Assembly: GCA_026706485.1 (NCBI GenBank)
Contig: JAPOYR010000008.1
Location: 106,558-170,557, forward strand
Source of the DNA: Chloroflexota bacterium
GTDB taxonomy: Bacteria; Chloroflexota; UBA11872
Reading direction: 5' to 3'
Length of the DNA stretch: 64,000 bases
The position numbers and the translations under genes are program-made. This document shows positions 1 to 64,000 of this stretch, one piece after another (the stretch's first letter is position 1; each line of letters begins with the position of its first letter). The notes beneath the pieces were generated by a model, which saw only the letters and a list, made by a program, of their open reading frames with translations, had not been told where the DNA came from and did no database searches.

Positions 1-836
1 TGGAGCCCGCGCCAGGCCATGTGGCCGTAGACCTCGTGGGCGTGAGCTTCCAGCTGTCCGGCTTTCATCACCAGGCGGGCGGGCACGCCGCCCTCGTGCA
101 GACGGTGCACGGCCTCCACCGCCGCCAGCCAGCCCTTGTCCGGGTCCATGCGTCCGAGCTTGAAGAACCAGGGGCCGGAACCGACGGCCTGGCGAACGGC
201 GTCGACCGCGTCAGCGTCGACGGGCTCCAGCAACTCCGACGGGATGCCGTTGGGAATCACCAGCGGGTTGACGCCGTGCGACCACATCTGGGCCTTGACG
301 AAGCGAGATACTGCCGTGAATTGCGCGACGTATCCCAGACGATTCCAGTTGATGCGGTCGAACGACATGTCGTTGTTGGCGTTCCAGAGCAGAACGGCGG
401 CGTCGCGGATGCCCAGGAAGTGCAGCGAGTCGCTGAGCCGGGACAGGGCGTCGGCGGTGTGCCACTCCTCGGCGATGACCGCCACGCGCCGCCCGGCGGC
501 GAGGGCCGGCTCGACGATGGCTTGCGTGACGAAGGCCGGAACCGAATCCTGGTAGTCATGAACCTTGGCAACTTCGTCCGCGTAGGCGCCCTCCGGGTGC
601 GAGGCGCTGATCCATTGGCACCAGCGATGCAGATGCAGGCAGCCGTCCTCGCGCGTCTCCCTGCCGGGCAAGGTGGGGTCGCCGACGAAGACCAGGTGCG
701 TCTGGAAACCATTTCGGGCCAGCGCTTGGGTGAGGTGGGTGACGCGGACGCCGAGTCCGCCGGCTTGGGCGTAGGGTTGGTCCGGTCCTTCGAAGGACAG
801 GAAGACGAACTCGAGGTCGTCGGGGGTGAATGACAT
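1..836 (-). CDS. Glycosyltransferase, GT4/GT5-like (partial, C-terminus cut off)
   Basis: A reading frame on the minus strand starts at an ATG (834-836) and stays open to the window edge, giving about 278 residues. The protein begins MSFTPDDLEFVFLSFEG and has a glycine-rich loop, AQAGGLGVRVTHLTQAL, near residue 25. That loop is the nucleotide-sugar-binding signature of glycogen-synthase-like GT-B enzymes. Further on are SFDRINW, SRFVKAQMW and IPNGIP (the usual 'VIPNGI' linker before the C-terminal Rossmann domain), then FFKLGRMDPDKGW, typical of the start of that second domain. Family knowledge makes it a retaining sugar transferase; substrate and acceptor cannot be told. It is divergent from murJ, with 75 bases between the starts. 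Confidence 0.8.
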   Translation of the reverse strand, partial: MSFTPDDLEFVFLSFEGPDQPYAQAGGLGVRVTHLTQALARNGFQTHLVFVGDPTLPGRETREDGCLHLHRWCQWISASHPEGAYADEVAKVHDYQDSVPAFVTQAIVEPALAAGRRVAVIAEEWHTADALSRLSDSLHFLGIRDAAVLLWNANNDMSFDRINWNRLGYVAQFTAVSRFVKAQMWSHGVNPLVIPNGIPSELLEPVDADAVDAVRQAVGSGPWFFKLGRMDPDKGWLAAVEAVHRLHEGGVPARLVMKAGQLEAHAHEVYGHMAWRGL

Positions 837-911
837 GCGGCGGGCGGGCGCCTTGCGGGCGGCGAAGGCCGGGGGCTCCATAGTAGCGGCGGGCACGTCG
901 AGATCTCGCTG

Positions 912-2540
912 ATGAATCCACGGGAGTCTGACTCCGAGCCGCGGGGCGATGCGCTGGGGGCGGGCGTCGGTCGTGCGGCGGCGATTGTGGTGGCGTCGAT
1001 CCTGGTCAGCCGGGTGCTGGGGTTTGTGCGCCAGGCCGCCATCAATGCCGAATTCGGCGTGGGACCGGAGGCCGACGCGTGGTTTGCGGCGTTCCGCATT
1101 CCCGACACGATTTTTATGCTGCTGGCCGGCGGCGCGCTGCTGTCGGCGGTGATCCCGGTCTACGCGGAAGTGAAGGCGCGCGGGGATCCGCAGGCGCTGG
1201 GGCAGTTCGTGGGGCGTATCGGCGCATTGGTCGCTGGAGCCAGCGCGGTGCTCGCGGGAATCAGCGCTCTGCTGGCCGAGCCGTTGATGCGCGTGGTGGC
1301 GCCGGGCTTTCCCGACGCAACCGTGGCGCTGGCGACCGACGCGGCGCGCTGGCTGATGATCTCGCCGGTGGTCCTGGCCATGAGCGCCGTGGCCAAGGCG
1401 GCGCTGCAGGCCGAGCGCAAATTTGCCCTGCCGGCGCTCAGTCCGCTGCTCTACAACCTCGGGATCATCGCGGGCGCGCTGGGTCTGGCGCGGGTGTTCG
1501 GCCTCACCGGCCTAGTGTGGGGCACGCTGATCGGCACGGGTCTGCATCTGCTGGTGCAGACGCCCGGGCTGCCCACCATCTTTGGCGCGGGCGAGGCCAC
1601 GACGCGTCGTTTCGACTACACGACGTGGCATCCGGGCGCGGCGTGGGCGGACCCGGACGTGCGCAAGGTCATCCGCCTGATGGTGCCGCGCATGCTCGGG
1701 GTGGCGGTGCTGCAGGCCAGCCTGATCTACATCAACATCCTGGCGTCGTTGCAGGGTCCGTCGGCCGTGGCGGTGCTCAATAACGCCTTTCTGCTCATGT
1801 TGCTGCCGCTGGGCGTATTCGGCATGGCGCTGGGGGAAGCCGCGCTGCCCGATCTGGCCCATCGCTGGATCAGCGGGGACCGCGCCGCGTTCGCTCGCCG
1901 CGTGCACGGCGTGGGCCGGATCGTGCTGTTCCTGAGCGTTCCGGCGGCGGTGGTGCTGGCGGTGCTGGCGGAACCGATCGTGTCCGTGGCCTTCGAACGG
2001 CATGCGTTCGACGCCCGAGCCACCGAGCTGACGGCCAACGCGCTGCGGTTTTATGCGGTGGGCCTGGCGGGGCACGCGGCGGTGGAGGTGCTGGTGCGCG
2101 GATTCTTCGCCATGCACGACACGCGCACTCCCGTGGCGGTGGGCGCGGGCTCGCTGGCGCTGCACATGGTGCTGTCATGGGCACTTTCGATGGTGATGGG
2201 GAATCCGGGGATCGCGCTGGGGCTGTCGATCGGCGTCCTCGTCGAGGCGGTGATCCTGGTGGCGATTCTGCGCCGCCACGGAGGCCTGGTCGTGCACCGC
2301 GCGGACGGGCGCTGGCTGCTCAGCATCGGCCTGGCGGCCGCCCTGATGGGGGCCGCGATCGGGGGGCTGCGGCTGGCGACCTGGCCGGCGTCGGACGCCA
2401 TCGCGGGCGGCGGGTGGCTGGCGGCCTACCTGGCGACGGCGCTGGTGGTGTACGTGGGCGCGGCGCGTCTGATGCGCATCCCGGAGCTGGATGAGCTGGT
2501 CGGGCGAATCGCCGGCTGGCCGCAGCGCATGGCCCGCTGA
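912..2540 (+). CDS. murJ: Lipid II flippase MurJ (MviN family)
   Basis: 542 residues with about 14 hydrophobic segments, the usual MurJ size and topology (MOP exporter superfamily). The family N-terminus is clear: ASILVSRVLGFVRQAAI, then GPEADAWFAAFRIPD and LLAGGALLSAVIPVY, all typical MurJ sequence around TM1-TM2. It flips undecaprenyl-linked lipid II across the cytoplasmic membrane for peptidoglycan synthesis. The ATG at 912 follows the divergent glycosyltransferase start closely. The stop at 2540 is 12 bases before lepA, suggesting cotranscription. Its presence implies a peptidoglycan wall, although some Chloroflexota lineages are thought to lack one. Confidence 0.93.
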   Translation: MNPRESDSEPRGDALGAGVGRAAAIVVASILVSRVLGFVRQAAINAEFGVGPEADAWFAAFRIPDTIFMLLAGGALLSAVIPVYAEVKARGDPQALGQFVGRIGALVAGASAVLAGISALLAEPLMRVVAPGFPDATVALATDAARWLMISPVVLAMSAVAKAALQAERKFALPALSPLLYNLGIIAGALGLARVFGLTGLVWGTLIGTGLHLLVQTPGLPTIFGAGEATTRRFDYTTWHPGAAWADPDVRKVIRLMVPRMLGVAVLQASLIYINILASLQGPSAVAVLNNAFLLMLLPLGVFGMALGEAALPDLAHRWISGDRAAFARRVHGVGRIVLFLSVPAAVVLAVLAEPIVSVAFERHAFDARATELTANALRFYAVGLAGHAAVEVLVRGFFAMHDTRTPVAVGAGSLALHMVLSWALSMVMGNPGIALGLSIGVLVEAVILVAILRRHGGLVVHRADGRWLLSIGLAAALMGAAIGGLRLATWPASDAIAGGGWLAAYLATALVVYVGAARLMRIPELDELVGRIAGWPQRMAR

Positions 2541-2552
2541 ATAGAATCAGGC

Positions 2553-4394
2553 ATGAACTCCGGCGGCGAGGTCGATCAAGCGCACACGCGCAACTTCTGC
2601 ATCATCGCGCACATCGACCACGGTAAATCGACGCTGGCCGACCGCATGCTGGAGCGCACGGCCACGCTGACCGCGCGCCAGATGCGCGACCAGGTGCTCG
2701 ATTCCATGGACCTCGAGCGTGAGCGCGGCATCACCATCAAGGCGCATCCGGTGCGCATGGAGCTGGACCTTGACGGCACCGCCTACACGCTGAATCTGAT
2801 CGACACGCCGGGCCACGTGGACTTCAGCTACGAGGTGTCGCGCTCGCTGGCCGCGTGCGAGGGGGCGGTGCTGCTGGTGGACGCCAGCCAGGGCATTGAG
2901 GCGCAGACCCTGGCCAACGCCTACGTGGCGGTGGAGCACGACCTGACGGTGATTCCGGTGGTCAACAAGATCGACCTGCCGACCGCCCGAGCCGACGTGG
3001 TGGCGCAGGAGCTGGCGGACTTTCTCGGCGCGAGCGTCGATGACGTCTTGCAGGTTTCCGCCAAGTCGGGCGCGGGCGTGGATGACCTGCTGCACCGAAT
3101 CGTCGAGGCCGTCCCGCCGCCGGCTGGAGATCCGGACGCCCCGCTGCGGGCGCTGGTGATCGATTCGAGCTACGACCAGCACCGGGGCGTGGTGGCGAGC
3201 GTGCGAGTGTTCGACGGATCGCTGCGCCGGAACGAGCGGCTGCGGCTTATGCAGACCGGGACACGGGCCGAGGCGGTCGAAACGGGGGTGTTCACCCCGG
3301 CGGTGAGCGCCCGCGAGGGGCTAACGACCGGACACGTGGGCTACGTGGCCACCGGGCTCAAGGAAGTCCGCGAGTGGCCGGTGGGCGACACGGTGACCCA
3401 CGAGCACGCGCCGGCGACGCAGCCGCTGCCGGGTTATCGCACGCCAAAGCCGCTGGTGTTCGCCAGCCTCTACTCCACCGATCCCGAGGGCTACACGGAC
3501 CTGCGCGAGGCGCTGGACCGCCTGCGGCTGAGCGATCCCGCGATCGTGAGCCAGCCGGAGCAGTCGGCGGCGCTGGGGTTCGGGTTTCGCTGCGGGTTCC
3601 TGGGCGTGCTGCACATGGACATCGTGCGCGAGCGGCTGGAGCGGGAATACGAGTTGGAGCTGGTGCTCACGACCCCGCAGGTCGAGTACGAGGTCGCCAC
3701 GCGCGACGGCCAACTCATGCGCGTGGACCGGCCGGCGGACCTGCCGGAGCCGTCGCAGATCGGCGAGGTGCGGGAGCCGTGGATGGTGGTGACCATCGTG
3801 ACACCGGAGGATCATCTCGGCGGGGTGATCGAGCTGTTGCAGTCCCGGCGCGGCGAGCACCGGCGACTTGAATACCTCGAGCCGACGCGCGTGCTGCTGG
3901 AGTACGGCCTGCCGCTCGGCGAGATGCTGACGGAGTTCTTCGACGCGCTCAAGTCCGCGACGCGCGGGTATGGCTCGCTCGACTACAGCTTTGGGGAATA
4001 TCGGGCGGGGGATTTCGTGCGGCTGGACATGCGGCTCAACGGCCAGATGGTGGATGCGCTGTCGACGATCGTGCCCCGGGCGCGCGCCGCGGAGATTGGG
4101 CGCGACCTGGCCCTGCGACTGAAGCGCGAGATTCCACGGCAGCAGTTCGAGGTGAGTGTGCAGGCGGCGGTGGGGTCGCGCATCGTGGCGCGGGAAACCG
4201 TGCGACCGGTGCGGAAGGACGTGCTGGCCAAGTGCTACGGCCGCGATGTGACTCGCAAGCGCAAGCTGCTGGAAGCCCAAAAGGCCGGGAAGCGACGGCT
4301 CAAGCGCGTGGGCCAGATCGACGTGCCGCAAGAGGCGTTCACCGCCGTACTGCGATCGGGCGGCTCGGGCGGGACGCGGCGGCGGCGGGCGTAG
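2553..4394 (+). CDS. lepA: Elongation factor 4 (back-translocating GTPase LepA)
   Basis: 613 residues, the normal LepA length. G1 is AHIDHGKSTLADRM at about residue 18, the switch I region has RGITIKA, G3 is DTPGHVDF and G4 is NKIDLP. The C-terminal LepA-specific domain is unmistakable: PRQQFEVSVQAAVGSRI, RKDVLAKCYGRDVTRKRK and VPQEAFTAVL. These separate it from EF-G and TypA. It binds ribosomes and acts in elongation or biogenesis under stress. It lies 12 bases after murJ and upstream of the nusA block. The short run of seven T just after the stop (about 4402-4412) follows a GC-rich stretch and might terminate weakly. Confidence 0.96.
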   Translation: MNSGGEVDQAHTRNFCIIAHIDHGKSTLADRMLERTATLTARQMRDQVLDSMDLERERGITIKAHPVRMELDLDGTAYTLNLIDTPGHVDFSYEVSRSLAACEGAVLLVDASQGIEAQTLANAYVAVEHDLTVIPVVNKIDLPTARADVVAQELADFLGASVDDVLQVSAKSGAGVDDLLHRIVEAVPPPAGDPDAPLRALVIDSSYDQHRGVVASVRVFDGSLRRNERLRLMQTGTRAEAVETGVFTPAVSAREGLTTGHVGYVATGLKEVREWPVGDTVTHEHAPATQPLPGYRTPKPLVFASLYSTDPEGYTDLREALDRLRLSDPAIVSQPEQSAALGFGFRCGFLGVLHMDIVRERLEREYELELVLTTPQVEYEVATRDGQLMRVDRPADLPEPSQIGEVREPWMVVTIVTPEDHLGGVIELLQSRRGEHRRLEYLEPTRVLLEYGLPLGEMLTEFFDALKSATRGYGSLDYSFGEYRAGDFVRLDMRLNGQMVDALSTIVPRARAAEIGRDLALRLKREIPRQQFEVSVQAAVGSRIVARETVRPVRKDVLAKCYGRDVTRKRKLLEAQKAGKRRLKRVGQIDVPQEAFTAVLRSGGSGGTRRRRA

Positions 4395-4517
4395 ACGCGC
4401 CGGCTTTTTTGTCGGAGCAAAATCACGGCTGCTACTTATTCATTGTCCGTATGACGGAGCAAAGCCGTCGAACGCGCCCGCCGCGACACGGTCGGCCTCG
4501 CGGCGCACATCGCTCGG

Positions 4518-4526
4518 TGATATACT
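4518..4526 (+). promoter_or_regulatory. Possible extended -10 promoter for the nusA operon
   Basis: TGATATACT fits the extended -10 form TGnTATAAT with one mismatch, and it is one of the few AT-rich words in this GC-rich gap. It sits about 95 bases upstream of nusA. I see no good -35 hexamer, which is tolerated for extended -10 promoters. It is a sequence match only. Confidence 0.35.
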
Positions 4527-4610
4527 CCGAGGGAGCGGCCTAGCGGCGACATATTGGCGGACGCGGCCCGCTTTTCTTTGTCTCTGGGGAGGGACTCGAA
4601 CTAACGGCCG

Positions 4611-4617
4611 AAGGAGG
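4611..4617 (+). promoter_or_regulatory. Strong Shine-Dalgarno site of nusA
   Basis: AAGGAGG with five bases before the ATG at 4623. It fixes the nusA start. It is stronger than the ribosome sites of the downstream genes, several of which start by overlap or with GTG. Confidence 0.75.
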
Positions 4618-4622
4618 CAGCG

Positions 4623-5813
4623 ATGCGCAGCGAGTTCATTCTCGCCTTGCAGCAGCTTGCCGACGAGAAGGGCATCCAGGTGGATGCCGTCCTCGACTCT
4701 CTTCGCACGGCGGTAGCGTCCGCCTATCTCGACTCCAGCAACGAGTACGACGACATTGACGTCGAGATTTCGCCGGACACGGGCGAGGCCACCATCTACG
4801 CCAACAAGACGGTGGTGGACGAGGTGACCGATCCGATTCGGGAGATCTCGCTGAGCGACGCCCAGGCCTATGACGAGACGGTGCCCCTGGGCGAGATTTT
4901 CCAGATCGACGTGACGCCGCCGAATTTCGGGCGCATCGCCACCCAGCGCGCGCGGCAGGCCATGCAGCAGGCGCTGCGTGACGCGGAGCAGATGGAGGTC
5001 TACAGCCAATTCATCGAGCACCAGGGCGAGATCCTGGTCGGGCGGGTGACGCGGGTGGAGTCGCGCGGAGTGTTCGTGGAGTTGGGCCGCGCCGAGGCCG
5101 TCATGCCCGTGGCCGAGCAGATTCCCGGCGAGTTCTATCGCGTGGGCCAGCGATTGCGCGTGCTGTTGCTCGAGGTCGCGGAGGGCGGCCGAGGGACGCA
5201 GCTGCGGGTCTCGCGCGGGCACGCGGACTTCGTGCGCCGGTTGTTCGAGCGCGAGGTGCCGGAGATTCAGAACGGCCTGGTCGAGATCACCGGCATCGCC
5301 CGCGACGCCGGCGTGCGCTCGAAGGTTTCCGTGCGCTCGCTGCAGGACGGGCTGGACCCGGTTGGCGCCTGCGTGGGCATGCGCGGCACGCGAATTCAGA
5401 ACATCCTTCGCGAGCTGGGCCAGGAGAAGGCCGAGATCATTGAGTGGGCGGCCGACCCCAGCGCGTTCGTGGCCAACTCGCTGAGCCCGGCGCGGGTGCA
5501 GACGGTGCACATCAGCCACGCCGAACGCACCGCGGATGTCTTCGTGCATCCGGACATGGTGTCGCTGGCGATCGGTCGCGAAGGGCAAAACTCGCGGCTG
5601 GCCGCGCGTCTGACCGGCTTTCGCATCAACATTCGCGACGCGTCGGCGCCCGCGGAAGCCCGCGGCGTAGCCGCGCCGGACGAAGACGAGACCGACGCGG
5701 ATGCCGCGGGGGACATCGAGTCCAGCGATGCCGCCGACGAGGCCGGAGATATGGATGTAGACACGGCCGGCGCTACCGCTGAGCGGCCAGCGGCCGGATC
5801 CGCGGAGACATAG
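4623..5813 (+). CDS. nusA: Transcription termination/antitermination factor NusA
   Basis: 396 residues. The N-terminal RNA-polymerase-binding domain (about 1-125) opens with MRSEFILALQQLADEKGI. An S1 domain follows (about 135-205; EILVGRVTRVESRGVFVELG). KH1 carries GACVGMRGTRIQNIL (GMRG loop) and KH2 carries SLAIGREGQNSRLAARL (GREG loop). The last 50 residues are a low-complexity acidic tail (DEDETDADAAGD) in place of the AR repeats found in enterobacteria. It modulates pausing, Rho and intrinsic termination. It is the first gene of the nusA-ylxR-infB-rbfA-truB-ribF cluster. The rimP gene that usually precedes it is missing. Confidence 0.96.
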   Translation: MRSEFILALQQLADEKGIQVDAVLDSLRTAVASAYLDSSNEYDDIDVEISPDTGEATIYANKTVVDEVTDPIREISLSDAQAYDETVPLGEIFQIDVTPPNFGRIATQRARQAMQQALRDAEQMEVYSQFIEHQGEILVGRVTRVESRGVFVELGRAEAVMPVAEQIPGEFYRVGQRLRVLLLEVAEGGRGTQLRVSRGHADFVRRLFEREVPEIQNGLVEITGIARDAGVRSKVSVRSLQDGLDPVGACVGMRGTRIQNILRELGQEKAEIIEWAADPSAFVANSLSPARVQTVHISHAERTADVFVHPDMVSLAIGREGQNSRLAARLTGFRINIRDASAPAEARGVAAPDEDETDADAAGDIESSDAADEAGDMDVDTAGATAERPAAGSAET

Positions 5814-5815
5814 CT

Positions 5816-6109
5816 CTGCGTCATCAGCCTCAGCGCACCTGCATCGCCTGCCGCACCAAGCGTTCCAAGCGCGAGCTTGTGCGCATCGTGCGGACCCCCA
5901 CGGGAGCGATCGAGTTGGACGCGACCGGGCGCGCGCCCGGTCGCGGGGCGTACATTTGCCGCGATGAGACATGCTGGCCCGCGGCGATCAAACGCGGCGC
6001 GCTGGCGGCACAGTTGCGTGTGAGCATTCCCGATTCGACGATCGAAGCCCTCGGCCATCAGATAGAGGCGACCCATGAGCGGCGCCTTCAGCCCGCGATG
6101 AGCGACTAG
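5816..6109 (+). CDS. ylxR: YlxR family RNA-binding protein (DUF448), non-standard start
   Basis: The conserved YlxR N-terminus RTCIACRTKRSKRELVRIVR is encoded at 5834-5893, followed by PGRGAYICRDETCW and a helical C-terminus. This is the usual fold of about 90 residues found between nusA and infB. In this frame an in-frame TGA lies at 5780-5782, and no ATG, GTG or TTG occurs between it and the conserved motif. The only orthodox start, GTG at 5879, would delete the RxCxxCR signature. I placed the start at CTG 5816; ATA 5810 is another candidate. Function is known only broadly: RNA binding, linked to RNase P or regulation in some bacteria. Confidence 0.75.
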   Translation: MRHQPQRTCIACRTKRSKRELVRIVRTPTGAIELDATGRAPGRGAYICRDETCWPAAIKRGALAAQLRVSIPDSTIEALGHQIEATHERRLQPAMSD

Positions 6110-6110
6110 C

Positions 6111-7982
6111 GTGGCGCGCGGTCGCCGCCCGGCGCGGCGCGCACCCCATCGACCCGGCGGCCGCCGCAAGGCCCCGCCGCCGTCTCCGGCCGCGCCTGCG
6201 CCGGCGCCCGCGGCGCCGGAAGCCGCGCCGATGCGCACCGTCCCCCTGCCCGAGACGGCCACCATTGCGCAAATCGCCGAACGCGCCCAAGTCGAAAGCA
6301 CCGACATCATCGTCGAGCTGCTCTCGCGCAACGTGCTGGCGACCATCAATGCCGCCATCGATCGGGACACGGCCCGCGCGGTGTTGGCCAAGCTCGGCGT
6401 CGACGTCACCGACGAGGAGACCGACGCCCCGGCGGCAGCAGCCGAAGTTGAGCAAGCCGCGCCGGCCGACGATGAGGCGCCGACGGGCGATCCGCGCCCG
6501 CCGGTGGTAACGGTCATGGGACACGTGGACCACGGCAAGACCACGTTGCTCGACGCCATCCGACAGACCCAGGTCGCCGCGGGCGAGCACGGTGGGATCA
6601 CGCAAAGCATCGGCGCCTACCAGGTGACGACCGATGAGGGCGCCATCACGTTCATCGACACGCCGGGCCATGAAGCGTTCACCGCCATGCGGGCGCGCGG
6701 CGCCGGAGTGACCGACATCGTGGTGGTGGTGGTGGCCGCCGACGACGGCGTGATGCCGCAGACGGTCGAGGCCATCGGGCACGCCAGGGCCGCCGGGGTG
6801 CCGATGATCATGGCGGTCAACAAGATCGACCTGCCGACGGCCAACCCGGAGCGCGCGTACCAGCAGCTGACGGAGCATGAGGTGGTGGTGGAGGCCTACG
6901 GCGGGGACGTCGTGGCGGTGCCCCTGTCGGCGGAGCAAGGCGACGGCATCGACGAACTGCTGGAGTACATCAATCTGACGGCGCAATTGGAGGAGTTGCG
7001 ATCGCCCGCGGACGGGCCGGCGGTCGCCACGGTGATCGAGACGCGGCTCGACCGCAGCCAGGGGCCCATTGCGAGCGCCATCGTCACGAGCGGAACGCTG
7101 AGCGTCGGCGACCAGGTGCAAGTGGGGAACGTCGAGGGTCGCGTGCGCGCGCTGTTCGACCACACCGGGGAGCGGCTCAAGCAGGCCGGTCCGTCGACGC
7201 CGGTGCAGGTGGTCGGCCTGGAATCCACCCCCACCGCCGGCGATCAGCTTCGGGCGACGAAGCGGAGCAAACGCCGCCGCCGCGCCGAGCGGTCGGCGGC
7301 GCAACGCGGCGGCGGCGAGCAGGCGATCCGGCTGAGCCTGGAGCAACTGGCGGCGCAGATGACCGCGGGCCAGCTCCACCAACTGAGCGTGGTGGTGAAG
7401 GCGAGCACGGACGGCGCGGCGGCCGCGGTGGTGAAATCGCTGGCCGATGTCGGCGAGGCCCGCACCCGGGCCGTCGTGATCTACGAGGGCGTGGGGACCA
7501 TCACCGAATCCGACGTGAATCTGGCCGCCGCCGCCGAGGGCATCGTGGTGGGATTCGACGTGCGGATCGACCCGGCCGCCCGCGCCGAGGCCGATCGCCA
7601 AGGCGTGGACGTGCGGGTCTACTTCACGATTTACGAGCTGATCGACGAGGTCGACGCCGCCCTGCGAGGAATGCTGGAGCCCGAGGAATTCGAGGTGGTC
7701 GACGGGCAACTCGAAATCCGAGGCGAGTTCCGCAGCGAGCGCACGCTGCAGATCGTGGGTGGCATGGTGCTGACCGGACGCATCTATCGGGGCGCGGACG
7801 TGCGCATCCTGCGCCGCGGCGAGGAGATTGGCCAAGGCCGAATCAGTACGCTGCGGCGGTTTGCGGACCCGGTGGATGAAGTGCGCGAAGGGTTTGACTG
7901 CGGCCTGGGCATCCAGACGACGACGAACATCGAGCTTGCCGACATCATCGAGGTCTTCCACACCGAGACCCGGCAGCCCTGA
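6111..7982 (+). CDS. infB: Translation initiation factor IF-2 (short form)
   Basis: 623 residues from a GTG one base after the ylxR stop, shorter than the roughly 890 of E. coli because the N-terminal extension is short and basic/Pro-Ala-rich. The IF2_N module (about 45-95) contains [17 protein letters not shown]. The G domain has [14 protein letters not shown] (G1), [16 protein letters not shown] (G3) and NKIDLP (G4). Domains II, III and IV follow, ending in the fMet-tRNA-binding C-terminal barrel ([15 protein letters not shown] onward). It is a GTPase that places initiator tRNA on the 30S subunit. Confidence 0.96.
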
Positions 7983-7999
7983 TCGTCGGAGTCGCCCGC

Positions 8000-8383
8000 A
8001 TGCCCACGCGCCGCCCAGAGCGCATTGCCGCCCAGATCGCCCGCGAAGCCAGTGAGATCGTGAGGTTCACGCTGGGCGACCCGAATATCCGGCTCGTTAC
8101 AGTCAATCACGCGCAGGTGAGCCCCGATCTACGCCGCGCCACGATCTTCGTCACCGTGCTTGGCGACGCGGAGCAGTGCGAAGAATCGATCGCGGCGCTG
8201 GAACGAGCGGAAGGCGTGGTGCGGCGCGAGCTGAGCGCCCGCCTGCGGCTGCGCTTCACCCCCGAAATCAGATTCCAACTGGATCCGGGGATGGTCACGG
8301 AGGAGCGCATGCGTCAGCTGCTGGACGAGGAGCGCGACGAGTCGAACCCCGGCGCGAGCCTCCCCGCCGAGCGGTCCGAGTGA
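8000..8383 (+). CDS. rbfA: 30S ribosome-binding factor RbfA
   Basis: 127 residues with the RbfA KH-type fold: RPERIAAQIAREASEIV at the N-terminus, VTVNHAQVSPDLRRATIFV in the core strand region and LRLRFTPEIRFQLD near the end. It helps 16S rRNA 5'-end maturation and 30S assembly. Its place between infB and truB is the conserved bacterial order, 17 bases after infB. The last 20 residues are a charged tail. Confidence 0.93.
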   Translation: MPTRRPERIAAQIAREASEIVRFTLGDPNIRLVTVNHAQVSPDLRRATIFVTVLGDAEQCEESIAALERAEGVVRRELSARLRLRFTPEIRFQLDPGMVTEERMRQLLDEERDESNPGASLPAERSE

Positions 8384-8427
8384 GCGCCGGTCCCCAACGC
8401 ACGGCGCGCCGTCCAGGCTGACCTCTT

Positions 8428-9384
8428 GTGTCCTCGCCGGTTGACGTTCCGAGCGGATTCCTCGTAACGGCCAAGCCGATCGGGGCGCGGTCGACGGCGC
8501 TGGTGCAGGCGGCGCGCGGCTGCCTGGGCCGGCAAAAGGTGGGCCACTGCGGCACGCTGGACCCCCTGGCCGCGGGGGTGCTGCCGCTGGCGATCGGCCG
8601 CGCCACGCGGCTCAGCGAATACCTGCTGCGCGCGCCCAAGACCTACATTGCGGCCGTGCTCTTTGGCGTGCAAACCACCACCGACGACTTGGAAGGCGCC
8701 GTGATGCGCCCGTTGCAACCGTCTCCGGAACCGGCGGAAGTCCTCGATGTGCTGCCGAGGTTCGTCGGCACGCTGCACCAGCGCCCGCCGGCAGCGTCGG
8801 CAGTGCAGGTTGACGGTCGGCGGGCCTATGCGCGCGCTCGAGCGGGAGAGGAATTCACGCTCCCCGAGCGGGAGGTCGAGGTGCACGCGATCACAGCCGT
8901 GGCGCAGGCCACGGTCACGACCGCGGTGTGCGGCGACCGGCTGCTGCTGGACGGCGGTGGGCCCGGCCAACCGGCGCTGGTCGTGGCCCTCGACGTGCGG
9001 TGCGGCCGCGGGACGTTCATCCGCAGCCTGGCCCGCGATATCGGCGAGGCGCTGGGCTGTGGGGCGTCGTTGCTGGCGCTGGTGCGCACCGCGGTCGGCC
9101 CGTTTCGCCTGGCCGACGCCATTGGCCTGGCGGACTTGCGGCGGGCGTCGCCGGCGGAGGTCGCGGAACTGGTGCACGCGCCGGACGCGGTACTGGACGA
9201 CGTGCCCGCATGCCTGGTCGAGGCGGACGAACGGGACGATTTCGTGAACGGACGCCGCCTCGGCTCCCGGTCCGAGCAGACGGGTCTGCATCGCTTCTAC
9301 GATGCCGACGGCGCGTTTCTGGGAGTGGCGGAGCATACGGGCGGCGAGTGGCGAAAGCTCCGCGTGATGGTGGCGGCCGCATGA
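8428..9384 (+). CDS. truB: tRNA pseudouridine(55) synthase TruB
   Basis: 318 residues from a GTG at 8428. The catalytic motif is intact: KVGHCGTLDPLAAGVLPLAI, with the nucleophilic Asp in GTLDP, then ATRLSEYLL. KTYIAAVLFGVQTTTDDLEG is the usual TruB stretch, and CGRGTFIRSLARDIGEALG is the second conserved block. The C-terminus carries a PUA-like extension. It isomerises U55 in the T-loop of tRNAs. The stop overlaps the ribF start by four bases (ATGA), indicating translational coupling. Confidence 0.95.
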   Translation: MSSPVDVPSGFLVTAKPIGARSTALVQAARGCLGRQKVGHCGTLDPLAAGVLPLAIGRATRLSEYLLRAPKTYIAAVLFGVQTTTDDLEGAVMRPLQPSPEPAEVLDVLPRFVGTLHQRPPAASAVQVDGRRAYARARAGEEFTLPEREVEVHAITAVAQATVTTAVCGDRLLLDGGGPGQPALVVALDVRCGRGTFIRSLARDIGEALGCGASLLALVRTAVGPFRLADAIGLADLRRASPAEVAELVHAPDAVLDDVPACLVEADERDDFVNGRRLGSRSEQTGLHRFYDADGAFLGVAEHTGGEWRKLRVMVAAA

Positions 9385-10385
9385 ACCTGCCCGCACGGAT
9401 CGGCGGCTGTCCGGTGCACACGGACCTTGGCGCTCTCGGGGCGGACGAGCCGACGGCGCTCACGCTGGGCCGCTTCGACGGCGTGCACGAGGGTCACCGC
9501 GCCCTGCTGCGCGCCACGCTGGACGCGGCGCGAGAGAGGCCGGAAACCCGCGCGGTGGCGGTCACGCTTTGGCCGCCGCCGGAGTGGATGCTGCGCCCGG
9601 CGGAACCGCGCGCGTTGCTCACGACGTTGCATGACCGGCTGGCGCTGCTGGCAGCCTCCGGCGTCGACGCCATCGTCGTGCTCACATTCGATCGCGAATT
9701 CGCCCAACAGAGCCCGCGCGAGTTCTTGACCCGGCTGCGGGACGAGGCGGGCATGCGTGACCTGGTCTCGGGGCCGAATGCCCGGATCGGCAAGGGCGGC
9801 GCCGGCACGCCCCCGGTGCTGCGGTCGCTGAGCCGCGAGCTGGGCTTTCACTTCCGCGAGATTGCGTGGCATGGCCCCGCCGGAACCAATCGCAGCTCGA
9901 CCATTCGGGCCGCGCTGGCTCGCGGCGACATTGCCGCCGCGAACGGCGGATTGGGCCGGACCTACAGTCTCGAGGGTGTGGTGGTGCGCGGCGCGGGCGA
10001 GGGTCGGAAGCTGGGCTTCGCCACGGCGAATGTCTCGCATGACGACTGGCTGTGCGTGCCCGGGGACGGGGTGTATGCGGGCCTGAGCGTGGCCGATGGA
10101 TCCGAGCCGCTGCGCGCCGCCATCAGCATCGGCACGCGCCCCACGTATGGCGAGCACCCGCGAGTCGTGGAGGCTCACGTGCTGGACGCCGACGGCGACT
10201 TCTACGACCGGCCGATGCGGCTGTTCTTCGTCTCGCGGCTGCGCCCGCAGCGCACATTCAGCGACACCGGGGAATTGACGGTGGCAATCTCCGAGGACAT
10301 TGCGGCGGTGCGCGCCGCTCCGCTGCCCTCAGCGGAGACCCTGGCGCCATTCGTTCGCGACGCGCATGCCAGGAGTGTGGGCTAA
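9381..10385 (+). CDS. ribF: Bifunctional riboflavin kinase / FAD synthetase
   Basis: 334 residues from the ATG that overlaps the truB stop. The N-terminal nucleotidyltransferase domain has LTLGRFDGVHEGHRALL (the HxGH-like FDGVHxGH motif) and GPNARIGKGG. The C-terminal flavokinase domain has EGRKLGFATANV, with Ala where the family usually has Pro in GFPTAN, then VPGDGVYAG, ISIGTRPTYGEH and LRPQRTFSD. It makes FMN from riboflavin and ATP and then FAD. It closes the nusA cluster; rpsO, often next, is not here. Confidence 0.93.
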   Translation: MNLPARIGGCPVHTDLGALGADEPTALTLGRFDGVHEGHRALLRATLDAARERPETRAVAVTLWPPPEWMLRPAEPRALLTTLHDRLALLAASGVDAIVVLTFDREFAQQSPREFLTRLRDEAGMRDLVSGPNARIGKGGAGTPPVLRSLSRELGFHFREIAWHGPAGTNRSSTIRAALARGDIAAANGGLGRTYSLEGVVVRGAGEGRKLGFATANVSHDDWLCVPGDGVYAGLSVADGSEPLRAAISIGTRPTYGEHPRVVEAHVLDADGDFYDRPMRLFFVSRLRPQRTFSDTGELTVAISEDIAAVRAAPLPSAETLAPFVRDAHARSVG

Positions 10386-10479
10386 CTCACTGCCTCCGGA
10401 CGGGTCTGTCAATCACGCTGCCGCTAGGAAAGGTCTGACTACCTCCACCTGGAACGCCAGCCGTTGACCCCCATCCCAG

Positions 10480-10502
10480 CCTTCCCCCTTCCAGGGGGAA
10501 GG
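10480..10502. terminator. Perfect 10-bp hairpin after ribF (repeat-derived)
   Basis: CCTTCCCCCT (10480-10489) pairs with AGGGGGAAGG (10493-10502) around a three-base loop. There is no U-run, so Rho-independent termination is uncertain. The flanks ('gacccccatcccagcc') match those of the hairpin repeats at 38090-38180, so this is a member of a dispersed repeat family that may act as a transcript end. Confidence 0.5.
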
Positions 10503-10530
10503 GGTTGAATCGGAGGCCCCTGAGAGTCCA

Positions 10531-10797
10531 ATGCGAACCCTGGATGTCTTCGTAGCCGCCGACTGCGCCGCGAGCGCGACCGCGCGGCGCATCGCCGCCG
10601 ACGTGGCGCGCGCCGCGCCGGACCTGGCCGTGCAGGTGGTTGACGTGCACGCCGAGTCCGCGTGCGTGCCGGCGGCGGTGGTGGCTGTGCCAACATACGT
10701 GCTGGACGGTCGATTGATTCACCTGGGCAATCCGAGCCCGGCGTGGCGCAGCGACCTTCTGTCGCGTCTGGAGAAAGGGGCAGCGCATGGGTCTTGA
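10531..10797 (+). CDS. Small thioredoxin-fold protein with CxxS motif
   Basis: 88 residues: MRTLDVFVAADCAASATARR. The position of the thioredoxin CxxC is Cys-Ala-Ala-Ser, keeping only the first Cys. The cis-Pro strand is clear (AVPTYVLDGRL), and a turn like the glutaredoxin/thioredoxin end follows (IHLGNPSP). Family knowledge: CxxS proteins cannot form the internal disulfide and work by monothiol or ligand-binding mechanisms. Its 3' end overlaps the Crp/Fnr regulator gene by 11 bases, so the two are very likely cotranscribed. Partner and substrate are unknown. Confidence 0.65.
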   Translation: MRTLDVFVAADCAASATARRIAADVARAAPDLAVQVVDVHAESACVPAAVVAVPTYVLDGRLIHLGNPSPAWRSDLLSRLEKGAAHGS

Positions 10798-11518
10798 ATC
10801 CCAGCCGGCCACCAGTCGCTCGCGCGGGCGGGCGGTAGCTCGAAGCGTCGCCGAACGGAAGCGCCAATACCTCTCGGCAGTCGACATCTTTCGTGACCTG
10901 TCGGAGCAGCAGATCAACGATGTCCACCAGGTCTTTCGCATGACGACCGTCCCCAAGGGCCGCATCGTGTTTCAGCCGGACGAAACCGGCGAAGGACTGT
11001 TCATCCTCAAGTCCGGCGGGGTGCAGGTCTACCGCATCTCTCCCGAGGGCAAGCGGTTCGTGGTGTCCACCGTCGAGCCGGGGGCGTTCTTCGGCGAGAT
11101 GGCGTTCCTGGGTCAGTCGATGTACGGGTCGTTTGCCGAAACGACGGAAGCGTCCGTGCTTTGCGCGATGAGCCGCTACGACATCGAGCAGCTCATGCAG
11201 CGGTATCCGACGGTGGCGGTGCGCATGATGCAGGCGCTGTCGCAGCGGCTGAGCGAAGCGGAGACGCAACTCGAGGACCTGGCGCTCAAGTCGCTGTCCG
11301 CCCGCTTGGCCACGTTCGTCTTGCGCCACACCGGGGATGACGCCCGGCAGATGCTGGGGCTGACGCACAACGACCTGGCCGAGCGCGTGGGCACGTCGCG
11401 AGAAACGGCCACCCAGGCGCTGAATGAACTGAAGGCGGACGGGCTGATCGCCATTGGGCGGAAGCGCATCGAGATCCTGGACCGGGAAGGCCTGGAGGCG
11501 ATCGCGGAGTCGTATTGA
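10787..11518 (+). CDS. Crp/Fnr family transcriptional regulator
   Basis: 243 residues. The cyclic-nucleotide-binding beta-barrel (about 40-160) includes GRIVFQPDETGEGLFILKSG and PGAFFGEMAFLGQSMYGSF; the Gly-Glu-Met-Ala segment is the phosphate-binding cassette region. A long dimerisation helix follows (QALSQRLSEAETQLEDLALK). The C-terminal winged helix has LTHNDLAERVGTSRETATQA as the recognition HTH and GLIAIGRKRIEILD as the wing. No Fe-S cysteine cluster like that of FNR is present; the few Cys are scattered. The effector is unknown. The gene overlaps the thioredoxin-like gene, which may feed a redox signal to it (inference). Confidence 0.88.
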   Translation: MGLESQPATSRSRGRAVARSVAERKRQYLSAVDIFRDLSEQQINDVHQVFRMTTVPKGRIVFQPDETGEGLFILKSGGVQVYRISPEGKRFVVSTVEPGAFFGEMAFLGQSMYGSFAETTEASVLCAMSRYDIEQLMQRYPTVAVRMMQALSQRLSEAETQLEDLALKSLSARLATFVLRHTGDDARQMLGLTHNDLAERVGTSRETATQALNELKADGLIAIGRKRIEILDREGLEAIAESY

Positions 11519-11570
11519 GCGGCGAGCGGGGAAAGACTCCCGCGTTCGGAGTCGTTTGGATGACCTCGAA

Positions 11571-11596
11571 CGGGCGGGTCTGAGACCCGCCCCTAC
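11571..11596. repeat. Family B hairpin repeat (GGGCGGGT..ACCCGCCC)
   Basis: cgGGCGGGTctgagACCCGCCcctac: an 8-bp perfect stem with a short loop, followed by the constant tail CCTAC. Other copies in this window are near 16761, 19375, 26742, 30962, 31017, 31155, 38228, 45403 and 45447. They always lie between genes. Confidence 0.85.
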
Positions 11597-11714
11597 CGGA
11601 GGGTTCGAGGACGCTTCCGGGGTCGATCGGAGTGGATTTCGGCCGTCGCGGCAATGACGGAGGGGCACGGGCCGCGAGGGGTTGACCGGCGTTGTGCCCG
11701 ATCTTCCGCCCCTT

Positions 11715-11822
11715 AGGAAAGCTCTGAAATAGGCCGTGGGCTAGACCCCAATCCGTTCGATTACCCCTTCGACAAGCTCAGGGCGAACGGATTGGGGTCC
11801 GTGCATGCCATGGTCTTTGCTG
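11715..11822 (+). repeat. Left copy of a palindrome-bearing inverted element flanking the GGT gene
   Basis: The element reads aggaaagctctgaaatagg, then a perfect 16-bp arm GACCCCAATCCGTTCG (11745-11760), a 24-base loop containing TTCGACAAGCTCAGGG, the complementary arm (to about 11800) and a tail gtgcatgccatggtctttg. The same flanks occur inverted at 13685-13800, on the other side of the gamma-glutamyltransferase gene. The loop, however, has the same orientation on the plus strand in both copies. Confidence 0.85.
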
Positions 11823-12040
11823 TATTCAGGGGTTCCTTAGATTCCTCGCTGCGCTCGGAAGGACACTGGTGGGGGAAATGGCGACGGGCGCGGGTCCCCT
11901 CGCGTCATCTCTCTCCGTGGGAGAGGGAGCCGGACTGGATTCCGGCTCCCCGCCTTCGCGGGGACAGGCTCCGCCGGAATGACGGACGGGCGGCGATGAC
12001 TGGAGGCTGCATGGCGGCCTGAAATCCGGCGTGTGACACA
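11823..12040. repeat. Gene-free stretch with three degenerate repeat copies
   Basis: Together with 11519-11714 this is a gap of 522 bases without a gene. It holds a family C copy (about 11836-11865; ttagattcctcgctgcgctc), a hairpin built on CTCTCC..GGGAGAGG (about 11909-11926) and a degenerate family A end (ctggattccggctccccgcc..gccggaatgacgg, about 11935-11987). I see no promoter I would defend for the GGT gene. Confidence 0.7.
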
Positions 12041-13660
12041 ATGCGCCGCCCGATGGCCGCAGGGGATCGCATGCACGGACCGCGCCCGCTGATCGCTTCG
12101 ATTCGGGGCGTGGTGTCGAGCGCCCATCCCCTGGCCACGCAAGCCGGTCTGCGGCTGCTGCTGGCGGGCGGCAATGCCGTTGACGCGGCGGTTGCCACGG
12201 CGGCCGCGCTCAACGTGGTGGAGCCCTACATGTCGGGCGTGGCCGGCATGGGCGTGGCCACGCTGTTCGCGGCGAGCGAGGGCCGGATTCGCACGCTGGA
12301 TTTCATTCCGCCGATTCCGGGCACCTACGACGCCACGACCAAGACTCGCGCGGACTTGATGCGCGGACCGCATAGCGTCGGGACTCCCGGAAACCTGGCC
12401 GGGTGGTGCGAACTGCTGACGGCCTACGGCCTGCGTCCGAGGCGCGAGGTCTTCGCGCCGGCGATCGACCTGGCGCGGAACGGGTATCCGATCACCGATT
12501 TCAACGCGTATGTCATCGACGAGTCGATGGAGGTGTGCGCCGGCGACGAGGTCTGGTCGGCGATTTATACCGACAACGGCGAGTCGCCGGCGCCGGGCTG
12601 GGTGCTGCGGCAGGAGGATCTGGCACGCACGCTGGAGATGGCGGCGGCCGACGGATCGAACGCCCTGCACCAGGGTCCGGCGGCGCGCAAGCTGGTGGAA
12701 CGATTGGGGGCCCTTGGCGGCAGCGTCTCGCTGGACGACCTGGCGGCGGTGCAGCCGCGCTGGGACGACCCGGTGGCGACAAGCTATCGAGGACTGCGGG
12801 TGCACACGCCGCCGCCGCAGTCCGAGGGGTTCCAGATGTTGCAGTCGCTGCGGCTCATCGCGGGCACCGATATCGCCGCGCTGCCGCGCAACGGCATCGA
12901 GCAACTCGACGTGGTGTTGCGCGCGATTCGCCTCGCCGCCGAGCAGCGGATTCTGAACGCGAACGCCTCGCGCGACAGGATCGACGAGATGCTGGGCGAG
13001 GCCGAGGTGGCGGCGCTGCGCGAGCGGCTGGAGTCGGGCGAGCCGATCCGCGCCCGGACGCAGCTCTTCGGCGAGCCGACGTCCGGTATCGCCGGGTCGC
13101 GCGAGCACACGACGTCGCTCTCGGTGGGCGACGCGGAAGGCAACCTGATTTGCGTGACGCAGAGCCTGGGATCGCCGTTCGGCGCGGGAATCGCCGTGCC
13201 CGGCACGGGCGTGGTGCTCAACAACTTCCTGAATTGGGGCGAGCTGCACCCGGACAGCCCCAACTACATGACTCCGGGCGCGCCTTTGTCGCTGCCGATC
13301 GCCCCGAGCGTGACGACCCGCGACGGCGAGCCGGTGCTGGCGCTGGGCACGCCGGGCGGGCACGGCATCTGCCAGACGCAGACCCAAGTGATGGTGAAGT
13401 GGGCCGACTATGGGCTGGGCGTACAGCAGGCCATTGAGGATCCTCGGGGTGTTCTGGACGATGGAACGGCGCTGCGCATCGAGTCGCGGATCAGTCCGGA
13501 GACGATCGACGAGCTGGGACGGCGTGGGCACGACGTGAAGGTGCTGGATGCGTTCACGAATTACGTCGGCGGCATGCAGGGCGTGGCGCGCGATCCCGCG
13601 ACCGGCGTGATGACCGGCGGGGCCGATCCGCGGCGGGACGGGTACGCCGCCGGACTGTAG
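12041..13660 (+). CDS. Gamma-glutamyltransferase family protein (Ntn hydrolase)
   Basis: 539 residues. Early GGT signatures are ASAHPLATQAGL-like (SSAHPLATQAGLRLLLAGG) and GNAVDAAVATAAALNVVEP. The autoprocessing site is EHTTSLSVGDAEGNL, where the first Thr of TTS is the predicted N-terminal nucleophile of the small subunit, followed by SLGSPFGAGIAVPGTG and VVLNNFLNW. Near the C-terminus are LALGTPGGHGICQTQ and the substrate-binding glycine pair region. No signal peptide is visible, so a cytoplasmic enzyme is likely. It could cleave glutathione-like gamma-glutamyl compounds or act as a related acylase. Alternative starts exist at 12053 and 12071. It lies alone between two inverted palindromic elements. 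Confidence 0.88.
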   Translation: MRRPMAAGDRMHGPRPLIASIRGVVSSAHPLATQAGLRLLLAGGNAVDAAVATAAALNVVEPYMSGVAGMGVATLFAASEGRIRTLDFIPPIPGTYDATTKTRADLMRGPHSVGTPGNLAGWCELLTAYGLRPRREVFAPAIDLARNGYPITDFNAYVIDESMEVCAGDEVWSAIYTDNGESPAPGWVLRQEDLARTLEMAAADGSNALHQGPAARKLVERLGALGGSVSLDDLAAVQPRWDDPVATSYRGLRVHTPPPQSEGFQMLQSLRLIAGTDIAALPRNGIEQLDVVLRAIRLAAEQRILNANASRDRIDEMLGEAEVAALRERLESGEPIRARTQLFGEPTSGIAGSREHTTSLSVGDAEGNLICVTQSLGSPFGAGIAVPGTGVVLNNFLNWGELHPDSPNYMTPGAPLSLPIAPSVTTRDGEPVLALGTPGGHGICQTQTQVMVKWADYGLGVQQAIEDPRGVLDDGTALRIESRISPETIDELGRRGHDVKVLDAFTNYVGGMQGVARDPATGVMTGGADPRRDGYAAGL

Positions 13661-13684
13661 GCGCGCTGCGCATAGGGAACCTCT

Positions 13685-13800
13685 GCAGAAATCAAAGACC
13701 CGTGGCATGCACGACCCCCAATCCGTTCGATTACCCCTTCGACAAGCTCAGGGCGAACGGATTGGGGGCCTAGCTCACGGCCTATTTCAGAGCTTTCCTC
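13685..13800 (-). repeat. Right copy of the inverted element flanking the GGT gene
   Basis: Read on the minus strand it starts gaggaaagctctgaaatagg and ends gtgcatgccacgggtcttt, matching the left copy (11715-11822) in inverted orientation over about 100 bases. The 15-bp arms CCCCCAATCCGTTCG / complement and the 24-base loop are present. The loop runs opposite to that of the left copy relative to the flanks. Confidence 0.85.
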
Positions 13801-13943
13801 GACTTTCGGCGCGCTCAATCCGCCGAAATGAGCCGCGGGTCGCGTGGCGCCAATGTCGATATCCTGATAGCCGGCGCTAATTCGGCACCGTTGAACATGC
13901 TCGATCGCTGCGACGGCGGCACCAAGGGTTCGGACTGGGCGAC

Positions 13944-14711
13944 GTGAGCGGGCGTTGGCGGATTCTCAGCTTTGGCGCGCTGGCCGTGGCCCTCGCGGCG
14001 GTGGCGGCAGTGGTGGCGCTGACGTTCGTGGCCGGACGGGGTAGCGAGACCACGAAGGCGGCTGCCCTGGCTGCCACGCCGTCGCCGACCGAGGGGATCT
14101 CCAATGAAGCCGCCGACGGGACCGCGCCGGATGCCTACGGCTCGCCGCCGGTTACCGCCGAGATCCTGGAAGCTCCGGTGGAAAGCCGATCCTCCGTGGG
14201 ATTCCCGATCGTCGATGCAAAGCCTATGCGGCTCTCACGCACGTGTCCCTTCGTTGGACACCACGCGGCCTCGCATCAGCTGCTGCGGTTCCTGACGAGC
14301 GTCGACAACGCGATATTCGCGCTCGATCCCGCGATCGGACACTTGGCCTTGCTGGCGGACGGCGCGCGGCGGGGGCAAGTGGAGCCGGTGCGCCTGATGG
14401 CGGCGAGCGGCGCGGTGACCGACGCGCTGCGCCTGTCGCCCGCGTTGGAGCCTCGCAGCTACGGGGGCCCAGCGTTGTTTGCGCACCAGTTCAGGCTCCT
14501 GCGCGGTTTGGCGCTGCTTGCCGGGGAAACACAGTTCAGGCTGATCGATGCATTTACCGCGGGGTACACGAACGATCGCTTCAGGGACACGCCCGGCGAA
14601 GCGGTGTACGCCGTCCTGGGACTGGTAAACGGGCTGGAGATTTCGGTGGAGTTTCGCGACAACCTGATCCGGCGCCTGATCCCGTTTGACGAGCGCCCGA
14701 GAGGCTGCTGA
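13944..14711 (+). CDS. Membrane-anchored extracytoplasmic protein of unknown function
   Basis: 255 residues from a GTG. One N-terminal hydrophobic segment (about residues 8-30, LAVALAAVAAVVALTFVAG) acts as a signal anchor. It is followed by a Ser/Thr/Pro-rich linker (ATPSPTEG) and an Ala/Leu-rich helical domain with a single Cys near RTCPFVGHH. The last 60 residues alternate helices (TPGEAVYAVLGLVNGLEISV). I recognise no family. It follows the right inverted element by about 140 bases and converges with the methyltransferase gene. GC content and codon use look like those of its neighbours. Confidence 0.6.
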   Translation: MSGRWRILSFGALAVALAAVAAVVALTFVAGRGSETTKAAALAATPSPTEGISNEAADGTAPDAYGSPPVTAEILEAPVESRSSVGFPIVDAKPMRLSRTCPFVGHHAASHQLLRFLTSVDNAIFALDPAIGHLALLADGARRGQVEPVRLMAASGAVTDALRLSPALEPRSYGGPALFAHQFRLLRGLALLAGETQFRLIDAFTAGYTNDRFRDTPGEAVYAVLGLVNGLEISVEFRDNLIRRLIPFDERPRGC

Positions 14712-14738
14712 GCGGCGACGCCTTCGGCCGGCGTGCGA

Positions 14739-15650
14739 TCAGTCCAGGCGCGGGGCTCCGCCGTTTCGCCCGTCGATCATCTCGCGCAGGAGGTTGGTGG
14801 TGTGGTCGGTGCTGCCGCAGCACGACCCGATGACGCCGACGCCCAGGTCGATCCACCGCGCGGCGAACTCGACCATGCGCTCGGGCGGGTAGGTGTAGCA
14901 GACCTTGCCGGCGATGAGCTCGGGAACGCCGGCGTTTGACTGCGCCATGAGCGGGCGTGTCGGCCCGGCGTCCACCATCTGCTGCAGGACCTGCGTCATC
15001 TCTTCAGGACCGTTGCCGCAATTGCAGCCGACCACGTCGGCGCCCGCTTCCTCGCAGGCCCGGAGGCCATCGGCCGGCGCCACGCCCATCATGGTGTGCA
15101 GGTTGATGTCGTAGGTCATGGTGGCGAAGACGGGCAGGCCCGTTTCCTTGGCGGCCCTGATGGCGATCTGCACTTCCTGGATGTCGCTGAAGGTTTCGCA
15201 CAGGATGAGATCGGCGCCGCCGGCCTTGAGGTGCTCGGCCTGGACGGCGAAGGCCTCATACATCTCGTCGGGCGTGATTTCGCCCAAGGGTTCGAGGAAA
15301 TCTCCGCTCTGGCCAATGTCGCCCGCCACCCAAGCGTTGTCGCCGGCCGCCTCACGCGCCATCTCGGCGGCGCGGCGATTGAGTGATTCGGCCTGATCGA
15401 GCAGCCCGGCCCGCTTGAGCCGGATCAGGTTGCCGCCGAAGGTGTTAGTCGAGATGACGTCGGCGCCGGCGGCCACATAGCCGGCATAGACCTTGGCGAC
15501 GTGGTCGGGGTAGCGCAGCGTGTCCTCTTCAGGCGCTTCCCGATCGAGGTTCTCGTAGTCGTTGAGATTCGAGCCCATGGCGCCGTCGAACAGGAGCACG
15601 CCGTCGTCGAGGCGGCGCACGGGCGCCAAGGGATCCGAGCGATCGACCAT
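14739..15650 (-). CDS. Homocysteine S-methyltransferase family protein
   Basis: About 303 residues. It resembles the N-terminal half of cobalamin-dependent methionine synthase or betaine-homocysteine methyltransferase. Motifs are LLFDGAMGSNLND, GADVISTNTFGGN, VAGDIGQSGDFLEPLG and the zinc-ligand cysteines VGCNCGNGPEEM and VIGSCCGSTDHT (three Cys in the expected places). It would transfer a methyl group to homocysteine; the donor is unknown because no cobalamin or folate domain is attached and none is nearby. A second ATG at 15656 exists. I prefer 15650 because the AGAAGG site then has normal spacing. Confidence 0.88.
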   Translation of the reverse strand: MVDRSDPLAPVRRLDDGVLLFDGAMGSNLNDYENLDREAPEEDTLRYPDHVAKVYAGYVAAGADVISTNTFGGNLIRLKRAGLLDQAESLNRRAAEMAREAAGDNAWVAGDIGQSGDFLEPLGEITPDEMYEAFAVQAEHLKAGGADLILCETFSDIQEVQIAIRAAKETGLPVFATMTYDINLHTMMGVAPADGLRACEEAGADVVGCNCGNGPEEMTQVLQQMVDAGPTRPLMAQSNAGVPELIAGKVCYTYPPERMVEFAARWIDLGVGVIGSCCGSTDHTTNLLREMIDGRNGGAPRLD

Positions 15651-16160
15651 GGGCATCCCTTCTCAGTTGGACCGGCGCGGCTCGGCGGAGTCCGCGTCCT
15701 TCCGTCCGGCAGCATACCGCTGCGGCGTGGCGCCGACGTCTGTCACTCGCGGCCATTCGGCCCGGCGCGCCTGGCTTCCGCCACCAATGCTTACGATAGT
15801 GGCGGCGCAACTTCCAGCCGAAGTGCGAGATTGATGCGGCAGGGCCGACGAGGATCGCGATTCCGGGCGACGGGCGTCGGGGCGTCGACCTGTCGGTACG
15901 GGGCTGGATCGACCCTCCAGCGGCAACCAGTGGATCCGAGGTCGATATTCCCGGCCCGAGCCTCGAAAGACCCCCACCGCGCTATCAAATACCGGGCTGG
16001 TTCTATCTCTCTCCCCTTAAGGGATCCTTGCAAGGCTTGGCCATGCTTGAGGATGACCGGGCGAACCCAATCCGCTCCCAGGTTCAATGAAGGGTGGATT
16101 CCCGCCTTCGCGGGAATGACGAAGCGATACGCAAGAGATTCCCATTGGGGCGACGTCTAG
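15651..16160. other. Gap of 510 bases without a gene, ending in a family A repeat
   Basis: No frame in this gap shows a ribosome site or a recognisable product on either strand. The right quarter (about 16015-16122) is a copy of the roughly 120-bp family A repeat: gcttgaggatgaccgggcg, then ggttcaatgaagggtgg, then the ATTCCCGCcttcGCGGGAAT hairpin. Confidence 0.7.
16015..16122 (+). repeat. Family A interspersed repeat
   Basis: It has the conserved blocks 'ggatgaccgggcg', 'ccaggttcaatga' and the 8-bp hairpin ATTCCCGC-cttc-GCGGGAAT followed by GACG. It ends 39 bases before the next gene. Other copies are at 25390-25474, 28676-28792, 31983-32026 (partial) and 50666-50784. Confidence 0.85.
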
Positions 16161-16754
16161 ATGCGCCGGCTGATGGTGTTCATTTTGTGGCTGATCGTGG
16201 CCCTCTTCGCCCTGGTGATCGTGATCGGATTCTTTGCGGCCATTGGCCGGGTGGACCGCGGCGACCTGACGGAGATCGTCGAATCGCCCGAGGTCGCCGA
16301 TTCGGCGATGGACAAGGTGGCGCAGTTCGGCGTGGTGAGCGCGCGAGCCCGCGCCAGCGGGGCGTCCCAGCCGGTGCAGATCATCTTTTCGGACGACGAG
16401 ATCAGTGCGTTGATCTCGGATTGGGGGCGACAGTCGGATTGGTGGGGATCGATTGAGCGCCTGCAAGTGTCGTTTGGCCCGGACGTGATCGTGCTCACGG
16501 GCGAACTGATGTCCGTGGGGCTGAACTTCGACTTCCGGGTCGACCTGGAGGTGGCGATCGAGCAGAGCGAGCGGCGCGTCGCGATCCGGCGCATGCAGGT
16601 GGGCGACATTCACGCGCCGGGATTCATTACCACCGCCCTGCTGGAGTTGATCACGCGGACCGTTGACGCCGGGCTGCCGCGCGTTCCCATGCGGATCGAG
16701 TCGCTGATTCTCGGCGACGGGGAATTGATCGTGTCGGGAGCGGCGATTCCTTAG
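16161..16754 (+). CDS. Membrane-anchored lipid-binding-like protein (LmeA/YpmS-like)
   Basis: 197 residues. An N-terminal transmembrane helix (residues 4-28, LMVFILWLIVALFALVIVIG) leaves the rest outside the cytoplasm. The body is a beta-rich domain with FSDDEISALISDW, then alternating strands VIVLTGELMSVGLNFDFRV and LEVAIEQSERRVAIRRM, and a closing amphipathic helix and strand pair. The pattern of a short helix that looks for 'insert and bind', then curved strands, resembles LmeA (DUF2993) or YpmS (DUF2140) lipid-binding domains. I suggest this from pattern only. It stands alone between repeats. Confidence 0.5.
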   Translation: MRRLMVFILWLIVALFALVIVIGFFAAIGRVDRGDLTEIVESPEVADSAMDKVAQFGVVSARARASGASQPVQIIFSDDEISALISDWGRQSDWWGSIERLQVSFGPDVIVLTGELMSVGLNFDFRVDLEVAIEQSERRVAIRRMQVGDIHAPGFITTALLELITRTVDAGLPRVPMRIESLILGDGELIVSGAAIP

Positions 16755-16760
16755 GACGGC

Positions 16761-16785
16761 GGGCGCCCACAAGGGGCGCCCCTAC
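16761..16785. repeat. Family B hairpin repeat
   Basis: GGGCGCCCacaaGGGGCGCCCctac lies 7 bases after the stop of the preceding gene and 23 bases from the end of the convergent MFS gene. It fits a shared transcript end, without a U-run. Confidence 0.75.
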
Positions 16786-16807
16786 AAGATCGGCCGCGGG
16801 CGGAGGG

Positions 16808-18058
16808 TCAGGCCACCGGTGGCGAAGCGGGATCGGCGGCGGGGACGGTGGTGTCGGGTTCCGCTTCCGGCGGTCGCCGCGGATTGGCGGCGATGACGCG
16901 CGCGCCGATGATCGCGGCGGCCGCGAACGCGACGATGAAGAAAATGCCCACGGCGCCGAAGCCGCTCACGTCCAGCAGCGCGCCGAGCGCCAACGGCAGC
17001 GTCAGATTCACGATATCCGTGAGGAATTGGACGATCCCCATGGAGCGTCCGACATGCGCGGGCGGGGACCGGTCGGCGACGAGGACGGGTATCAAGGGCA
17101 TCGAAAAGCCAATGCCGGCTTTCGTGAGGCCGAACAGGACGAACGGCACCAGGCCGATGGGCAGAAGCAGGACGAAGCCGCCGAGCAAACCGGGAATCGC
17201 GGCGAGCAGCAGCACCGTCAGACGTCCGAGCCGGTCGAGAATGTTGCCGCTGACGAGCATCAAGCCGAACGTGACGGCGGCAAAGACACTGAGCCAGGCG
17301 CCGATGAGCGCCGGGGTCAGCTGCGCGCCTTCGCTGCCGTAGAGGGGCAGCACCAGGCGCATGATCGCGCTGCCGCTGCCCCAAATGAGCGCGCTCACGA
17401 CCACAACGGGAACCAGACGCCGGGTCAGGCCCAGCGCCCAGCGACGCTGCGGTTCGGACGGCGAAAGCTCCGGCGGACGGGGCAGGGCGCCGCGAATGCT
17501 CAATCCGAGCGGGATCACCACCACGCTGAGCACGGCGGCCAAGAGGAAGACCGAGCGCCAACCGAAGGCGCTGGCGAGGGCCCCGGCCGCGAGCGGGGCG
17601 AGCAGCGACCCCAGCCCCCACCCGGCCATGGCGCGGCCCATCGTGCGCCCGCGTTCCTCGGTCGGCGCGCTGCGGATCAGGTGAGCCATGCCGGCGGTGA
17701 AGATCAACGCCATGGAGACGCCGATCACGGCCGTGCCGAACACCAGGATCGGATAGACCGGCGCGGCCGCCGACGCCAGGGAGCCGATGACCATGAGCAC
17801 TCCGCCGAGGCTCACCAGCAGGCGCGGCGGGTAGCGGTCGGCCACGCGGCCGGCCGGGATCATGGCCACCCCGCGGCCGAGCGCCTGCATGCCGGCGATC
17901 AATCCCAAGGATGCGTAGCTGACCCCGAACTCGTCGTCGAGCTGGCCGAGCACCGGTCCGATGACGGCCGTGCTGAACGAGACGAAGGCAAACGCGGCGA
18001 ACAGGGCGACCACCGACCAGCCGGTGTCGCCGAGTCGGGTTAGGCGCATGGGACTCAT
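16808..18058 (-). CDS. MFS transporter
   Basis: 416 residues with 12 predicted membrane helices. The major-facilitator signature between TM2 and TM3 is recognisable (PAGRVADRYPPRLLV), with the repeated equivalent GNILDRLGRLTVLLL in the second half. The central loop is charged. The family suggests a drug/proton antiporter or sugar/organic-acid exporter; substrate cannot be predicted. The gene starts 39 bases after the stop of the lysine 2,3-aminomutase gene on the same strand, so it may be in an operon with it and might move an amino-acid derivative (inference). Confidence 0.88.
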   Translation of the reverse strand: MSPMRLTRLGDTGWSVVALFAAFAFVSFSTAVIGPVLGQLDDEFGVSYASLGLIAGMQALGRGVAMIPAGRVADRYPPRLLVSLGGVLMVIGSLASAAAPVYPILVFGTAVIGVSMALIFTAGMAHLIRSAPTEERGRTMGRAMAGWGLGSLLAPLAAGALASAFGWRSVFLLAAVLSVVVIPLGLSIRGALPRPPELSPSEPQRRWALGLTRRLVPVVVVSALIWGSGSAIMRLVLPLYGSEGAQLTPALIGAWLSVFAAVTFGLMLVSGNILDRLGRLTVLLLAAIPGLLGGFVLLLPIGLVPFVLFGLTKAGIGFSMPLIPVLVADRSPPAHVGRSMGIVQFLTDIVNLTLPLALGALLDVSGFGAVGIFFIVAFAAAAIIGARVIAANPRRPPEAEPDTTVPAADPASPPVA

Positions 18059-18097
18059 TCGCCGGATGGCGTCGTCACGCCCGCGACGGCAGGTCGC

Positions 18098-19252
18098 CTA
18101 GTCGTAGATCGGGTACGCGCGCGAGACCTCGGGGTCGCCGTTGCCGCCGGCCGCGTCGCCGTCCGCGTGGTCCCGCGAGTAGCCGTGCGCGGGGTACTCG
18201 TAGACGTCGCCCTCGAAGTTGCGCAGCGTGATGGCGTCGTCGGTGAGCCGCACGATGCGATCGGGAGTGACGGGAATCTTGCCGCCGCCGCCAGGAGCGT
18301 CGATGACGTAGGTGGGCACGCCGAAACCGGTGGTGTGCCCCTGCAGCGACTCGATGATCTCGAGCCCCTTCTGCACCGAGGTCCGAAAGTAGTCGGTGCC
18401 CTTCACGAGATCGGCCTGGTAGATGTAGTAGGGCTTGACGCGGGCCTTGAGCAGCGCGTGCATGAGCTCCTTCATCACCTCGGGATCGTCGTTGACGCCG
18501 CGCAGCAGCACCGTCTGGCAACCCACGGGAATGCCGTGATCGACCAGCAAGCCGCAGGCGCGCACGGCCTCGGGCGTGAGCTCACGCGGGTGATTGAAGT
18601 GCGTGTTGAGGTAGAACGGGTGGTACTTGGCCAGCATCTCGCAGAGTTCGGGCGTGATGCGCTCGGGATTCACGCACGGGATCTTGCTGCCGATGCGGAT
18701 GAGCTCCACGTGTGGAATCGCGCGCAAACGGCTGACGATCCATTCGAGCGCCGAGTCGGTGAGGGTGAGGGGATCACCGCCGCTGAGCAGGACGTCGCGG
18801 ATCTCCTGGTGCTCGGCGATGTAGTCGATGGCGCGCTGCAGCTCCTCGGGCCGGGGCACCGGGTTCTTGCCCACCTTGCGCTTGCGGGTGCAGAAGCGGC
18901 AGTACATGGCGCAGGTGTGCGTGACGACGAATAGGACGCGGTCGGGATAGCGGTGCGTGAGGTGAGGCACCGGCATGTCGTCTTCCTCGTCGAGCGGGTC
19001 GTCCTCCAGGAAGTTGGGGTTCTCGAACTCCCGCGCGTCCGGCATTTGCTGCAGGAAGATGGGGTCGCTGGCGTCCCACTTCTCGATCAGGCTGAGGTAA
19101 TAGGGCGTGGTGAAGAAGGGGTATTCCTCATCGATGGCCTCGAGCTGCTGGTACTGCTCTTCGGTGAGGCCCGGAATCTCACGGACGTCCCGCACGCCCT
19201 TGGCCAGCTGCTCCTGCCACTCGGCGCGGGGTCGGGTTCGCTGGTGTGCCAT
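18098..19252 (-). CDS. kamA: Lysine 2,3-aminomutase (radical SAM, PLP)
   Basis: 384 residues from the ATG at 19252. An upstream ATG at 19372 would add 40 residues rich in Arg/Pro that are not typical, so I exclude them. The radical SAM cluster is CAMYCRFCTRKRKVG (CxxxCxxC). The lysine-binding region has LLSGGDPLTLTDSALEWI and THFNHPRELTPE. The PLP-binding motif DAPGGGGKIPV carries the Schiff-base Lys. The enzyme converts L-lysine to L-beta-lysine. In anaerobes this is lysine fermentation; in many others, with the acetyltransferase AblB, it makes the osmolyte N-epsilon-acetyl-beta-lysine. AblB is not visible here, so the role is open. Confidence 0.93.
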   Translation of the reverse strand: MAHQRTRPRAEWQEQLAKGVRDVREIPGLTEEQYQQLEAIDEEYPFFTTPYYLSLIEKWDASDPIFLQQMPDAREFENPNFLEDDPLDEEDDMPVPHLTHRYPDRVLFVVTHTCAMYCRFCTRKRKVGKNPVPRPEELQRAIDYIAEHQEIRDVLLSGGDPLTLTDSALEWIVSRLRAIPHVELIRIGSKIPCVNPERITPELCEMLAKYHPFYLNTHFNHPRELTPEAVRACGLLVDHGIPVGCQTVLLRGVNDDPEVMKELMHALLKARVKPYYIYQADLVKGTDYFRTSVQKGLEIIESLQGHTTGFGVPTYVIDAPGGGGKIPVTPDRIVRLTDDAITLRNFEGDVYEYPAHGYSRDHADGDAAGGNGDPEVSRAYPIYD

Positions 19253-19733
19253 GGCTCCTCTGGGCGCGCGCGCCGCGCCGGCCACCTGCGGCCGCCGTCG
19301 CCGTTCGCGTACCGGCCCAAGCCTACGAAACCACGGTGGAGGGTGGGTAGTGGGCCCATGGCAGGGGCTCAACGCGGGCGGGTTTGAAACTCGCCCCTAC
19401 GCCGACCATGCAGCACGCGACCGGCTTCGACTCGACTGGATTCCGGCTGTCACCGGAATGACGGAGGGCGACGGGTCTGAGGAGGCTACGGGCGCTGTAG
19501 TCGATGGCTAGCCCCTTAGATTCCTCGCTCCGCTCGGAATGACAATTCGCGAGGGAAGGCATTCAGTCGTCAGTTGCCTGGGCTTTTTCGCAGAGTTTCC
19601 TGTCAATATTTGCGGGCGAACGGTACGCGGTGATAGCTTCGATTAGGTGGCTCCGGGTGTTGTGCGCCCTGATTTAGCCGACGCCCCGGAGCCGGAGAGG
19701 ATCTCTTCACGCTGAGACGACCGAGGCTGCAAC
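19253..19733. other. Gap of 481 bases between divergent kamA and sufC, with three repeats
   Basis: No gene. It contains a family B copy (19375-19400, ggtttgaaac stem), a family A-like end (about 19436-19464, ggattccggctgtcaccgg) and a family C copy (19513-19544, ttagattcctcgctccgctc). The last 170 bases are free of repeats and should hold the suf promoter. I see only a weak candidate, TTGCGG near 19614 with a GATAGC word 16 bases later. Confidence 0.65.
19649..19693 (+). promoter_or_regulatory. Perfect 9-bp inverted repeat in the suf leader
   Basis: GGCTCCGGG (19649-19657) and CCCGGAGCC (19685-19693) are exact reverse complements separated by 27 bases, 41 bases upstream of the sufC ATG. It could be an operator half-site pair or an RNA stem that affects sufC translation. 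No sufR or iscR gene is present nearby to act on it. The function is not shown by sequence alone. Confidence 0.45.
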
Positions 19734-20498
19734 ATGCATAACGGCAGCGGCGCGGACGCGCTTGTCATCCAAGACTTGCACGTCAGCGTGGACGGCATGC
19801 CGATTCTCAAGGGCATCGACTTGCACGTACCCAAGGGCGAGGTGCATGCGCTTATGGGGCCGAACGGCTCGGGCAAGAGCACCCTGGCGAACACGCTGAT
19901 GGGCCACCCCGCCTTCGAGGTGACGGGCGGCAGCGTGACGTTCAAGGGCCAGGACATCCTGGAACTGGCCACCGACGAGCGCGCGCGCCTGGGCATGTTC
20001 ATGGCCTTCCAATACCCGTCCGAGATCACCGGCGTGCGCGTGTCCAACTTCCTGCGCATGGCGCTCAACGCGCAGCGCGAGGAAGAAATATCGGCCATGG
20101 AGTTTCGCCGGCTGATGATGGAGAAGATGCGGCTGCTGCGCATGGACATGAAGTTCGCCAGCCGCTACCTGAACGAGGGCTTCTCCGGCGGCGAGAAAAA
20201 GCGCAACGAGATTCTGCAAATGGCGGTCTTGCAGCCGGATCTCGCGATTCTCGACGAGACGGACTCGGGCCTGGACATCGACGCCCTGCGCATCGTGGCC
20301 GATGGGGTCAACACGCTGCGCAGCGCGGACATGGCCACCCTGGTCATCACGCACTACCAGCGGCTGCTGAACTACATCGTGCCGGACGTGGTGCACGTGC
20401 TGATCGACGGGCGCATCGCGCGCACCGGCGACAAGCAGCTCGCGCTGAAGCTTGACGAGAGCGGCTACGAGGCCATGACGGCGGCACAGGAGGCATAG
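19734..20498 (+). CDS. sufC: Fe-S cluster assembly ATPase SufC
   Basis: 254 residues, typical. Walker A is GPNGSGKSTLANTL; the SufC-specific signature is FSGGEKKRNEILQMA; Walker B is PDLAILDETDSGLDIDALRI; the H-loop is VITHYQRLLNYI. SufC is the ABC-type ATPase of the SufBCD scaffold in the cytoplasm. It is the first gene of a compact six-gene operon, with three bases before sufB. Confidence 0.97.
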   Translation: MHNGSGADALVIQDLHVSVDGMPILKGIDLHVPKGEVHALMGPNGSGKSTLANTLMGHPAFEVTGGSVTFKGQDILELATDERARLGMFMAFQYPSEITGVRVSNFLRMALNAQREEEISAMEFRRLMMEKMRLLRMDMKFASRYLNEGFSGGEKKRNEILQMAVLQPDLAILDETDSGLDIDALRIVADGVNTLRSADMATLVITHYQRLLNYIVPDVVHVLIDGRIARTGDKQLALKLDESGYEAMTAAQEA

Positions 20499-20501
20499 CG
20501 A

Positions 20502-21905
20502 ATGGCGGTGAAGTCGGCGGACATTGGACTCGATAGCTACAAGTTCGGGTTCCACGACGACATCAAGCCGGTATACAAGTCGCCCAAGGGGCTCAGCGCC
20601 GACATCGTGCGCGAGATCTCCCGCCAGAAGGACGAGCCGGAGTGGATGCTCGAGTTCCGGCTGGAGTCACTGCGGCAGTTCGAGCGCAAGCCCGTGCCGA
20701 CCTGGGGCGCCGACCTGTCACGCATCGACTTCGACGACATCTACTACTACATCCGCCCCCAAGACCGGCAGGCGCGCAGCTGGGACGACGTGCCGGACGA
20801 CATCAAGAACACGTTCGACCGCCTGGGCATTCCCGAGGCGGAGCGCAAGTTCCTGGCCGGCGTGGGCGCGCAGTACGACTCGGAAGTCGTCTACCACAGC
20901 ATCCGCGAGGACCTGGAGCGCGAGGGCGTGGTGTTCCTCGACATGGACTCCGGGCTGCGCGAGCACCCGGACATCGTGCGCGAGTATTTCGGCACGATCA
21001 TCCCCAACGGCGACAACAAGTTCGCCGCGCTCAACAGCGCGGTGTGGAGCGGCGGGAGCTTCGTCTACGTCCCCGAGGGCGTGAAGGTCGAGGTGCCGCT
21101 GCAGGCCTATTTCCGCATCAACGCGGAGAACATGGGGCAGTTCGAGCGCACGCTGATCGTCGTGGAGCCCGGGGCCTACGTGCATTACGTGGAGGGCTGC
21201 ACGGCGCCGATCTACGCCACGGACTCGCTGCACTCGGCAGTGGTGGAGATCGTTGTCAAGGAAGGGGCGCGCTGCCGCTATACGACGATCCAGAACTGGT
21301 CGACCGACGTCTTCAACCTGGTGACGAAGCGCGCGGTGGCCTACCGCGACGCCACGATGGAGTGGATCGACGGCAACCTGGGCAGCAAGGTCACTATGAA
21401 GTATCCGGCGGTCTACCTGATGGAGCCGGGCGCGCATGGCGAGGTGCTGTCCATCGCCTTCGCGAGCGAGGGGCAGCACCAGGACGCCGGGGCGAAGATG
21501 GTGCACGCCGCGCCGGATACCTCGTCGATCATCACGTCCAAGTCGATCAGTCGGGCCGGCGGCCGCGCCGGCTATCGCGGGCACGTGAGCGTGCTGCCGG
21601 GCGCGGAGCGCTCGAAGTCAAACGTGGTCTGCGACGCGCTGCTGTTCGACGACGAGTCGCGGTCGGACACCTATCCCTACATGGACATCGAGGAAAGCAA
21701 CACCGCCGTGCAGCACGAGGCCACGGTGAGCAAGATCGGCGAGCAGCAGCTCTTCTACCTGATGAGCCGCGGGCTGACCGAAGAGCAGGCCATGGCGATG
21801 GTGGTGAGCGGCTTCATCGAGCCCATCGTGCGCGAGCTGCCGATGGAATACGCCGTGGAGATGAACCGCCTGATCGAGCTGCAAATGGAAGGCTCGATCG
21901 GATAG
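20502..21905 (+). CDS. sufB: Fe-S cluster assembly scaffold SufB
   Basis: 467 residues, the usual long SufB form. Landmarks are the N-terminal [56 protein letters not shown], and the core beta-helix block ending [19 protein letters not shown]. The Cys in VVCD corresponds to the scaffold Cys of E. coli SufB. The C-terminal block is [20 protein letters not shown], then [19 protein letters not shown]. It receives sulfur and assembles the nascent cluster with SufC and SufD. Confidence 0.97.
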
Positions 21906-21941
21906 CCCGACTGGACCCGAGCAGGCTCAGTATCCGGGCCG

Positions 21942-23291
21942 GTGCCCAACGAAGGACGCTCGCGCATGGCGATTGACGCGCGGGCGCCCGGTCTGTCCCG
22001 TCAAGCGATCGACGAGGTTGCCGACGCAGGACAGGAGCCGGACTGGCTGCGGGCGCACCGCCGAGCCGCGTGGGACGTCTACGAGGCGACGCCGAACCCC
22101 GAACGCACCGACGAGGAGTGGCGGCGCACCGATTTGCGGTGGCTGCAATGGGAGTCGCTGACGCCGGCGCCGTCGCTGGACAGTCTTGACCGAGTGCCTG
22201 CAACGGTGCCCGCGGCAGCGCTGTCGCCGAGCGTCACCATGCTGGTGAGCGCCGCCGGCGCGCGCGTGATCGACATCAGCCCGGAGGCCCGTGAGGCGGG
22301 CGTGGTGGCGCTGGACCTGGCGGAGGCCGCGCGCACCCGGCCGGAGCTGGTGCGCGATCGGCTGAGCACCACCGCCGTCACGCCGGGGCAGGGCAAGTTC
22401 CAGGCCCTCAACGCCGCGCTGTGGCAGGGCGGCACCCTGGTGCACGTGCCGCGGGGCGCCGTGCTGGCGCAACCGATCCTGGTGGTTGTCTGCGACGACG
22501 CGGCGCTGCGGCAGCCGCACCTGCTGGCCTCGCTCGGCGAGGGCGCGCAGGCGGCGATCGTGGAGTGGTGGGCGGACGCCGCGAGCGACTCTCAGGCGCT
22601 CGTCAATGGGGCGACGGAGCTGTTCGCCGACGCCGGCTCACACCTCACCTACACGCACGTTCAGGGCCTGTCGTCCGGCACGCGGTCGATCCTGTCGCAG
22701 CGCGCCATGGTGCGCCGGGACGCCACGTTCACCGGCACCAACGTGACGGTCGGAGGACGGTTTCACAAGGCCCGAGTCGAGGCGAGCTTGACCGAGCCCG
22801 GCGCCAGTGTGGTGATGAACGGCGCGTTCAGACTTGGCGGCCGGCAATTCGTGGATCACCACACCACGCAGGGTCACCTGGCCACGGACGGCACCAGCGA
22901 CCTGCTGTTCGCCGGCGTGCTCGACGGCCGGGCGCGCTCGGTGTACGCCGGCACCATCGTGGTGGACCCGAAGGCGCAACGCACCAACGCCTATCAGAAC
23001 AATCGCAACCTGTTGCTGAACAGCGGCACGCGCGCGGACTCGATTCCACGGCTGGAAATCATGGCGGACGACGTGCGCTGCACCCACGGCGCGACCACGT
23101 CGACGCTGGAGCCGAGCCACCTGTACTACCTGTGCTCGCGCGGCCTCACCGAGGCGCATGCGCGAGAGCTGATCGTGGAGGGCTATTTCGAGGCAGTGCT
23201 GGACCGCGTGCCCCACGAGGGCGTACGCGACGTGCTGCGCGGGGTCCTGACCGCGCCCGCACCGACCCGTGACGGCGCGACGGGAATCTGA
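21942..23291 (+). CDS. sufD: Fe-S cluster assembly protein SufD
   Basis: 449 residues from GTG 21942; an ATG at 21966 would give 441. The N-terminal helical region has WLRAHRRAAWDVYEATPNP. The beta-helix core contains FQALNAALWQGGTLVHVPRG, then NGAFRLGGRQFVDHHTTQGH, the SufD-type histidine block, and the C-terminal CTHGATTSTLEPSHLYYLCS and RGLTEAHARELIVEGYFE. It is the structural partner of SufB. The Cys-His at CTHGAT corresponds to the conserved SufD His region at the SufB interface. Confidence 0.95.
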   Translation: MPNEGRSRMAIDARAPGLSRQAIDEVADAGQEPDWLRAHRRAAWDVYEATPNPERTDEEWRRTDLRWLQWESLTPAPSLDSLDRVPATVPAAALSPSVTMLVSAAGARVIDISPEAREAGVVALDLAEAARTRPELVRDRLSTTAVTPGQGKFQALNAALWQGGTLVHVPRGAVLAQPILVVVCDDAALRQPHLLASLGEGAQAAIVEWWADAASDSQALVNGATELFADAGSHLTYTHVQGLSSGTRSILSQRAMVRRDATFTGTNVTVGGRFHKARVEASLTEPGASVVMNGAFRLGGRQFVDHHTTQGHLATDGTSDLLFAGVLDGRARSVYAGTIVVDPKAQRTNAYQNNRNLLLNSGTRADSIPRLEIMADDVRCTHGATTSTLEPSHLYYLCSRGLTEAHARELIVEGYFEAVLDRVPHEGVRDVLRGVLTAPAPTRDGATGI

Positions 23292-23294
23292 GGC

Positions 23295-23636
23295 GTGACC
23301 CAACCACCGGGCGCAGCGGGCGGCTACGTGGACGTCGGTCCGATCGACTCGATTCCCGCGGGCGCAAAGGGGGCGGTGGAGATCGACGGCGAGCCGGTGG
23401 GCCTGTACAACGTCGACGGCCAAATTTTCGCCATGGACGACCTGTGCACGCATGACGAGGCCTACTTGTCGGAGGGCGATTTCAATCCGTCGGCGGGCAC
23501 GGTCCGTTGCCCGCGCCACAGCTCCCACTTCGACGTGCGCACCGGCCGGCCGCGCACCCTGCCGGCGATCCTGCCGGTGCAGGTGTACGAGACGAAAGTC
23601 GAGCAGGGCCGAATCCTGGTGTTGTTCGATACTTAG
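23295..23636 (+). CDS. Rieske [2Fe-2S] ferredoxin-like protein of the suf operon
   Basis: 113 residues from a GTG three bases after sufD. Both Rieske ligand pairs are intact: CTHDEAYLSEG (Cys-x-His) and CPRHSSHFDVRTGRP (Cys-x-x-His). The spacing matches small NirD/biphenyl-dioxygenase-ferredoxin types. It probably supplies electrons, in cluster assembly or to an unlinked oxygenase. Such a gene between sufD and sufS recurs in actinobacterial and Chloroflexota suf operons (family knowledge); its role there is not established. Confidence 0.9.
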   Translation: MTQPPGAAGGYVDVGPIDSIPAGAKGAVEIDGEPVGLYNVDGQIFAMDDLCTHDEAYLSEGDFNPSAGTVRCPRHSSHFDVRTGRPRTLPAILPVQVYETKVEQGRILVLFDT

Positions 23637-23639
23637 GAC

Positions 23640-24917
23640 ATGAGCACCTCGACCCGCGGCGCCGTCGCGCCAGCCGACCGGGCCGCCCCGCTCGACACCG
23701 TGACGCTGAGACGCGATTTCCCCATCCTGGCCCAAGCAGTGCGCGGCAAGCCGCTGGTCTACCTGGACAACGCCGCGACCTCGCAGAAGCCGCAGGTCGT
23801 GATCGAGGCCGTCCACGACTACTACACGACCACGAACGCGAACATCCACCGCGGCATCCACTACCTGAGCGAGAAGGGCACGGCGGCCTACGAGGACGCG
23901 CGGGTACGGATATCCACGTTCATCAATGCCCGGCGCCCGCACGAGGTGGTCTTCACGCGCGGCACGACGGACGGCATCAACATGGTGGCCCGCGCGTGGG
24001 GCGACGAGAACATCGCATCCGGCGACGAGATCCTGCTCACCGAGGTCGAGCACCACAGCAACCTGGTGCCCTGGCAGGCGCTGGCGAAGCGGCGCGGCGC
24101 GCGCCTGCGCTTCATCCCCACGGATGGCGCGGGCGTGATCGACCTGGACGCCTACGGCGGCATGCTGGGTCCGCAGACCAAGCTGGTGGCCGTGCACCAC
24201 GTCTCCAACGTGCTCGGCGTGATTGCGCCGGTGGCCGAGATGGCCCGCCTGGCCCACGAGCACGGCGCGGTGATCGCCGTCGACGGGGCGCAGTCGGCGC
24301 CGCACATGCCAGTGGACGTGCAGGCGCTGGACGTGGACTTTCTGACGTTTTCCGGCCACAAGATGGCCGGCCCGACGGGCATCGGAATCCTGTACGGCAA
24401 GGAGGCCCTGCTGGACGCGATGGAGCCCGCGCACTTCGGCGGCAGCATGATCCGCATGGTGGAGCTGGAGTCGTCCACCTGGGCGGATCTGCCGGACAAG
24501 TTCGAGGGCGGCACCCCCAACATTGCCGGCGCGATCGGCCTGGGCGTTGCGGTGGACTACCTCAAACACGTGGGCATGGATGCGATCAACGCGCACTCGC
24601 GCCAGCTCGGGTCCTATGCGGTCAACGTGCTCAGCGACATGCCCGGCGTGACCGTCCATGGGCCGGACGCGGACGGGGAACGGGGCGGGGTCGTGTCGTT
24701 CACGGTGAATGACCTGCACCCGCATGACGTGGGGACGGTGCTCGACGGCGAAGGCATTGCCATCCGCGCCGGGCACCACTGCGCGCAGCCGCTGATGCGC
24801 AAGCTGGGCGTTCACGCCACCGCGCGCGCCAGCGTCTATCTCTACAACACAACGGACGAGATCGACCGGCTGGTCGAGGGCGTGGACAAGGCGCAGCGCT
24901 TCTTCGGCACGATCTGA
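23640..24917 (+). CDS. sufS: Cysteine desulfurase SufS
   Basis: 425 residues, group II desulfurase. LVYLDNAATSQKPQVVIEA is the N-terminal signature, and NANIHRGIHYLSEKGTAAYE follows. The PLP Lys lies in FSGHKMAGPTGIGILYGK. The catalytic Cys lies in RAGHHCAQPLMRKLGVHATA, in the short lobe typical of SufS. It removes sulfur from cysteine as a persulfide and passes it to SufU. It begins three bases after the Rieske gene. Confidence 0.97.
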   Translation: MSTSTRGAVAPADRAAPLDTVTLRRDFPILAQAVRGKPLVYLDNAATSQKPQVVIEAVHDYYTTTNANIHRGIHYLSEKGTAAYEDARVRISTFINARRPHEVVFTRGTTDGINMVARAWGDENIASGDEILLTEVEHHSNLVPWQALAKRRGARLRFIPTDGAGVIDLDAYGGMLGPQTKLVAVHHVSNVLGVIAPVAEMARLAHEHGAVIAVDGAQSAPHMPVDVQALDVDFLTFSGHKMAGPTGIGILYGKEALLDAMEPAHFGGSMIRMVELESSTWADLPDKFEGGTPNIAGAIGLGVAVDYLKHVGMDAINAHSRQLGSYAVNVLSDMPGVTVHGPDADGERGGVVSFTVNDLHPHDVGTVLDGEGIAIRAGHHCAQPLMRKLGVHATARASVYLYNTTDEIDRLVEGVDKAQRFFGTI

Positions 24918-24918
24918 G

Positions 24919-25383
24919 ATGGCGCTGGACGACCTCTATCGCGAAGTGATCATGGATCACTACAAGCGCCCGCGGAACCGCGGCACGCTGGACGACGCGG
25001 ACGTGGTGGTCGAAGGGGCCAATCCGCTCTGCGGCGACGAGGTCACGCTCTGGCTCGACATCGCGGACGGGACGGTGACCGACGTGCGCTTTGCCGGCCA
25101 CGGGTGCTCCATCAGCCAGGCGTCGGCGTCGATCATGACGGAGGCGATCGAGGGTCGTCCGATTGGGGAGATTGGCGAAATCGTCCAGGCGCTGCGCGGC
25201 ATGATGCTGGAGGGCGAGGAACCGGACGAGGACCTGCTGGGCGACGGCATCGCGCTGGAAGGCGTGCGGCAGTTTCCGGTGCGGATCAAGTGCGCGGTGC
25301 TGGGGTGGAACACGCTGCAGCTGGGGCTGAAGCAGTTCGTCGACTCCGGCGGCAAACCGGTCGAGGCGCACCATCGCGAGTAG
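24919..25383 (+). CDS. sufU: Zinc-dependent sulfurtransferase SufU
   Basis: 154 residues. It begins DDLYREVIMDHYKRPRNRG. The zinc ligands are Cys in NPLCGDEV (with the following Asp), Cys in GHGCSIS and Cys in IKCAVLGWNTLQ. The insertion after GHGCSISQASASIM distinguishes SufU from IscU. It accepts persulfide from SufS. It replaces SufE, which is not present. It ends the operon. Confidence 0.95.
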   Translation: MALDDLYREVIMDHYKRPRNRGTLDDADVVVEGANPLCGDEVTLWLDIADGTVTDVRFAGHGCSISQASASIMTEAIEGRPIGEIGEIVQALRGMMLEGEEPDEDLLGDGIALEGVRQFPVRIKCAVLGWNTLQLGLKQFVDSGGKPVEAHHRE

Positions 25384-25389
25384 CACAAG

Positions 25390-25474
25390 TGGCCGGGCTT
25401 GGGGATGACCGAGCGTATCCTCTCCGCCCCCAGGTTCAATGAGGGGTGGATTCCCGCCTTCGCGGGAATGACGG
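25390..25474 (+). repeat. Family A interspersed repeat after sufU
   Basis: Blocks cttggggatgaccgagcg, ccaggttcaatgagggg and hairpin ATTCCCGC-cttc-GCGGGAAT. It begins six bases after the sufU stop, so the hairpin may also mark the end of the suf transcript. Confidence 0.85.
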
Positions 25475-25571
25475 ACTCACATTGGGCCTCTGCGGTGCAT
25501 GGCATGAGGTGGAGAGTGACCATTCGCGTGGGCACAATTGGCCGCGCGAGCGCGCGGGGAGCAGCTGATTC

Positions 25572-26561
25572 GTGATCGCCGCTAATCGTCCGGCCGCCTC
25601 GGCCCTGGCCCGGGTGACGGAGGCCGGCGCGGTGGCCGCGGCCCGCGCCATGGGGCACGGCGACGGCAAACACGCCGACTCGCTGGCGGTGGACGCCATG
25701 CGCACGGCGCTCGACCAGGTCGGTCTGGCGGGACGCATCGTCATCGGCGAGGGCGAGCGCGATGAGGCGCCGATGCTCTTCATCGGCGAAACCGTCGGTC
25801 CCGAGACCGGCACACCGTTCGACATTGCGGTCGATCCGCTCGAAGGCACGAACCTGGTGGCCGGCGGCCTGCCGAACGCGGTCGCCACCATGGCCATCGC
25901 GGAGCGCGGCGGGCTGCTGAACGCGCCCGATACGTATATGGACAAGCTGATCGTCGGTCCGCCGGCGGCCGGCCGCGTGAGCCTGGACTACTCGGTTCAC
26001 GAAAACTTGCAAATCATCGCCGATGTGCTGCGACGAGGAATCGCCGATCTGACCGTGGTGGTGCTGGATCGGCCGCGGCATGAGTCGCTGATCGAGGAAA
26101 TTCGCACGGCCGGCGCGCGCATCAAGCTCATCAGCGACGGCGACCTCACGGCGGCGGTGTCGGTGGCCGTGGCGGGTACCGCCGACCACGCCGTGATGGG
26201 CATCGGCGGCGCGCCCGAAGGCGTGCTGGCCGCGGCGGCCCTGCGCTGCCTGGGCGGGGAAATTCAGGCGCGGTTCAAACCGCGGGACGAGGCGGACCGG
26301 GAGCGATTGGCGGGGATGGGAGTGGCCGACGCGGAGGAACGCATCTTCCTCACCGAGGACCTGGCAAGCGGCAAGCAAATCGCCGTGGCGATCACCGGCG
26401 TGACCGACGGCGACCTGCTGCGCGGCGTGCGCTTCTTCGGCGGCGGCGCGCGCACGCATTCACTGGTGATGGACTTGCCGACGTCGGTGATCCGCTTCGT
26501 GGACAGCATTCAGATTCTCGACCGCGCGAACCTCGGCCCGGTGCGTTTGGGTCCGACGTAG
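25572..26561 (+). CDS. glpX: Class II fructose-1,6-bisphosphatase GlpX
   Basis: 329 residues from a GTG. Motifs of GlpX are RIVIGEGERDEAPMLFIGE, FDIAVDPLEGTNLVAGGLPN (metal-binding Asp-Pro-Leu-Glu-Gly-Thr) and ERGGLLNAPDTYMDKLIVG. The C-terminal VMGIGGAPEGVLAAAALRCL is the substrate phosphate site. It hydrolyses fructose 1,6-bisphosphate to fructose 6-phosphate in gluconeogenesis. It stands alone, with repeats on both sides. Confidence 0.95.
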   Translation: MIAANRPAASALARVTEAGAVAAARAMGHGDGKHADSLAVDAMRTALDQVGLAGRIVIGEGERDEAPMLFIGETVGPETGTPFDIAVDPLEGTNLVAGGLPNAVATMAIAERGGLLNAPDTYMDKLIVGPPAAGRVSLDYSVHENLQIIADVLRRGIADLTVVVLDRPRHESLIEEIRTAGARIKLISDGDLTAAVSVAVAGTADHAVMGIGGAPEGVLAAAALRCLGGEIQARFKPRDEADRERLAGMGVADAEERIFLTEDLASGKQIAVAITGVTDGDLLRGVRFFGGGARTHSLVMDLPTSVIRFVDSIQILDRANLGPVRLGPT

Positions 26562-26741
26562 GTGCTGGGCATTCACCCTCGCCCCGCATCGCGATACGGA
26601 GGCGAGGGTGACGACATTCGCGTCGGCTGTGGCGTCCCCTCATCCCACCCTTCTCCCCAGGGGAGAAGGAGCCGGACCGGCGCTGGGACGGCCCTCGCCC
26701 GATATCCTCTCCCTTGACGAGGCGATTGCGCGAACGCGAAT

Positions 26742-26766
26742 GGGCGGGTCTGAGACCCGCCCCTAC
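26742..26766. repeat. Family B hairpin repeat
   Basis: gGGCGGGTctgagACCCGCCcctac, nearly identical to the copy at 11571. A CCTTCTCC..GGAGAAGG hairpin (26649-26669) lies just upstream. Both are in the 237-base gap after glpX. Confidence 0.85.
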
Positions 26767-26798
26767 ATCGAGAATGCAGCGCCCGGAAGGAGTCCTCG

Positions 26799-28571
26799 AT
26801 GTCTGAAGTGCCCAGGGACGGATTCATGGACCGGTGGCTGCGGGCGCCGGCGGACTATCGCTGCGACCTGGACCGCTGCCAGCCCTCCGATGCGATCGGC
26901 GCCAGCGCCGCACGGGGCCGCTGGCGGACGGTGTCGTACACGGCGGGCGACCTCGCCGGCACGCTGCTGATTGCGGGTCCGGAAACCGCCGCGCCGCCGA
27001 TCAGCTATCCGCTCAACGCGCGGGGCTGGCACGCCATCTCCATCGGTTCGTACACGTTTCCGGACGCCACCATCCGGCTGGCGGTGCGGCTGAGCGGCGA
27101 CTCGGCATTTTCAATTCTGCAGGTGCCGGAGCTGGAGCCCGGCTGGACCACGCACTCGGCCGACAACGAGGAGTTCACGGAGCTGTTTTGGACGGTCGCG
27201 GACCTGACGGACCAGCAGCTCGAGATTCGCCAGATCAACTGGCGGGTGACGCCGGGGGATGCGCCAGGGTCGGTGCAGGGATCGGACGCGACGATTGCTT
27301 ATGTCAAGCTGGTGCCGCTGGCCGACGACGAGGTGCGCGCGCTGCAACTGGACCGCGACGACTCGATCCGCCGGCGCCTCTTCGCCCACAACGACGCCCA
27401 CGGGCCGCACTGGTCCTATCGTCTGACGGAAGCCGACGAAATTCGGCGTGAGCTGGAGCCCTACCGGGACTCTGATTTCGGCCGCATCTACTGGGAATTC
27501 GCGGCGGGCGACCGCACCAACTACCTGAGCGCCATCGGCAAACCGGCGACGTGCGACACGGCGCAGGACTTTGGACGGCAGGGCGACCGCTTCGTGGCAG
27601 AAAGCTGGCGCATCTTCCGCGAGAAGGGCATCGATCCGCTGCGCATCGCTGTGGACCACGCGCACGACGTGGGACTGGAGCTGCACGCCAGTTATCGCGT
27701 CGCGGGGTTCCACGAGCCGCCGCCGCTGCCGGACCTGCACGACGCCTCGTACATCGCCGACCATCCCGAGCAGCGCGGCATGGACCGGCACGGCCGACCG
27801 ACGCCGCGCATCTCCTACAGCCATCCCGCGGCGCGCCAGTACGTCCTGAGCCTGTTTCGGGAAGTCGCCGCCTACGGCGTCGATGGCGTGTGCGTGTTCT
27901 ACAACCGGCGCATGCCGGTGCTGGAATATGAGACGCCGCTGGTGGACGGGTTCCTGGAACGCCATGGACAGGACCCGCGCCGGCTCGATCCGCGCGATCC
28001 CTGCTGGCTGGCCTTTCGCGCCGAGACGCTGACGCTCTTCATGCGCGAGCTGCGGGCAACGCTGGACGAGGAGGCGGCGCGGCTGGGTCGCACGACCCGA
28101 ATCGCCGTGTCGGCCATCGTGACGGGCTTCGAAGACGAGAACCTGTTCTATGGCATCGACGCGCCGGCCTGGGTGCGCGAAGGCCTGGTGGACACGCTGA
28201 TTCCCTACTCGTCGCACCCGGCGTGGGGCAGCACGCAGCAGTCGTGGACGGATCCGGCGGACATCCAGCCGTGGGTGCGCCTGACGCAAGACACGGGCAC
28301 GCGGCTGGCGCCGAACGTGATGCCGCGCGGGCTGGCCTCGGCCGACTACCGGCGGCGCGCCAGCGGGCTGTACGACGCCGGCGTGGAGAACCTGTACTTC
28401 TGGGACACGAGTCCCTACAAGCCGGGCTCGTGGGAAGGGCTGCGTCGCCTGGGGCACGTGGACGAGATTCGCGCCTGGCGCGCGGCCGGCGAGCCCGAAT
28501 TGGCGCCGACCACCATCCGCATCCGCGAGTTGGACGGCTGGAGCTTCGAGACGTACGGGACGGGAGAGTAG
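26799..28571 (+). CDS. GHL10-like TIM-barrel protein, putative glycoside hydrolase
   Basis: 590 residues. The N-terminal third (to about 200) is a beta-rich, jelly-roll-like module (GWHAISIGSYTFPDATIRLA). The rest looks like an alpha/beta barrel of the GHL10/DUF4015 kind: VDHAHDVGLELHASYRVAG, ISYSHPAARQYVLSLFREVA, GVDGVCVFYNRRMPVLEYE, and PYSSHPAWGSTQQSWT. The phrase 'pattern of alternating strands ending YFWDTSPYKPGSW' resembles the last barrel strand of clan GH-A relatives. No signal peptide, so possibly cytoplasmic. I assign the fold by pattern; substrate and catalytic residues are not certain. Confidence 0.5.
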   Translation: MSEVPRDGFMDRWLRAPADYRCDLDRCQPSDAIGASAARGRWRTVSYTAGDLAGTLLIAGPETAAPPISYPLNARGWHAISIGSYTFPDATIRLAVRLSGDSAFSILQVPELEPGWTTHSADNEEFTELFWTVADLTDQQLEIRQINWRVTPGDAPGSVQGSDATIAYVKLVPLADDEVRALQLDRDDSIRRRLFAHNDAHGPHWSYRLTEADEIRRELEPYRDSDFGRIYWEFAAGDRTNYLSAIGKPATCDTAQDFGRQGDRFVAESWRIFREKGIDPLRIAVDHAHDVGLELHASYRVAGFHEPPPLPDLHDASYIADHPEQRGMDRHGRPTPRISYSHPAARQYVLSLFREVAAYGVDGVCVFYNRRMPVLEYETPLVDGFLERHGQDPRRLDPRDPCWLAFRAETLTLFMRELRATLDEEAARLGRTTRIAVSAIVTGFEDENLFYGIDAPAWVREGLVDTLIPYSSHPAWGSTQQSWTDPADIQPWVRLTQDTGTRLAPNVMPRGLASADYRRRASGLYDAGVENLYFWDTSPYKPGSWEGLRRLGHVDEIRAWRAAGEPELAPTTIRIRELDGWSFETYGTGE

Positions 28572-28675
28572 GTGGCGGAGGTCAGGTTCTGCCCAACGAC
28601 CGAATCCGGTCTGGTCCTTGGGTCGGACTTCCGTTTCTGGGGTTCGATGCCTGACAAGCGCTGCGGCTCGGCTGC

Positions 28676-28792
28676 TGGATTCCCGCTCTCGCAAACCTTG
28701 ACAAGACCTGGCCAAGATTGGGGATGGTCGGGCGCATCCCTTCCGCCCCCAGTTTCAATGATGGGTGGATTCCCGCCTTCGCGGGAATGACG
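28676..28792 (+). repeat. Family A interspersed repeat, near full length
   Basis: It begins with ctggattcccgctctcgcaa, continues gatggtcgggcgcatccc and ttccgcccccagtttcaatg, and ends with the ATTCCCGC-cttc-GCGGGAAT hairpin. It and the copy at 50666 show that the unit is about 120 bp with a 'gattcccgc' word at both ends. Confidence 0.85.
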
Positions 28793-28805
28793 AACTTGCC
28801 TCGCC

Positions 28806-28880
28806 CGGTGGCCCATGCTGTGCGCAGCATGGGAGATTCACCTGGGAGCAGTCCCACGCTGCACGCAGCGCGGGCCACCG
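28806..28880. repeat. Nested palindrome able to form a three-way junction
   Basis: The outer stem CGGTGGCCC (28806-28814) / GGGCCACCG (28872-28880) is perfect. Inside it are a hairpin CCCATGCTG-tgcg-CAGCATGGG (28812-28833) and a near-hairpin CCCACGCTG-cacg-CAGCGCGGG (28853-28874, one mismatch). The outer and inner stems share bases, so they may be alternatives. A related but degraded sequence is near 41335-41372. Confidence 0.8.
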
Positions 28881-29046
28881 AAGCGCCCTGATTGTCCTTT
28901 CGTGCGGAGCGAGAAACCTAGGGGGTGGGGAATCAGCGCGGCGGCCTTGGACTCCTCACTGCGTCCGGAATGACAGGGAGGGGCGTTCTAGGTGACAGGT
29001 TCGGGGTGACGGGATTCACGTCACCCGCTTGACGGCCCGGACGTGT

Positions 29047-29397
29047 CTACAGCATCTCCGTCCAGGGGTCGAGCGCGGGGTACATGTAGACGCAGTGCAG
29101 CGTCTCGCCGTCGCCGGTGCGGAAGCCGTGGGGGGTCCATGCCGGCGCCAGGAGGAAGTCACCGGCCGCCACCGTGTGCTCCTCGTCCCGAATCAGCAGC
29201 GTGCCGGTCCCTTCGACGACGTAGAAGCCTTCCTCGATGCGGTGGCGGTGCACCGGCAACTCGCTGTTTGGGCGCAGGAGGAAGGCGCCGGCGGTGAGCG
29301 CGCCGGACTCGGCTTCGGCGTTGAGCGCCTCGCAGGCCTCGAGCCCGGGCATGTCGGTCGGTGCGAGTGGCTTGGATTCCGCGCGGATGATGGTCAT
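29047..29397 (-). CDS. Small cupin-domain protein
   Basis: 116 residues forming one cupin barrel. Motif 1 appears as ELPVHRHRIEEGFYVVEGTG (His-x-His, then Glu, the metal ligands). Motif 2 is AGDFLLAPAWTPHGFRTGDG (closing His). It begins MTIIRAESKPLAPTDMPG. Such small cupins are metal-dependent isomerases, dioxygenases or binding proteins; the substrate cannot be told. It is divergent from the ATP-grasp-like gene at 29580. Confidence 0.85.
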   Translation of the reverse strand: MTIIRAESKPLAPTDMPGLEACEALNAEAESGALTAGAFLLRPNSELPVHRHRIEEGFYVVEGTGTLLIRDEEHTVAAGDFLLAPAWTPHGFRTGDGETLHCVYMYPALDPWTEML

Positions 29398-29579
29398 GAG
29401 TGTCTCCGTGGGCTGCTGTCCGGATACGATAACCGGCCTGCCGGAGGCCCTTTGCTAGACTCCCCGCGGCTGCCGCGGAACGCTGGCCGCACGGCGCAAC
29501 GGCGCCAACGCGTGAGACGCACCTGCTGAACACTCACACGCCCTCTCTCCAAGAACGAGCGCTCTATCTCGGCAGCGAC

Positions 29580-30932
29580 GTGCCGAGCGTCCGACCCGAT
29601 GCGCCAGGCGTCCCGTGGCGCGTCACGCCTGAGCCTTTCCCGCTGCGGCCGGAAACCGTGGCGCGGCTGCGCGTGCTGGGTCACGACCTGCTGGCGTTCT
29701 ACCAGGCGGTCAACCGCCTGTATCTGAGCGCGGCGCGAGGCCGGCAGCCGCCGTGGGTGCTGCGCTTGCTCAACCAGGGCAAGCCGGAGCGTGTGCGAGA
29801 GTTGGGCCAGCTGCGGCGGATGCGGTCGCAGTTGCCGCGAATCATCCGGCCCGACCTGATGGCGGGCGACGACGGCACGCTGCGGGCGACGGAGCTGGAC
29901 TCGGTGCCGGGGGGATTCGGCACGCTGGCGGCCCTGACCCGGCGCTATGCCGACCTGGGATTCGATCCGGTGGGCGGCGCCGAGGGCATTCCGCACGCGC
30001 TGGCGGCCATGTTCCGCGAGGTGGCCGAGGGCGACGACCCGACGGTGGCCATCGTGGTAGCGGACGAGTCCGAGGACTACCGCAGCGAGATGATCTCGAT
30101 TGCGGGCGACCTGCAGGACCTCGGGCTCGATGCGCATGCGGTGCATCCGCGCGACCTCTCGCTGCAAGGCGACGCGCTGTGCTTCGGCGACGACGCGCGG
30201 CGCGTGGACGTGGTGTACCGCTTCCTGGAGCTCCACGACTTGCCCAACATCCCGAAAATCGATCTGCTGATCTACGCCATGAAGCAGCGGCTGGCCGTGG
30301 TCACGCCGCCGTTCAAGGCCTACCTGGAGGAGAAGCTGCTGCTGGCGCTGTTCCGGCATGCGGCCTTGCAGGACTTTTGGCGGGGTGAGCTGGGCCGGGA
30401 CGTGATGGATCGCCTGGGCGTGGCGCTGGCGCCGACCTGGGTGCTCGATCCGGCGCCGCTGCCGCCGTTTGCCGCGATCGATCCGGCGCTGGAGACCGCG
30501 GGGCGGCAGGTGCGGACCTGGGACGAGCTGCCGGGGCTGACCCAGCGGCAACGACGGCTGGTGATCAAGCCTTCCGGGTTCTCGGAGCTGGCCTGGGGCG
30601 CGCGCGGGGTCACGGTGGGACACGACGTGTCGGCCGACGACTGGGAACAGGCCGTCCGGCAGGCGCTGGAGAGCTTCCCGACCAGCCTCTATGTCATCCA
30701 GCCCTACCACGAGAGCCGCCGGGTGCGGGTGCCGTATTTCGATCCTGAGACGGATGAAGTGCGCGAGATGAACGGGCGCACGCGAATTTCGCCGTTCTAC
30801 ATCGTGGCGAACGACGACGTGACGCTGGCGGGCGTGCTGGTGACGGTGGTGCCGGCGGCGAACAAGGTCATCCACGGCACGCCGGAGTCGGTGCTGGCGC
30901 CGGCGGTGGTGTCGGATGAGGCGGTGGTCTGA
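29580..30932 (+). CDS. Large ATP-grasp-like protein of unknown substrate
   Basis: 450 residues from a GTG; the frame is open upstream, so the true start may be earlier, but no better codon is seen. An N-terminal part with IIRPDLMAGDDGTLRATELD and SVPGGFGTLAALTRRYADLG resembles circularly permuted ATP-grasp proteins, where 'RpDl' and 'tElds.PgG' are typical. The C-terminal half has RLVIKPSGFSELAWGARGV, a nucleotide-binding loop candidate (Lys-Pro-Ser-Gly), and a Glu/Asn-rich end FYIVANDDVTLAGVLVTVVP. ATP-grasp enzymes ligate a carboxylate to an amine or thiol. The gene's only neighbour is the divergent cupin. Confidence in the fold is moderate. Confidence 0.55.
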   Translation: MPSVRPDAPGVPWRVTPEPFPLRPETVARLRVLGHDLLAFYQAVNRLYLSAARGRQPPWVLRLLNQGKPERVRELGQLRRMRSQLPRIIRPDLMAGDDGTLRATELDSVPGGFGTLAALTRRYADLGFDPVGGAEGIPHALAAMFREVAEGDDPTVAIVVADESEDYRSEMISIAGDLQDLGLDAHAVHPRDLSLQGDALCFGDDARRVDVVYRFLELHDLPNIPKIDLLIYAMKQRLAVVTPPFKAYLEEKLLLALFRHAALQDFWRGELGRDVMDRLGVALAPTWVLDPAPLPPFAAIDPALETAGRQVRTWDELPGLTQRQRRLVIKPSGFSELAWGARGVTVGHDVSADDWEQAVRQALESFPTSLYVIQPYHESRRVRVPYFDPETDEVREMNGRTRISPFYIVANDDVTLAGVLVTVVPAANKVIHGTPESVLAPAVVSDEAVV

Positions 30933-31235
30933 AGGGCCTGTCAGGCAGGCCATAGGCGGGTGGGGGCGGTTCGTGAACCGCCTCTACAGTGGCGGCGATG
31001 GTCGTCCGGCGGTAAGGGCGGGTTTGAAACCCGCACCTACGCGGCGGCCGTGAGCGCCGGCACATCGGGAGGTGGGCGGAACCCCTCACCCGACCCTCTC
31101 CCCGTGGGAGAGGGGGCCGGACCGCGGTCGGGAAGGCCGCTAGCCGCAAGGCGAAGGGCGCCCGCAAGGGGCGTCCCTACAGGGCAGGGAGAGGGGGTCG
31201 CCCCCCGGCGGAAAATCGACGCCGGGCGGCGCCGA
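30933..31235. repeat. Gene-free cluster of four hairpin repeats
   Basis: The gap of 303 bases contains family B-like copies at 30962-30988 (GCGGTTcgtgAACCGC), 31017-31040 (GCGGGTttgaaACCCGC) and 31155-31180 (GGGCGCCCgcaaGGGGCGTCC). A further perfect hairpin CCCTCTCCC-cgt-GGGAGAGGG lies at 31094-31114. It is the densest repeat cluster in the window. Confidence 0.85.
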
Positions 31236-31937
31236 CTAGCTAGCCGAGTCGTCGGCCTGGTGGCGGGCGATGGCGGCGTCGACGAGTTGGCCGGCGGCTT
31301 CGGGGCCGTCGCGTCGCAGGACCTTGTAGAGCCCCGCCGCGCGGAGCTCGCGCCAGAGTCGTTCGCGCGACCCGAAGCCGGATACCGCGCGGCGCACGCG
31401 CTCGCGCCAACGTACGTAGTGGTCCAGGTGGTCCTCGATATCCGAGCCCAGCACGTCGTCCAGGTGCTCGCGCAGGGTGGCGGTGAAGGCCGGGCTGCGT
31501 CCGCCGGTGCTGACGGACACCGCCACCGGGCCTCGGCGCACATAGCCGACGGCGAAGACATCGCAGGCTTCGGGGTCGTCGACGACGTTGACGATAGCTC
31601 CGCGGCTGCGCGCGTCATCGGCGACGGTTCGATCGTGGGCACGGTCGCCGGTGGCGATGATGACGAGCGCCTGACCGTCGAGGTGGGCTGGGTCGTAGGG
31701 CGTGCGCCGCAGTTCGGCCTGCCCTTCGTCGGCGAGGGCCTGGAGACCCTCATCGACTGCTTCTTCCGGCTCGATCAGCACGGTGGGATGGATGCCGAAG
31801 TCGGCGAGGTAGGCCGCCTTGTCAGCCGCCGCCGGGCCGCCGCCCACGACGAGCGCGGTGCGTCCTTGCATGTTGAGCACCATGGGCAGGTAGGCGCGTT
31901 GGCTCACCGGCAGCAACCGGCACGGAGACTTGGGCAT
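31236..31937 (-). CDS. Precorrin-2 dehydrogenase / sirohydrochlorin ferrochelatase-like (CysG N-terminal type)
   Basis: 233 residues. LPMVLNMQGRTALVVGGGPA is the family start, with the NAD-binding GGGPAAADKAAYL. NVVDDPEACDVFAVGYVRRG carries the conserved Asp, Cys and the 'P A' strand, and VAVSVSTGGRSPAFTATLRE is the signature (usual 'iaISTgGkSP'). A helical C-terminus follows. It oxidises precorrin-2 to sirohydrochlorin and may insert iron for siroheme. No other tetrapyrrole gene is near. The first Met (31937) may be 18 residues early; Met at PMVLN is possible. Confidence 0.9.
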   Translation of the reverse strand: MPKSPCRLLPVSQRAYLPMVLNMQGRTALVVGGGPAAADKAAYLADFGIHPTVLIEPEEAVDEGLQALADEGQAELRRTPYDPAHLDGQALVIIATGDRAHDRTVADDARSRGAIVNVVDDPEACDVFAVGYVRRGPVAVSVSTGGRSPAFTATLREHLDDVLGSDIEDHLDHYVRWRERVRRAVSGFGSRERLWRELRAAGLYKVLRRDGPEAAGQLVDAAIARHQADDSAS

Positions 31938-31982
31938 AGCTCGGTCAGCAGAAGAGTTCGCGGCGAAATCCTGGATGCTTCG

Positions 31983-32026
31983 AGGTTGGATGTGGGGTGG
32001 ATTCCCGCCTTCGCGGGAATGACGGA
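31983..32026 (+). repeat. Family A repeat, 3' part only
   Basis: aggttggatgtggggtggATTCCCGCcttcGCGGGAATgacgg. The 5' two thirds of the family A unit are missing. It is upstream of the precorrin-2 dehydrogenase start; the surrounding 266-base gap holds no gene. Confidence 0.8.
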
Positions 32027-32203
32027 GGGGAAAGCGGAAATGACGGAGGGGAGCGAGGGGAAGACAGCCGACGTAGCACGGGTGCGCTTGGGCCGGAATG
32101 ACGGAGAGGGACGCAGGCGTTGCCCGTGGGCTGCGACGGCCGCTGACTCGCTACGAACCATGTGTTGATCCTTCGGTTGCCGGGGCCTTGCTACCGTCAC
32201 GCG

Positions 32204-33412
32204 ATGCCAGCCAGCGAGCGCGTCGCGCCCGAGCCCGCCAGTCTACGCACTCGCGGCTTCGCGACCTTCGCGCTTGTGGCGGCGCTGGGCGTGGCGGGGT
32301 GGCTGCCGACGTCGTATTTCATGTCGCTGCTGGTGCGCGAACAGCTTGGCGGCGGCATCGCGGGGGCGGCGCTGGTGATCGGCACGATGCACCTGTCGCG
32401 GTCGATCGGCGCCACGGTCACGGGCCGCTGGGTGACGCGGCTCGAGAGCCGCGGGGTGCACGCGCTGGGTCTCGCCGGCATGACGGCGCTGATGGTGGTG
32501 CTGGTCGTCACGCCCGACGTTGGCTGGGTGATCGTAGCCGCCCCCGTAGCGGGCCTGGCCATGGCCTATTTCTGGACGGGACTGCAGACCTACGTCATCG
32601 AGATTGCGCCGGAGTCCCGGCGCGGGGCCGCCGTCGGCGCCATTGGGTTCGTGGTGGTCCTGGTCCCAGGCATCGCCGGCGTGGCGCAGGGCTTCGTGGC
32701 GGATGCCTTCGGCTTTCGCGTGTTTGCCATCGGGGCGGGAACGGCGCTTGCCGCCGCGCTGGCGCTGACGCTCGGGGCGTTGCCGCGGCCGACGCCGGTT
32801 CCGGCGCGGCAGTTGGCGCAAGGCATCAGCTTTGTGCGCCTGGTGCGCTTTCGGGGCGTTGCCGCGGTCATGGTCGTACGGCTCGCGTCGACGGTTGCCT
32901 ATGCAGCCATGGTCTTGTTGGCCGGACCGCGAGTGGTGGAGGTCGGCGGCGACCTGCGGGCCGTGGGCGCCATGACACTGGTCGCGTCCGTCGGCGGCGC
33001 CGTGGCGCAACTGGCGATCGGACGGCTGTCGGACCGGCTGGGCCGGCGCGCCGTACTGGCCGGCACGCTGCTGTTGGCGGTTCCAGCGACGGCAGCGTTT
33101 GGGTTCGTGGGAAGCGTGCCCGGACTGCTGGTCGTCGCCACGGTCTGGGCGGTGGCGATGTGGGGTATCAACACCATGGCGGTGAGCCTGTGCGGCGACG
33201 TGGCGCCGGCGGGCTCGCTGAGCCGGGTGATGGTGCTGGACGGCACGGCGTTTTCGGCGGGCGCCGTCATTGGGGCGTCCGTGGTCTTTGCCACCGCGGC
33301 GGCGTCGCTTGCTGCCGCGCTATACGTGGGCGCGGCGGCCATGGTGGCGGGGCTGGCGGCGCTGCCGCTGGCGGCTCAGGGGCGAGAGGTTGGAGCTGCC
33401 GGGCGACGCTAG
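32204..33412 (+). CDS. MFS transporter
   Basis: 402 residues from ATG 32204; a GTG at 32162 would add 14 untypical residues. Twelve hydrophobic helices. VIGTMHLSRSIGATVTGRWV and the second-half AQLAIGRLSDRLGRRAVLAG show the MFS loop 2-3 and 8-9 signatures. It is similar in length, but not obviously in sequence, to the MFS protein at 16808. Substrate unknown. Confidence 0.85.
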   Translation: MPASERVAPEPASLRTRGFATFALVAALGVAGWLPTSYFMSLLVREQLGGGIAGAALVIGTMHLSRSIGATVTGRWVTRLESRGVHALGLAGMTALMVVLVVTPDVGWVIVAAPVAGLAMAYFWTGLQTYVIEIAPESRRGAAVGAIGFVVVLVPGIAGVAQGFVADAFGFRVFAIGAGTALAAALALTLGALPRPTPVPARQLAQGISFVRLVRFRGVAAVMVVRLASTVAYAAMVLLAGPRVVEVGGDLRAVGAMTLVASVGGAVAQLAIGRLSDRLGRRAVLAGTLLLAVPATAAFGFVGSVPGLLVVATVWAVAMWGINTMAVSLCGDVAPAGSLSRVMVLDGTAFSAGAVIGASVVFATAAASLAAALYVGAAAMVAGLAALPLAAQGREVGAAGRR

Positions 33413-33518
33413 GCATTCCCACTTTTCGAATTCGCCGGAGCCGCCTCCCTCGCCGGAGCGGCCCGACCATTCAGACTGGTACACGCCATTCCGGGCGCAC
33501 TCGACGACTCCGCGTCCG

Positions 33519-35726
33519 TTACGACCCGGGCGTCGGAGCCGGCGTCGGGATGGGGTCGCCGGGTGCCACGAACGTCACCGTCCACTCGGCGATCGGCGCC
33601 ACATCGAGGGCGAGGTGAAGCGTCCCCATGGGGTGGTACGCCGATCCATCGTTCGCGACTCGTAGCTGGAAGCTCTCCGAAAAGTGGCGTGTGGCCTCGA
33701 AGAATGCCTGGAGGGGTCCGCCGGCGCCCTGCAAGACAATCAGGAGGAGCTTGACGGTGCATTGATCGTCGGGCTCTTCGCAGTTGAGGACGTTGTTCGA
33801 AACCTCCATGAGCATTGTCCAGGTGCCTTCGGCGAGTCTGAGCTCGCGCCTCCCCGGACCGGTCCCCGAGACAGTGAAGGTCTCACCACGCGCACCCGCA
33901 GGATCCACATGCGGGGTTGGGCCAGCGAAATCCTCGAAGGTCAGCGTCCACTGGGTCGTCGGCTCCGCCGAGACGACGATGCTCTGCGACCCGGCCGGAA
34001 TGTCGCCCAGGTATCCGACCCACAAATACTCCTCGCCCATGAGCGAGGAGTCCTCGCCCACGCGACGCAGACTGGTCTCCTCCTCCAGGTCGATCGGAAT
34101 CAGGGTGTCCTCGCTAAGTGGATCGTCGTCGTAGACCCGAACCCTCAAGTACCCGCTGGGACAAGGCTCGTCCCCGCACTCGGTTTCGATCAGCGCCTCG
34201 GCGCGCATTGTCCAGCGCCCCTCAGCGAGCGAGACATCGTGCCTCTCCCGGCCGGTGCCGGTCAGCGTGAACGACTCGCCGGCGGCGCCAGGCCCGGCGT
34301 CGGCCGCAGGCGGTGGGAGTTCGCCGGGCGCCACGAAGGACACCGTCCACTCGGCCTGCGCCGCCACGTCGATATGTATCACCAGCGGTCCGGTCGGGAA
34401 GTACCACTCCAGCCCGTCCGCGACGCGGAGATTGTCGTGGGTCCCCCTCCAGTCGCTCGCCGTATCGAAGAATTGGGCTCCGATAACACCGCTGAGGGGC
34501 CGCACGCTCACAAAAAAGTCCCGGGGAACACATGTGGCTGGGTCTTCACAGCGTTCGTTCCACGGGCGCCGCTCCGGGCCAGTGCCGGAACGGACAACGA
34601 TCTCTCGGGGGGCAGCGGCGGGATCCGGCAACCGGAAGAGCGTGGGGCAGGGAAAGTCGCAGACGGTGTTGCTCGAAATGTCCAGGATCATGGTCCATGT
34701 GCCTTCGGCGAGCCACACCTCTCGCCTTGCCGGGCCGGTCCCGGAGAGGGCGAAGGACTCGCCGTCGGCGCCGGCGGGATCCGGGGGCGGGAAGGCTTCG
34801 TAGTCCTCGAAGGTCAGCGTCCAATGGACCGATGGCTCCACCGTGACGACAAGTCGCTGCGGGCCGGACTTCACCTGGCCGAGGCGCCCGACCCAGAGCA
34901 GCGTCGGATCCAGGTACCAAGCCTCGATATGCTCCCGACTCGACTTCGCCGACTCGTGGCGAAGCATCCAATGATCGATCGGGACGTAGGGGTCCCGGCG
35001 GTCAGGGTCGGTGTGTTCCATTTGAATGCTGACCTGCTCCAACGAACAGGGATCGGGCAGACAGTTCCGCTGATGCGATAGCTCCGCGGTGACCGACCAG
35101 CGCCCCTCGGCGAGCGAGATCTCGGGCGTCTCCGTTCCGGTCCCGGTGAGCGTGAAGGACTCGCCGTCGACGCCGGGCAAATCGGTCGAAATCGCAGTTG
35201 GCTCAGGGGTCGGTGAGGCGGTCGGCGTTGGCGTCGGAGCGGGCGTTGGGGTCGGCGTCGGCGCAGGCGTGGGGGTCGGCGTCGGGGCGGGCGTAGGAGT
35301 CGGCGTCGGGGCGGGCGTGGGAGTCGGCGTCGGAGCGGGCGTTGGTGTCGGCGTCGGGGCAGGTGTTGGGGTCGGCGTCGGGGCGGGCGTGGGAGTCGGC
35401 GTCGGGGCAGGTGTTGGGGTCGGCGTCGGTGTTGGGGCAAGCGTGGGAGTCGGGGTCGGGACGGGTGATGGCGTCGGGGCAGCCGTTGGCGTCGGTGTCG
35501 GAGCTGGTGTGGGAGTGAGCGACGGGGCAGGCGTTGGAGTCGGGGTCGCGGTCGGCTCTGGGGTGGGTGAGGCGGTCGGACTCGGCGTCGGGGAGGGCGT
35601 GGCGGTCGGGGAGGGAGCAGGGGTGATCGTCTCCCGAGGCACGTCCCCGCAGGCCGCGCCCGCGATAATGAGCGCCCCGAGGAACAGCCCGACGGGCAAT
35701 GTCGTCCAGGGCTTGCGGGACGTCAT
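33519..35726 (-). CDS. Lipoprotein with long Pro/Thr stalk and A-B-A-B domain repeat
   Basis: 735 residues. The signal peptide ends in a lipobox (IAGAAC, Cys26) followed by Gly-Asp, so it is lipid-anchored on the outer face. Residues 34-187 are a Thr/Pro/Ala stalk, largely (APTPTPTP)n. Four related domains of about 135 residues follow, each opening with a variant of [10 protein letters not shown] and LAEGRWTM. Domains 1 and 3 end in WTLTFEDY/F and 2 and 4 end in WTVSF/TFVAPG, so an A-B pair was duplicated. A and B domains carry paired Cys that may form disulfides. The domain is not one I recognise; it is beta-rich and might bind a ligand or surface. Confidence 0.7.
35190..35630. repeat. Tandem DNA repeat coding the Pro/Thr stalk
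   Basis: Units of 24 bases (gtcggcgtcggggcgggcgt and variants) recur from about 35220 to 35440 on the plus strand, encoding APTPTPTP on the minus strand. The surrounding sequence is a looser version. It is prone to length change by slippage. Confidence 0.85.
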
Positions 35727-36101
35727 GGCGCAGAGCCGAACTTGACGACGAACTGGGCTAGCGCTTCAGGCATGCTTGCCCCACAGCCCTCGAATCCGCT
35801 CTCCGATTGTCCCACCATCACCGCGGTTGCCTCGCCCGTTCCTTGCCGTCATCCCGTCGTGCCAGCCCTTAGCCGGCATCCAGGTCCGGGCTGTTGGTGG
35901 TTCATCCCTTGACGCGAGGACGAGCGCTCTAGATTTCTCGCTGCGCTCGAAATGACATGTGGCGACCGCGAAGTGACAGCTGAGGGCCGCCCATAGCTCC
36001 AGGGCCGAACAAGCCCCGGCTGGCGCGACTATTGGCCATGGTCTTGCCGGAACAGCAGCAGCGGAATTTGCAGACGTGCTGGGCTGGACGGTCAGCGCAC
36101 A
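35727..36101. promoter_or_regulatory. Upstream region of the 735-residue lipoprotein, duplicated at 36759
   Basis: No gene in 375 bases. From about 35745 to 35990 it matches 36775-37020 in the same order: 'agcgcttcaggcat', 'ccctcga', 'attgtc.cacca', 'ttcatccc.tgacgcgagg', then a family C copy (35927-35957, agatttctcgctgcgctcg). Both lie upstream of a minus-strand lipoprotein gene, so the promoter area was copied along with the gene start. Confidence 0.7.
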
Positions 36102-36758
36102 TCAATCGCAGAACCCATCGATCCCGTCGAGCACCAGCGCCAAGTCAAATTCAAGGCTCTCCAGCATGTACACACCCTGTTCAAATTCGCCGATGTCTAG
36201 CCTGTCGAAGCCGTCCAAGAAGTGCTTCATGCTGTAGATCGTCCCGCGGGCCAGGCTCGTGGCCGAGTCATGAATCCCCGAGGAGCTTGGGATCGACTTC
36301 GGTGGGCTGAGGTCCAGGATCTTCTCTGCCTCGCCCTTGGCAACCGCCGCCACGGCAGCGAATTCGCGCATAAAACGGTCGGTGAAGACAATCTGCGGGT
36401 CATTCTCAAGGCGAATGAAAAGCCGTTGGAGATTGAATGTCGCCTCGTCGATGCCCGACACCGCATCGCCCAAGCCCCGCAGATAAACCGCCTCCACAGG
36501 TGTCGGGCAAGGCGCGGACGTTGGGTTCGGCGTCGGGGACCGTGTCAGGGGCGCTGCGGTGGTGGTCGGGGTCGCAGCCGGCTCTGGGGTCGGTGAGGCA
36601 GTCAGCGTCAGTGCCGTCGCCGTCGGGGCGGCTACGCGGGGCGGGGAAAGCTCCGGCTCCGCGGTCGCGTCCCCACAGGTCGCGCCGCCAGAGCCGAGAA
36701 GGACCGCGCCGAGGATCAGGCCGACGAGCACCGCCGCCGGGGGCTTGCGTAACCTCAC
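36102..36758 (-). CDS. Lipoprotein with Thr/Pro linker and small helical domain
   Basis: 218 residues. The leader (RLRKPPAAVLVGLILGAVLL) and a lipobox GGATC followed by Gly-Asp resemble those of the 735-residue lipoprotein. A Thr/Pro linker (about 35-85) leads to a helical domain with a Cys pair, one at its start (SAPCPTPVEAVYL) and one three residues from the end (GFCD), likely a disulfide. The helices FTDRFMREFAAVAAVAKGEA and SATSLARGTIYSMKHFLDG alternate charged and hydrophobic residues. No family recognised. Shared leader and upstream DNA make it a paralogue in its 5' part only. Confidence 0.65.
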   Translation of the reverse strand: MRLRKPPAAVLVGLILGAVLLGSGGATCGDATAEPELSPPRVAAPTATALTLTASPTPEPAATPTTTAAPLTRSPTPNPTSAPCPTPVEAVYLRGLGDAVSGIDEATFNLQRLFIRLENDPQIVFTDRFMREFAAVAAVAKGEAEKILDLSPPKSIPSSSGIHDSATSLARGTIYSMKHFLDGFDRLDIGEFEQGVYMLESLEFDLALVLDGIDGFCD

Positions 36759-37048
36759 GACGCGGAGCGGGGTGTGGCGAGGTCTTGGGCCAGCGCTTCA
36801 GGCATCCCCGCACCACGGCCCTCGAGCCCAACTCGGAATTGTCGCACCACCGCTGATCCCTCACCCTCGCCCGTGCCTCGCCGACACTCCATTGGATCGG
36901 ACGCAAGCCAGTGTGCGGGTTGGGGCTACCGGTGCTTCATCCCTGGACGCGAGGTCGAGCGTCTTAGATTTCTCGCTGCGCTCGAAATGACAGGGAGGTG
37001 GCCGCCAATTGACACTTAGGCGGCGCGGTCTGCAGCGATCGGACGAAC
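36759..37048. promoter_or_regulatory. Upstream region of the 218-residue lipoprotein
   Basis: A gap of 290 bases, the second copy of the region described at 35727. It contains the same ordered blocks and a family C copy (36962-36992). Unlike 35727 it is followed by the end of the convergent-looking SDR gene (same strand) on the right. Confidence 0.65.
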
Positions 37049-37885
37049 CTAGTAGGGCGGTTGCGTCTCCGGGTGGCGGCGCATGTAGTTGGCCTGCTGG
37101 ACGCCGATGTTTTCCTGGAGCTGGATGGAGAGGCCGCCGTCGACGACGAGGGCGTGGCCGGTGACGAACGAGGCGTCGTCGGAGCAAAGGAAGGACACAG
37201 CCGAGCCGATTTCCTCGGGCTTGCCGGTGCGGCGAAGCGGGTACTGATCGGCGAACAGCTTCAGCCCGTCAGGATTGTCATCCCACATCACTCGCTGGAT
37301 GTTTTCGGTGACCATGTGCCCGGGGCAGATGCTGTTGACCCGGATGTTGTCCGGGCCGTGCTGGATGGCCATCTGCTTGGTGACGCCGATGGCGGCGGAC
37401 TTGCCGGCTTCGTAGACCAGGTAGTCCTTGGCCATGAGGAGGCCGTGGACCGAGGCGATGTTGACGATGTTGCCGCCGCCGACGCGGCGCATCTCGGGCA
37501 CGGCGTACTTGGCGCCAAGGAAGAGGGCCTTGACCAGGAGCGACATGCCGAAGTCCCATTGCTCCTCGGTGACTTCCTCCACGCCGCCGGGCAGCGCCTC
37601 CATGGCGGGAAAGGCGTTGTTGACCAGGATGTCGAGACGGCCCCAGCGCTCGACGGCGTCCTGGACCATCTTCCGAATGTCGTCGTGGCGGGACACGTCG
37701 GAGTGGATCGCGGCGGCCGTGCCGCCCGCGGCCTCGATTTGCGCCACGTTGGACGCCGACAGCTCGTCGGCGATGTCCGCGATGAGCACGCGCTCGCCGT
37801 CGGCGGCCAGGCGGCGGGCAATGGCGCCGCCGATGCCGGTGGCGCCGCCGGTGACGATCGCTACACGGGGTTCAGCCATGGTCAT
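37049..37885 (-). CDS. Short-chain dehydrogenase/reductase
   Basis: 278 residues, classical SDR. The NAD(P) motif is VTGGATGIGGAIARRLA; the NNAG equivalent is LVNNAFPAMEALPGG; the active site has Ser in NIASVHGLLMAK and Tyr-x-x-x-Lys in LVYEAGKSAAIGV; ICPGHMVTENI is the usual 'PG' loop. The C-terminal GHALVVDGGLSIQLQEN is standard. The family oxidises or reduces alcohols/ketones; the substrate is not predictable. It lies alone. Confidence 0.92.
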   Translation of the reverse strand: MTMAEPRVAIVTGGATGIGGAIARRLAADGERVLIADIADELSASNVAQIEAAGGTAAAIHSDVSRHDDIRKMVQDAVERWGRLDILVNNAFPAMEALPGGVEEVTEEQWDFGMSLLVKALFLGAKYAVPEMRRVGGGNIVNIASVHGLLMAKDYLVYEAGKSAAIGVTKQMAIQHGPDNIRVNSICPGHMVTENIQRVMWDDNPDGLKLFADQYPLRRTGKPEEIGSAVSFLCSDDASFVTGHALVVDGGLSIQLQENIGVQQANYMRRHPETQPPY

Positions 37886-37942
37886 GCTCCTGACTGTTGT
37901 TCCCGCGACCAGTGCCGAGTGCGCCGACGCGGGCGAATTGGC

Positions 37943-38050
37943 TTCGTTCGTGGTGAGCCCCTCGACTGGCTCGGGACAGGCTCTGTCGAACCACGTTCCC
38001 TCCGCGAACTCGACAGATGCCCTTCGACAAGCTCAGGGCGAACGGAGGGG
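37943..38050 (+). repeat. Palindromic element with TTCGACAAGCTCAGGG core
   Basis: Starts tcgttcgtggtgagcccc, contains ggctcgggacaggctctgtc and ccttcgacaagctcagggcg, and ends cgaacggagg. The outer words CGTTCG and CGAACG are complementary. A shorter relative is at 43401-43480, and the core is the same as the loop of the elements at 11715 and 13685. Confidence 0.75.
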
Positions 38051-38105
38051 CACCATCCCCGGCCGCGCCGTGGTCGGCCGGATTGACCCCCATCCTAACC
38101 TTCCC

Positions 38106-38180
38106 CCTTTCAGAGGGAAGGGACTGGACCCATTTCAGAGGGAAGGGACTGGACCCATTCCAGGGGGAAGGGACCGGACC
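38106..38180 (+). repeat. Three tandem 25-bp repeats
   Basis: Exact period of 25: 38106-38130, 38131-38155 and 38156-38180, each ending in aagggac(t/c)ggacc and beginning c(a/c)tt(t/c)cag(a/g)ggg. Units 1 and 2 differ at two bases. A degenerate fourth unit is near 38340. The left end is a CCTTCCCCC-type hairpin like the one at 10480. Confidence 0.85.
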
Positions 38181-38369
38181 GGCGGTCGAGCCTTCCTCCT
38201 TCGCTCAGGCTTTTGCCTAGCTCTGAACGGGCGGGTCTGAGACCCGCCCCTACCCCAATGACCCGGAACCGCTGGACGTGGCCGGACTGGATTCCGGCTT
38301 GCGCCGGAATGACGGAGGGGTTGCGCGAAGGCCTCACTCCAGGCGGAAGGGACCGGACCTGGACGCTTC

Positions 38370-41264
<2,895 letters not shown>

Positions 41265-41595
41265 AACGGTCCAGCTTAAGCGATTTGGGGTTCGGCCGGT
41301 GGCGCTTGTCGCGCGCGGCCGGGGAAGCTCACCCGCGGCCGGCCCCACGCTGCACGCCGGGCTGGCCGCCGGAGATTCTCCATTTCTGTCATGTCGAGCT
41401 CAACAGTTGTCATTGCGAGCCTCCCCTTTGTCATTTCGAGCGAAGCGAGAAATCCAAGGGGCAGGGAGAAGGCACAACGTCCTTAGATTCCTCACTGCGT
41501 TCGGAATGACATTTGCTGCGTTCGGAGTGAAATTTGCAAGACGCAGGCGAGGAATCTGAGGGCCTGCGGACAGCGCATACCCGAACCCCTGGCCC
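41265..41595. other. Gap of 331 bases without a gene
   Basis: It has a degenerate relative of the nested palindrome (about 41335-41372), a reversed family C copy (41431-41459; tcatttcgagcgaagcgaga) and a forward family C copy (41481-41511; ttagattcctcactgcgttc). The two family C copies face each other, so the pair could fold together. Confidence 0.7.
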
Positions 41596-42492
41596 CTACT
41601 TGGTGTGAGGCTGGTACACCCCCGCCGGATCGACCACGCAGAGCTGGGCGCCGGTGTGGCGGCCCTCGGGAATGGTCCAGGTCACGCCGTATTGGAGCGG
41701 CGTCAACCGGCCGTCGGCGATGAAGAACAGCTCCGGGTCGGCGGCGAACATCTCCCGTGCGGTCCGCTCCAGGTCGCGGGCGCGGAAGAGGCGGGCAATG
41801 GCGTTGCCCACGGCGCCGCGCTTCACCAAGCCGCGCTGTTCCAGGCCTTCGCCCAATCGGTTGAAGTCGTAGCTGCGCTCGGGCATGCCGGGAAAGCTTG
41901 GGTCGGGTCCCCACGCCTCGCTGTGCAGCGGAACCACGCGCCCGTCCGACAGGCGCTGGAGTCCTTCCACGGCGCGCGGGCGGCGGTGGGACCCGATCTC
42001 CTGCTCCATGAAGTGACCGGCGGTGAGGTTTTGATAGGGCACGCCCAGCAGCAGGAACCACCCGTCGAGGTCGAATATCGCGCGCATGGACGGCTGTGCG
42101 TCCCAGCCGTCATCGCCGCCGGCGTCGATGATCGTGTCGCGCAGCGGCCCGATGGCGGCCACGGTCTGCACGATGTGGATTGTGCGGCGGGCCTCCGGGC
42201 GGCGGAAGACGTGGTTGGGAATGGCGCCGGTCGTCACCGGCGTCTCCGCCGGGTCGAACACAAAGCCCGGCTCGTGGTATTGGCCCGTGAAGGTGGGCGC
42301 GACGAGCGTTCCCTCGGGGCCAATCGCCGCCAGCAACGCGTCGACCACCCTATCCGCCCCACCCTCGACCGTGCCGATGCTGCGCAATGAGCTGTGAAAC
42401 ATCACCAGGCCGCCGCGCGGCACTCCCAGCCGTTCGAGGCCGGAGGTCAACTCCGGGCCGGTGCGAATCACGCGGCCGGAAGGCGCGCTCAC
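41596..42492 (-). CDS. AAC(3)-family N-acetyltransferase
   Basis: 298 residues from a GTG at 42492, eight bases after the epimerase stop. Typical AAC(3) blocks are LVMFHSSLRSIGTVEGGADR, GTLVAPTFTGQYHEPG, AIPNHVFRRPEARRTIHIVQ (usual 'p...frr.pg..RS.hp..s') and AAIGPLRDTI, then GWFLLLGVPYQNLTAGHF (acetyl-CoA/His region). The family acetylates amino groups of aminoglycosides but many members act on other amines such as metabolites. Context with a ketose epimerase-like and a TPP enzyme suggests a metabolic rather than resistance role (inference). Confidence 0.85.
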   Translation of the reverse strand: MSAPSGRVIRTGPELTSGLERLGVPRGGLVMFHSSLRSIGTVEGGADRVVDALLAAIGPEGTLVAPTFTGQYHEPGFVFDPAETPVTTGAIPNHVFRRPEARRTIHIVQTVAAIGPLRDTIIDAGGDDGWDAQPSMRAIFDLDGWFLLLGVPYQNLTAGHFMEQEIGSHRRPRAVEGLQRLSDGRVVPLHSEAWGPDPSFPGMPERSYDFNRLGEGLEQRGLVKRGAVGNAIARLFRARDLERTAREMFAADPELFFIADGRLTPLQYGVTWTIPEGRHTGAQLCVVDPAGVYQPHTK

Positions 42493-42499
42493 CGGAAGC

Positions 42500-43345
42500 T
42501 CAGTCGGCGCCGAGTTCGTCTTCGAGCCGACGCATGTGAGTGATGGCGTCGTGGGTGTAGCGGTCGAAGAAGTCGGCGTGGCCGCCGGCGCGGAAGACGG
42601 TGAAGGGGTCGGCGGTGTCGGGGAGCAGCTCGAACGCCAGCCAGCCGGTGTAGTCCACCTCGTCAAGCGCCCGCAGCACCTCGCGGAAGTCGGCGTGTCC
42701 GTAGCCGGGCGGCAGGCGATTCGAGTCCGCCAGGTGCATGTGGGCCAGGTGCGGTCCGGCGTGGCGGATGGCGTCGCCCAGGGACGATTCCTCGATGTTC
42801 ATGTGAAACGTGTCGCCCATGACGCCGCCGTTGGTCAGGCCGATGGCCTCCCACAGCTCGACGGCCTGCTCCAGGCGGTTGAGGAAGTAGGTCTCAAAGC
42901 GCGTCCAGCACTCCAGCGCGACGCTCACCCCGCGCTCGGCGGCGTACTCGCCGGCGGCGCGCAGGCCGTCCACTGCCCAGCGCCACTCGTCCTCGGGGTC
43001 GGCCAGCGGCAGCAGCTTCATGGAGGCGCTGGGGCGTCCCACGATCACCGGCGCGCCGACGTCAACCGCCAGATCGGTGAGCGAATTGAGGTAGGCCAGC
43101 GCGTTCGCCCGGATCTCCGGGTCGGGGTGGGCGAAGTCGCGGTCGGCGCTGATGACCGAGCTGATCGAGCTGACGGCAATGCCCGCGTCGGCGACCCGGC
43201 GTCGCACGGCGGGGGCGTCGTAGGTCTCGGGCTGGCCCAAGAGCTCGATGCCGTCGTAGCCGAAGCGCGCCACGCGGTCGATGGACGCGCCGATGTCCTC
43301 GCCGTAGTAGACCAGGGCGCTGTAGGCGTACTTGAATGGCCGCAT
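42500..43345 (-). CDS. Ketose 3-epimerase-like sugar isomerase/epimerase
   Basis: 281 residues, xylose-isomerase-like TIM barrel (AP_endonuc_2). Metal-site motifs match the tagatose/psicose 3-epimerase branch: Glu in SVALECWTRFETYFLNR, Asp-x-Phe-His-Met-Asn-Ile-Glu-Glu in MGDTFHMNIEESSL, His in HLAHMHLADSNRLPPGYGHA and Glu in WLAFELLPD. It would epimerise a ketose at C3 or a similar sugar or sugar acid. Seven bases separate it from the downstream AAC(3) start, so the two are cotranscribed. Confidence 0.85.
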   Translation of the reverse strand: MRPFKYAYSALVYYGEDIGASIDRVARFGYDGIELLGQPETYDAPAVRRRVADAGIAVSSISSVISADRDFAHPDPEIRANALAYLNSLTDLAVDVGAPVIVGRPSASMKLLPLADPEDEWRWAVDGLRAAGEYAAERGVSVALECWTRFETYFLNRLEQAVELWEAIGLTNGGVMGDTFHMNIEESSLGDAIRHAGPHLAHMHLADSNRLPPGYGHADFREVLRALDEVDYTGWLAFELLPDTADPFTVFRAGGHADFFDRYTHDAITHMRRLEDELGAD

Positions 43346-43400
43346 CAGGCTTGAGCCCCTAACACACTGTCAACGGCTGGGTGCGTGAGCGCCAGCCAAC

Positions 43401-43480
43401 TCCGTTCGTGGTTAGCCGGTCGAACTACGTTCCCTCGACAGGCTCGGGACGGGCCCTTCGACAAGCTCAGGACGAACGGA
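43401..43480 (+). repeat. Palindromic element with TTCGACAAGCTCAGGA core
   Basis: CCGTTCGTGGTTAGCCGGTC ... ggctcgggacgggcccttcg ... aggACGAACGG. The terminal words CCGTTCGT and ACGAACGG are perfectly complementary. It lies between the TPP enzyme and the epimerase in a 193-base gap and could interrupt their cotranscription. Confidence 0.75.
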
Positions 43481-43538
43481 TCTTTCGTCACCTGCGGTGT
43501 TCGTGGGCTGCGGGTCAGGGACTTCATGGGAAGTGCGC

Positions 43539-45314
43539 CTACGCCGAGTCCTCGGGCTGGGGCGCCGAGTATCGCACCTCGGAGCCGCGCGGCATGGGGG
43601 CCGGCTCTCCCCGGCCGGGCTCGAACCAGGCGCCGGCGATGGGCGGGCGCACGGCGTCGGCGGCGACCACCAGGTCCACCACGCACGGTTTGCCGCAATC
43701 GAGCGCCCAGCGAATGGCGTCCTCGACCTCGTCGTGGCGGGTCACCCGCACCCCTTCGCCGCCCAGGGCGCGTCCCAGCTCGGCGTAGTCCACCTCGACG
43801 CTGTATTCGGTGCCGATGATGCGCCCGCCGAAGTCGGCCATCTGGCCGTCGCGGATGGCGGCCAGCGACGAGTTGTTGAACACCAGCCAGATCACCGGCA
43901 GGCCCCACTCGACGGCCGTGGACACCTCCTGGTTGACCATGAGGAAGCCGCCGTCGCCGGTGACCGCCACGCAGGCCTTGTCGGGCTGCGCCAGCTTGGC
44001 GCCGATGATGGCGGTGGGACCCCAGCCCATCGGCGTCCAGCCGCCCGGATTCAGAAAGCGCCCGCCGGCTCGAATGGGATAGAAGGCGGCGAAGTAGTGG
44101 GCGTGGTTGCCGGTGTCGACGGAGATGATCGAGTCGTCGGGCAGCACGCGGCGCACCTGCTCGGCCACGCGCAGCGGCTCCATGGGCGTGGCGTCGGGCG
44201 GGGTGAGATCCAATTCGTAGGCGCGCTTGGCGCGGCGGATCAGCGCGGCGTCGGCCTCGGCGGATGGCCGCCCGCCGAGGCGCTCGACGGCCTCGCGCAG
44301 ATCGTTGACCACCGCGAGCGCGTCGCCTTCCAGCCCCAGCTCGATGGGTCCGGCACGGCCCATTTCGCGGGCTTCGATGTCGATCTGGATGATGCGGTTC
44401 TGCGGCACGAACGGCTTGCCCTCGGTCCACCAGCTGGTGGACTCGTCGGCGAAGCGATAGCCCACGGCCAGGATCAGGTCGGCGCGTTCGCGGATCAGCT
44501 CGTGCGCCACGGGATGCCCCAGCCAGCCGACCATGCCGACCGCCAGCGGGTGGTCCTCGGGCACCACGCCCTTGGAGACGAAGGACGAGGCGATGGCCGC
44601 GCCCAGGCTCTCGGCCAGCGCGGTGACTGACTCGCCCGCGCTGGAGATGAGCGCGCCGTTGCCCGCAATGATGACCGGGAACTCGGCGTCGACGAGCAGC
44701 TGCGCCGCCCGAGTGGTCAGCTCGGCGTCGGCCCGCGGCCGCGCCCGGGCCGGAAACGGGTCGGGGTCCTCGGGCCGCGTCTCGACCTCGGACGCTTGCA
44801 GGTCCCAGGGAATCTCCAGTCCAACCGGTCCCGGCCGCCCCACCTGCGCCGCCGTGAAGGCCTTGCGCACGGCGGTCGGGATCGTGCGCGGGTCGGCGAT
44901 GGACCAGACGCGCTTGGTGATGGGCTGCAGCATCTGCATGAACGCCTGGTCCGCCGGCGCGGTGTCGGGGCGCGAGGTCTCCTGCAGCTGCCCGCGGCCG
45001 TACCAGCGCTGGATGGGCGCGCCCACGATAGCCAGCACGGGGCTGGAGGTGGACATGGCGGTGGCGATGCCCATGATCATGTTGGCCGCGCCCGGCCCCA
45101 CCGACGAGCAGCACACGCCGACCTGGCCGCTGACGCGGGCGTAGCCGTCGGCGATGTGCGCCGCCGCCTGCTCGTGGCGCACGAGCATGAAGTCGATCTG
45201 GTCGGAGCCGTGGATCGCGTCCAGGATGTTGGTGTTGCCGTGGCCGGGAATGCCGAAGACGTAGCGCACGCCGTGGCGTTCGAGCGCGTCGACCAGGACT
45301 TCGGCGGCGTTCAC
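43539..45314 (-). CDS. Thiamine pyrophosphate-dependent enzyme, acetolactate synthase-like
   Basis: 591 residues. N-terminal PYR domain: VFGIPGHGNTNILDAI and the catalytic Glu in RHEQAAAHIADGYARVSGQ. The middle domain binds a nucleotide-like fold, and the C-terminal PP domain has the TPP motif GDGGFLMVNQEVSTAVEWGL ... VFNNSS (GDG then NN). The family includes acetolactate synthases, sulfoacetaldehyde acetyltransferases and decarboxylases. The usual small regulatory subunit is not adjacent, so a catabolic member is more likely than biosynthesis (inference). Confidence 0.9.
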   Translation of the reverse strand: MNAAEVLVDALERHGVRYVFGIPGHGNTNILDAIHGSDQIDFMLVRHEQAAAHIADGYARVSGQVGVCCSSVGPGAANMIMGIATAMSTSSPVLAIVGAPIQRWYGRGQLQETSRPDTAPADQAFMQMLQPITKRVWSIADPRTIPTAVRKAFTAAQVGRPGPVGLEIPWDLQASEVETRPEDPDPFPARARPRADAELTTRAAQLLVDAEFPVIIAGNGALISSAGESVTALAESLGAAIASSFVSKGVVPEDHPLAVGMVGWLGHPVAHELIRERADLILAVGYRFADESTSWWTEGKPFVPQNRIIQIDIEAREMGRAGPIELGLEGDALAVVNDLREAVERLGGRPSAEADAALIRRAKRAYELDLTPPDATPMEPLRVAEQVRRVLPDDSIISVDTGNHAHYFAAFYPIRAGGRFLNPGGWTPMGWGPTAIIGAKLAQPDKACVAVTGDGGFLMVNQEVSTAVEWGLPVIWLVFNNSSLAAIRDGQMADFGGRIIGTEYSVEVDYAELGRALGGEGVRVTRHDEVEDAIRWALDCGKPCVVDLVVAADAVRPPIAGAWFEPGRGEPAPMPRGSEVRYSAPQPEDSA

Positions 45315-45402
45315 GGCGTGGCTCGGGATAGTTTGCGGATGACGAATAGATTCCCGCCTCTAAGGGAATCTGACAACCGTTGAGTGATTGATCGGGCGAG
45401 TT

Positions 45403-45471
45403 GGGCGGGTTTGAAACCCGCCCCTACGTTTGGAGGGTCTAGCTGCGGGCGGCCGCAAGGGCCGCCCCTAC
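45403..45471. repeat. Two adjacent family B hairpin repeats
   Basis: 45403-45427 is GGGCGGGTttgaaACCCGCCcctac and 45447-45471 is GGGCGGCCgcaaGGGCCGCCcctac, with 19 bases between. A family A-like end (gattcccgcctctaagggaa) lies at 45350-45370. They fill the gap between the divergent TPP enzyme and sbcD genes. Confidence 0.85.
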
Positions 45472-45541
45472 AGGGACTGGACCTTGGCGCAGCCCGGATA
45501 TCCTGGGGCGCGACGCGATACCTGGTTGAGCGACCCGCCGC

Positions 45542-46789
45542 ATGCTGCGCATCGTCCATGCCGCCGATATCCATCTGGACACGCCCTATCGGCGTCACGA
45601 CGAGGCGGTGCGCGCGCGGCTGCGGGACGCGGGGCGCGAGGCGTTCGTCCGCTTGATCGACCTGGCGCTGGGGCGGCAGGCGGACGCGCTGCTGATCGCC
45701 GGGGACCTCTTCGACAACGACTTGCTGACGCTGGCGACGGAGCGCGTGCTGGTCGACGAGCTGACGCGCGCGACGAGCGCCGGGCTGACCGTGGTCTACG
45801 CCACGGGCAACCACGATCCGGGGCGGGCCAACTACCGGGCCATGGGGATCGACTGGCCGGAGGAGCGCTTTCACCTAGTCGCGTCGCGACAGCCGCGGCA
45901 GATCGCCATCGAGCGTGAGGACGAAGTGGTGGGCTGGGTGGTGGCGGCGGGGCACCAGACGCCCCGCGAGGACCGCGACCTGGCCGCGGCCTTTCCGCCC
46001 GCGCCCGGGCCGGAGCCAGCTGTGGGGCTGCTGCACGCGCACGTTGTGGGCGCAGCCGCAGTCGAGCAGCACGACAGCTACGCCCCGACCTCTCTCGACA
46101 GCCTGGATCCTAGCTACGCCTACTGGGCGCTGGGCCACATCCACCAGTGCCAGAAGGTTCGGCCCGATCCACCGGTTCACTATTCGGGCAACTTGCAGGG
46201 GCGACAGTTCGGCGAGGAGGGCGCCAAGGGCGCGCTGGTGGTGACGCTGGAGCGCGGCGCCGCGCCGGAAATCGAGTTCAACGCGCTGGCGCCGGTGCGT
46301 TGGGAGTCGCTGGCGCCCGACGGACTTGACGCGACACGCAACCTGACCGACGTGCACGCGGCTGTACGCGCGGCTTTCGACGCGCGACGGGGCGGTGCGC
46401 TGCCGGACCAGGAGTGGATCCTGCGAGTAGACCTGCGCGGCGCCTGCGAGTTGGCGTCGTTGCTCGCCAGCGCCGACGAGCGCGCCGAGCTGGCGGCGCA
46501 GCTGCGCGAGGACCTGGGCGTGCTGGATGTCGAGGTGCGCGACCGCGGTTTGCACCGGCCGGTGGACATCGAGTCCCACCGCGATCAGCCGCATCTGCTC
46601 GGTCAGACTCTGGCGCTTCTCGAGCGGGCCAAGGCCGACGACGCGGCGCTGGACGGCATCACGCCGGTCCAGGTGGCCGGCGGCGACGGCACCGAGTCGG
46701 CTGAGCGCCGCGCGTATCTCCGCGAGCTGCTCCACGACCTAGACGCCGAGGCGGCCGTGCGGCTGCTGCGTGAGTCGGAGTCCGCATGA
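45542..46789 (+). CDS. SbcD/Mre11-like DNA repair exonuclease
   Basis: 415 residues. The metallophosphoesterase motifs are complete: AADIHLDTP (DxH), LIAGDLFDND (GDxxD), YATGNHDPGR (GNHD), LLHAHVVG and YWALGHIHQ (GHxH). The capping C-terminal domain ends in a helical region. It forms the nuclease half of an Mre11-Rad50 type complex with the ATPase encoded next, overlapping by four bases (ATGA). It resembles the YhaO/YhaN branch more than E. coli SbcD. Confidence 0.9.
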   Translation: MLRIVHAADIHLDTPYRRHDEAVRARLRDAGREAFVRLIDLALGRQADALLIAGDLFDNDLLTLATERVLVDELTRATSAGLTVVYATGNHDPGRANYRAMGIDWPEERFHLVASRQPRQIAIEREDEVVGWVVAAGHQTPREDRDLAAAFPPAPGPEPAVGLLHAHVVGAAAVEQHDSYAPTSLDSLDPSYAYWALGHIHQCQKVRPDPPVHYSGNLQGRQFGEEGAKGALVVTLERGAAPEIEFNALAPVRWESLAPDGLDATRNLTDVHAAVRAAFDARRGGALPDQEWILRVDLRGACELASLLASADERAELAAQLREDLGVLDVEVRDRGLHRPVDIESHRDQPHLLGQTLALLERAKADDAALDGITPVQVAGGDGTESAERRAYLRELLHDLDAEAAVRLLRESESA

Positions 46790-49788
46790 GAATCGACGGC
46801 TGGGAGATCGACGCCTTCGGACCGATCAGCGGTTGGACGCGGCACGGCCTGGCCGAGCACGGCGTGGTGGTGATCGCCGGAGACAACGAGACCGGCAAGT
46901 CGGCGCTGTTCGAGTTTCTGACCACCGCGTTGTTCGGATTCGCGCCGGCCACGGCCGGGAATCACCCCTACAGTCCCTGGGGCGGAGGCTTCCCCGGCGG
47001 GGCGCTGCTCGCAAGCCTGGGCGACGGGCGCAGCGTGCGCCTCGCGCGGCGATTGACATCACGTCCCCAGGGGACGATCGAGATCGACGGCCAGCCGCGC
47101 GATCTGGCGAACCGCCCTGTGGTCTGGGTCGGCGGGCTGGCACGCGCGATCTTCACCAACCTCCACGCCGTGACCCAGGAAGACGCGCTGGGCATGGACC
47201 CGCGCACCTGGCAGAGCGTCGAGGATCGCATGCTCGGCGGGGCGTCATTCGACTTCCTTCGACCGGCGCGCGAGGTCGTGGCGCAGCTCGACCAGGACCG
47301 TCAGGCACTTTGGCGTCCGGACCGGCGGGGCCGCCCGCGGGCGGTCGAGATTCGCGAGCGCACTCGTGCGCTGGGTGAGGAGCTGCGGCCGGCGAGCGGA
47401 CGCCGATCGGAGATCGAAGCGAAGCAGGCTCGTCTGGCGGAGATCGTCGAGATCTTGGAGGCGATCGAGCGCGGGCCACAGGGTCTGCAAGCCATCGAGG
47501 TCATGCTGGAGCGCGACGCCACGCTGTCGCCCATCGTGCGCCGCGCGCGCCGGGCGGAGTCCCTGAATGCCCAAGCCGCATCGCTCGTGGCGAACGACGA
47601 CTACGGCCCGGACCCGCGAGCCATGCGTACCGAGCTGCGGGATGCCGTCACGTCGGGGGAGCGGCGCATCGATGAGATCGATGCCGAGATCGAGCAATTG
47701 GCCGAGGCCCGCGAAATCGATTCGGTCCACCAGACGGCGCTCGCTCACCGAGACCTGATCCTGGAATTGCAGGCCGAGATTCCGCTGCACGTCGAGGACG
47801 ACCGGCGCATCGAGCAAATGTCCGGTGCGCTGCACGAAGAGAGCGGCGGCTTCGGGCAGATCGGCGAGCGAGTGCTGGACCGGGATCTGGACGCCGGCGC
47901 CCTGGAGACGCTGCGGGACTTGCGAGTCGCCGAGTCGCGCGGACGCTTCGAGGCCTGGACCGTGGCCGTCGCCGATGCCGACTATCGAGCCGTGGAGCGG
48001 CGGCACGCGGCCGAAACGGCGGAGCGCACGCAGCGCGAGCGCGAGGTGCTGGGCGATGTCCCGGACTTGGCGCAGGCCCACGGGCGCGTGCAAAGCCTGC
48101 TCGAGCTCGGCCGGGCCGAGGCCCTAACGGCCGCCGGCGGTGGCGCACCGTCACGTGCCTGGCGAGTTGCGATTCCGGTGCTGGTGGCGCTCGCCGGGGC
48201 GGCGGCCATCGTTGTCGGCATCTTCTTGGGCGGCACGGTCCTTGCCATTCTGGCGAGCGTGGGCGCGTCGTTGGCCGCGGCCGCGGCAGTGGATCTCTCG
48301 CGCATCGTGACGGCGCGCCGCCGCGCCGGCGCGGGTCCGGCCGCCGCGGCGGCACTGCGCAAACGTGCGGATATAGCCCCGGACACGAGCGCCGCCGACG
48401 CCCTGGACGACGCCATGCGCCAGCGCGACGCGGCGCGACGCGCCGCCGACATCGACCAGCGGCTCGCGACCGCGAAGGTGGCGATCGAGGATGCGGCGCG
48501 TCGTGAGGACGAGGCCGCGCTGGCCGCCACTGCGGCGCGAAACGCCTGGCTGGAGCTGATTCCCAACGTCCCGATTGCGCCGGTCCAGCTAAAGCGTCCC
48601 CGCGAGACGCTGCTGCGCGACGTGGAGGAGCTGCGTGACTCGCTGGCGCGCACGCATGCCCTGATAGAGGACCGCCGGACGGTGCAGGAGCGCATCGACC
48701 ATCGCCTTCGGCGTCTGCAAGCCCTCCGTGACGAGTTGGACCTCGACCCGGCGGCCGACGTCGTACCCGCGGTGGCGGAACTGGGCCGGAAGCTGACTGC
48801 GGCGGAGGCGGCCAAGGGCGAGGCCGAGGCTGCCGCCGGGGCGATTGCCAAGTTGCGCGACGAACGGCGGCAGGTCGGTGACGCGCGGGATGTCGCCGAC
48901 ACCGAGTTGGGGCTGCTTGAGACTCAGTTGGCACGGCTTGATCCAGTTGAGGCTGATCCCGACGCGGGCCTGGATCGCTTGGAGCGGGCGCGGGCCGCGC
49001 GCGACGAGGCCACGCGAGCACGGGCCGACCTCGACCGCGAGACGCCGAATTGGCGGGAGCGCGTGGCCGAGGCCGACCGTTTAGAGGCCCAGGGCGAGGC
49101 CATCGAGCTCACGGACGACCGCCGCGTCGAGCTGCGGCGCCGTGGGGCGGAGCTGCAGGAGGAGGCGAACGGTCTGCGCGATGAGCGCGGTGGTTTGACC
49201 CGGGACGTGCAGGAGATGGAAGCGCTGCCCGGCCCGGCGCACGTGCAGGGCGCCATCGAGGAGGCGCTGGCGGAGCTGGAAGAGGTTCAACGCGCGCACG
49301 ACCGGCTGGCGCTGCTGGCGGCGGCGATTTCCGCCGCCGAGCGGGCCTATCGCGACGCGCATCAATCGCCCCTGCTGGAGGCCGCGAGCGCCCACCTCGC
49401 CAGCATCACCGGCGGGCGCTATGACCGGCTAATCGCCGACGACTCGACGGGCGACGGGGTGCGCCTGCACGTGCGGCGTCGGGGCGAGGACTTTCCCGTG
49501 GTCGTGGGGCATCCCCTCAGCCGCGGCACGCTGCAGCAGATCTACCTGGCGCTACGCCTCGCGATGGTGGACCAGGTCGAGGGTGAGGACGCCGAGCGGC
49601 TGCCGCTGTTCATGGACGAAATGTTCGTGAACTGGGACCCGTCCCGCACCGGCCGCGGCATGGCCGTGCTGCGCGAGATCGGCCGGTCGCGGCAGGTGTT
49701 CCTCTTCACCGCCGATCCCGCCTGGGCGGAGCGCACCAGCGCCCAAGCCGAGGCCATGGTCGTCGCCACGCCGGGGCTCGGCGGGTGA
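46786..49788 (+). CDS. SbcC/Rad50-like (YhaN type) ATPase with membrane hairpin
   Basis: 1000 residues. Walker A is VVIAGDNETGKSALFEFLTT at about residue 29. The tail has PLSRGTLQQIYLALRLAMVD (signature), LPLFMDEMFVNWDPSRTGRG (Walker B) and VFLFTADPAW (H/D-loop). The long arms are coiled coil. In the middle, where Rad50 has a CxxC zinc hook, is a hydrophobic double segment (about 458-505; AIPVLVALAGAAAIVVGIFL and GTVLAILASVGASLAAAAAV). I see no Cys in the whole protein. That suggests a membrane-attached hairpin rather than a hook, as in YhaN. Its partner is the nuclease gene upstream. Confidence 0.85.
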   Translation: MRIDGWEIDAFGPISGWTRHGLAEHGVVVIAGDNETGKSALFEFLTTALFGFAPATAGNHPYSPWGGGFPGGALLASLGDGRSVRLARRLTSRPQGTIEIDGQPRDLANRPVVWVGGLARAIFTNLHAVTQEDALGMDPRTWQSVEDRMLGGASFDFLRPAREVVAQLDQDRQALWRPDRRGRPRAVEIRERTRALGEELRPASGRRSEIEAKQARLAEIVEILEAIERGPQGLQAIEVMLERDATLSPIVRRARRAESLNAQAASLVANDDYGPDPRAMRTELRDAVTSGERRIDEIDAEIEQLAEAREIDSVHQTALAHRDLILELQAEIPLHVEDDRRIEQMSGALHEESGGFGQIGERVLDRDLDAGALETLRDLRVAESRGRFEAWTVAVADADYRAVERRHAAETAERTQREREVLGDVPDLAQAHGRVQSLLELGRAEALTAAGGGAPSRAWRVAIPVLVALAGAAAIVVGIFLGGTVLAILASVGASLAAAAAVDLSRIVTARRRAGAGPAAAAALRKRADIAPDTSAADALDDAMRQRDAARRAADIDQRLATAKVAIEDAARREDEAALAATAARNAWLELIPNVPIAPVQLKRPRETLLRDVEELRDSLARTHALIEDRRTVQERIDHRLRRLQALRDELDLDPAADVVPAVAELGRKLTAAEAAKGEAEAAAGAIAKLRDERRQVGDARDVADTELGLLETQLARLDPVEADPDAGLDRLERARAARDEATRARADLDRETPNWRERVAEADRLEAQGEAIELTDDRRVELRRRGAELQEEANGLRDERGGLTRDVQEMEALPGPAHVQGAIEEALAELEEVQRAHDRLALLAAAISAAERAYRDAHQSPLLEAASAHLASITGGRYDRLIADDSTGDGVRLHVRRRGEDFPVVVGHPLSRGTLQQIYLALRLAMVDQVEGEDAERLPLFMDEMFVNWDPSRTGRGMAVLREIGRSRQVFLFTADPAWAERTSAQAEAMVVATPGLGG

Positions 49789-49861
49789 CGTTGGCTTGGA
49801 TCGCCGTGGGGGCGGATCACCACGGTTAGCGTGCGGACAGGCTGGTGGGGCGGGTCGCGCC

Positions 49862-50248
49862 TCACCAAAGGCGGCGAATGGCGTAGCGGTCGAAGGTGGA
49901 TTCGTTGGAGATGAGCACGAGGTCGCGTGAGATCGCCTGGGCGATGAGCATGCGGTCGAAGGGGTCGTTGAGCGGCCCCGAAAGGGCGCCGGCGCGGGCG
50001 GCTTCCGCGACAGTTATCGGCAGTTCTTCAAAGCCCTGGTCGGCGATGGCGCCGGCAACGTCAGGCGCCATCGCCACGGCCTCATCCAGTCTGCCCCGGT
50101 GATATTTGGTGGTTATTTCCCAAGCGGAGATCGCGCTGACGAATACGACGTTTGCATCGTCGCCGATGCGGCGACGGGCCCGCCGCGGCAATCGTTCGCT
50201 CCCGTTCACCCACCAGATGAGGGCATGGGTGTCAAGCAGCAACCGCAA
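49862..50248 (-). CDS. VapC-like PIN-domain ribonuclease toxin
   Basis: 128 residues. The acidic site is spread as in VapC: LLLDTHALIWW (Asp6), VSAISAWEIT (Glu), NDPFDRMLIAQA (Asp), and LVLISNESTFDRYAIRRLW, where Glu stands where Asp is common. It starts with TTG directly at the antitoxin stop (0-base gap), so translational coupling is expected. Such toxins cleave RNA, and are inhibited by the adjacent antitoxin. Confidence 0.88.
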   Translation of the reverse strand: MRLLLDTHALIWWVNGSERLPRRARRRIGDDANVVFVSAISAWEITTKYHRGRLDEAVAMAPDVAGAIADQGFEELPITVAEAARAGALSGPLNDPFDRMLIAQAISRDLVLISNESTFDRYAIRRLW

Positions 50249-50494
50249 CTACGGGCCACCCTCCCATAGGGCCAACTCCTCCGGCGGCAGCGGCTGCAAG
50301 ACGAGGTCGCTTAACTCCTCCCATTCCTTATTTCCCTTCATCGCGCCAAACTGCCGCTTGCCGCGACTCTTGCAGCGCACAAGCTGGGCGACTGGCTTGC
50401 CGTTGCGGGCGATAGTGACTTCTTCGCCCGCCTCGACCTGCGCCAGCAGGCGGGACAGGTGGGTCTTGGCTTCGTGGACGTTCACCGTTGTCAT
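50249..50494 (-). CDS. Phd/YefM-family antitoxin
   Basis: 81 residues. MTTVNVHEAKTHLSRLLAQV and EAGEEVTIARNGKPVAQLVR are the DNA-binding fold and dimer strands of Phd/YefM proteins. The C-terminal tail is acidic and Pro-rich (LPPEELALWE) and should wrap the toxin. It autoregulates such pairs as a repressor with the toxin as corepressor; no operator can be named from sequence. Confidence 0.9.
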   Translation of the reverse strand: MTTVNVHEAKTHLSRLLAQVEAGEEVTIARNGKPVAQLVRCKSRGKRQFGAMKGNKEWEELSDLVLQPLPPEELALWEGGP

Positions 50495-51021
50495 GGCCGA
50501 CTCCTCGGGCGGCTCAGCCTTGTAGTTGACTAAGAATATGACTAATGCCGGAGCGCAGCAAGAATCGGGTAGTGGGTAACTCTGCCTGAAGGTATCCCAC
50601 AGTGAGCTGTCGGCCAGGGAATGGCGGACGGGGTCGGCGATTGGGTCTCAAGTGACGCGAGGCATGAATTCCCGCCTCCGGAGACTCTTGCAGAATCCAG
50701 CCGTGCTTGGGCATGACCTGGCACATCCTTTCCGCACCCAGGTTCAATGACGGGTGGATTCCCGCCTTCGCGGGAATGACGGAGGGGTTACGCAAAGGTC
50801 TCCCTTCGCGGGAATGACGAATGGCTAGGCCAAGGTCTCCCTCCGCGTGAATGACGGACTCAGAGTGGGCCACTGCCGACGCTTTGACGCGGTGGATGCG
50901 GTTGGGTAGCGTGCGGGCAAGCTGGTTGGGCGGACCGGCGGGGTGAGGAACGGCTTTTGCCGAACAGTTCTGTCCTTGCCCGACGCCGTGGCGCCGCCGC
51001 GGCATCGGCAGGGCGGGGAGC
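50495..51021. other. Gap of 527 bases without a gene; contains family A repeat
   Basis: The right part of the gap (50788-51021) has a second degenerate family A end (gcgggaatgacg near 50805) and no clear promoter. The TA promoter should be in the left 100 bases. No coding frame is convincing on either strand. Confidence 0.65.
50666..50784 (+). repeat. Family A interspersed repeat, full length
   Basis: gaattcccgcctccggagac at the left end, tgcttgggcatgacctggca and ccgcacccaggttcaatgac in the middle, ATTCCCGC-cttc-GCGGGAAT-gacgg at the right. At about 119 bases this is the fullest copy together with 28676-28792. Confidence 0.85.
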
Positions 51022-52128
51022 ATGCCGATGGCCAGCGTCACGCTTGATAACGTCACGAAACGGTTTGGCGACGTTGTCGCCGTCGACGACGTGTCCATCG
51101 AGGTCCAGGACCGAGAGTTTCTCGTGCTCGTGGGGCCGTCGGGCTGTGGCAAGTCCACCACGCTGCGCATGGTCGCGGGGCTTGAGGAGCTGACGGGCGG
51201 CAACATCTACATCGGCGACCGCCTGGTGAACGACGTGCCGCCCAAGGACCGCGACATCGCCATGGTGTTTCAGAGCTACGCCCTCTATCCCCACATGAGC
51301 GTCTACGACAACCTGGCGTTTGGCTTGAAGCTGCGAAAGACGCCCAAGGCCGAGATTCAGCGGCGCGTGGCCGAGGCCGCCGACATGCTGAACATCAGCG
51401 AGTTGATGGAGCGAAAGCCGCGTGCGCTTTCCGGTGGCCAGCGGCAGCGCGTGGCGGTTGGGCGGGCCATCGTGCGCGACCCGGCCGTGTTCCTGATGGA
51501 CGAACCGCTGTCCAACCTGGACGCCAAGCTGCGCGTGCAGACGCGGGCCGAGCTGATTCGCCTGCACGAGCGTTTGCAGGCCACGGTGATCTACGTGACG
51601 CACGACCAGATGGAAGCCATGACCATGGGCACGCGCATCGCGGTGCTGCGGGACGGCGTCTTGCAGCAGTTGGGACCGCCGCAGGAGGTCTATGCGGCGC
51701 CGAGCAACGTGTTCGTAGGCGGATTCATCGGCAGCCCGGCGATGAACTTTTTCGACGCGCGCATCTCGGGCGAGGACGGCTTGTGGGTGGAAACGGAAAC
51801 GCTGCGCGTTCCCGTACCGCCCGACCGGCGAGATGCCGTGGCGCCCCATGCCGGCAAGGACGTGATCTTCGGCATCCGTCCGGAAAACATCGTCGACCCG
51901 CAGTTCGCGGCCGGCGGCGTGACGCACGAGGCGACCATCACGGCGACCGTGGACGTGATGGAGCCGCTAGGCAGCGAGGTCATTCTCTACATGCTGGCGG
52001 GCTCGGACTCATTCGTCGCCCGCGTCGACCCGCGGACCACGGCGCAGGCCAATCAGCCCTTCGAGCTGGCCTTCGAGATGGACCGCATGCACCTGTTCGA
52101 CCGCGCGACGCAGGAGGCGATTGCGTAG
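51022..52128 (+). CDS. ABC transporter ATPase, UgpC/MsmK (MalK-like)
   Basis: 368 residues. Walker A is GPSGCGKSTTLRMVAGLEEL; Q-loop region MVFQSYALYPHMSVYDNLAF is typical of sugar importers; the signature is ALSGGQRQRVAVGRAIVRDP; Walker B is FLMDEPLSNLDAKLRVQ; H-loop YVTHDQMEAMTMG. The C-terminal TOBE domain has GIRPENIV. It should power one or more carbohydrate importers. No permease or binding-protein gene is adjacent, so it probably serves distant systems (common for MsmK-like ATPases). Confidence 0.93.
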   Translation: MPMASVTLDNVTKRFGDVVAVDDVSIEVQDREFLVLVGPSGCGKSTTLRMVAGLEELTGGNIYIGDRLVNDVPPKDRDIAMVFQSYALYPHMSVYDNLAFGLKLRKTPKAEIQRRVAEAADMLNISELMERKPRALSGGQRQRVAVGRAIVRDPAVFLMDEPLSNLDAKLRVQTRAELIRLHERLQATVIYVTHDQMEAMTMGTRIAVLRDGVLQQLGPPQEVYAAPSNVFVGGFIGSPAMNFFDARISGEDGLWVETETLRVPVPPDRRDAVAPHAGKDVIFGIRPENIVDPQFAAGGVTHEATITATVDVMEPLGSEVILYMLAGSDSFVARVDPRTTAQANQPFELAFEMDRMHLFDRATQEAIA

Positions 52129-52291
52129 GAGCGTTCCGGTCACGGACCGCTCAGCATTCGGCGGCGGCCGCGGACATCGGGCAGCGCGCATGGCCTGCCA
52201 GGGCGGCCTTCGCGCTCCTCCGTGGTCGAACCGACGCCCGCGCTCCGAGATGCGCCGACCGCCGATGTTCAATGCCAACGCGCGGACCGTC

Positions 52292-54562
52292 CTATGGGGC
52301 GCCCTGGGTCACCGTGCGTCCCTCGCCGAAATACAGGTCGCCGATGAAACGATCCGCCAAGTCGGCGGCGGCGGGAGCATCGGTCATGAAGGCAAAGATG
52401 AGGTGACATAGCCCAATTTCCATCCCCTCACAGTTGCCGGGAGACACCTTTCCCTGGCCGCTGTCATGAAGTCTCCAGAAGCCTCTGAGGAATAGATCCT
52501 CGCCCAAACCGAAGTAGAGGTTGTGAAACATCAGCGCACCGTTGAAGTAGTGACATTCATGCCAGTCGGAAGAAAGGTCGAGAATCCTCGTGTCTTCGCA
52601 TCGGTCTTGAAGGGGCCTGATCCTTCCCGACCCCATGACGCCGGTTCGCATTTCGAGAAACACCGCGGCCCCTTCACAAATCCAGCTGGGGCATGCGTGC
52701 CAATAGTAGTGCGCGACCTCATGATGAATCGTAGGTTTCAGACTGTTATGGAAATAGTGATTCCGATCGTCATATCCCTCACGTATTGCGATATGCGACC
52801 CAACGAACAATCCACCCCACGGATCAACGACTTCTGATACGTGCAAGGCAATATATCTGGTTGGGAATGGCCGTTTCATGGCCGCTTCGACGGAGCGCAC
52901 GGCTCCTTCCAAGTAGGTCATGGTGACTTCTTCGCCAAGTCTGGTTCGAATGACGGCCAGGATCGTTGGCCCAGTGTGCGGAAGCACTATGTGCCGCTCC
53001 TCGATCCATACCCTGCTTGGATCAAGCATGGCATCCAGGAGTTCCGGTTGGTCGACCACGACATACCAAAGAACGGTGACAATCTTGGCATGGTGATCGG
53101 TAATCCCGCCCTGACCCACGAGGTGCGAGACAATCCGATGCAGATAGTTTCGATCATGGGCGCCTATTCGATGCAAGCTCTCGACGGCTAGCGCGTCAAA
53201 TGGTTCGATCGAATCGAGAAATGGCATTTGCGTCAGATAGAAGGCAATGGTGGGTTCGGTGGTTCCCGGCTGGATCTGATTGAGGGCTTGTCGTTCGTCC
53301 CTCGCGATGATGATCAAATCGTCGACAAGGCCGACTTCTTCGTCCGTCAAGCCGTCTGCCACCCACGGTTTTCGAAGAAGCGATCCAACTAGATTGGGGT
53401 CGTCCCGGGCGACGTCGGTCACACCGTTGATAAAGTCGACGTCTTCATCCGTCACACTGTCCATGACCCACGGGAATTGAATCAGCGAATCTACGAGATC
53501 AGGAAAATGGGCCGCGTGACGAATGAGTTCTTTCAGCAAGTCACGTTCGATCTGGCTTAATCCGTCTTGAGCCCATGGCAGCTCCGCGATATCGGCCAGG
53601 GTCTTGAATTCGAGGACGGTTTCTTGGCTCGGTTGATTGCGTATGGATCCATCCAAGGGATCTTCAATCAGGCTTCGCAGCAACGGCTCTGATGCGGCGA
53701 AGACTCGTTGCAGTTGGCTGATGGCGGATTGCTCCAAGGGTGTGATTCCATCGGCGACCCAGTCGAGCGTGGCGATGATGGCTGGGAGCCCGGGATCGGA
53801 TTCGTACCGGAGCACCTTGGCCGCTTCCGGAATGATCACGTTGCTGAGCTTCTTGACCTTGTCGGGCACGTTCTGGAGATTCACGCGGCCAACGGTGGTG
53901 CCGGGCGCGGGCACGTTCCAGATCACGAACACCGTGCGCTGCGCGCGGAGCATCTGCAGCCCCTGCGGCTGTCCGTTGACCTCTCGCTCTTCGTAGCGGA
54001 TCGGCAGGCCGTAGAGGTTGAGCCAGTCCGGCTCGCTCAAGAACCGTGCCTTGATCGCCTCGTTTTGGTCCAAGAGCGCCAGGTGGTTCCGGATGATGGT
54101 GGCGAAGTCGGCGCCGCGGTCTGCCTCCAGCACCTGGTGGGGCGGGACGTTGGGTAGCTCGATCTCGGGATAGCGGTTCGCCAGGACGTCCAGGGTGTTG
54201 TAGTAGTTCATGCGCTGCTTACCGGGGTCCCACTGCAGGATCACCTTCTGAAAGGCCTGGAAGGTGAAAGGGCCGTTGGTCCAGCGCTGGCTGATGGGGT
54301 AGCCAATGGCGTTCAGGTCGCGTTCCCGAACGAAGTCGTAGAGCGGCACGCCGTCGGCGTTGGTGACGGCGTAGCCATCATCGGGATCCGGAGTGTCGCC
54401 GCCGGTGATGGTGAACAGGCAGCCGTCGTCGAGGGCGATGCCCTCACACTCGAGCGCCGCCGCTGACGGCCAGACCGCGAGCGTGGCCGCGACCGCGACG
54501 GCAGTCGCGACGAGCGCCGTGCGCGGCACACACCACCAATGGCGCTGGCAAATTTGCCGCAT
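52292..54562 (-). CDS. Secreted metalloprotease-like protein with helical repeats (Peptidase MA type)
   Basis: About 756 residues from ATG 54562 (an earlier in-frame ATG at 54619 is less likely). A signal peptide is visible (TALVATAVAVAATLAVWPSA, ending AAALE). The N-terminal domain has an unusual LNAIGYPISQRW and FQAFQKVILQWDPGKQRMNY that recurs in Chloroflexota exoproteins (recalled, not checked). The middle has 35-residue repeats with PWAQDGLSQIE, PWVMDSVTDED and PWVADGLTDEE. Near residue 610 is IHHEVAHYYWHACPSWICEG: HExxH and, after Trp, Glu-Gly, the pattern of Peptidase_MA (gluzincin-like). It probably cleaves extracellular protein. Confidence 0.7.
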   Translation of the reverse strand: MRQICQRHWWCVPRTALVATAVAVAATLAVWPSAAALECEGIALDDGCLFTITGGDTPDPDDGYAVTNADGVPLYDFVRERDLNAIGYPISQRWTNGPFTFQAFQKVILQWDPGKQRMNYYNTLDVLANRYPEIELPNVPPHQVLEADRGADFATIIRNHLALLDQNEAIKARFLSEPDWLNLYGLPIRYEEREVNGQPQGLQMLRAQRTVFVIWNVPAPGTTVGRVNLQNVPDKVKKLSNVIIPEAAKVLRYESDPGLPAIIATLDWVADGITPLEQSAISQLQRVFAASEPLLRSLIEDPLDGSIRNQPSQETVLEFKTLADIAELPWAQDGLSQIERDLLKELIRHAAHFPDLVDSLIQFPWVMDSVTDEDVDFINGVTDVARDDPNLVGSLLRKPWVADGLTDEEVGLVDDLIIIARDERQALNQIQPGTTEPTIAFYLTQMPFLDSIEPFDALAVESLHRIGAHDRNYLHRIVSHLVGQGGITDHHAKIVTVLWYVVVDQPELLDAMLDPSRVWIEERHIVLPHTGPTILAVIRTRLGEEVTMTYLEGAVRSVEAAMKRPFPTRYIALHVSEVVDPWGGLFVGSHIAIREGYDDRNHYFHNSLKPTIHHEVAHYYWHACPSWICEGAAVFLEMRTGVMGSGRIRPLQDRCEDTRILDLSSDWHECHYFNGALMFHNLYFGLGEDLFLRGFWRLHDSGQGKVSPGNCEGMEIGLCHLIFAFMTDAPAAADLADRFIGDLYFGEGRTVTQGAP

Positions 54563-54713
54563 GACGCCCTTCAGGTTGCGGCAGGCCGACCGGGATTCCC
54601 GAAATCCGCCGACCGGCAAGGTGCCGTGGATGCTACTTCACGCGCGGCGCGCGGTCGCCGGTGGACGGCCGAGCCCAGGGCGTCAAGACCGGCGTCGTTG
54701 CAACGTCTGCACG

Positions 54714-57700
54714 TCAGCTGGCTCCGCAGAACGGCAGCCCAAGCGTGCCGAGGTCGTTGTCGTCCACGCCGCGCAGTCCATCGGGGATGCAGCCGCTGAA
54801 TTGGTTGCCGCCAAGGCCCAGCCACTGCAGGTCGTCGAGATCGCCGAGAGTGGCCGGCACCTCGCCGACGAGCTGGTTGTTCCTGAGATCCAGGGTTTGC
54901 AGCCGGCTGAGGTCACCCAACTCCGGCGGGATTTCGCCCTGCAGCCGGTTCTCCGCGAGCAGCAGCGCTCGCAGATTGTCGAGGCTGCCGAAGTCGCGAG
55001 GAATCGTCCCGTGCAACTGGTTTCGCGTGAGCACCAGGTCTTGCAGGTTGGTGAGGAAGCTCAGCTCGCGGGGAAGTGCTCCGCTCAGGGCGTTGTCGCT
55101 GAGCCAGAGCTCCCGCAGCCTGGCCAGGTCTCCCAGCTCCGGCGGGATCGACCCCGTCAACTGGTTGGACTCAAGCCGCAACAACTCCAGTCTCGACAAC
55201 TCGCCCAACTCGGGTGGAATCGGGCCCTCCAGCCGGTTGCCCCCCAGGGAGAGGTGGACGAGGCTGTTCATGCGGCGCAGCTCAGGCGGAATCGATCCAC
55301 TCAATTGGTTCTCATGCAGATACAGCACCTCCAGGTCGAGAAGGCTGCCCAACTCCGGCGGAATCTCGCCCTGCAACCGGTTGACCCCGAGCTCGAGGAT
55401 TCGGAGACCGAAGATGTTGCCAAGCTCGGCGGGAATCTCTCCCTCCAATTCGTTTTTCCAAAGGTGCAGCTCCTTGAGGTACCCGATGTCGCCCAGCTCC
55501 GGCGGGATCGGACCGGTGAGGCGGTTCTCCTGGAGCCACAGTTCCTCGAGGACGTAGATGCGACCCAGCTCGGGCGGAATCCACCCCTCCAACTGGTTCG
55601 TCCCGAGCGCCAAGATCTTCAGACTCGAGAGGCTGCCCAAGTCGGCGGGAATCGCCCCATGCAACGCGTTGTCGGAGAGGCGCAGCTCGATGAGTTCGGT
55701 CAGACGGCCCAACCCGCGTGGAATCTGGCCGCGTAACCCATTCTGGCTGAGGTCAAGGCTGGTGACCCGCCCCCGGCGGTCGGTGACAACGCCGTGCCAT
55801 CGGTTGAGCGGCTCGTTGCTCAGCCATTGTGCGTTGTTGGTCCAGTTCGGACCGTCGGTCGAGTGGTAGAACGCGACCAACACGGTCCGATCGGCGCCGG
55901 ATTGTGGCGATGGCGCCACCGTCGGTGCGGGGTTGGCGGCGCTGCAATCCGGTAGCCCCAGGTTGTCCAGATCGTTGTATTGAATCTTCTGCATCCACTC
56001 CGGAATACATCCCGTCAGCTGGTTGCCGCCGCCGAGGTAGAGCACTTGCAGCCTGGTGAGGTCGTCGAGCTCGGGCGGTATGGCCCCAACCAGCATGTTC
56101 TCGCGGAGCGACAGCGTGTGCAGGTTGGTGAGATTGCCCAGCTCGGGCGGTATCGACCCCGTCAGCTGATTGTCCGCGAGGCTCAGCGTTTGCAGGCGGT
56201 ACAGCAGGCCCAGCACGGGCGGAATCTCGCCGGTGAGGTGGTTCCCACGGAGGCTCAACTCCTGCAGGCTGAAGAGGAAGCCCAGCTCAGCCGGAATCGC
56301 GCCCGTCAGCTCGTTGTTATCCAGCCGAAACGCCGCGAGGGTTCCGAGGTTGCCCAGCTCCGGTGGGATTTCCCCGGTGAGCCGGTTGCCGTCGAGGAAC
56401 AGCGCGCCGAGGCTGAACATGCCCTCCAACGCCGGCGGAATGGCGCCGGTGAGCTGGTTGCTGGTGAGCAGCAGCTGCTTCAGGTTGGCCAGGCGGCCCA
56501 GCTCGGGCGGGATCGATCCGGTGAGCTGGTTGCCCTGGAGCAGCAGATATTCCAGCTTGGCGAGGCGCCCCAACTCCGGCGGAATCGAGCCCGTGAGCTG
56601 GTTGTCGTGGAGCGCCAGGAATTTGAGGTTCGCCAGGCGGCCCAGCTCGGGTGGAATTGAGCCGGAGAGCTGGTTGTCCTCAATCGCCACAAATTCCAGG
56701 TTGGTGAGGCGGCCGAGCTCGGTGGGGATGACTCCAATGAGCTGATTCACCCCCAGCCCGAGCCCCTTCAGGCGGGTGAGATTGCCCAGGGCGGCCGGAA
56801 TCTCGCCACTCAGCTCGTTCTCGCGCACGGAAATTCCCTCGAGGTGTGCCAGGTGTCCCAACTCCGACGGCAGCTCCCCGCGTAGCCGGTTGCCGTGGAG
56901 CACCAACTCCGTCACCCGGCCGCTGTCGTCCGTGGTGACGCCGTGCCATTCGCCGAGGGGCGCCTCGCCGAGCCAGTTGGCGTTGTTCGTCCAATTCGGT
57001 CCGTCGGTGGCGTGGTAGAACGCGACCAGCACCTCGCGGTCCGAGATTGGTTGGGCCGTGGGCGCCGCGGGCGTCGACTGGACGGGCGCGCGCTCGGGGG
57101 CCGTGCAAAATGACAGACCGGTTTCGCGAAAGTCATTGACGCGTACCTTCCCCAGTTCGAGCGGGATGCACCCGGTGAACTGGTTGTCGCCGGCGAGGTG
57201 AAGCGTGACCAGATTCGCAAGCCTGCCGAGCTCGAATGGGAATTCCCCGCCAAGCTGGTTGTAGCCGAGATTCAGCCATTGCAGGTTCGCAAGGCGGCCC
57301 AGCGCGGCCGGGATCGCACCTTGCAACTGGTTGAAGCCGAGCGACAGCCACTGCAGATTTGCGAGCTGGCCCAACTCAGGTGGGATTTCCCCGCTCAGCT
57401 CGTTGTCCGTGAGATCGAGGAGCTGAAGGCTGCTGAGACGGCCCAGCTCGGACGGGATGGTCCCACTGAGCTGGTTTTGGCTGGCTTCGAGCACCGTGAG
57501 GGCTGCCAGATCTCCCAACTCCGGCGGAATTCGCCCTCCGAGCTGGTTTTTGCCGAGCGTCAGGTGCCTCAACGTTTGGAGGCGGCTCAACTCAACCGGG
57601 ATGGTCCCGCTGAACTGGTTCTGGCGGAGGTCGAGCAGCACGAGAGCCGCGAGATCGCCAAGCTCCGGCGGAATCTCCCCGCCTACCTGGTTACTTGCGA

Positions 57701-58721
57701 GCGACAGCACCTGAAGCCTGGCAAGGCGTGCCAACTCGACCGGAATCTCGCCGCTCAGCTGGTTCTCATCAAGCACCAGCCCTTCGAGATTGGCAAGTCG
57801 GCTCAGCTCCGGCGGAATCGTCCCGGTCAACTGGTTGTCGCTGAGCACCAACTCTTCGAGATTGGCCAGGCGGCCCAGCTCGGGCGGAATCGCCCCTCGC
57901 AGGTGGTTGCCATGCAGGTGCAGTTGCTTCAGCTTGGTCAGCGCGCCCAAGTCGGGCGGAATCGTCCCGCTCAATTGGTTCTCATGGAGCAGCAGCACTT
58001 CGAGGCTGGCCAGCCCACGCAGCTCAGGTGGGATTGGCCCGCTGAGCTGGTTGGTGCTCAGCCCGAGGAATAAGAGGCCGGAAAGGCTACCCAGCACGGG
58101 TGGGAGCTCCCCTTGCAGCTGGTTGTCGACCAGCCAGACTTCCGTGACCCGGCCGGCGGCGTTCGCGGTGACGCCGTGCCACTCGTTGAGCGGGGCGTCG
58201 CTCAGCCAGTTGGTGGTGTTGGTCCAGTTGGGGCCGTCGGTCGCGTGGTAGAGCGCGACGAGCACCGCGCGGTCGGCGTCGGGAGTGTCGGCTGGGACCG
58301 GCGCCGCGTCGGGGGCAGGACTGGGAGCGGGTGTCGGCGTGGCGGCCGGCGTTGGGGTCGGGTCGGGCGCAGGCGTCGGCGCCGCCGTGGGGGTAGGGGT
58401 TGGCTGAGGCGTCGGTGTGGGCGAAGGCGCGACCGTCGATGCAGCCGTTGGGTCCGGCGCAGGCGAAGGCGCGACGGTGGCCGTGAGCGTAGCCACGACC
58501 GCTGGCGCCGGTGTTGGCGTTGGGGTGGGCGAGGGCGCCTCCGCCGCAACTGGCGTTGGCGCCGGATCCGCCGGCTCGGACTGGTCGGCGGGGACGTCGC
58601 CGCAAGCTGCCGCGGCCAGCGCAAGGCCAACCAGGAGTGACAGCGCGGCCGTGCGAACGGTCGCGGGCAATCCCTTAACGGCGCCGCGCGCGCCGTCAGG
58701 CACTCGCCGACCCAGGACCAT
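54714..58721 (-). CDS. Giant LRR lipoprotein, three plant-type LRR modules
   Basis: About 1335 residues from the ATG at 58721. A lipoprotein leader (LLVGLALAAAACGD) and a Thr/Pro/Ala linker precede three modules. Each module has an N-cap like RAVLVALYHATDGPNWTNTT, then WHGV and GRVTE, then 24-residue repeats IPPELGxLxxLxxLxLxxNxL (I count 14, 13 and 14 by hand, 41 in all), then a C-cap with two Cys, as GCIPLELGKVRVNDF ... LSFC or GCIPDG ... LGLPFC. The repeats resemble plant receptor-like LRRs. The protein is probably exposed on the cell surface, binding a ligand or partner. An ATG at 58781 is also open upstream. Confidence 0.9.
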   Translation of the reverse strand: MVLGRRVPDGARGAVKGLPATVRTAALSLLVGLALAAAACGDVPADQSEPADPAPTPVAAEAPSPTPTPTPAPAVVATLTATVAPSPAPDPTAASTVAPSPTPTPQPTPTPTAAPTPAPDPTPTPAATPTPAPSPAPDAAPVPADTPDADRAVLVALYHATDGPNWTNTTNWLSDAPLNEWHGVTANAAGRVTEVWLVDNQLQGELPPVLGSLSGLLFLGLSTNQLSGPIPPELRGLASLEVLLLHENQLSGTIPPDLGALTKLKQLHLHGNHLRGAIPPELGRLANLEELVLSDNQLTGTIPPELSRLANLEGLVLDENQLSGEIPVELARLARLQVLSLASNQVGGEIPPELGDLAALVLLDLRQNQFSGTIPVELSRLQTLRHLTLGKNQLGGRIPPELGDLAALTVLEASQNQLSGTIPSELGRLSSLQLLDLTDNELSGEIPPELGQLANLQWLSLGFNQLQGAIPAALGRLANLQWLNLGYNQLGGEFPFELGRLANLVTLHLAGDNQFTGCIPLELGKVRVNDFRETGLSFCTAPERAPVQSTPAAPTAQPISDREVLVAFYHATDGPNWTNNANWLGEAPLGEWHGVTTDDSGRVTELVLHGNRLRGELPSELGHLAHLEGISVRENELSGEIPAALGNLTRLKGLGLGVNQLIGVIPTELGRLTNLEFVAIEDNQLSGSIPPELGRLANLKFLALHDNQLTGSIPPELGRLAKLEYLLLQGNQLTGSIPPELGRLANLKQLLLTSNQLTGAIPPALEGMFSLGALFLDGNRLTGEIPPELGNLGTLAAFRLDNNELTGAIPAELGFLFSLQELSLRGNHLTGEIPPVLGLLYRLQTLSLADNQLTGSIPPELGNLTNLHTLSLRENMLVGAIPPELDDLTRLQVLYLGGGNQLTGCIPEWMQKIQYNDLDNLGLPDCSAANPAPTVAPSPQSGADRTVLVAFYHSTDGPNWTNNAQWLSNEPLNRWHGVVTDRRGRVTSLDLSQNGLRGQIPRGLGRLTELIELRLSDNALHGAIPADLGSLSSLKILALGTNQLEGWIPPELGRIYVLEELWLQENRLTGPIPPELGDIGYLKELHLWKNELEGEIPAELGNIFGLRILELGVNRLQGEIPPELGSLLDLEVLYLHENQLSGSIPPELRRMNSLVHLSLGGNRLEGPIPPELGELSRLELLRLESNQLTGSIPPELGDLARLRELWLSDNALSGALPRELSFLTNLQDLVLTRNQLHGTIPRDFGSLDNLRALLLAENRLQGEIPPELGDLSRLQTLDLRNNQLVGEVPATLGDLDDLQWLGLGGNQFSGCIPDGLRGVDDNDLGTLGLPFCGAS

Positions 58722-58855
58722 GGCGACAGGTTGACACAGGCTGGCGTGGTTGAAGTCCTTCCGCGGGCCACGCCAGAGCATCGAGCGGCGTCAACCGTGC
58801 GCGATCAACCCTGGCTCCAGCAACCCGCCGACGCGCCTGACCATGCGCACGAAAT

Positions 58856-61795
58856 TCAATTGGTTCGGCAGAACGGCAGGCCCAGCCCAGTGAGATCGCC
58901 AAAGACGAGATCAAGCAAACCGTCGGGAATGCACCCGGTGAATCGGTTACCGGCGAGTTGCACCCAGTCGAGATGGGCAAGGTCTCCCAATCCAGGTGGA
59001 ATCTCGCCGCTGAGCTGATTTCCCTCGAGCAACAGACTCTTCAGGTTGGCGAGGTTCCCGAGCTCGGCGGGGATCGGCCCCTGCAATTCGTTGAACGACA
59101 GGCTCAGCTTGGTCAGATTGCTGAGTCGGCCCAACGCCGGCGGAATCATTCCGCTGAACTCGTTCGCCAACAGCACGAGCTGCTCGAGATTGACGAGATC
59201 ACCTAATTCCGGCGGGATCGCACCGCTCAGGCGGTTATTCGCCAGATCCAGCACGGTGAGATTGGCGAGGCCGCCCAACGCGGGTGGGAGGTGACCACTT
59301 AAGGCGTTGTTGCCGAGCCGCAGCTCTTTCAACTTGGCGAGGTTGCCGAGCTCGGGCGGGATTCCGCCGCGCAGCTGGTTGTCGCCGAGGTCCAGCACGG
59401 TGAGACCGGCGAGGCCGCCCAGCGCAGGAAGGATGTAGCCACGCAGCTGGTTATCTTCGAGTTGCAGTTTTGAGACCCGGCCGCCGTTGGTGTCGACGCC
59501 GTGCCAGTCGCTGAGCGGCGCGTCGCTGAGCCAGCTGGTGCTGGTCGTCCAGTTGGGGCCGTCGGCGGCGTGGTAGAAGGCGACCAGCACGTCGCGGTCG
59601 GTGGCGGGCTGGCGGTTGGCGGTTTCACCGCGCGCCGATTCGGTCGTCCCGCAAAACGGCAGGCCAAGCGTGACAAGGTCGCTGTCCTCGACCTGCCGCA
59701 ATGCCTCGGGGATGCACCCGGTCAGTTGATTGCCACCGCTGAGCCTGAGCCACTGCAGGTTGGCCAGGCGGCCCAACTCGGGAGGAATTTCGCCGCTGAG
59801 ATGGTTTCGAGCGAGTCCCAGCTCTTGCAGCTTGGAGAGGTTGCCCAACTCGGGGGGGATCGCCCCTTGCAGCTGGTTGTCCCAGAGCGCCAGCACCCGG
59901 AGTTGGGAGAGGTCGCCCAACTCGGGCGGAATCGTCCCTTGGAGCTGGTTGTCTAAGAGCCCCAGCACTCGCAGATTGTCGAGGCTGCCCAGCGCGGGAG
60001 GAATGGTCCCACCCAACCGGTTGTGCATGAGGAGCAGTTCTCTGAGGTGCGTGAGAAAGCTCAATTCGCGGGGAATCGCCCCACTCAACGCGTTGTAGTA
60101 GAGCCACAAATGCCGCAGCTTGGCGAGGTGGCCCAGCTCAGGCGGGATCTCCCCAGTCAACTGGTTGGACTCGAGGCTCAATATCTCCAGTTGTGACAGC
60201 TCGCCCAACTGCGACGGAAGCTCCCCCCGCAGCCCGTTCTGCCCGAGTCGCAGCTCGGTTACTCGACCGCTGTCGTTCGTGACAACGCCGTGCCACGCGC
60301 GGAGCGGCGCGTCGCTCAGCCAGTTGGCGTTGTTGGTCCAGTTAGGACCGCCGGTCGCGTGGTAGAGCGCAACCAGAACGTCTCGGTCCGAACTGGGCTG
60401 GGGCGTGGGCGTGGGTGTAGGCGTCGGCGTCGGTGTAGGCGTGGGCGTTGCGGTCGGCCGAGGCACCGGGGTAGGCGTGGGTGTTGGGGCCGGCGAGGGG
60501 GTTGGCTGGGTCGCTGCCGCCGGGGTCGTGTTTTGGCGACTTTGGTTTCCGCCAGATTCGCAGAATGGCAGCCCGAGCGACTCGAGATCGCCCTCGACGT
60601 TTCGCACTTCTTCCGGGACGCAGCCCGTGAATTGGTTGCCGCCACTCAGGCTCACGTATGCCCGACCGGCAAGATTGCCCATCTCCGGCGGGATGGCGCC
60701 TGTCAACGAGTTGCGATGGAGCAGCAGCCGTACCAGCCGCGGGAGGCTGCCAAGCTCGGGCGGAATTAGTCCAGTCAAGTTGTTGTCATTGAGAAACAGC
60801 CTGCTCACGCTGGCGAGCCCGCCGAGCTCGGGCGGAATGGGTCCGGAAAGCTCGTTGTGATTGAGCGCCAACTCCAGCAGGTTGGAGAGACGCCCCAACT
60901 CGGCTGGAATGGGGCCGCTCAGCTTGTTCGCGTTGAGACGCAACTGCCTGAGTCCGGACAGGTTGCCCAGCTCGGGCGGAATCTCGCCGCTGAGCCAGTT
61001 GCTCTCGAGCGCCAGAAAGGTCAGCTTTTCGAGGTTACCCAGTTCGGGCGGTATCGGGCCGGTGAGCTGGTTGCCTCTGAGCACCAGGTGCAAAAGGCTG
61101 GCGAGGCCGCCCAGTTCGGGCGGTATCGTGCCGCTGAGCTGGTTGTTTTCGAGCAAGAGCGATTCCAGGTGGGCCAGGCGGCCAAGCTCGGGCGGTATGC
61201 CTCCGCTCAACTCGTTGCCCCCGAGAACCAGCCCCTCCAAGCCGGCAAGATTGCCCAGCTCGGCTGGTATGGCCCCCTGCAAGAAGTTGCCCCAGAGCGC
61301 AAGCCACTCAAGTTTGGACAGCTGGCCCAGTTCGGCCGGAATCGCACCTCGCAGCCGGTTCTCCCCGAGCAGCAGCTTGGTGACCCGCCCGTCGTCGTCG
61401 TCCGTCGTTACGCCGTGCCAGGTGAAGAGCGGCGCGTCGCTGAGCCAGTTGGTGTTGTTCGCCCAGTTGGGTCCGTCGGTCGCGTGGTAGAAGGCAATCA
61501 GCGCGTTGCGGTCGGAGGCGGGTGAATCGACCGAGGCTGGCGCCGCCTCCCTCACCGGACTCGGCGCGGGCGCGGCGGTTGGGGTCGGACTCGGCGTCGG
61601 CGTCGCTTCGGGCGTGGGCGTGGGGCTCGGGACTAGAGGACTGGGCGCGGGCGTCGCTTCCGGCGCGTCGGTCGCATCGCCGCAGGCCGCCAGGGCCAGC
61701 GCAAGGACGAATGCGAGCGCAGCCGCGCGAATGGTCAGCGGCAATCCCGCCGCGGCGCCGCGCGCGTCGTGAAATCCTCGGCGACGTAGGACCAT
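58856..61795 (-). CDS. Second giant LRR lipoprotein, three plant-type LRR modules
   Basis: About 979 residues from ATG 61795 (frame open to 61924). Leader ALAFVLALALAACGDATDAP ends in a lipobox and Gly-Asp. A Thr/Pro linker follows and further Thr/Pro stretches separate modules ([16 protein letters not shown]). Three LRR modules contain about 11, 8 and 8 repeats, each with the cap HATDGPNWANNTNWLSDAPL (or HATGGPNWTNN, HAADGPNWTTS) and a two-Cys C-cap (GCVPEEVRNVEGD ... LPFC). It is a paralogue of the upstream LRR gene, sharing leader words and the bases before the ATG, so it arose by tandem duplication. Confidence 0.9.
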   Translation of the reverse strand: MVLRRRGFHDARGAAAGLPLTIRAAALAFVLALALAACGDATDAPEATPAPSPLVPSPTPTPEATPTPSPTPTAAPAPSPVREAAPASVDSPASDRNALIAFYHATDGPNWANNTNWLSDAPLFTWHGVTTDDDDGRVTKLLLGENRLRGAIPAELGQLSKLEWLALWGNFLQGAIPAELGNLAGLEGLVLGGNELSGGIPPELGRLAHLESLLLENNQLSGTIPPELGGLASLLHLVLRGNQLTGPIPPELGNLEKLTFLALESNWLSGEIPPELGNLSGLRQLRLNANKLSGPIPAELGRLSNLLELALNHNELSGPIPPELGGLASVSRLFLNDNNLTGLIPPELGSLPRLVRLLLHRNSLTGAIPPEMGNLAGRAYVSLSGGNQFTGCVPEEVRNVEGDLESLGLPFCESGGNQSRQNTTPAAATQPTPSPAPTPTPTPVPRPTATPTPTPTPTPTPTPTPQPSSDRDVLVALYHATGGPNWTNNANWLSDAPLRAWHGVVTNDSGRVTELRLGQNGLRGELPSQLGELSQLEILSLESNQLTGEIPPELGHLAKLRHLWLYYNALSGAIPRELSFLTHLRELLLMHNRLGGTIPPALGSLDNLRVLGLLDNQLQGTIPPELGDLSQLRVLALWDNQLQGAIPPELGNLSKLQELGLARNHLSGEIPPELGRLANLQWLRLSGGNQLTGCIPEALRQVEDSDLVTLGLPFCGTTESARGETANRQPATDRDVLVAFYHAADGPNWTTSTSWLSDAPLSDWHGVDTNGGRVSKLQLEDNQLRGYILPALGGLAGLTVLDLGDNQLRGGIPPELGNLAKLKELRLGNNALSGHLPPALGGLANLTVLDLANNRLSGAIPPELGDLVNLEQLVLLANEFSGMIPPALGRLSNLTKLSLSFNELQGPIPAELGNLANLKSLLLEGNQLSGEIPPGLGDLAHLDWVQLAGNRFTGCIPDGLLDLVFGDLTGLGLPFCRTN

Positions 61796-61922
61796 GGCGA
61801 CAGACTGACACAGACGCGTTGCGCCGCGATCTTGCGCGCGCCACGCCAATGCACCCCAGCTGAACCGGACCCCGCGGCCGAACGCTACGCTGGGGCGTCG
61901 CACGCACCCTTTCCGAGGCGCC

Positions 61923-63446
61923 ATGTTTCTCGCCTATGCCCCTGATCGGATCGCCAAGGACATTGGCGACGATCGCCAGCTCTTCCTCGACGACGACGTG
62001 GTCGCGGTGGTCAAGAACGTCACCCGCCGCTTCCACCACCCGGTCAAGCATCCCGCCAACCCGGTGATCGAGAACGACCAGCCGTGGGAAGTGGTGCCTT
62101 ACTTCCGCAGCTGCTCGTTCAATGTCCTGCAGGATCCGGAGGATGGGCTTTTCAAGTGCTGGTACGAGGATTATCCGAACTACTGGGGCAGCAAGGGCGT
62201 GCCGCGGCTCGGGAGCCGCATCTACTACGCCCAGTCGACGGACGGGATCACCTGGGAGAAGCCGCTGCTGGGGCGCCACACGATCGACGGCCAGGACACG
62301 AACACGCTCATCGTGTCGCCGGACGCCAACGACGAGTCCACCCTGTTCCCGTCGATCATGCTGGACCCGATCGAGACGGACCACAGCCGCCGGTTCAAGA
62401 AGGTCCACGTCTATCGCGTCGGCAGGCGCGGGATGGGGCTGGGCCTGGCGATGTCGGGCAACGGCCTCGATTGGACCCGGCATCCCGCCAACCCGATCAT
62501 CCCGGAGTGGGCAGCGGACTGCCAGGTGCTGACGTACGACTCGATCGACGAGAAGTATGTGCTCTGGGGACGCTACGGCGACTCCGCGGGCGAGGCCTGG
62601 CACCCCGAGTTCGACCACTGGTTCGCCCCGGTGTGGCCGAGCCAGCCCGAGGGTGTGTGGGGCACGCGCCGCCGGGTCTGGCGGCAGGAAAGCCAGGACC
62701 TGGTCAACTGGTCGACAGCGGAGCTGATCTTCGAACCGGGTCCGGCGGACAACCTGGACGATGGGCACTACAGCTTCGTGCCCTGGCGCGCGGGCGAAAT
62801 GCACCTGGGCATCCTCAACATGCTGCACACGGTGGACGACACGCTGGACATGTACCTGCACTACAGCCGCGACGGACACCAGTGGCATCGGTTTAACGAT
62901 CACCGGCCGTTCATTCCCCGCGGTCCCGAAGGGTCCTACGACGCGCTGGACAACGAGACGACGGTGCAGCCGCTCGTGGTGGGGGATGAGCTGTGGTTCT
63001 ACTACGGCGGCAACAACATTCATCACGACTGGTGGATCATCGGCAGCGGACAGGGTCTGGACGTGCCGGAGGTCCACGACCCGAGTATCGCGGCCAATGG
63101 CCACCACCTGTGCCTGGCCACGCTGCGCTACGACGGCTACGTGTCGCTGGACGCCACGGTGCGCGAGGGCTACGTGGAGACCAAGCCGGTGCGGCCGACG
63201 GGCGGTCAGCTCTTCATCAACGCCCGCTGCGAGCCCGGCGGCTACATCGAAGCCGAGGTGATGGACCCGTACAACGGCGTGTGGCCGGGCTTCGAGCGCT
63301 CCACCTGCCGGCGGTTCGAGGGCGACAGCATCCGCCACAACCTCACCTGGACGGGCGGCGCGCCCGGCGACCTGCGGGGGGGCCTCAAGCTGCGCTTCCA
63401 CCTGCGAGGGGCCGAGCTGTATAGCTTCCGGTTTGGGAGCGAGTGA
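61923..63446 (+). CDS. Beta-propeller glycosidase-like protein (GH43/GH32-like)
   Basis: 507 residues, no signal peptide seen. It starts MFLAYAPDRIAKDIGDDRQL and has repeated strand-turn elements typical of five-bladed propellers: FKCWYEDYPNYWGSKGVPRL, IYYAQSTDGITWEKPLLGRH, LAMSGNGLDWTRHPANPIIP, SRDGHQWHRFNDHRPFIPRG. The recurring 'S-DG-xxW' resembles the GH43/GH32 and related bacterial families, but I do not identify all three catalytic acids. Function is likely sugar cleavage or binding. It starts 127 bases from the divergent LRR lipoprotein, in a short shared promoter region. Confidence 0.6.
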   Translation: MFLAYAPDRIAKDIGDDRQLFLDDDVVAVVKNVTRRFHHPVKHPANPVIENDQPWEVVPYFRSCSFNVLQDPEDGLFKCWYEDYPNYWGSKGVPRLGSRIYYAQSTDGITWEKPLLGRHTIDGQDTNTLIVSPDANDESTLFPSIMLDPIETDHSRRFKKVHVYRVGRRGMGLGLAMSGNGLDWTRHPANPIIPEWAADCQVLTYDSIDEKYVLWGRYGDSAGEAWHPEFDHWFAPVWPSQPEGVWGTRRRVWRQESQDLVNWSTAELIFEPGPADNLDDGHYSFVPWRAGEMHLGILNMLHTVDDTLDMYLHYSRDGHQWHRFNDHRPFIPRGPEGSYDALDNETTVQPLVVGDELWFYYGGNNIHHDWWIIGSGQGLDVPEVHDPSIAANGHHLCLATLRYDGYVSLDATVREGYVETKPVRPTGGQLFINARCEPGGYIEAEVMDPYNGVWPGFERSTCRRFEGDSIRHNLTWTGGAPGDLRGGLKLRFHLRGAELYSFRFGSE

Positions 63447-63495
63447 CTAGAGTGGTTATCTCGGGTGCAATCGAACCGTGCGCCCCGGGCTTGAA

Positions 63496-63526
63496 CCTGG
63501 ATTCCGGCTTCCGCCGGAATGACGAG
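63496..63526. repeat. Family A-like hairpin end
   Basis: ctggATTCCGGCttccGCCGGAATgacg, an 8-bp perfect stem. It is a variant of the family A hairpin with CCGGC instead of CCCGC (compare 19436 and 38281). It lies between two plus-strand genes. Confidence 0.75.
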
Positions 63527-63540
63527 GACTGGAGAACGGC

Positions 63541-64000
63541 ATGACGGAACGAGAGCTCGGGACCACGGGCGCACGCGTGAGCAGCCTCTGCATGGGGTGC
63601 TGGGAAATCGGCGGCTTGTCGTGGGGACCGATGGCGTCGCTGGACGCGGTGGCATTGGTCCGCGCGGCGTTCGACGCGGGGATTACGACTTTCGATACCG
63701 CCGAGCAGTACGGCGGCGGGCGCAGCGAAACCGTGCTGGGCAAGGCGCTGGAAGGCGTGCGCGGCGAGACGGTCCTCGTGACGAAGGTCGGCTATCTGCC
63801 CGGCAGCGACGGCGCGCAGGATCTGCATCTCGACTTTGAGCCCCAGGACTTCTCCCCAGCACGGATTCAGCAGGCGTGCGAGCTGTCCCTGCGGCGTTTG
63901 CGCACGTCGTACATCGACGCGCTGCTGCTGCACGACCCGCCGTTGCAGATCGTGCGGCAACCGGAACCGTTCGAGGCGCTGCGGCGTTTGCAGCAGGCGG
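63541..64000 (+). CDS. Aldo/keto reductase (partial, C-terminus beyond the window)
   Basis: 153 residues visible. RELGTTGARVSSLCMGCWEI is the AKR start, followed by DAGITTFDTAEQYGGGRSET (catalytic Asp and Tyr in DTAEQYG) and VLVTKVGYLPGSDG (Lys). RRLRTSYIDALLLHDPP has the conserved 'YID...H' block with the catalytic His. NADPH-dependent oxidoreductase of sugars or aldehydes. It follows the propeller gene by about 95 bases and may be functionally linked. Confidence 0.93.
   Translation, partial: MTERELGTTGARVSSLCMGCWEIGGLSWGPMASLDAVALVRAAFDAGITTFDTAEQYGGGRSETVLGKALEGVRGETVLVTKVGYLPGSDGAQDLHLDFEPQDFSPARIQQACELSLRRLRTSYIDALLLHDPPLQIVRQPEPFEALRRLQQA

What the first reader, a model, noticed from the sequence alone, without database searches (positions are those of the whole stretch)
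54714..61795. Two tandem giant LRR lipoproteins carrying six capped plant-type LRR modules
Seen: two adjacent minus-strand genes encode about 1335 and 979 residues with lipoprotein leaders and six modules. Each module has a cap around 'HATDGPNWTNN...W', a run of IPPELG-type repeats and a two-Cys end 'GCIP ... LGLPFC'. Hand count: 41 and 27 repeats. Plant-type LRRs in bacteria are often tied to host or surface interaction (established). Inference: variable surface receptors, expanding by module duplication; paralogue pair suggests ongoing amplification.
Basis: partly seen in the sequence, partly recalled or inferred. Interest (0 to 1): 0.62.

Follow-up and report, generated by a model that had tools for sequence, protein, structure and literature searches.

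The report
Swappable surface repeat proteins in sponge bacteria
Two neighbouring genes of a probable sponge-symbiont bacterium make large cell-surface proteins built from chains of plant-receptor-like repeat blocks, and related species gain, lose or rebuild these genes at one fixed chromosomal spot, which fits a role in recognising the host or neighbouring microbes.

Summary
In detail: two minus-strand genes carry six capped modules with 41 and 27 strict 24-residue plant-type LRRs, behind probable lipoprotein leaders and Pro/Thr stalks. A predicted module (pLDDT 96) matches plant receptor-kinase ectodomains. Five congeneric genomes show the pair sits on an island (52129-61882) between two conserved genes. 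The island is cleanly absent in two, reduced to one fragment in one, and holds three or four LRR genes in two. Gene A keeps 11/8/8 repeats in three species; gene B varies (14/13/14, 16/13/14, 21/14). So variability is real, but 'ongoing module duplication' is not supported: every window module is closest to its same-position counterpart in another species, and modules within a gene are only 58-65% alike. dN/dS is 0.32-0.44 against 0.03-0.07 in flanks. Capped relatives occur in genomes of seven phyla, many sponge-derived; the two-Cys end is nearly confined to Chloroflexota (39/46 versus 1/28). Most likely these are surface adhesins or recognition proteins of a sponge symbiont. LRR enrichment there is already published (PMC8163846, PMC6306507). 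New variant of a known kind.

The parts
54714..58781 (-).
58602..58781 (-). Leader of gene B up to the lipobox-like Cys (AAAC, residue 60)
   Evidence: sequence; AAAC is a weaker lipobox than LAAC; no predictor run
58287..58601 (-). Pro/Thr-rich stalk of gene B (residues 61-165)
   Evidence: sequence
57105..58286 (-). Gene B module 1: cap, 14 LRR rows, end cap
55944..57053 (-). Gene B module 2: cap, 13 LRR rows, end cap
54726..55904 (-). Gene B module 3: cap, 14 LRR rows, end cap
58856..61924 (-).
61682..61924 (-). Leader of gene A up to the lipobox Cys (LAAC, residue 81); the true start probably lies inside this stretch
   Evidence: sequence; upstream codons not conserved between species
61526..61681 (-). 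Pro/Thr-rich stalk of gene A (residues 82-133)
   Evidence: sequence
60560..61525 (-). Gene A module 1: 11 LRR rows
59651..60400 (-). Gene A module 2: 8 LRR rows
58868..59611 (-). Gene A module 3: 8 LRR rows; folded model with mean pLDDT 96.3
52292..54619 (-). P0003: exported protein with a shared head domain and an M1-like metallopeptidase tail, carried on the same island
53765..54514 (-). P0003 head domain (residues 36-285), also found in front of LRR, RCC1, PD40 and, more distantly, M23 tails
52310..53323 (-). P0003 tail (residues 433-770), M1 gluzincin fold with HEVAH and a downstream Glu
   Evidence: VIA-align Z 18.1, rmsd 2.7, 212 residues on 6a8z; HExxH seen
52129..61882 (.). Island absent in two of six congeneric species, whose flanks abut at 52128|61883
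51022..52128 (+). Left flank: sugar-type ABC transporter ATPase (MalK-like), one closely similar copy next to the site in all five relatives
61923..63446 (+). Right flank: conserved 507-aa protein without Pfam match, 94-98% identical in all six species

Best explanation
The two genes encode cell-surface lipoproteins of a Chloroflexota bacterium that is probably a sponge symbiont. Each has a lipid anchor and a Pro/Thr stalk that should lift three independent plant-type LRR solenoids off the membrane. Each solenoid is closed by a W-rich N-cap and a two-Cys C-cap. They have no transmembrane, kinase or catalytic domain, so they most likely act by binding: as adhesins or recognition proteins for proteins, peptides or glycans of the sponge or of co-resident microbes. 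Different repeat numbers and exposed residues would tune what is bound. Between species the repertoire changes by whole-gene gain and loss at fixed chromosomal addresses and by in-frame gain or loss of repeats and modules, not by a recent burst of module duplication. Shown here: repeat architecture, fold class, island presence/absence, repeat-number differences, constraint on the framework with relaxed exposed positions. Inferred: lipid anchoring, surface exposure, the sponge habitat of this genome itself, the binding role and its target.
For: Architecture and counts; plant receptor ectodomains as best sequence and fold matches with a confident model. Island empty in G002 and G005, one LRR fragment in G001, three or four LRR genes in G003 and G004. 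Gene B differs from its G004 orthologue by exactly 48 aa, two repeats. Two other LRR loci of this genome also have conserved flanks and varying gene content across the genus. LRR genes evolve with dN/dS 0.32-0.44 against 0.03-0.07 for the flanks; framework positions 0.08, exposed 0.48-0.54. All six genus members carry capped LRR genes. PMC8163846 covers Coscinoderma and Rhopaloeides MAGs and PMC9531527 uses jk18x names for Ircinia MAGs. LRR enrichment in sponge symbionts is published.
Against: No ligand, expression or localisation data. Signal-peptide calls are by eye; gene B's AAAC is a weak lipobox. dN/dS is not above 1 overall, and the concave face (0.54) is hardly faster than other exposed positions (0.48), so there is no sign of an arms race at a binding face. 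Gene A has a fixed repeat number in three species. LRR proteins of unrelated function are common.
Confidence: 0.6

Rival explanations
1. Molecular mimicry: the LRR proteins work as eukaryotic-like decoys that dampen uptake by sponge phagocytic cells, as reported for ankyrin-repeat proteins of sponge symbionts, rather than as adhesins.
For: Eukaryotic-like repeat proteins incl. LRR are enriched in sponge symbionts, and repeat proteins of this broad kind are reported to confer evasion of phagocytosis when expressed in E. coli (PMC8163846, PMC6306507). The modules resemble eukaryotic receptor ectodomains.
Against: Closest resemblance is to plant, not animal, LRR receptors. No published LRR example was found in the searches made. 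The reported case is ankyrin proteins, a different fold, while these proteins seem to be anchored on the bacterial surface.
Confidence: 0.18
2. The proteins act in nutrient capture: LRR modules hold glycans or proteins at the surface for the island peptidase and the neighbouring sugar-transport genes.
For: The island lies between a MalK-like ABC ATPase gene and a conserved 507-aa gene, and carries an M1-like peptidase.
Against: In the empty sites the two flank genes adjoin without the island, so they do not need it. The LRR genes are on the opposite strand, and P0003 is absent from the same place in G004, while G003 has a head-LRR gene there instead.
Confidence: 0.1
3. Neutral surface filler or decaying repeat genes: turnover reflects relaxed selection and repeat slippage, with no specific binding role.
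For: Elevated dN/dS, absence in two species, a remnant ORF in G001, and an in-frame TAG in gene A of G004.
Against: Framework positions are strongly constrained (dN/dS 0.08), reading frames of 3-4 kb stay open, gene A keeps 11/8/8 repeats in three species, and all six species keep capped LRR genes somewhere.
Confidence: 0.1

Closest known systems
LRR class of eukaryotic-like repeat proteins of sponge symbionts (PMC8163846, PMC6306507, PMC9531527)
   Same: Bacterial LRR proteins in sponge-derived Chloroflexota and other phyla
   Different: Those papers, as far as read here, report domain counts; the chained capped modules, the Chloroflexota two-Cys end and the presence/absence island are not described in the passages seen
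Plant LRR receptor kinase ectodomains (MIK2, FLS2, GSO1, PEPR1, BRI1)
   Same: 24-residue LxxLxLxxNxLxGxIPxxLGxLxx repeat, same solenoid fold, W.G[VI] stretch of the N-terminal cap aligned to FLS2 and PEPR1
   Different: No kinase, no transmembrane segment, N-cap without the plant Cys pair, several short solenoids in a chain; bacterial lipoprotein-like leader
Leptospira LRR proteins (LIC11098, LIC10831) and internalins
   Same: Bacterial LRR proteins that match by sequence
   Different: Far below the family cut-offs where one exists (internalin A 169.8 against 1600 bits); plant receptors score much higher than the Leptospira chains

Membership tests
Plant-type (PS) LRR proteins | 24-residue LxxLxLxxNxLxGxIPxxLGxLxx consensus | tested here: met
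   All 68 rows fall in the 24-residue register (the last row of some modules carries one extra residue); per-position residues
Plant-type (PS) LRR proteins | Solenoid fold like plant receptor ectodomains | tested here: met
   Model pLDDT 96.3; Foldseek best match MIK2 2.7e-18, TMq 0.67; FLS2 TMq 0.90
Plant LRR receptor kinases | Transmembrane helix and cytoplasmic kinase domain | tested here: not met
   Pfam finds no kinase, only LRR families and insignificant hits; the sequences end right after the last module
Plant LRRNT_2 N-cap | Cap with paired cysteines and Pfam LRRNT_2 match | tested here: not met
   No LRRNT_2 among Pfam hits up to E=1; EWHGVTT stands where FLS2 has NWTGITC
Bacterial lipoproteins | Hydrophobic leader ending in a lipobox Cys | tested here: inconclusive
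   LAAC in gene A, AAAC in gene B by eye; no predictor and no experiment
Internalins, XopAE/XopAC/XopL and LIC_11051 LRR families | Score above the curated NCBIfam cut-off | tested here: not met
   For example XopAE 296.6 against 600, internalin A 169.8 against 1600 bits
Sponge-symbiont eukaryotic-like LRR proteins | LRR protein in a genome from a sponge | tested here: inconclusive
M1 metallopeptidases (P0003 tail) | Thermolysin-like fold with HExxH and downstream Glu | tested here: met
   VIA-align Z 18.1, rmsd 2.7 over 212 residues with 6a8z; HEVAH-x11-E, a shorter spacing than the x18 of classical M1 (own knowledge), so close M1 membership is open

The most novel reading that the evidence does not exclude
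Sponge-symbiont Chloroflexota carry a modular display system: fixed chromosomal addresses where capped-LRR genes are gained, lost and rebuilt between species, together with a conserved exported head domain joined to interchangeable tails (LRR, RCC1, PD40, M1-like). The repertoire would set which sponge or which partner microbes a symbiont can bind, a bacterial counterpart of repertoire-based recognition.
Probability: 0.2. Interest if true: 0.72.

Novelty: new variant of a known kind. Interest (0 to 1): 0.42.

Why it matters
How many unrelated bacteria live stably inside sponges is an old open question, and in the papers read here LRR proteins are counted rather than dissected. Here the working unit (one capped module) is defined, predicted with confidence and small enough to express. 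A clean empty site in close relatives gives a natural with/without comparison for tying a repertoire to a host.

Tried and rejected
Recent module duplication: rejected by nearest-module comparison. Positive selection on the concave face: not seen. Tail swapping in place at P0003: not supported, because its head is closer to a head at another address in G004 (85%) than to the syntenic G003 head (78%). Phage carriage: only two viral contigs at 47% identity to the cap. Known defence system: no PADLOC hit worth following (PD-T4-6 at 16.9 bits on the low-complexity stalk). Cross-phylum transfer: the 118-column tree is poorly resolved (39 of 77 branches open), with phyla interleaved but clustered more than by shuffling (19 changes against 26.9), so neither pure inheritance nor transfer is shown. 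The head domain folded poorly and has no Pfam or convincing PDB sequence match, so its resemblance to LGFP-type repeats stays a recollection.

Full report
Observation. The window (G000:C8:106558-170557; genome 3.37 Mb) carries two adjacent minus-strand genes, called gene B (54714-58781) and gene A (58856-61924) here. Six caps of the form DR..L.A[FL]YH[AS][TA][DG]GPNW...W...PL..WHGV open the modules and GC[IV]P...C closes them. The outer start of gene A overlaps the start of the neighbouring + strand gene and its upstream codons are not conserved in G004, so the long ORF is probably not the real protein.

Nature of the repeats. Pfam gives LRR families only. The closest solved sequences are plant LRR receptor ectodomains. 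A single module (gene A module 3 with nine relatives) folds with mean pLDDT 96.3 and matches plant receptors such as MIK2, GSO1 and FLS2. The W.G[VI] part of the cap aligns with the plant N-cap, but the plant cysteines are missing. Curated bacterial LRR families (internalin A, XopAE, XopAC, XopL, LIC_11051) all score far below their cut-offs.

The genome. At least eight capped LRR genes with 18 modules lie at four loci fetched here; a further single-module LRR protein is at C12. Gene A, gene B and the two genes of L023 have lipobox-like leaders. The 1564-aa protein of L021 and the head-bearing proteins have ordinary-looking signal peptides, so there may be two export routes (by eye).

Island. 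The flanking genes, a MalK-like ATPase (51022-52128) and a conserved 507-aa protein (61923-63446), are highly similar in all six congeneric genomes. In G002 and G005 they abut exactly at window 52128|61883. In G001 a 207-aa LRR ORF without an intact cap lies between them. G003 holds three LRR genes plus a head-LRR gene, G004 three LRR genes. The flank tree is ((G000,G003),G004,(G001,(G002,G005))) unrooted, so one gain, or one loss with decay in G001, explains the pattern; its direction is not known. The empty site reads GCGTAGCGCTACGC, a perfect 14-bp palindrome with the insertion near its centre; this was noticed afterwards and its meaning is unknown.

Variability. Gene A keeps 11/8/8 rows in G000, G003 and G004 (the G004 copy has an in-frame TAG in module 1). 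Gene B has 14/13/14 rows in G000, 16/13/14 in G004 (an exact two-repeat difference) and only two modules, 21/14, in G003 (the scripted spans usually omit one row per module). Gene C (12 rows) exists in G003 and G004 but not here. Two further LRR loci, L021 and L023, also keep their flanks across the genus while gene content changes.

Tempo. For five of the six window modules the nearest relative is the same-position module in G003 or G004 at 80-95% identity, and 73% for gene B module 1; the best match within the same gene is 58-65%. The duplications that made the modules are therefore older than these species. Overall dN/dS is 0.32-0.44 against 0.03-0.07 in flank genes; framework positions 0.08, concave-face positions 0.54, other positions 0.48. 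This is constraint on the scaffold with relaxed exposed positions, not proven diversifying selection. The stalk alignments are unreliable, so the non-LRR values carry little weight.

Distribution. Within the phylum, 29 of 301 sampled genomes (9 of 179 genera) have the cap, 25 of them in the window's own class. A scan of 84,980 species genomes gave 206 confirmed stretches; the best 74 loci come from Chloroflexota, Gemmatimonadota, Latescibacterota, Acidobacteriota, Bacteroidota, Pseudomonadota and Verrucomicrobiota. Isolate names COS, RHO, CAR, IRC and APA fit the sponge species of PMC8163846 (initials; inferred), and jk18x names are used in PMC9531527 for Ircinia MAGs. Together that is 35 of 74 loci. 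The other isolate codes (SB, OX/OY, p16x, Plut, CO and others) were not traced. The query is itself from this group, so enrichment is likely but not measured against a background. The two-Cys end is present downstream of 39 of 46 Chloroflexota caps and 1 of 28 others.

Neighbour P0003. The third island gene (52292-54619) is an exported protein whose C-terminal part has the M1 metallopeptidase fold. Its 235-aa head recurs in all six genomes, at 75-85% identity in the closest copies, in front of LRR modules (L021, L022, L129, L134, L136, L140, L147), RCC1 repeats (L194, L198, L205) and PD40 repeats (L176), and more distantly before M23 peptidase tails (L203). The head has no Pfam match.

Reading. 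The best-supported explanation is a surface-displayed binding protein of a probable sponge symbiont, with a repertoire that turns over by gene gain and loss at fixed addresses. The ligand and the host effect are inferred. Published work already reports LRR enrichment in sponge symbionts, including SAR202 and Caldilineae (PMC6306507, PMC8163846), so this is a variant of a known kind. What is added is the module definition, the lineage-specific end cap, the empty-site comparison and the shared head domain.

Noticed in passing
window 52292-54619; L194, L198, L176, L203, L129: A conserved ~235-aa exported head domain without Pfam match is joined to LRR, RCC1, PD40, M1-like and (distantly) M23 tails, many copies per genome.
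   Followed up: partly
window 52128|61883; L192 10073-10074; L193 3354-3355: The empty island site is a perfect 14-bp palindrome GCGTAGCGCTACGC and the island sits near its centre.
   Followed up: no
window 58723-58738 and 61797-61812 (-); L129, L130: A 16-base element TGTGTCAACCTGTCGC (up to 3 mismatches) lies upstream of LRR genes A, B and (where present) C of this locus in three species, and was not found upstream of the LRR genes at the other loci scanned; possibly regulatory.
   Followed up: partly
L130 4702-7870: Gene A of G004 has an in-frame TAG in its first module although the frame is otherwise open; real or assembly error not known.
   Followed up: no
L021 10595-12697 and L023 5347-8781: Two LRR proteins share a C-terminal domain of roughly 140 aa ending in VPNP; Pfam finds nothing there in the one scanned (L021).
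   Followed up: no
window 61923-63446: The right flank protein has no Pfam match but 7-11 matches per genome (paralogues or fragments) across the genus.
   Followed up: no
L129 6560-8053 and L130 12224-13678: Gene C of G003 and G004 has an unusually low dS in its LRR part (0.064) against 0.264 elsewhere in the gene, which may mean recombination between lineages or an alignment artefact in the stalk.
   Followed up: no
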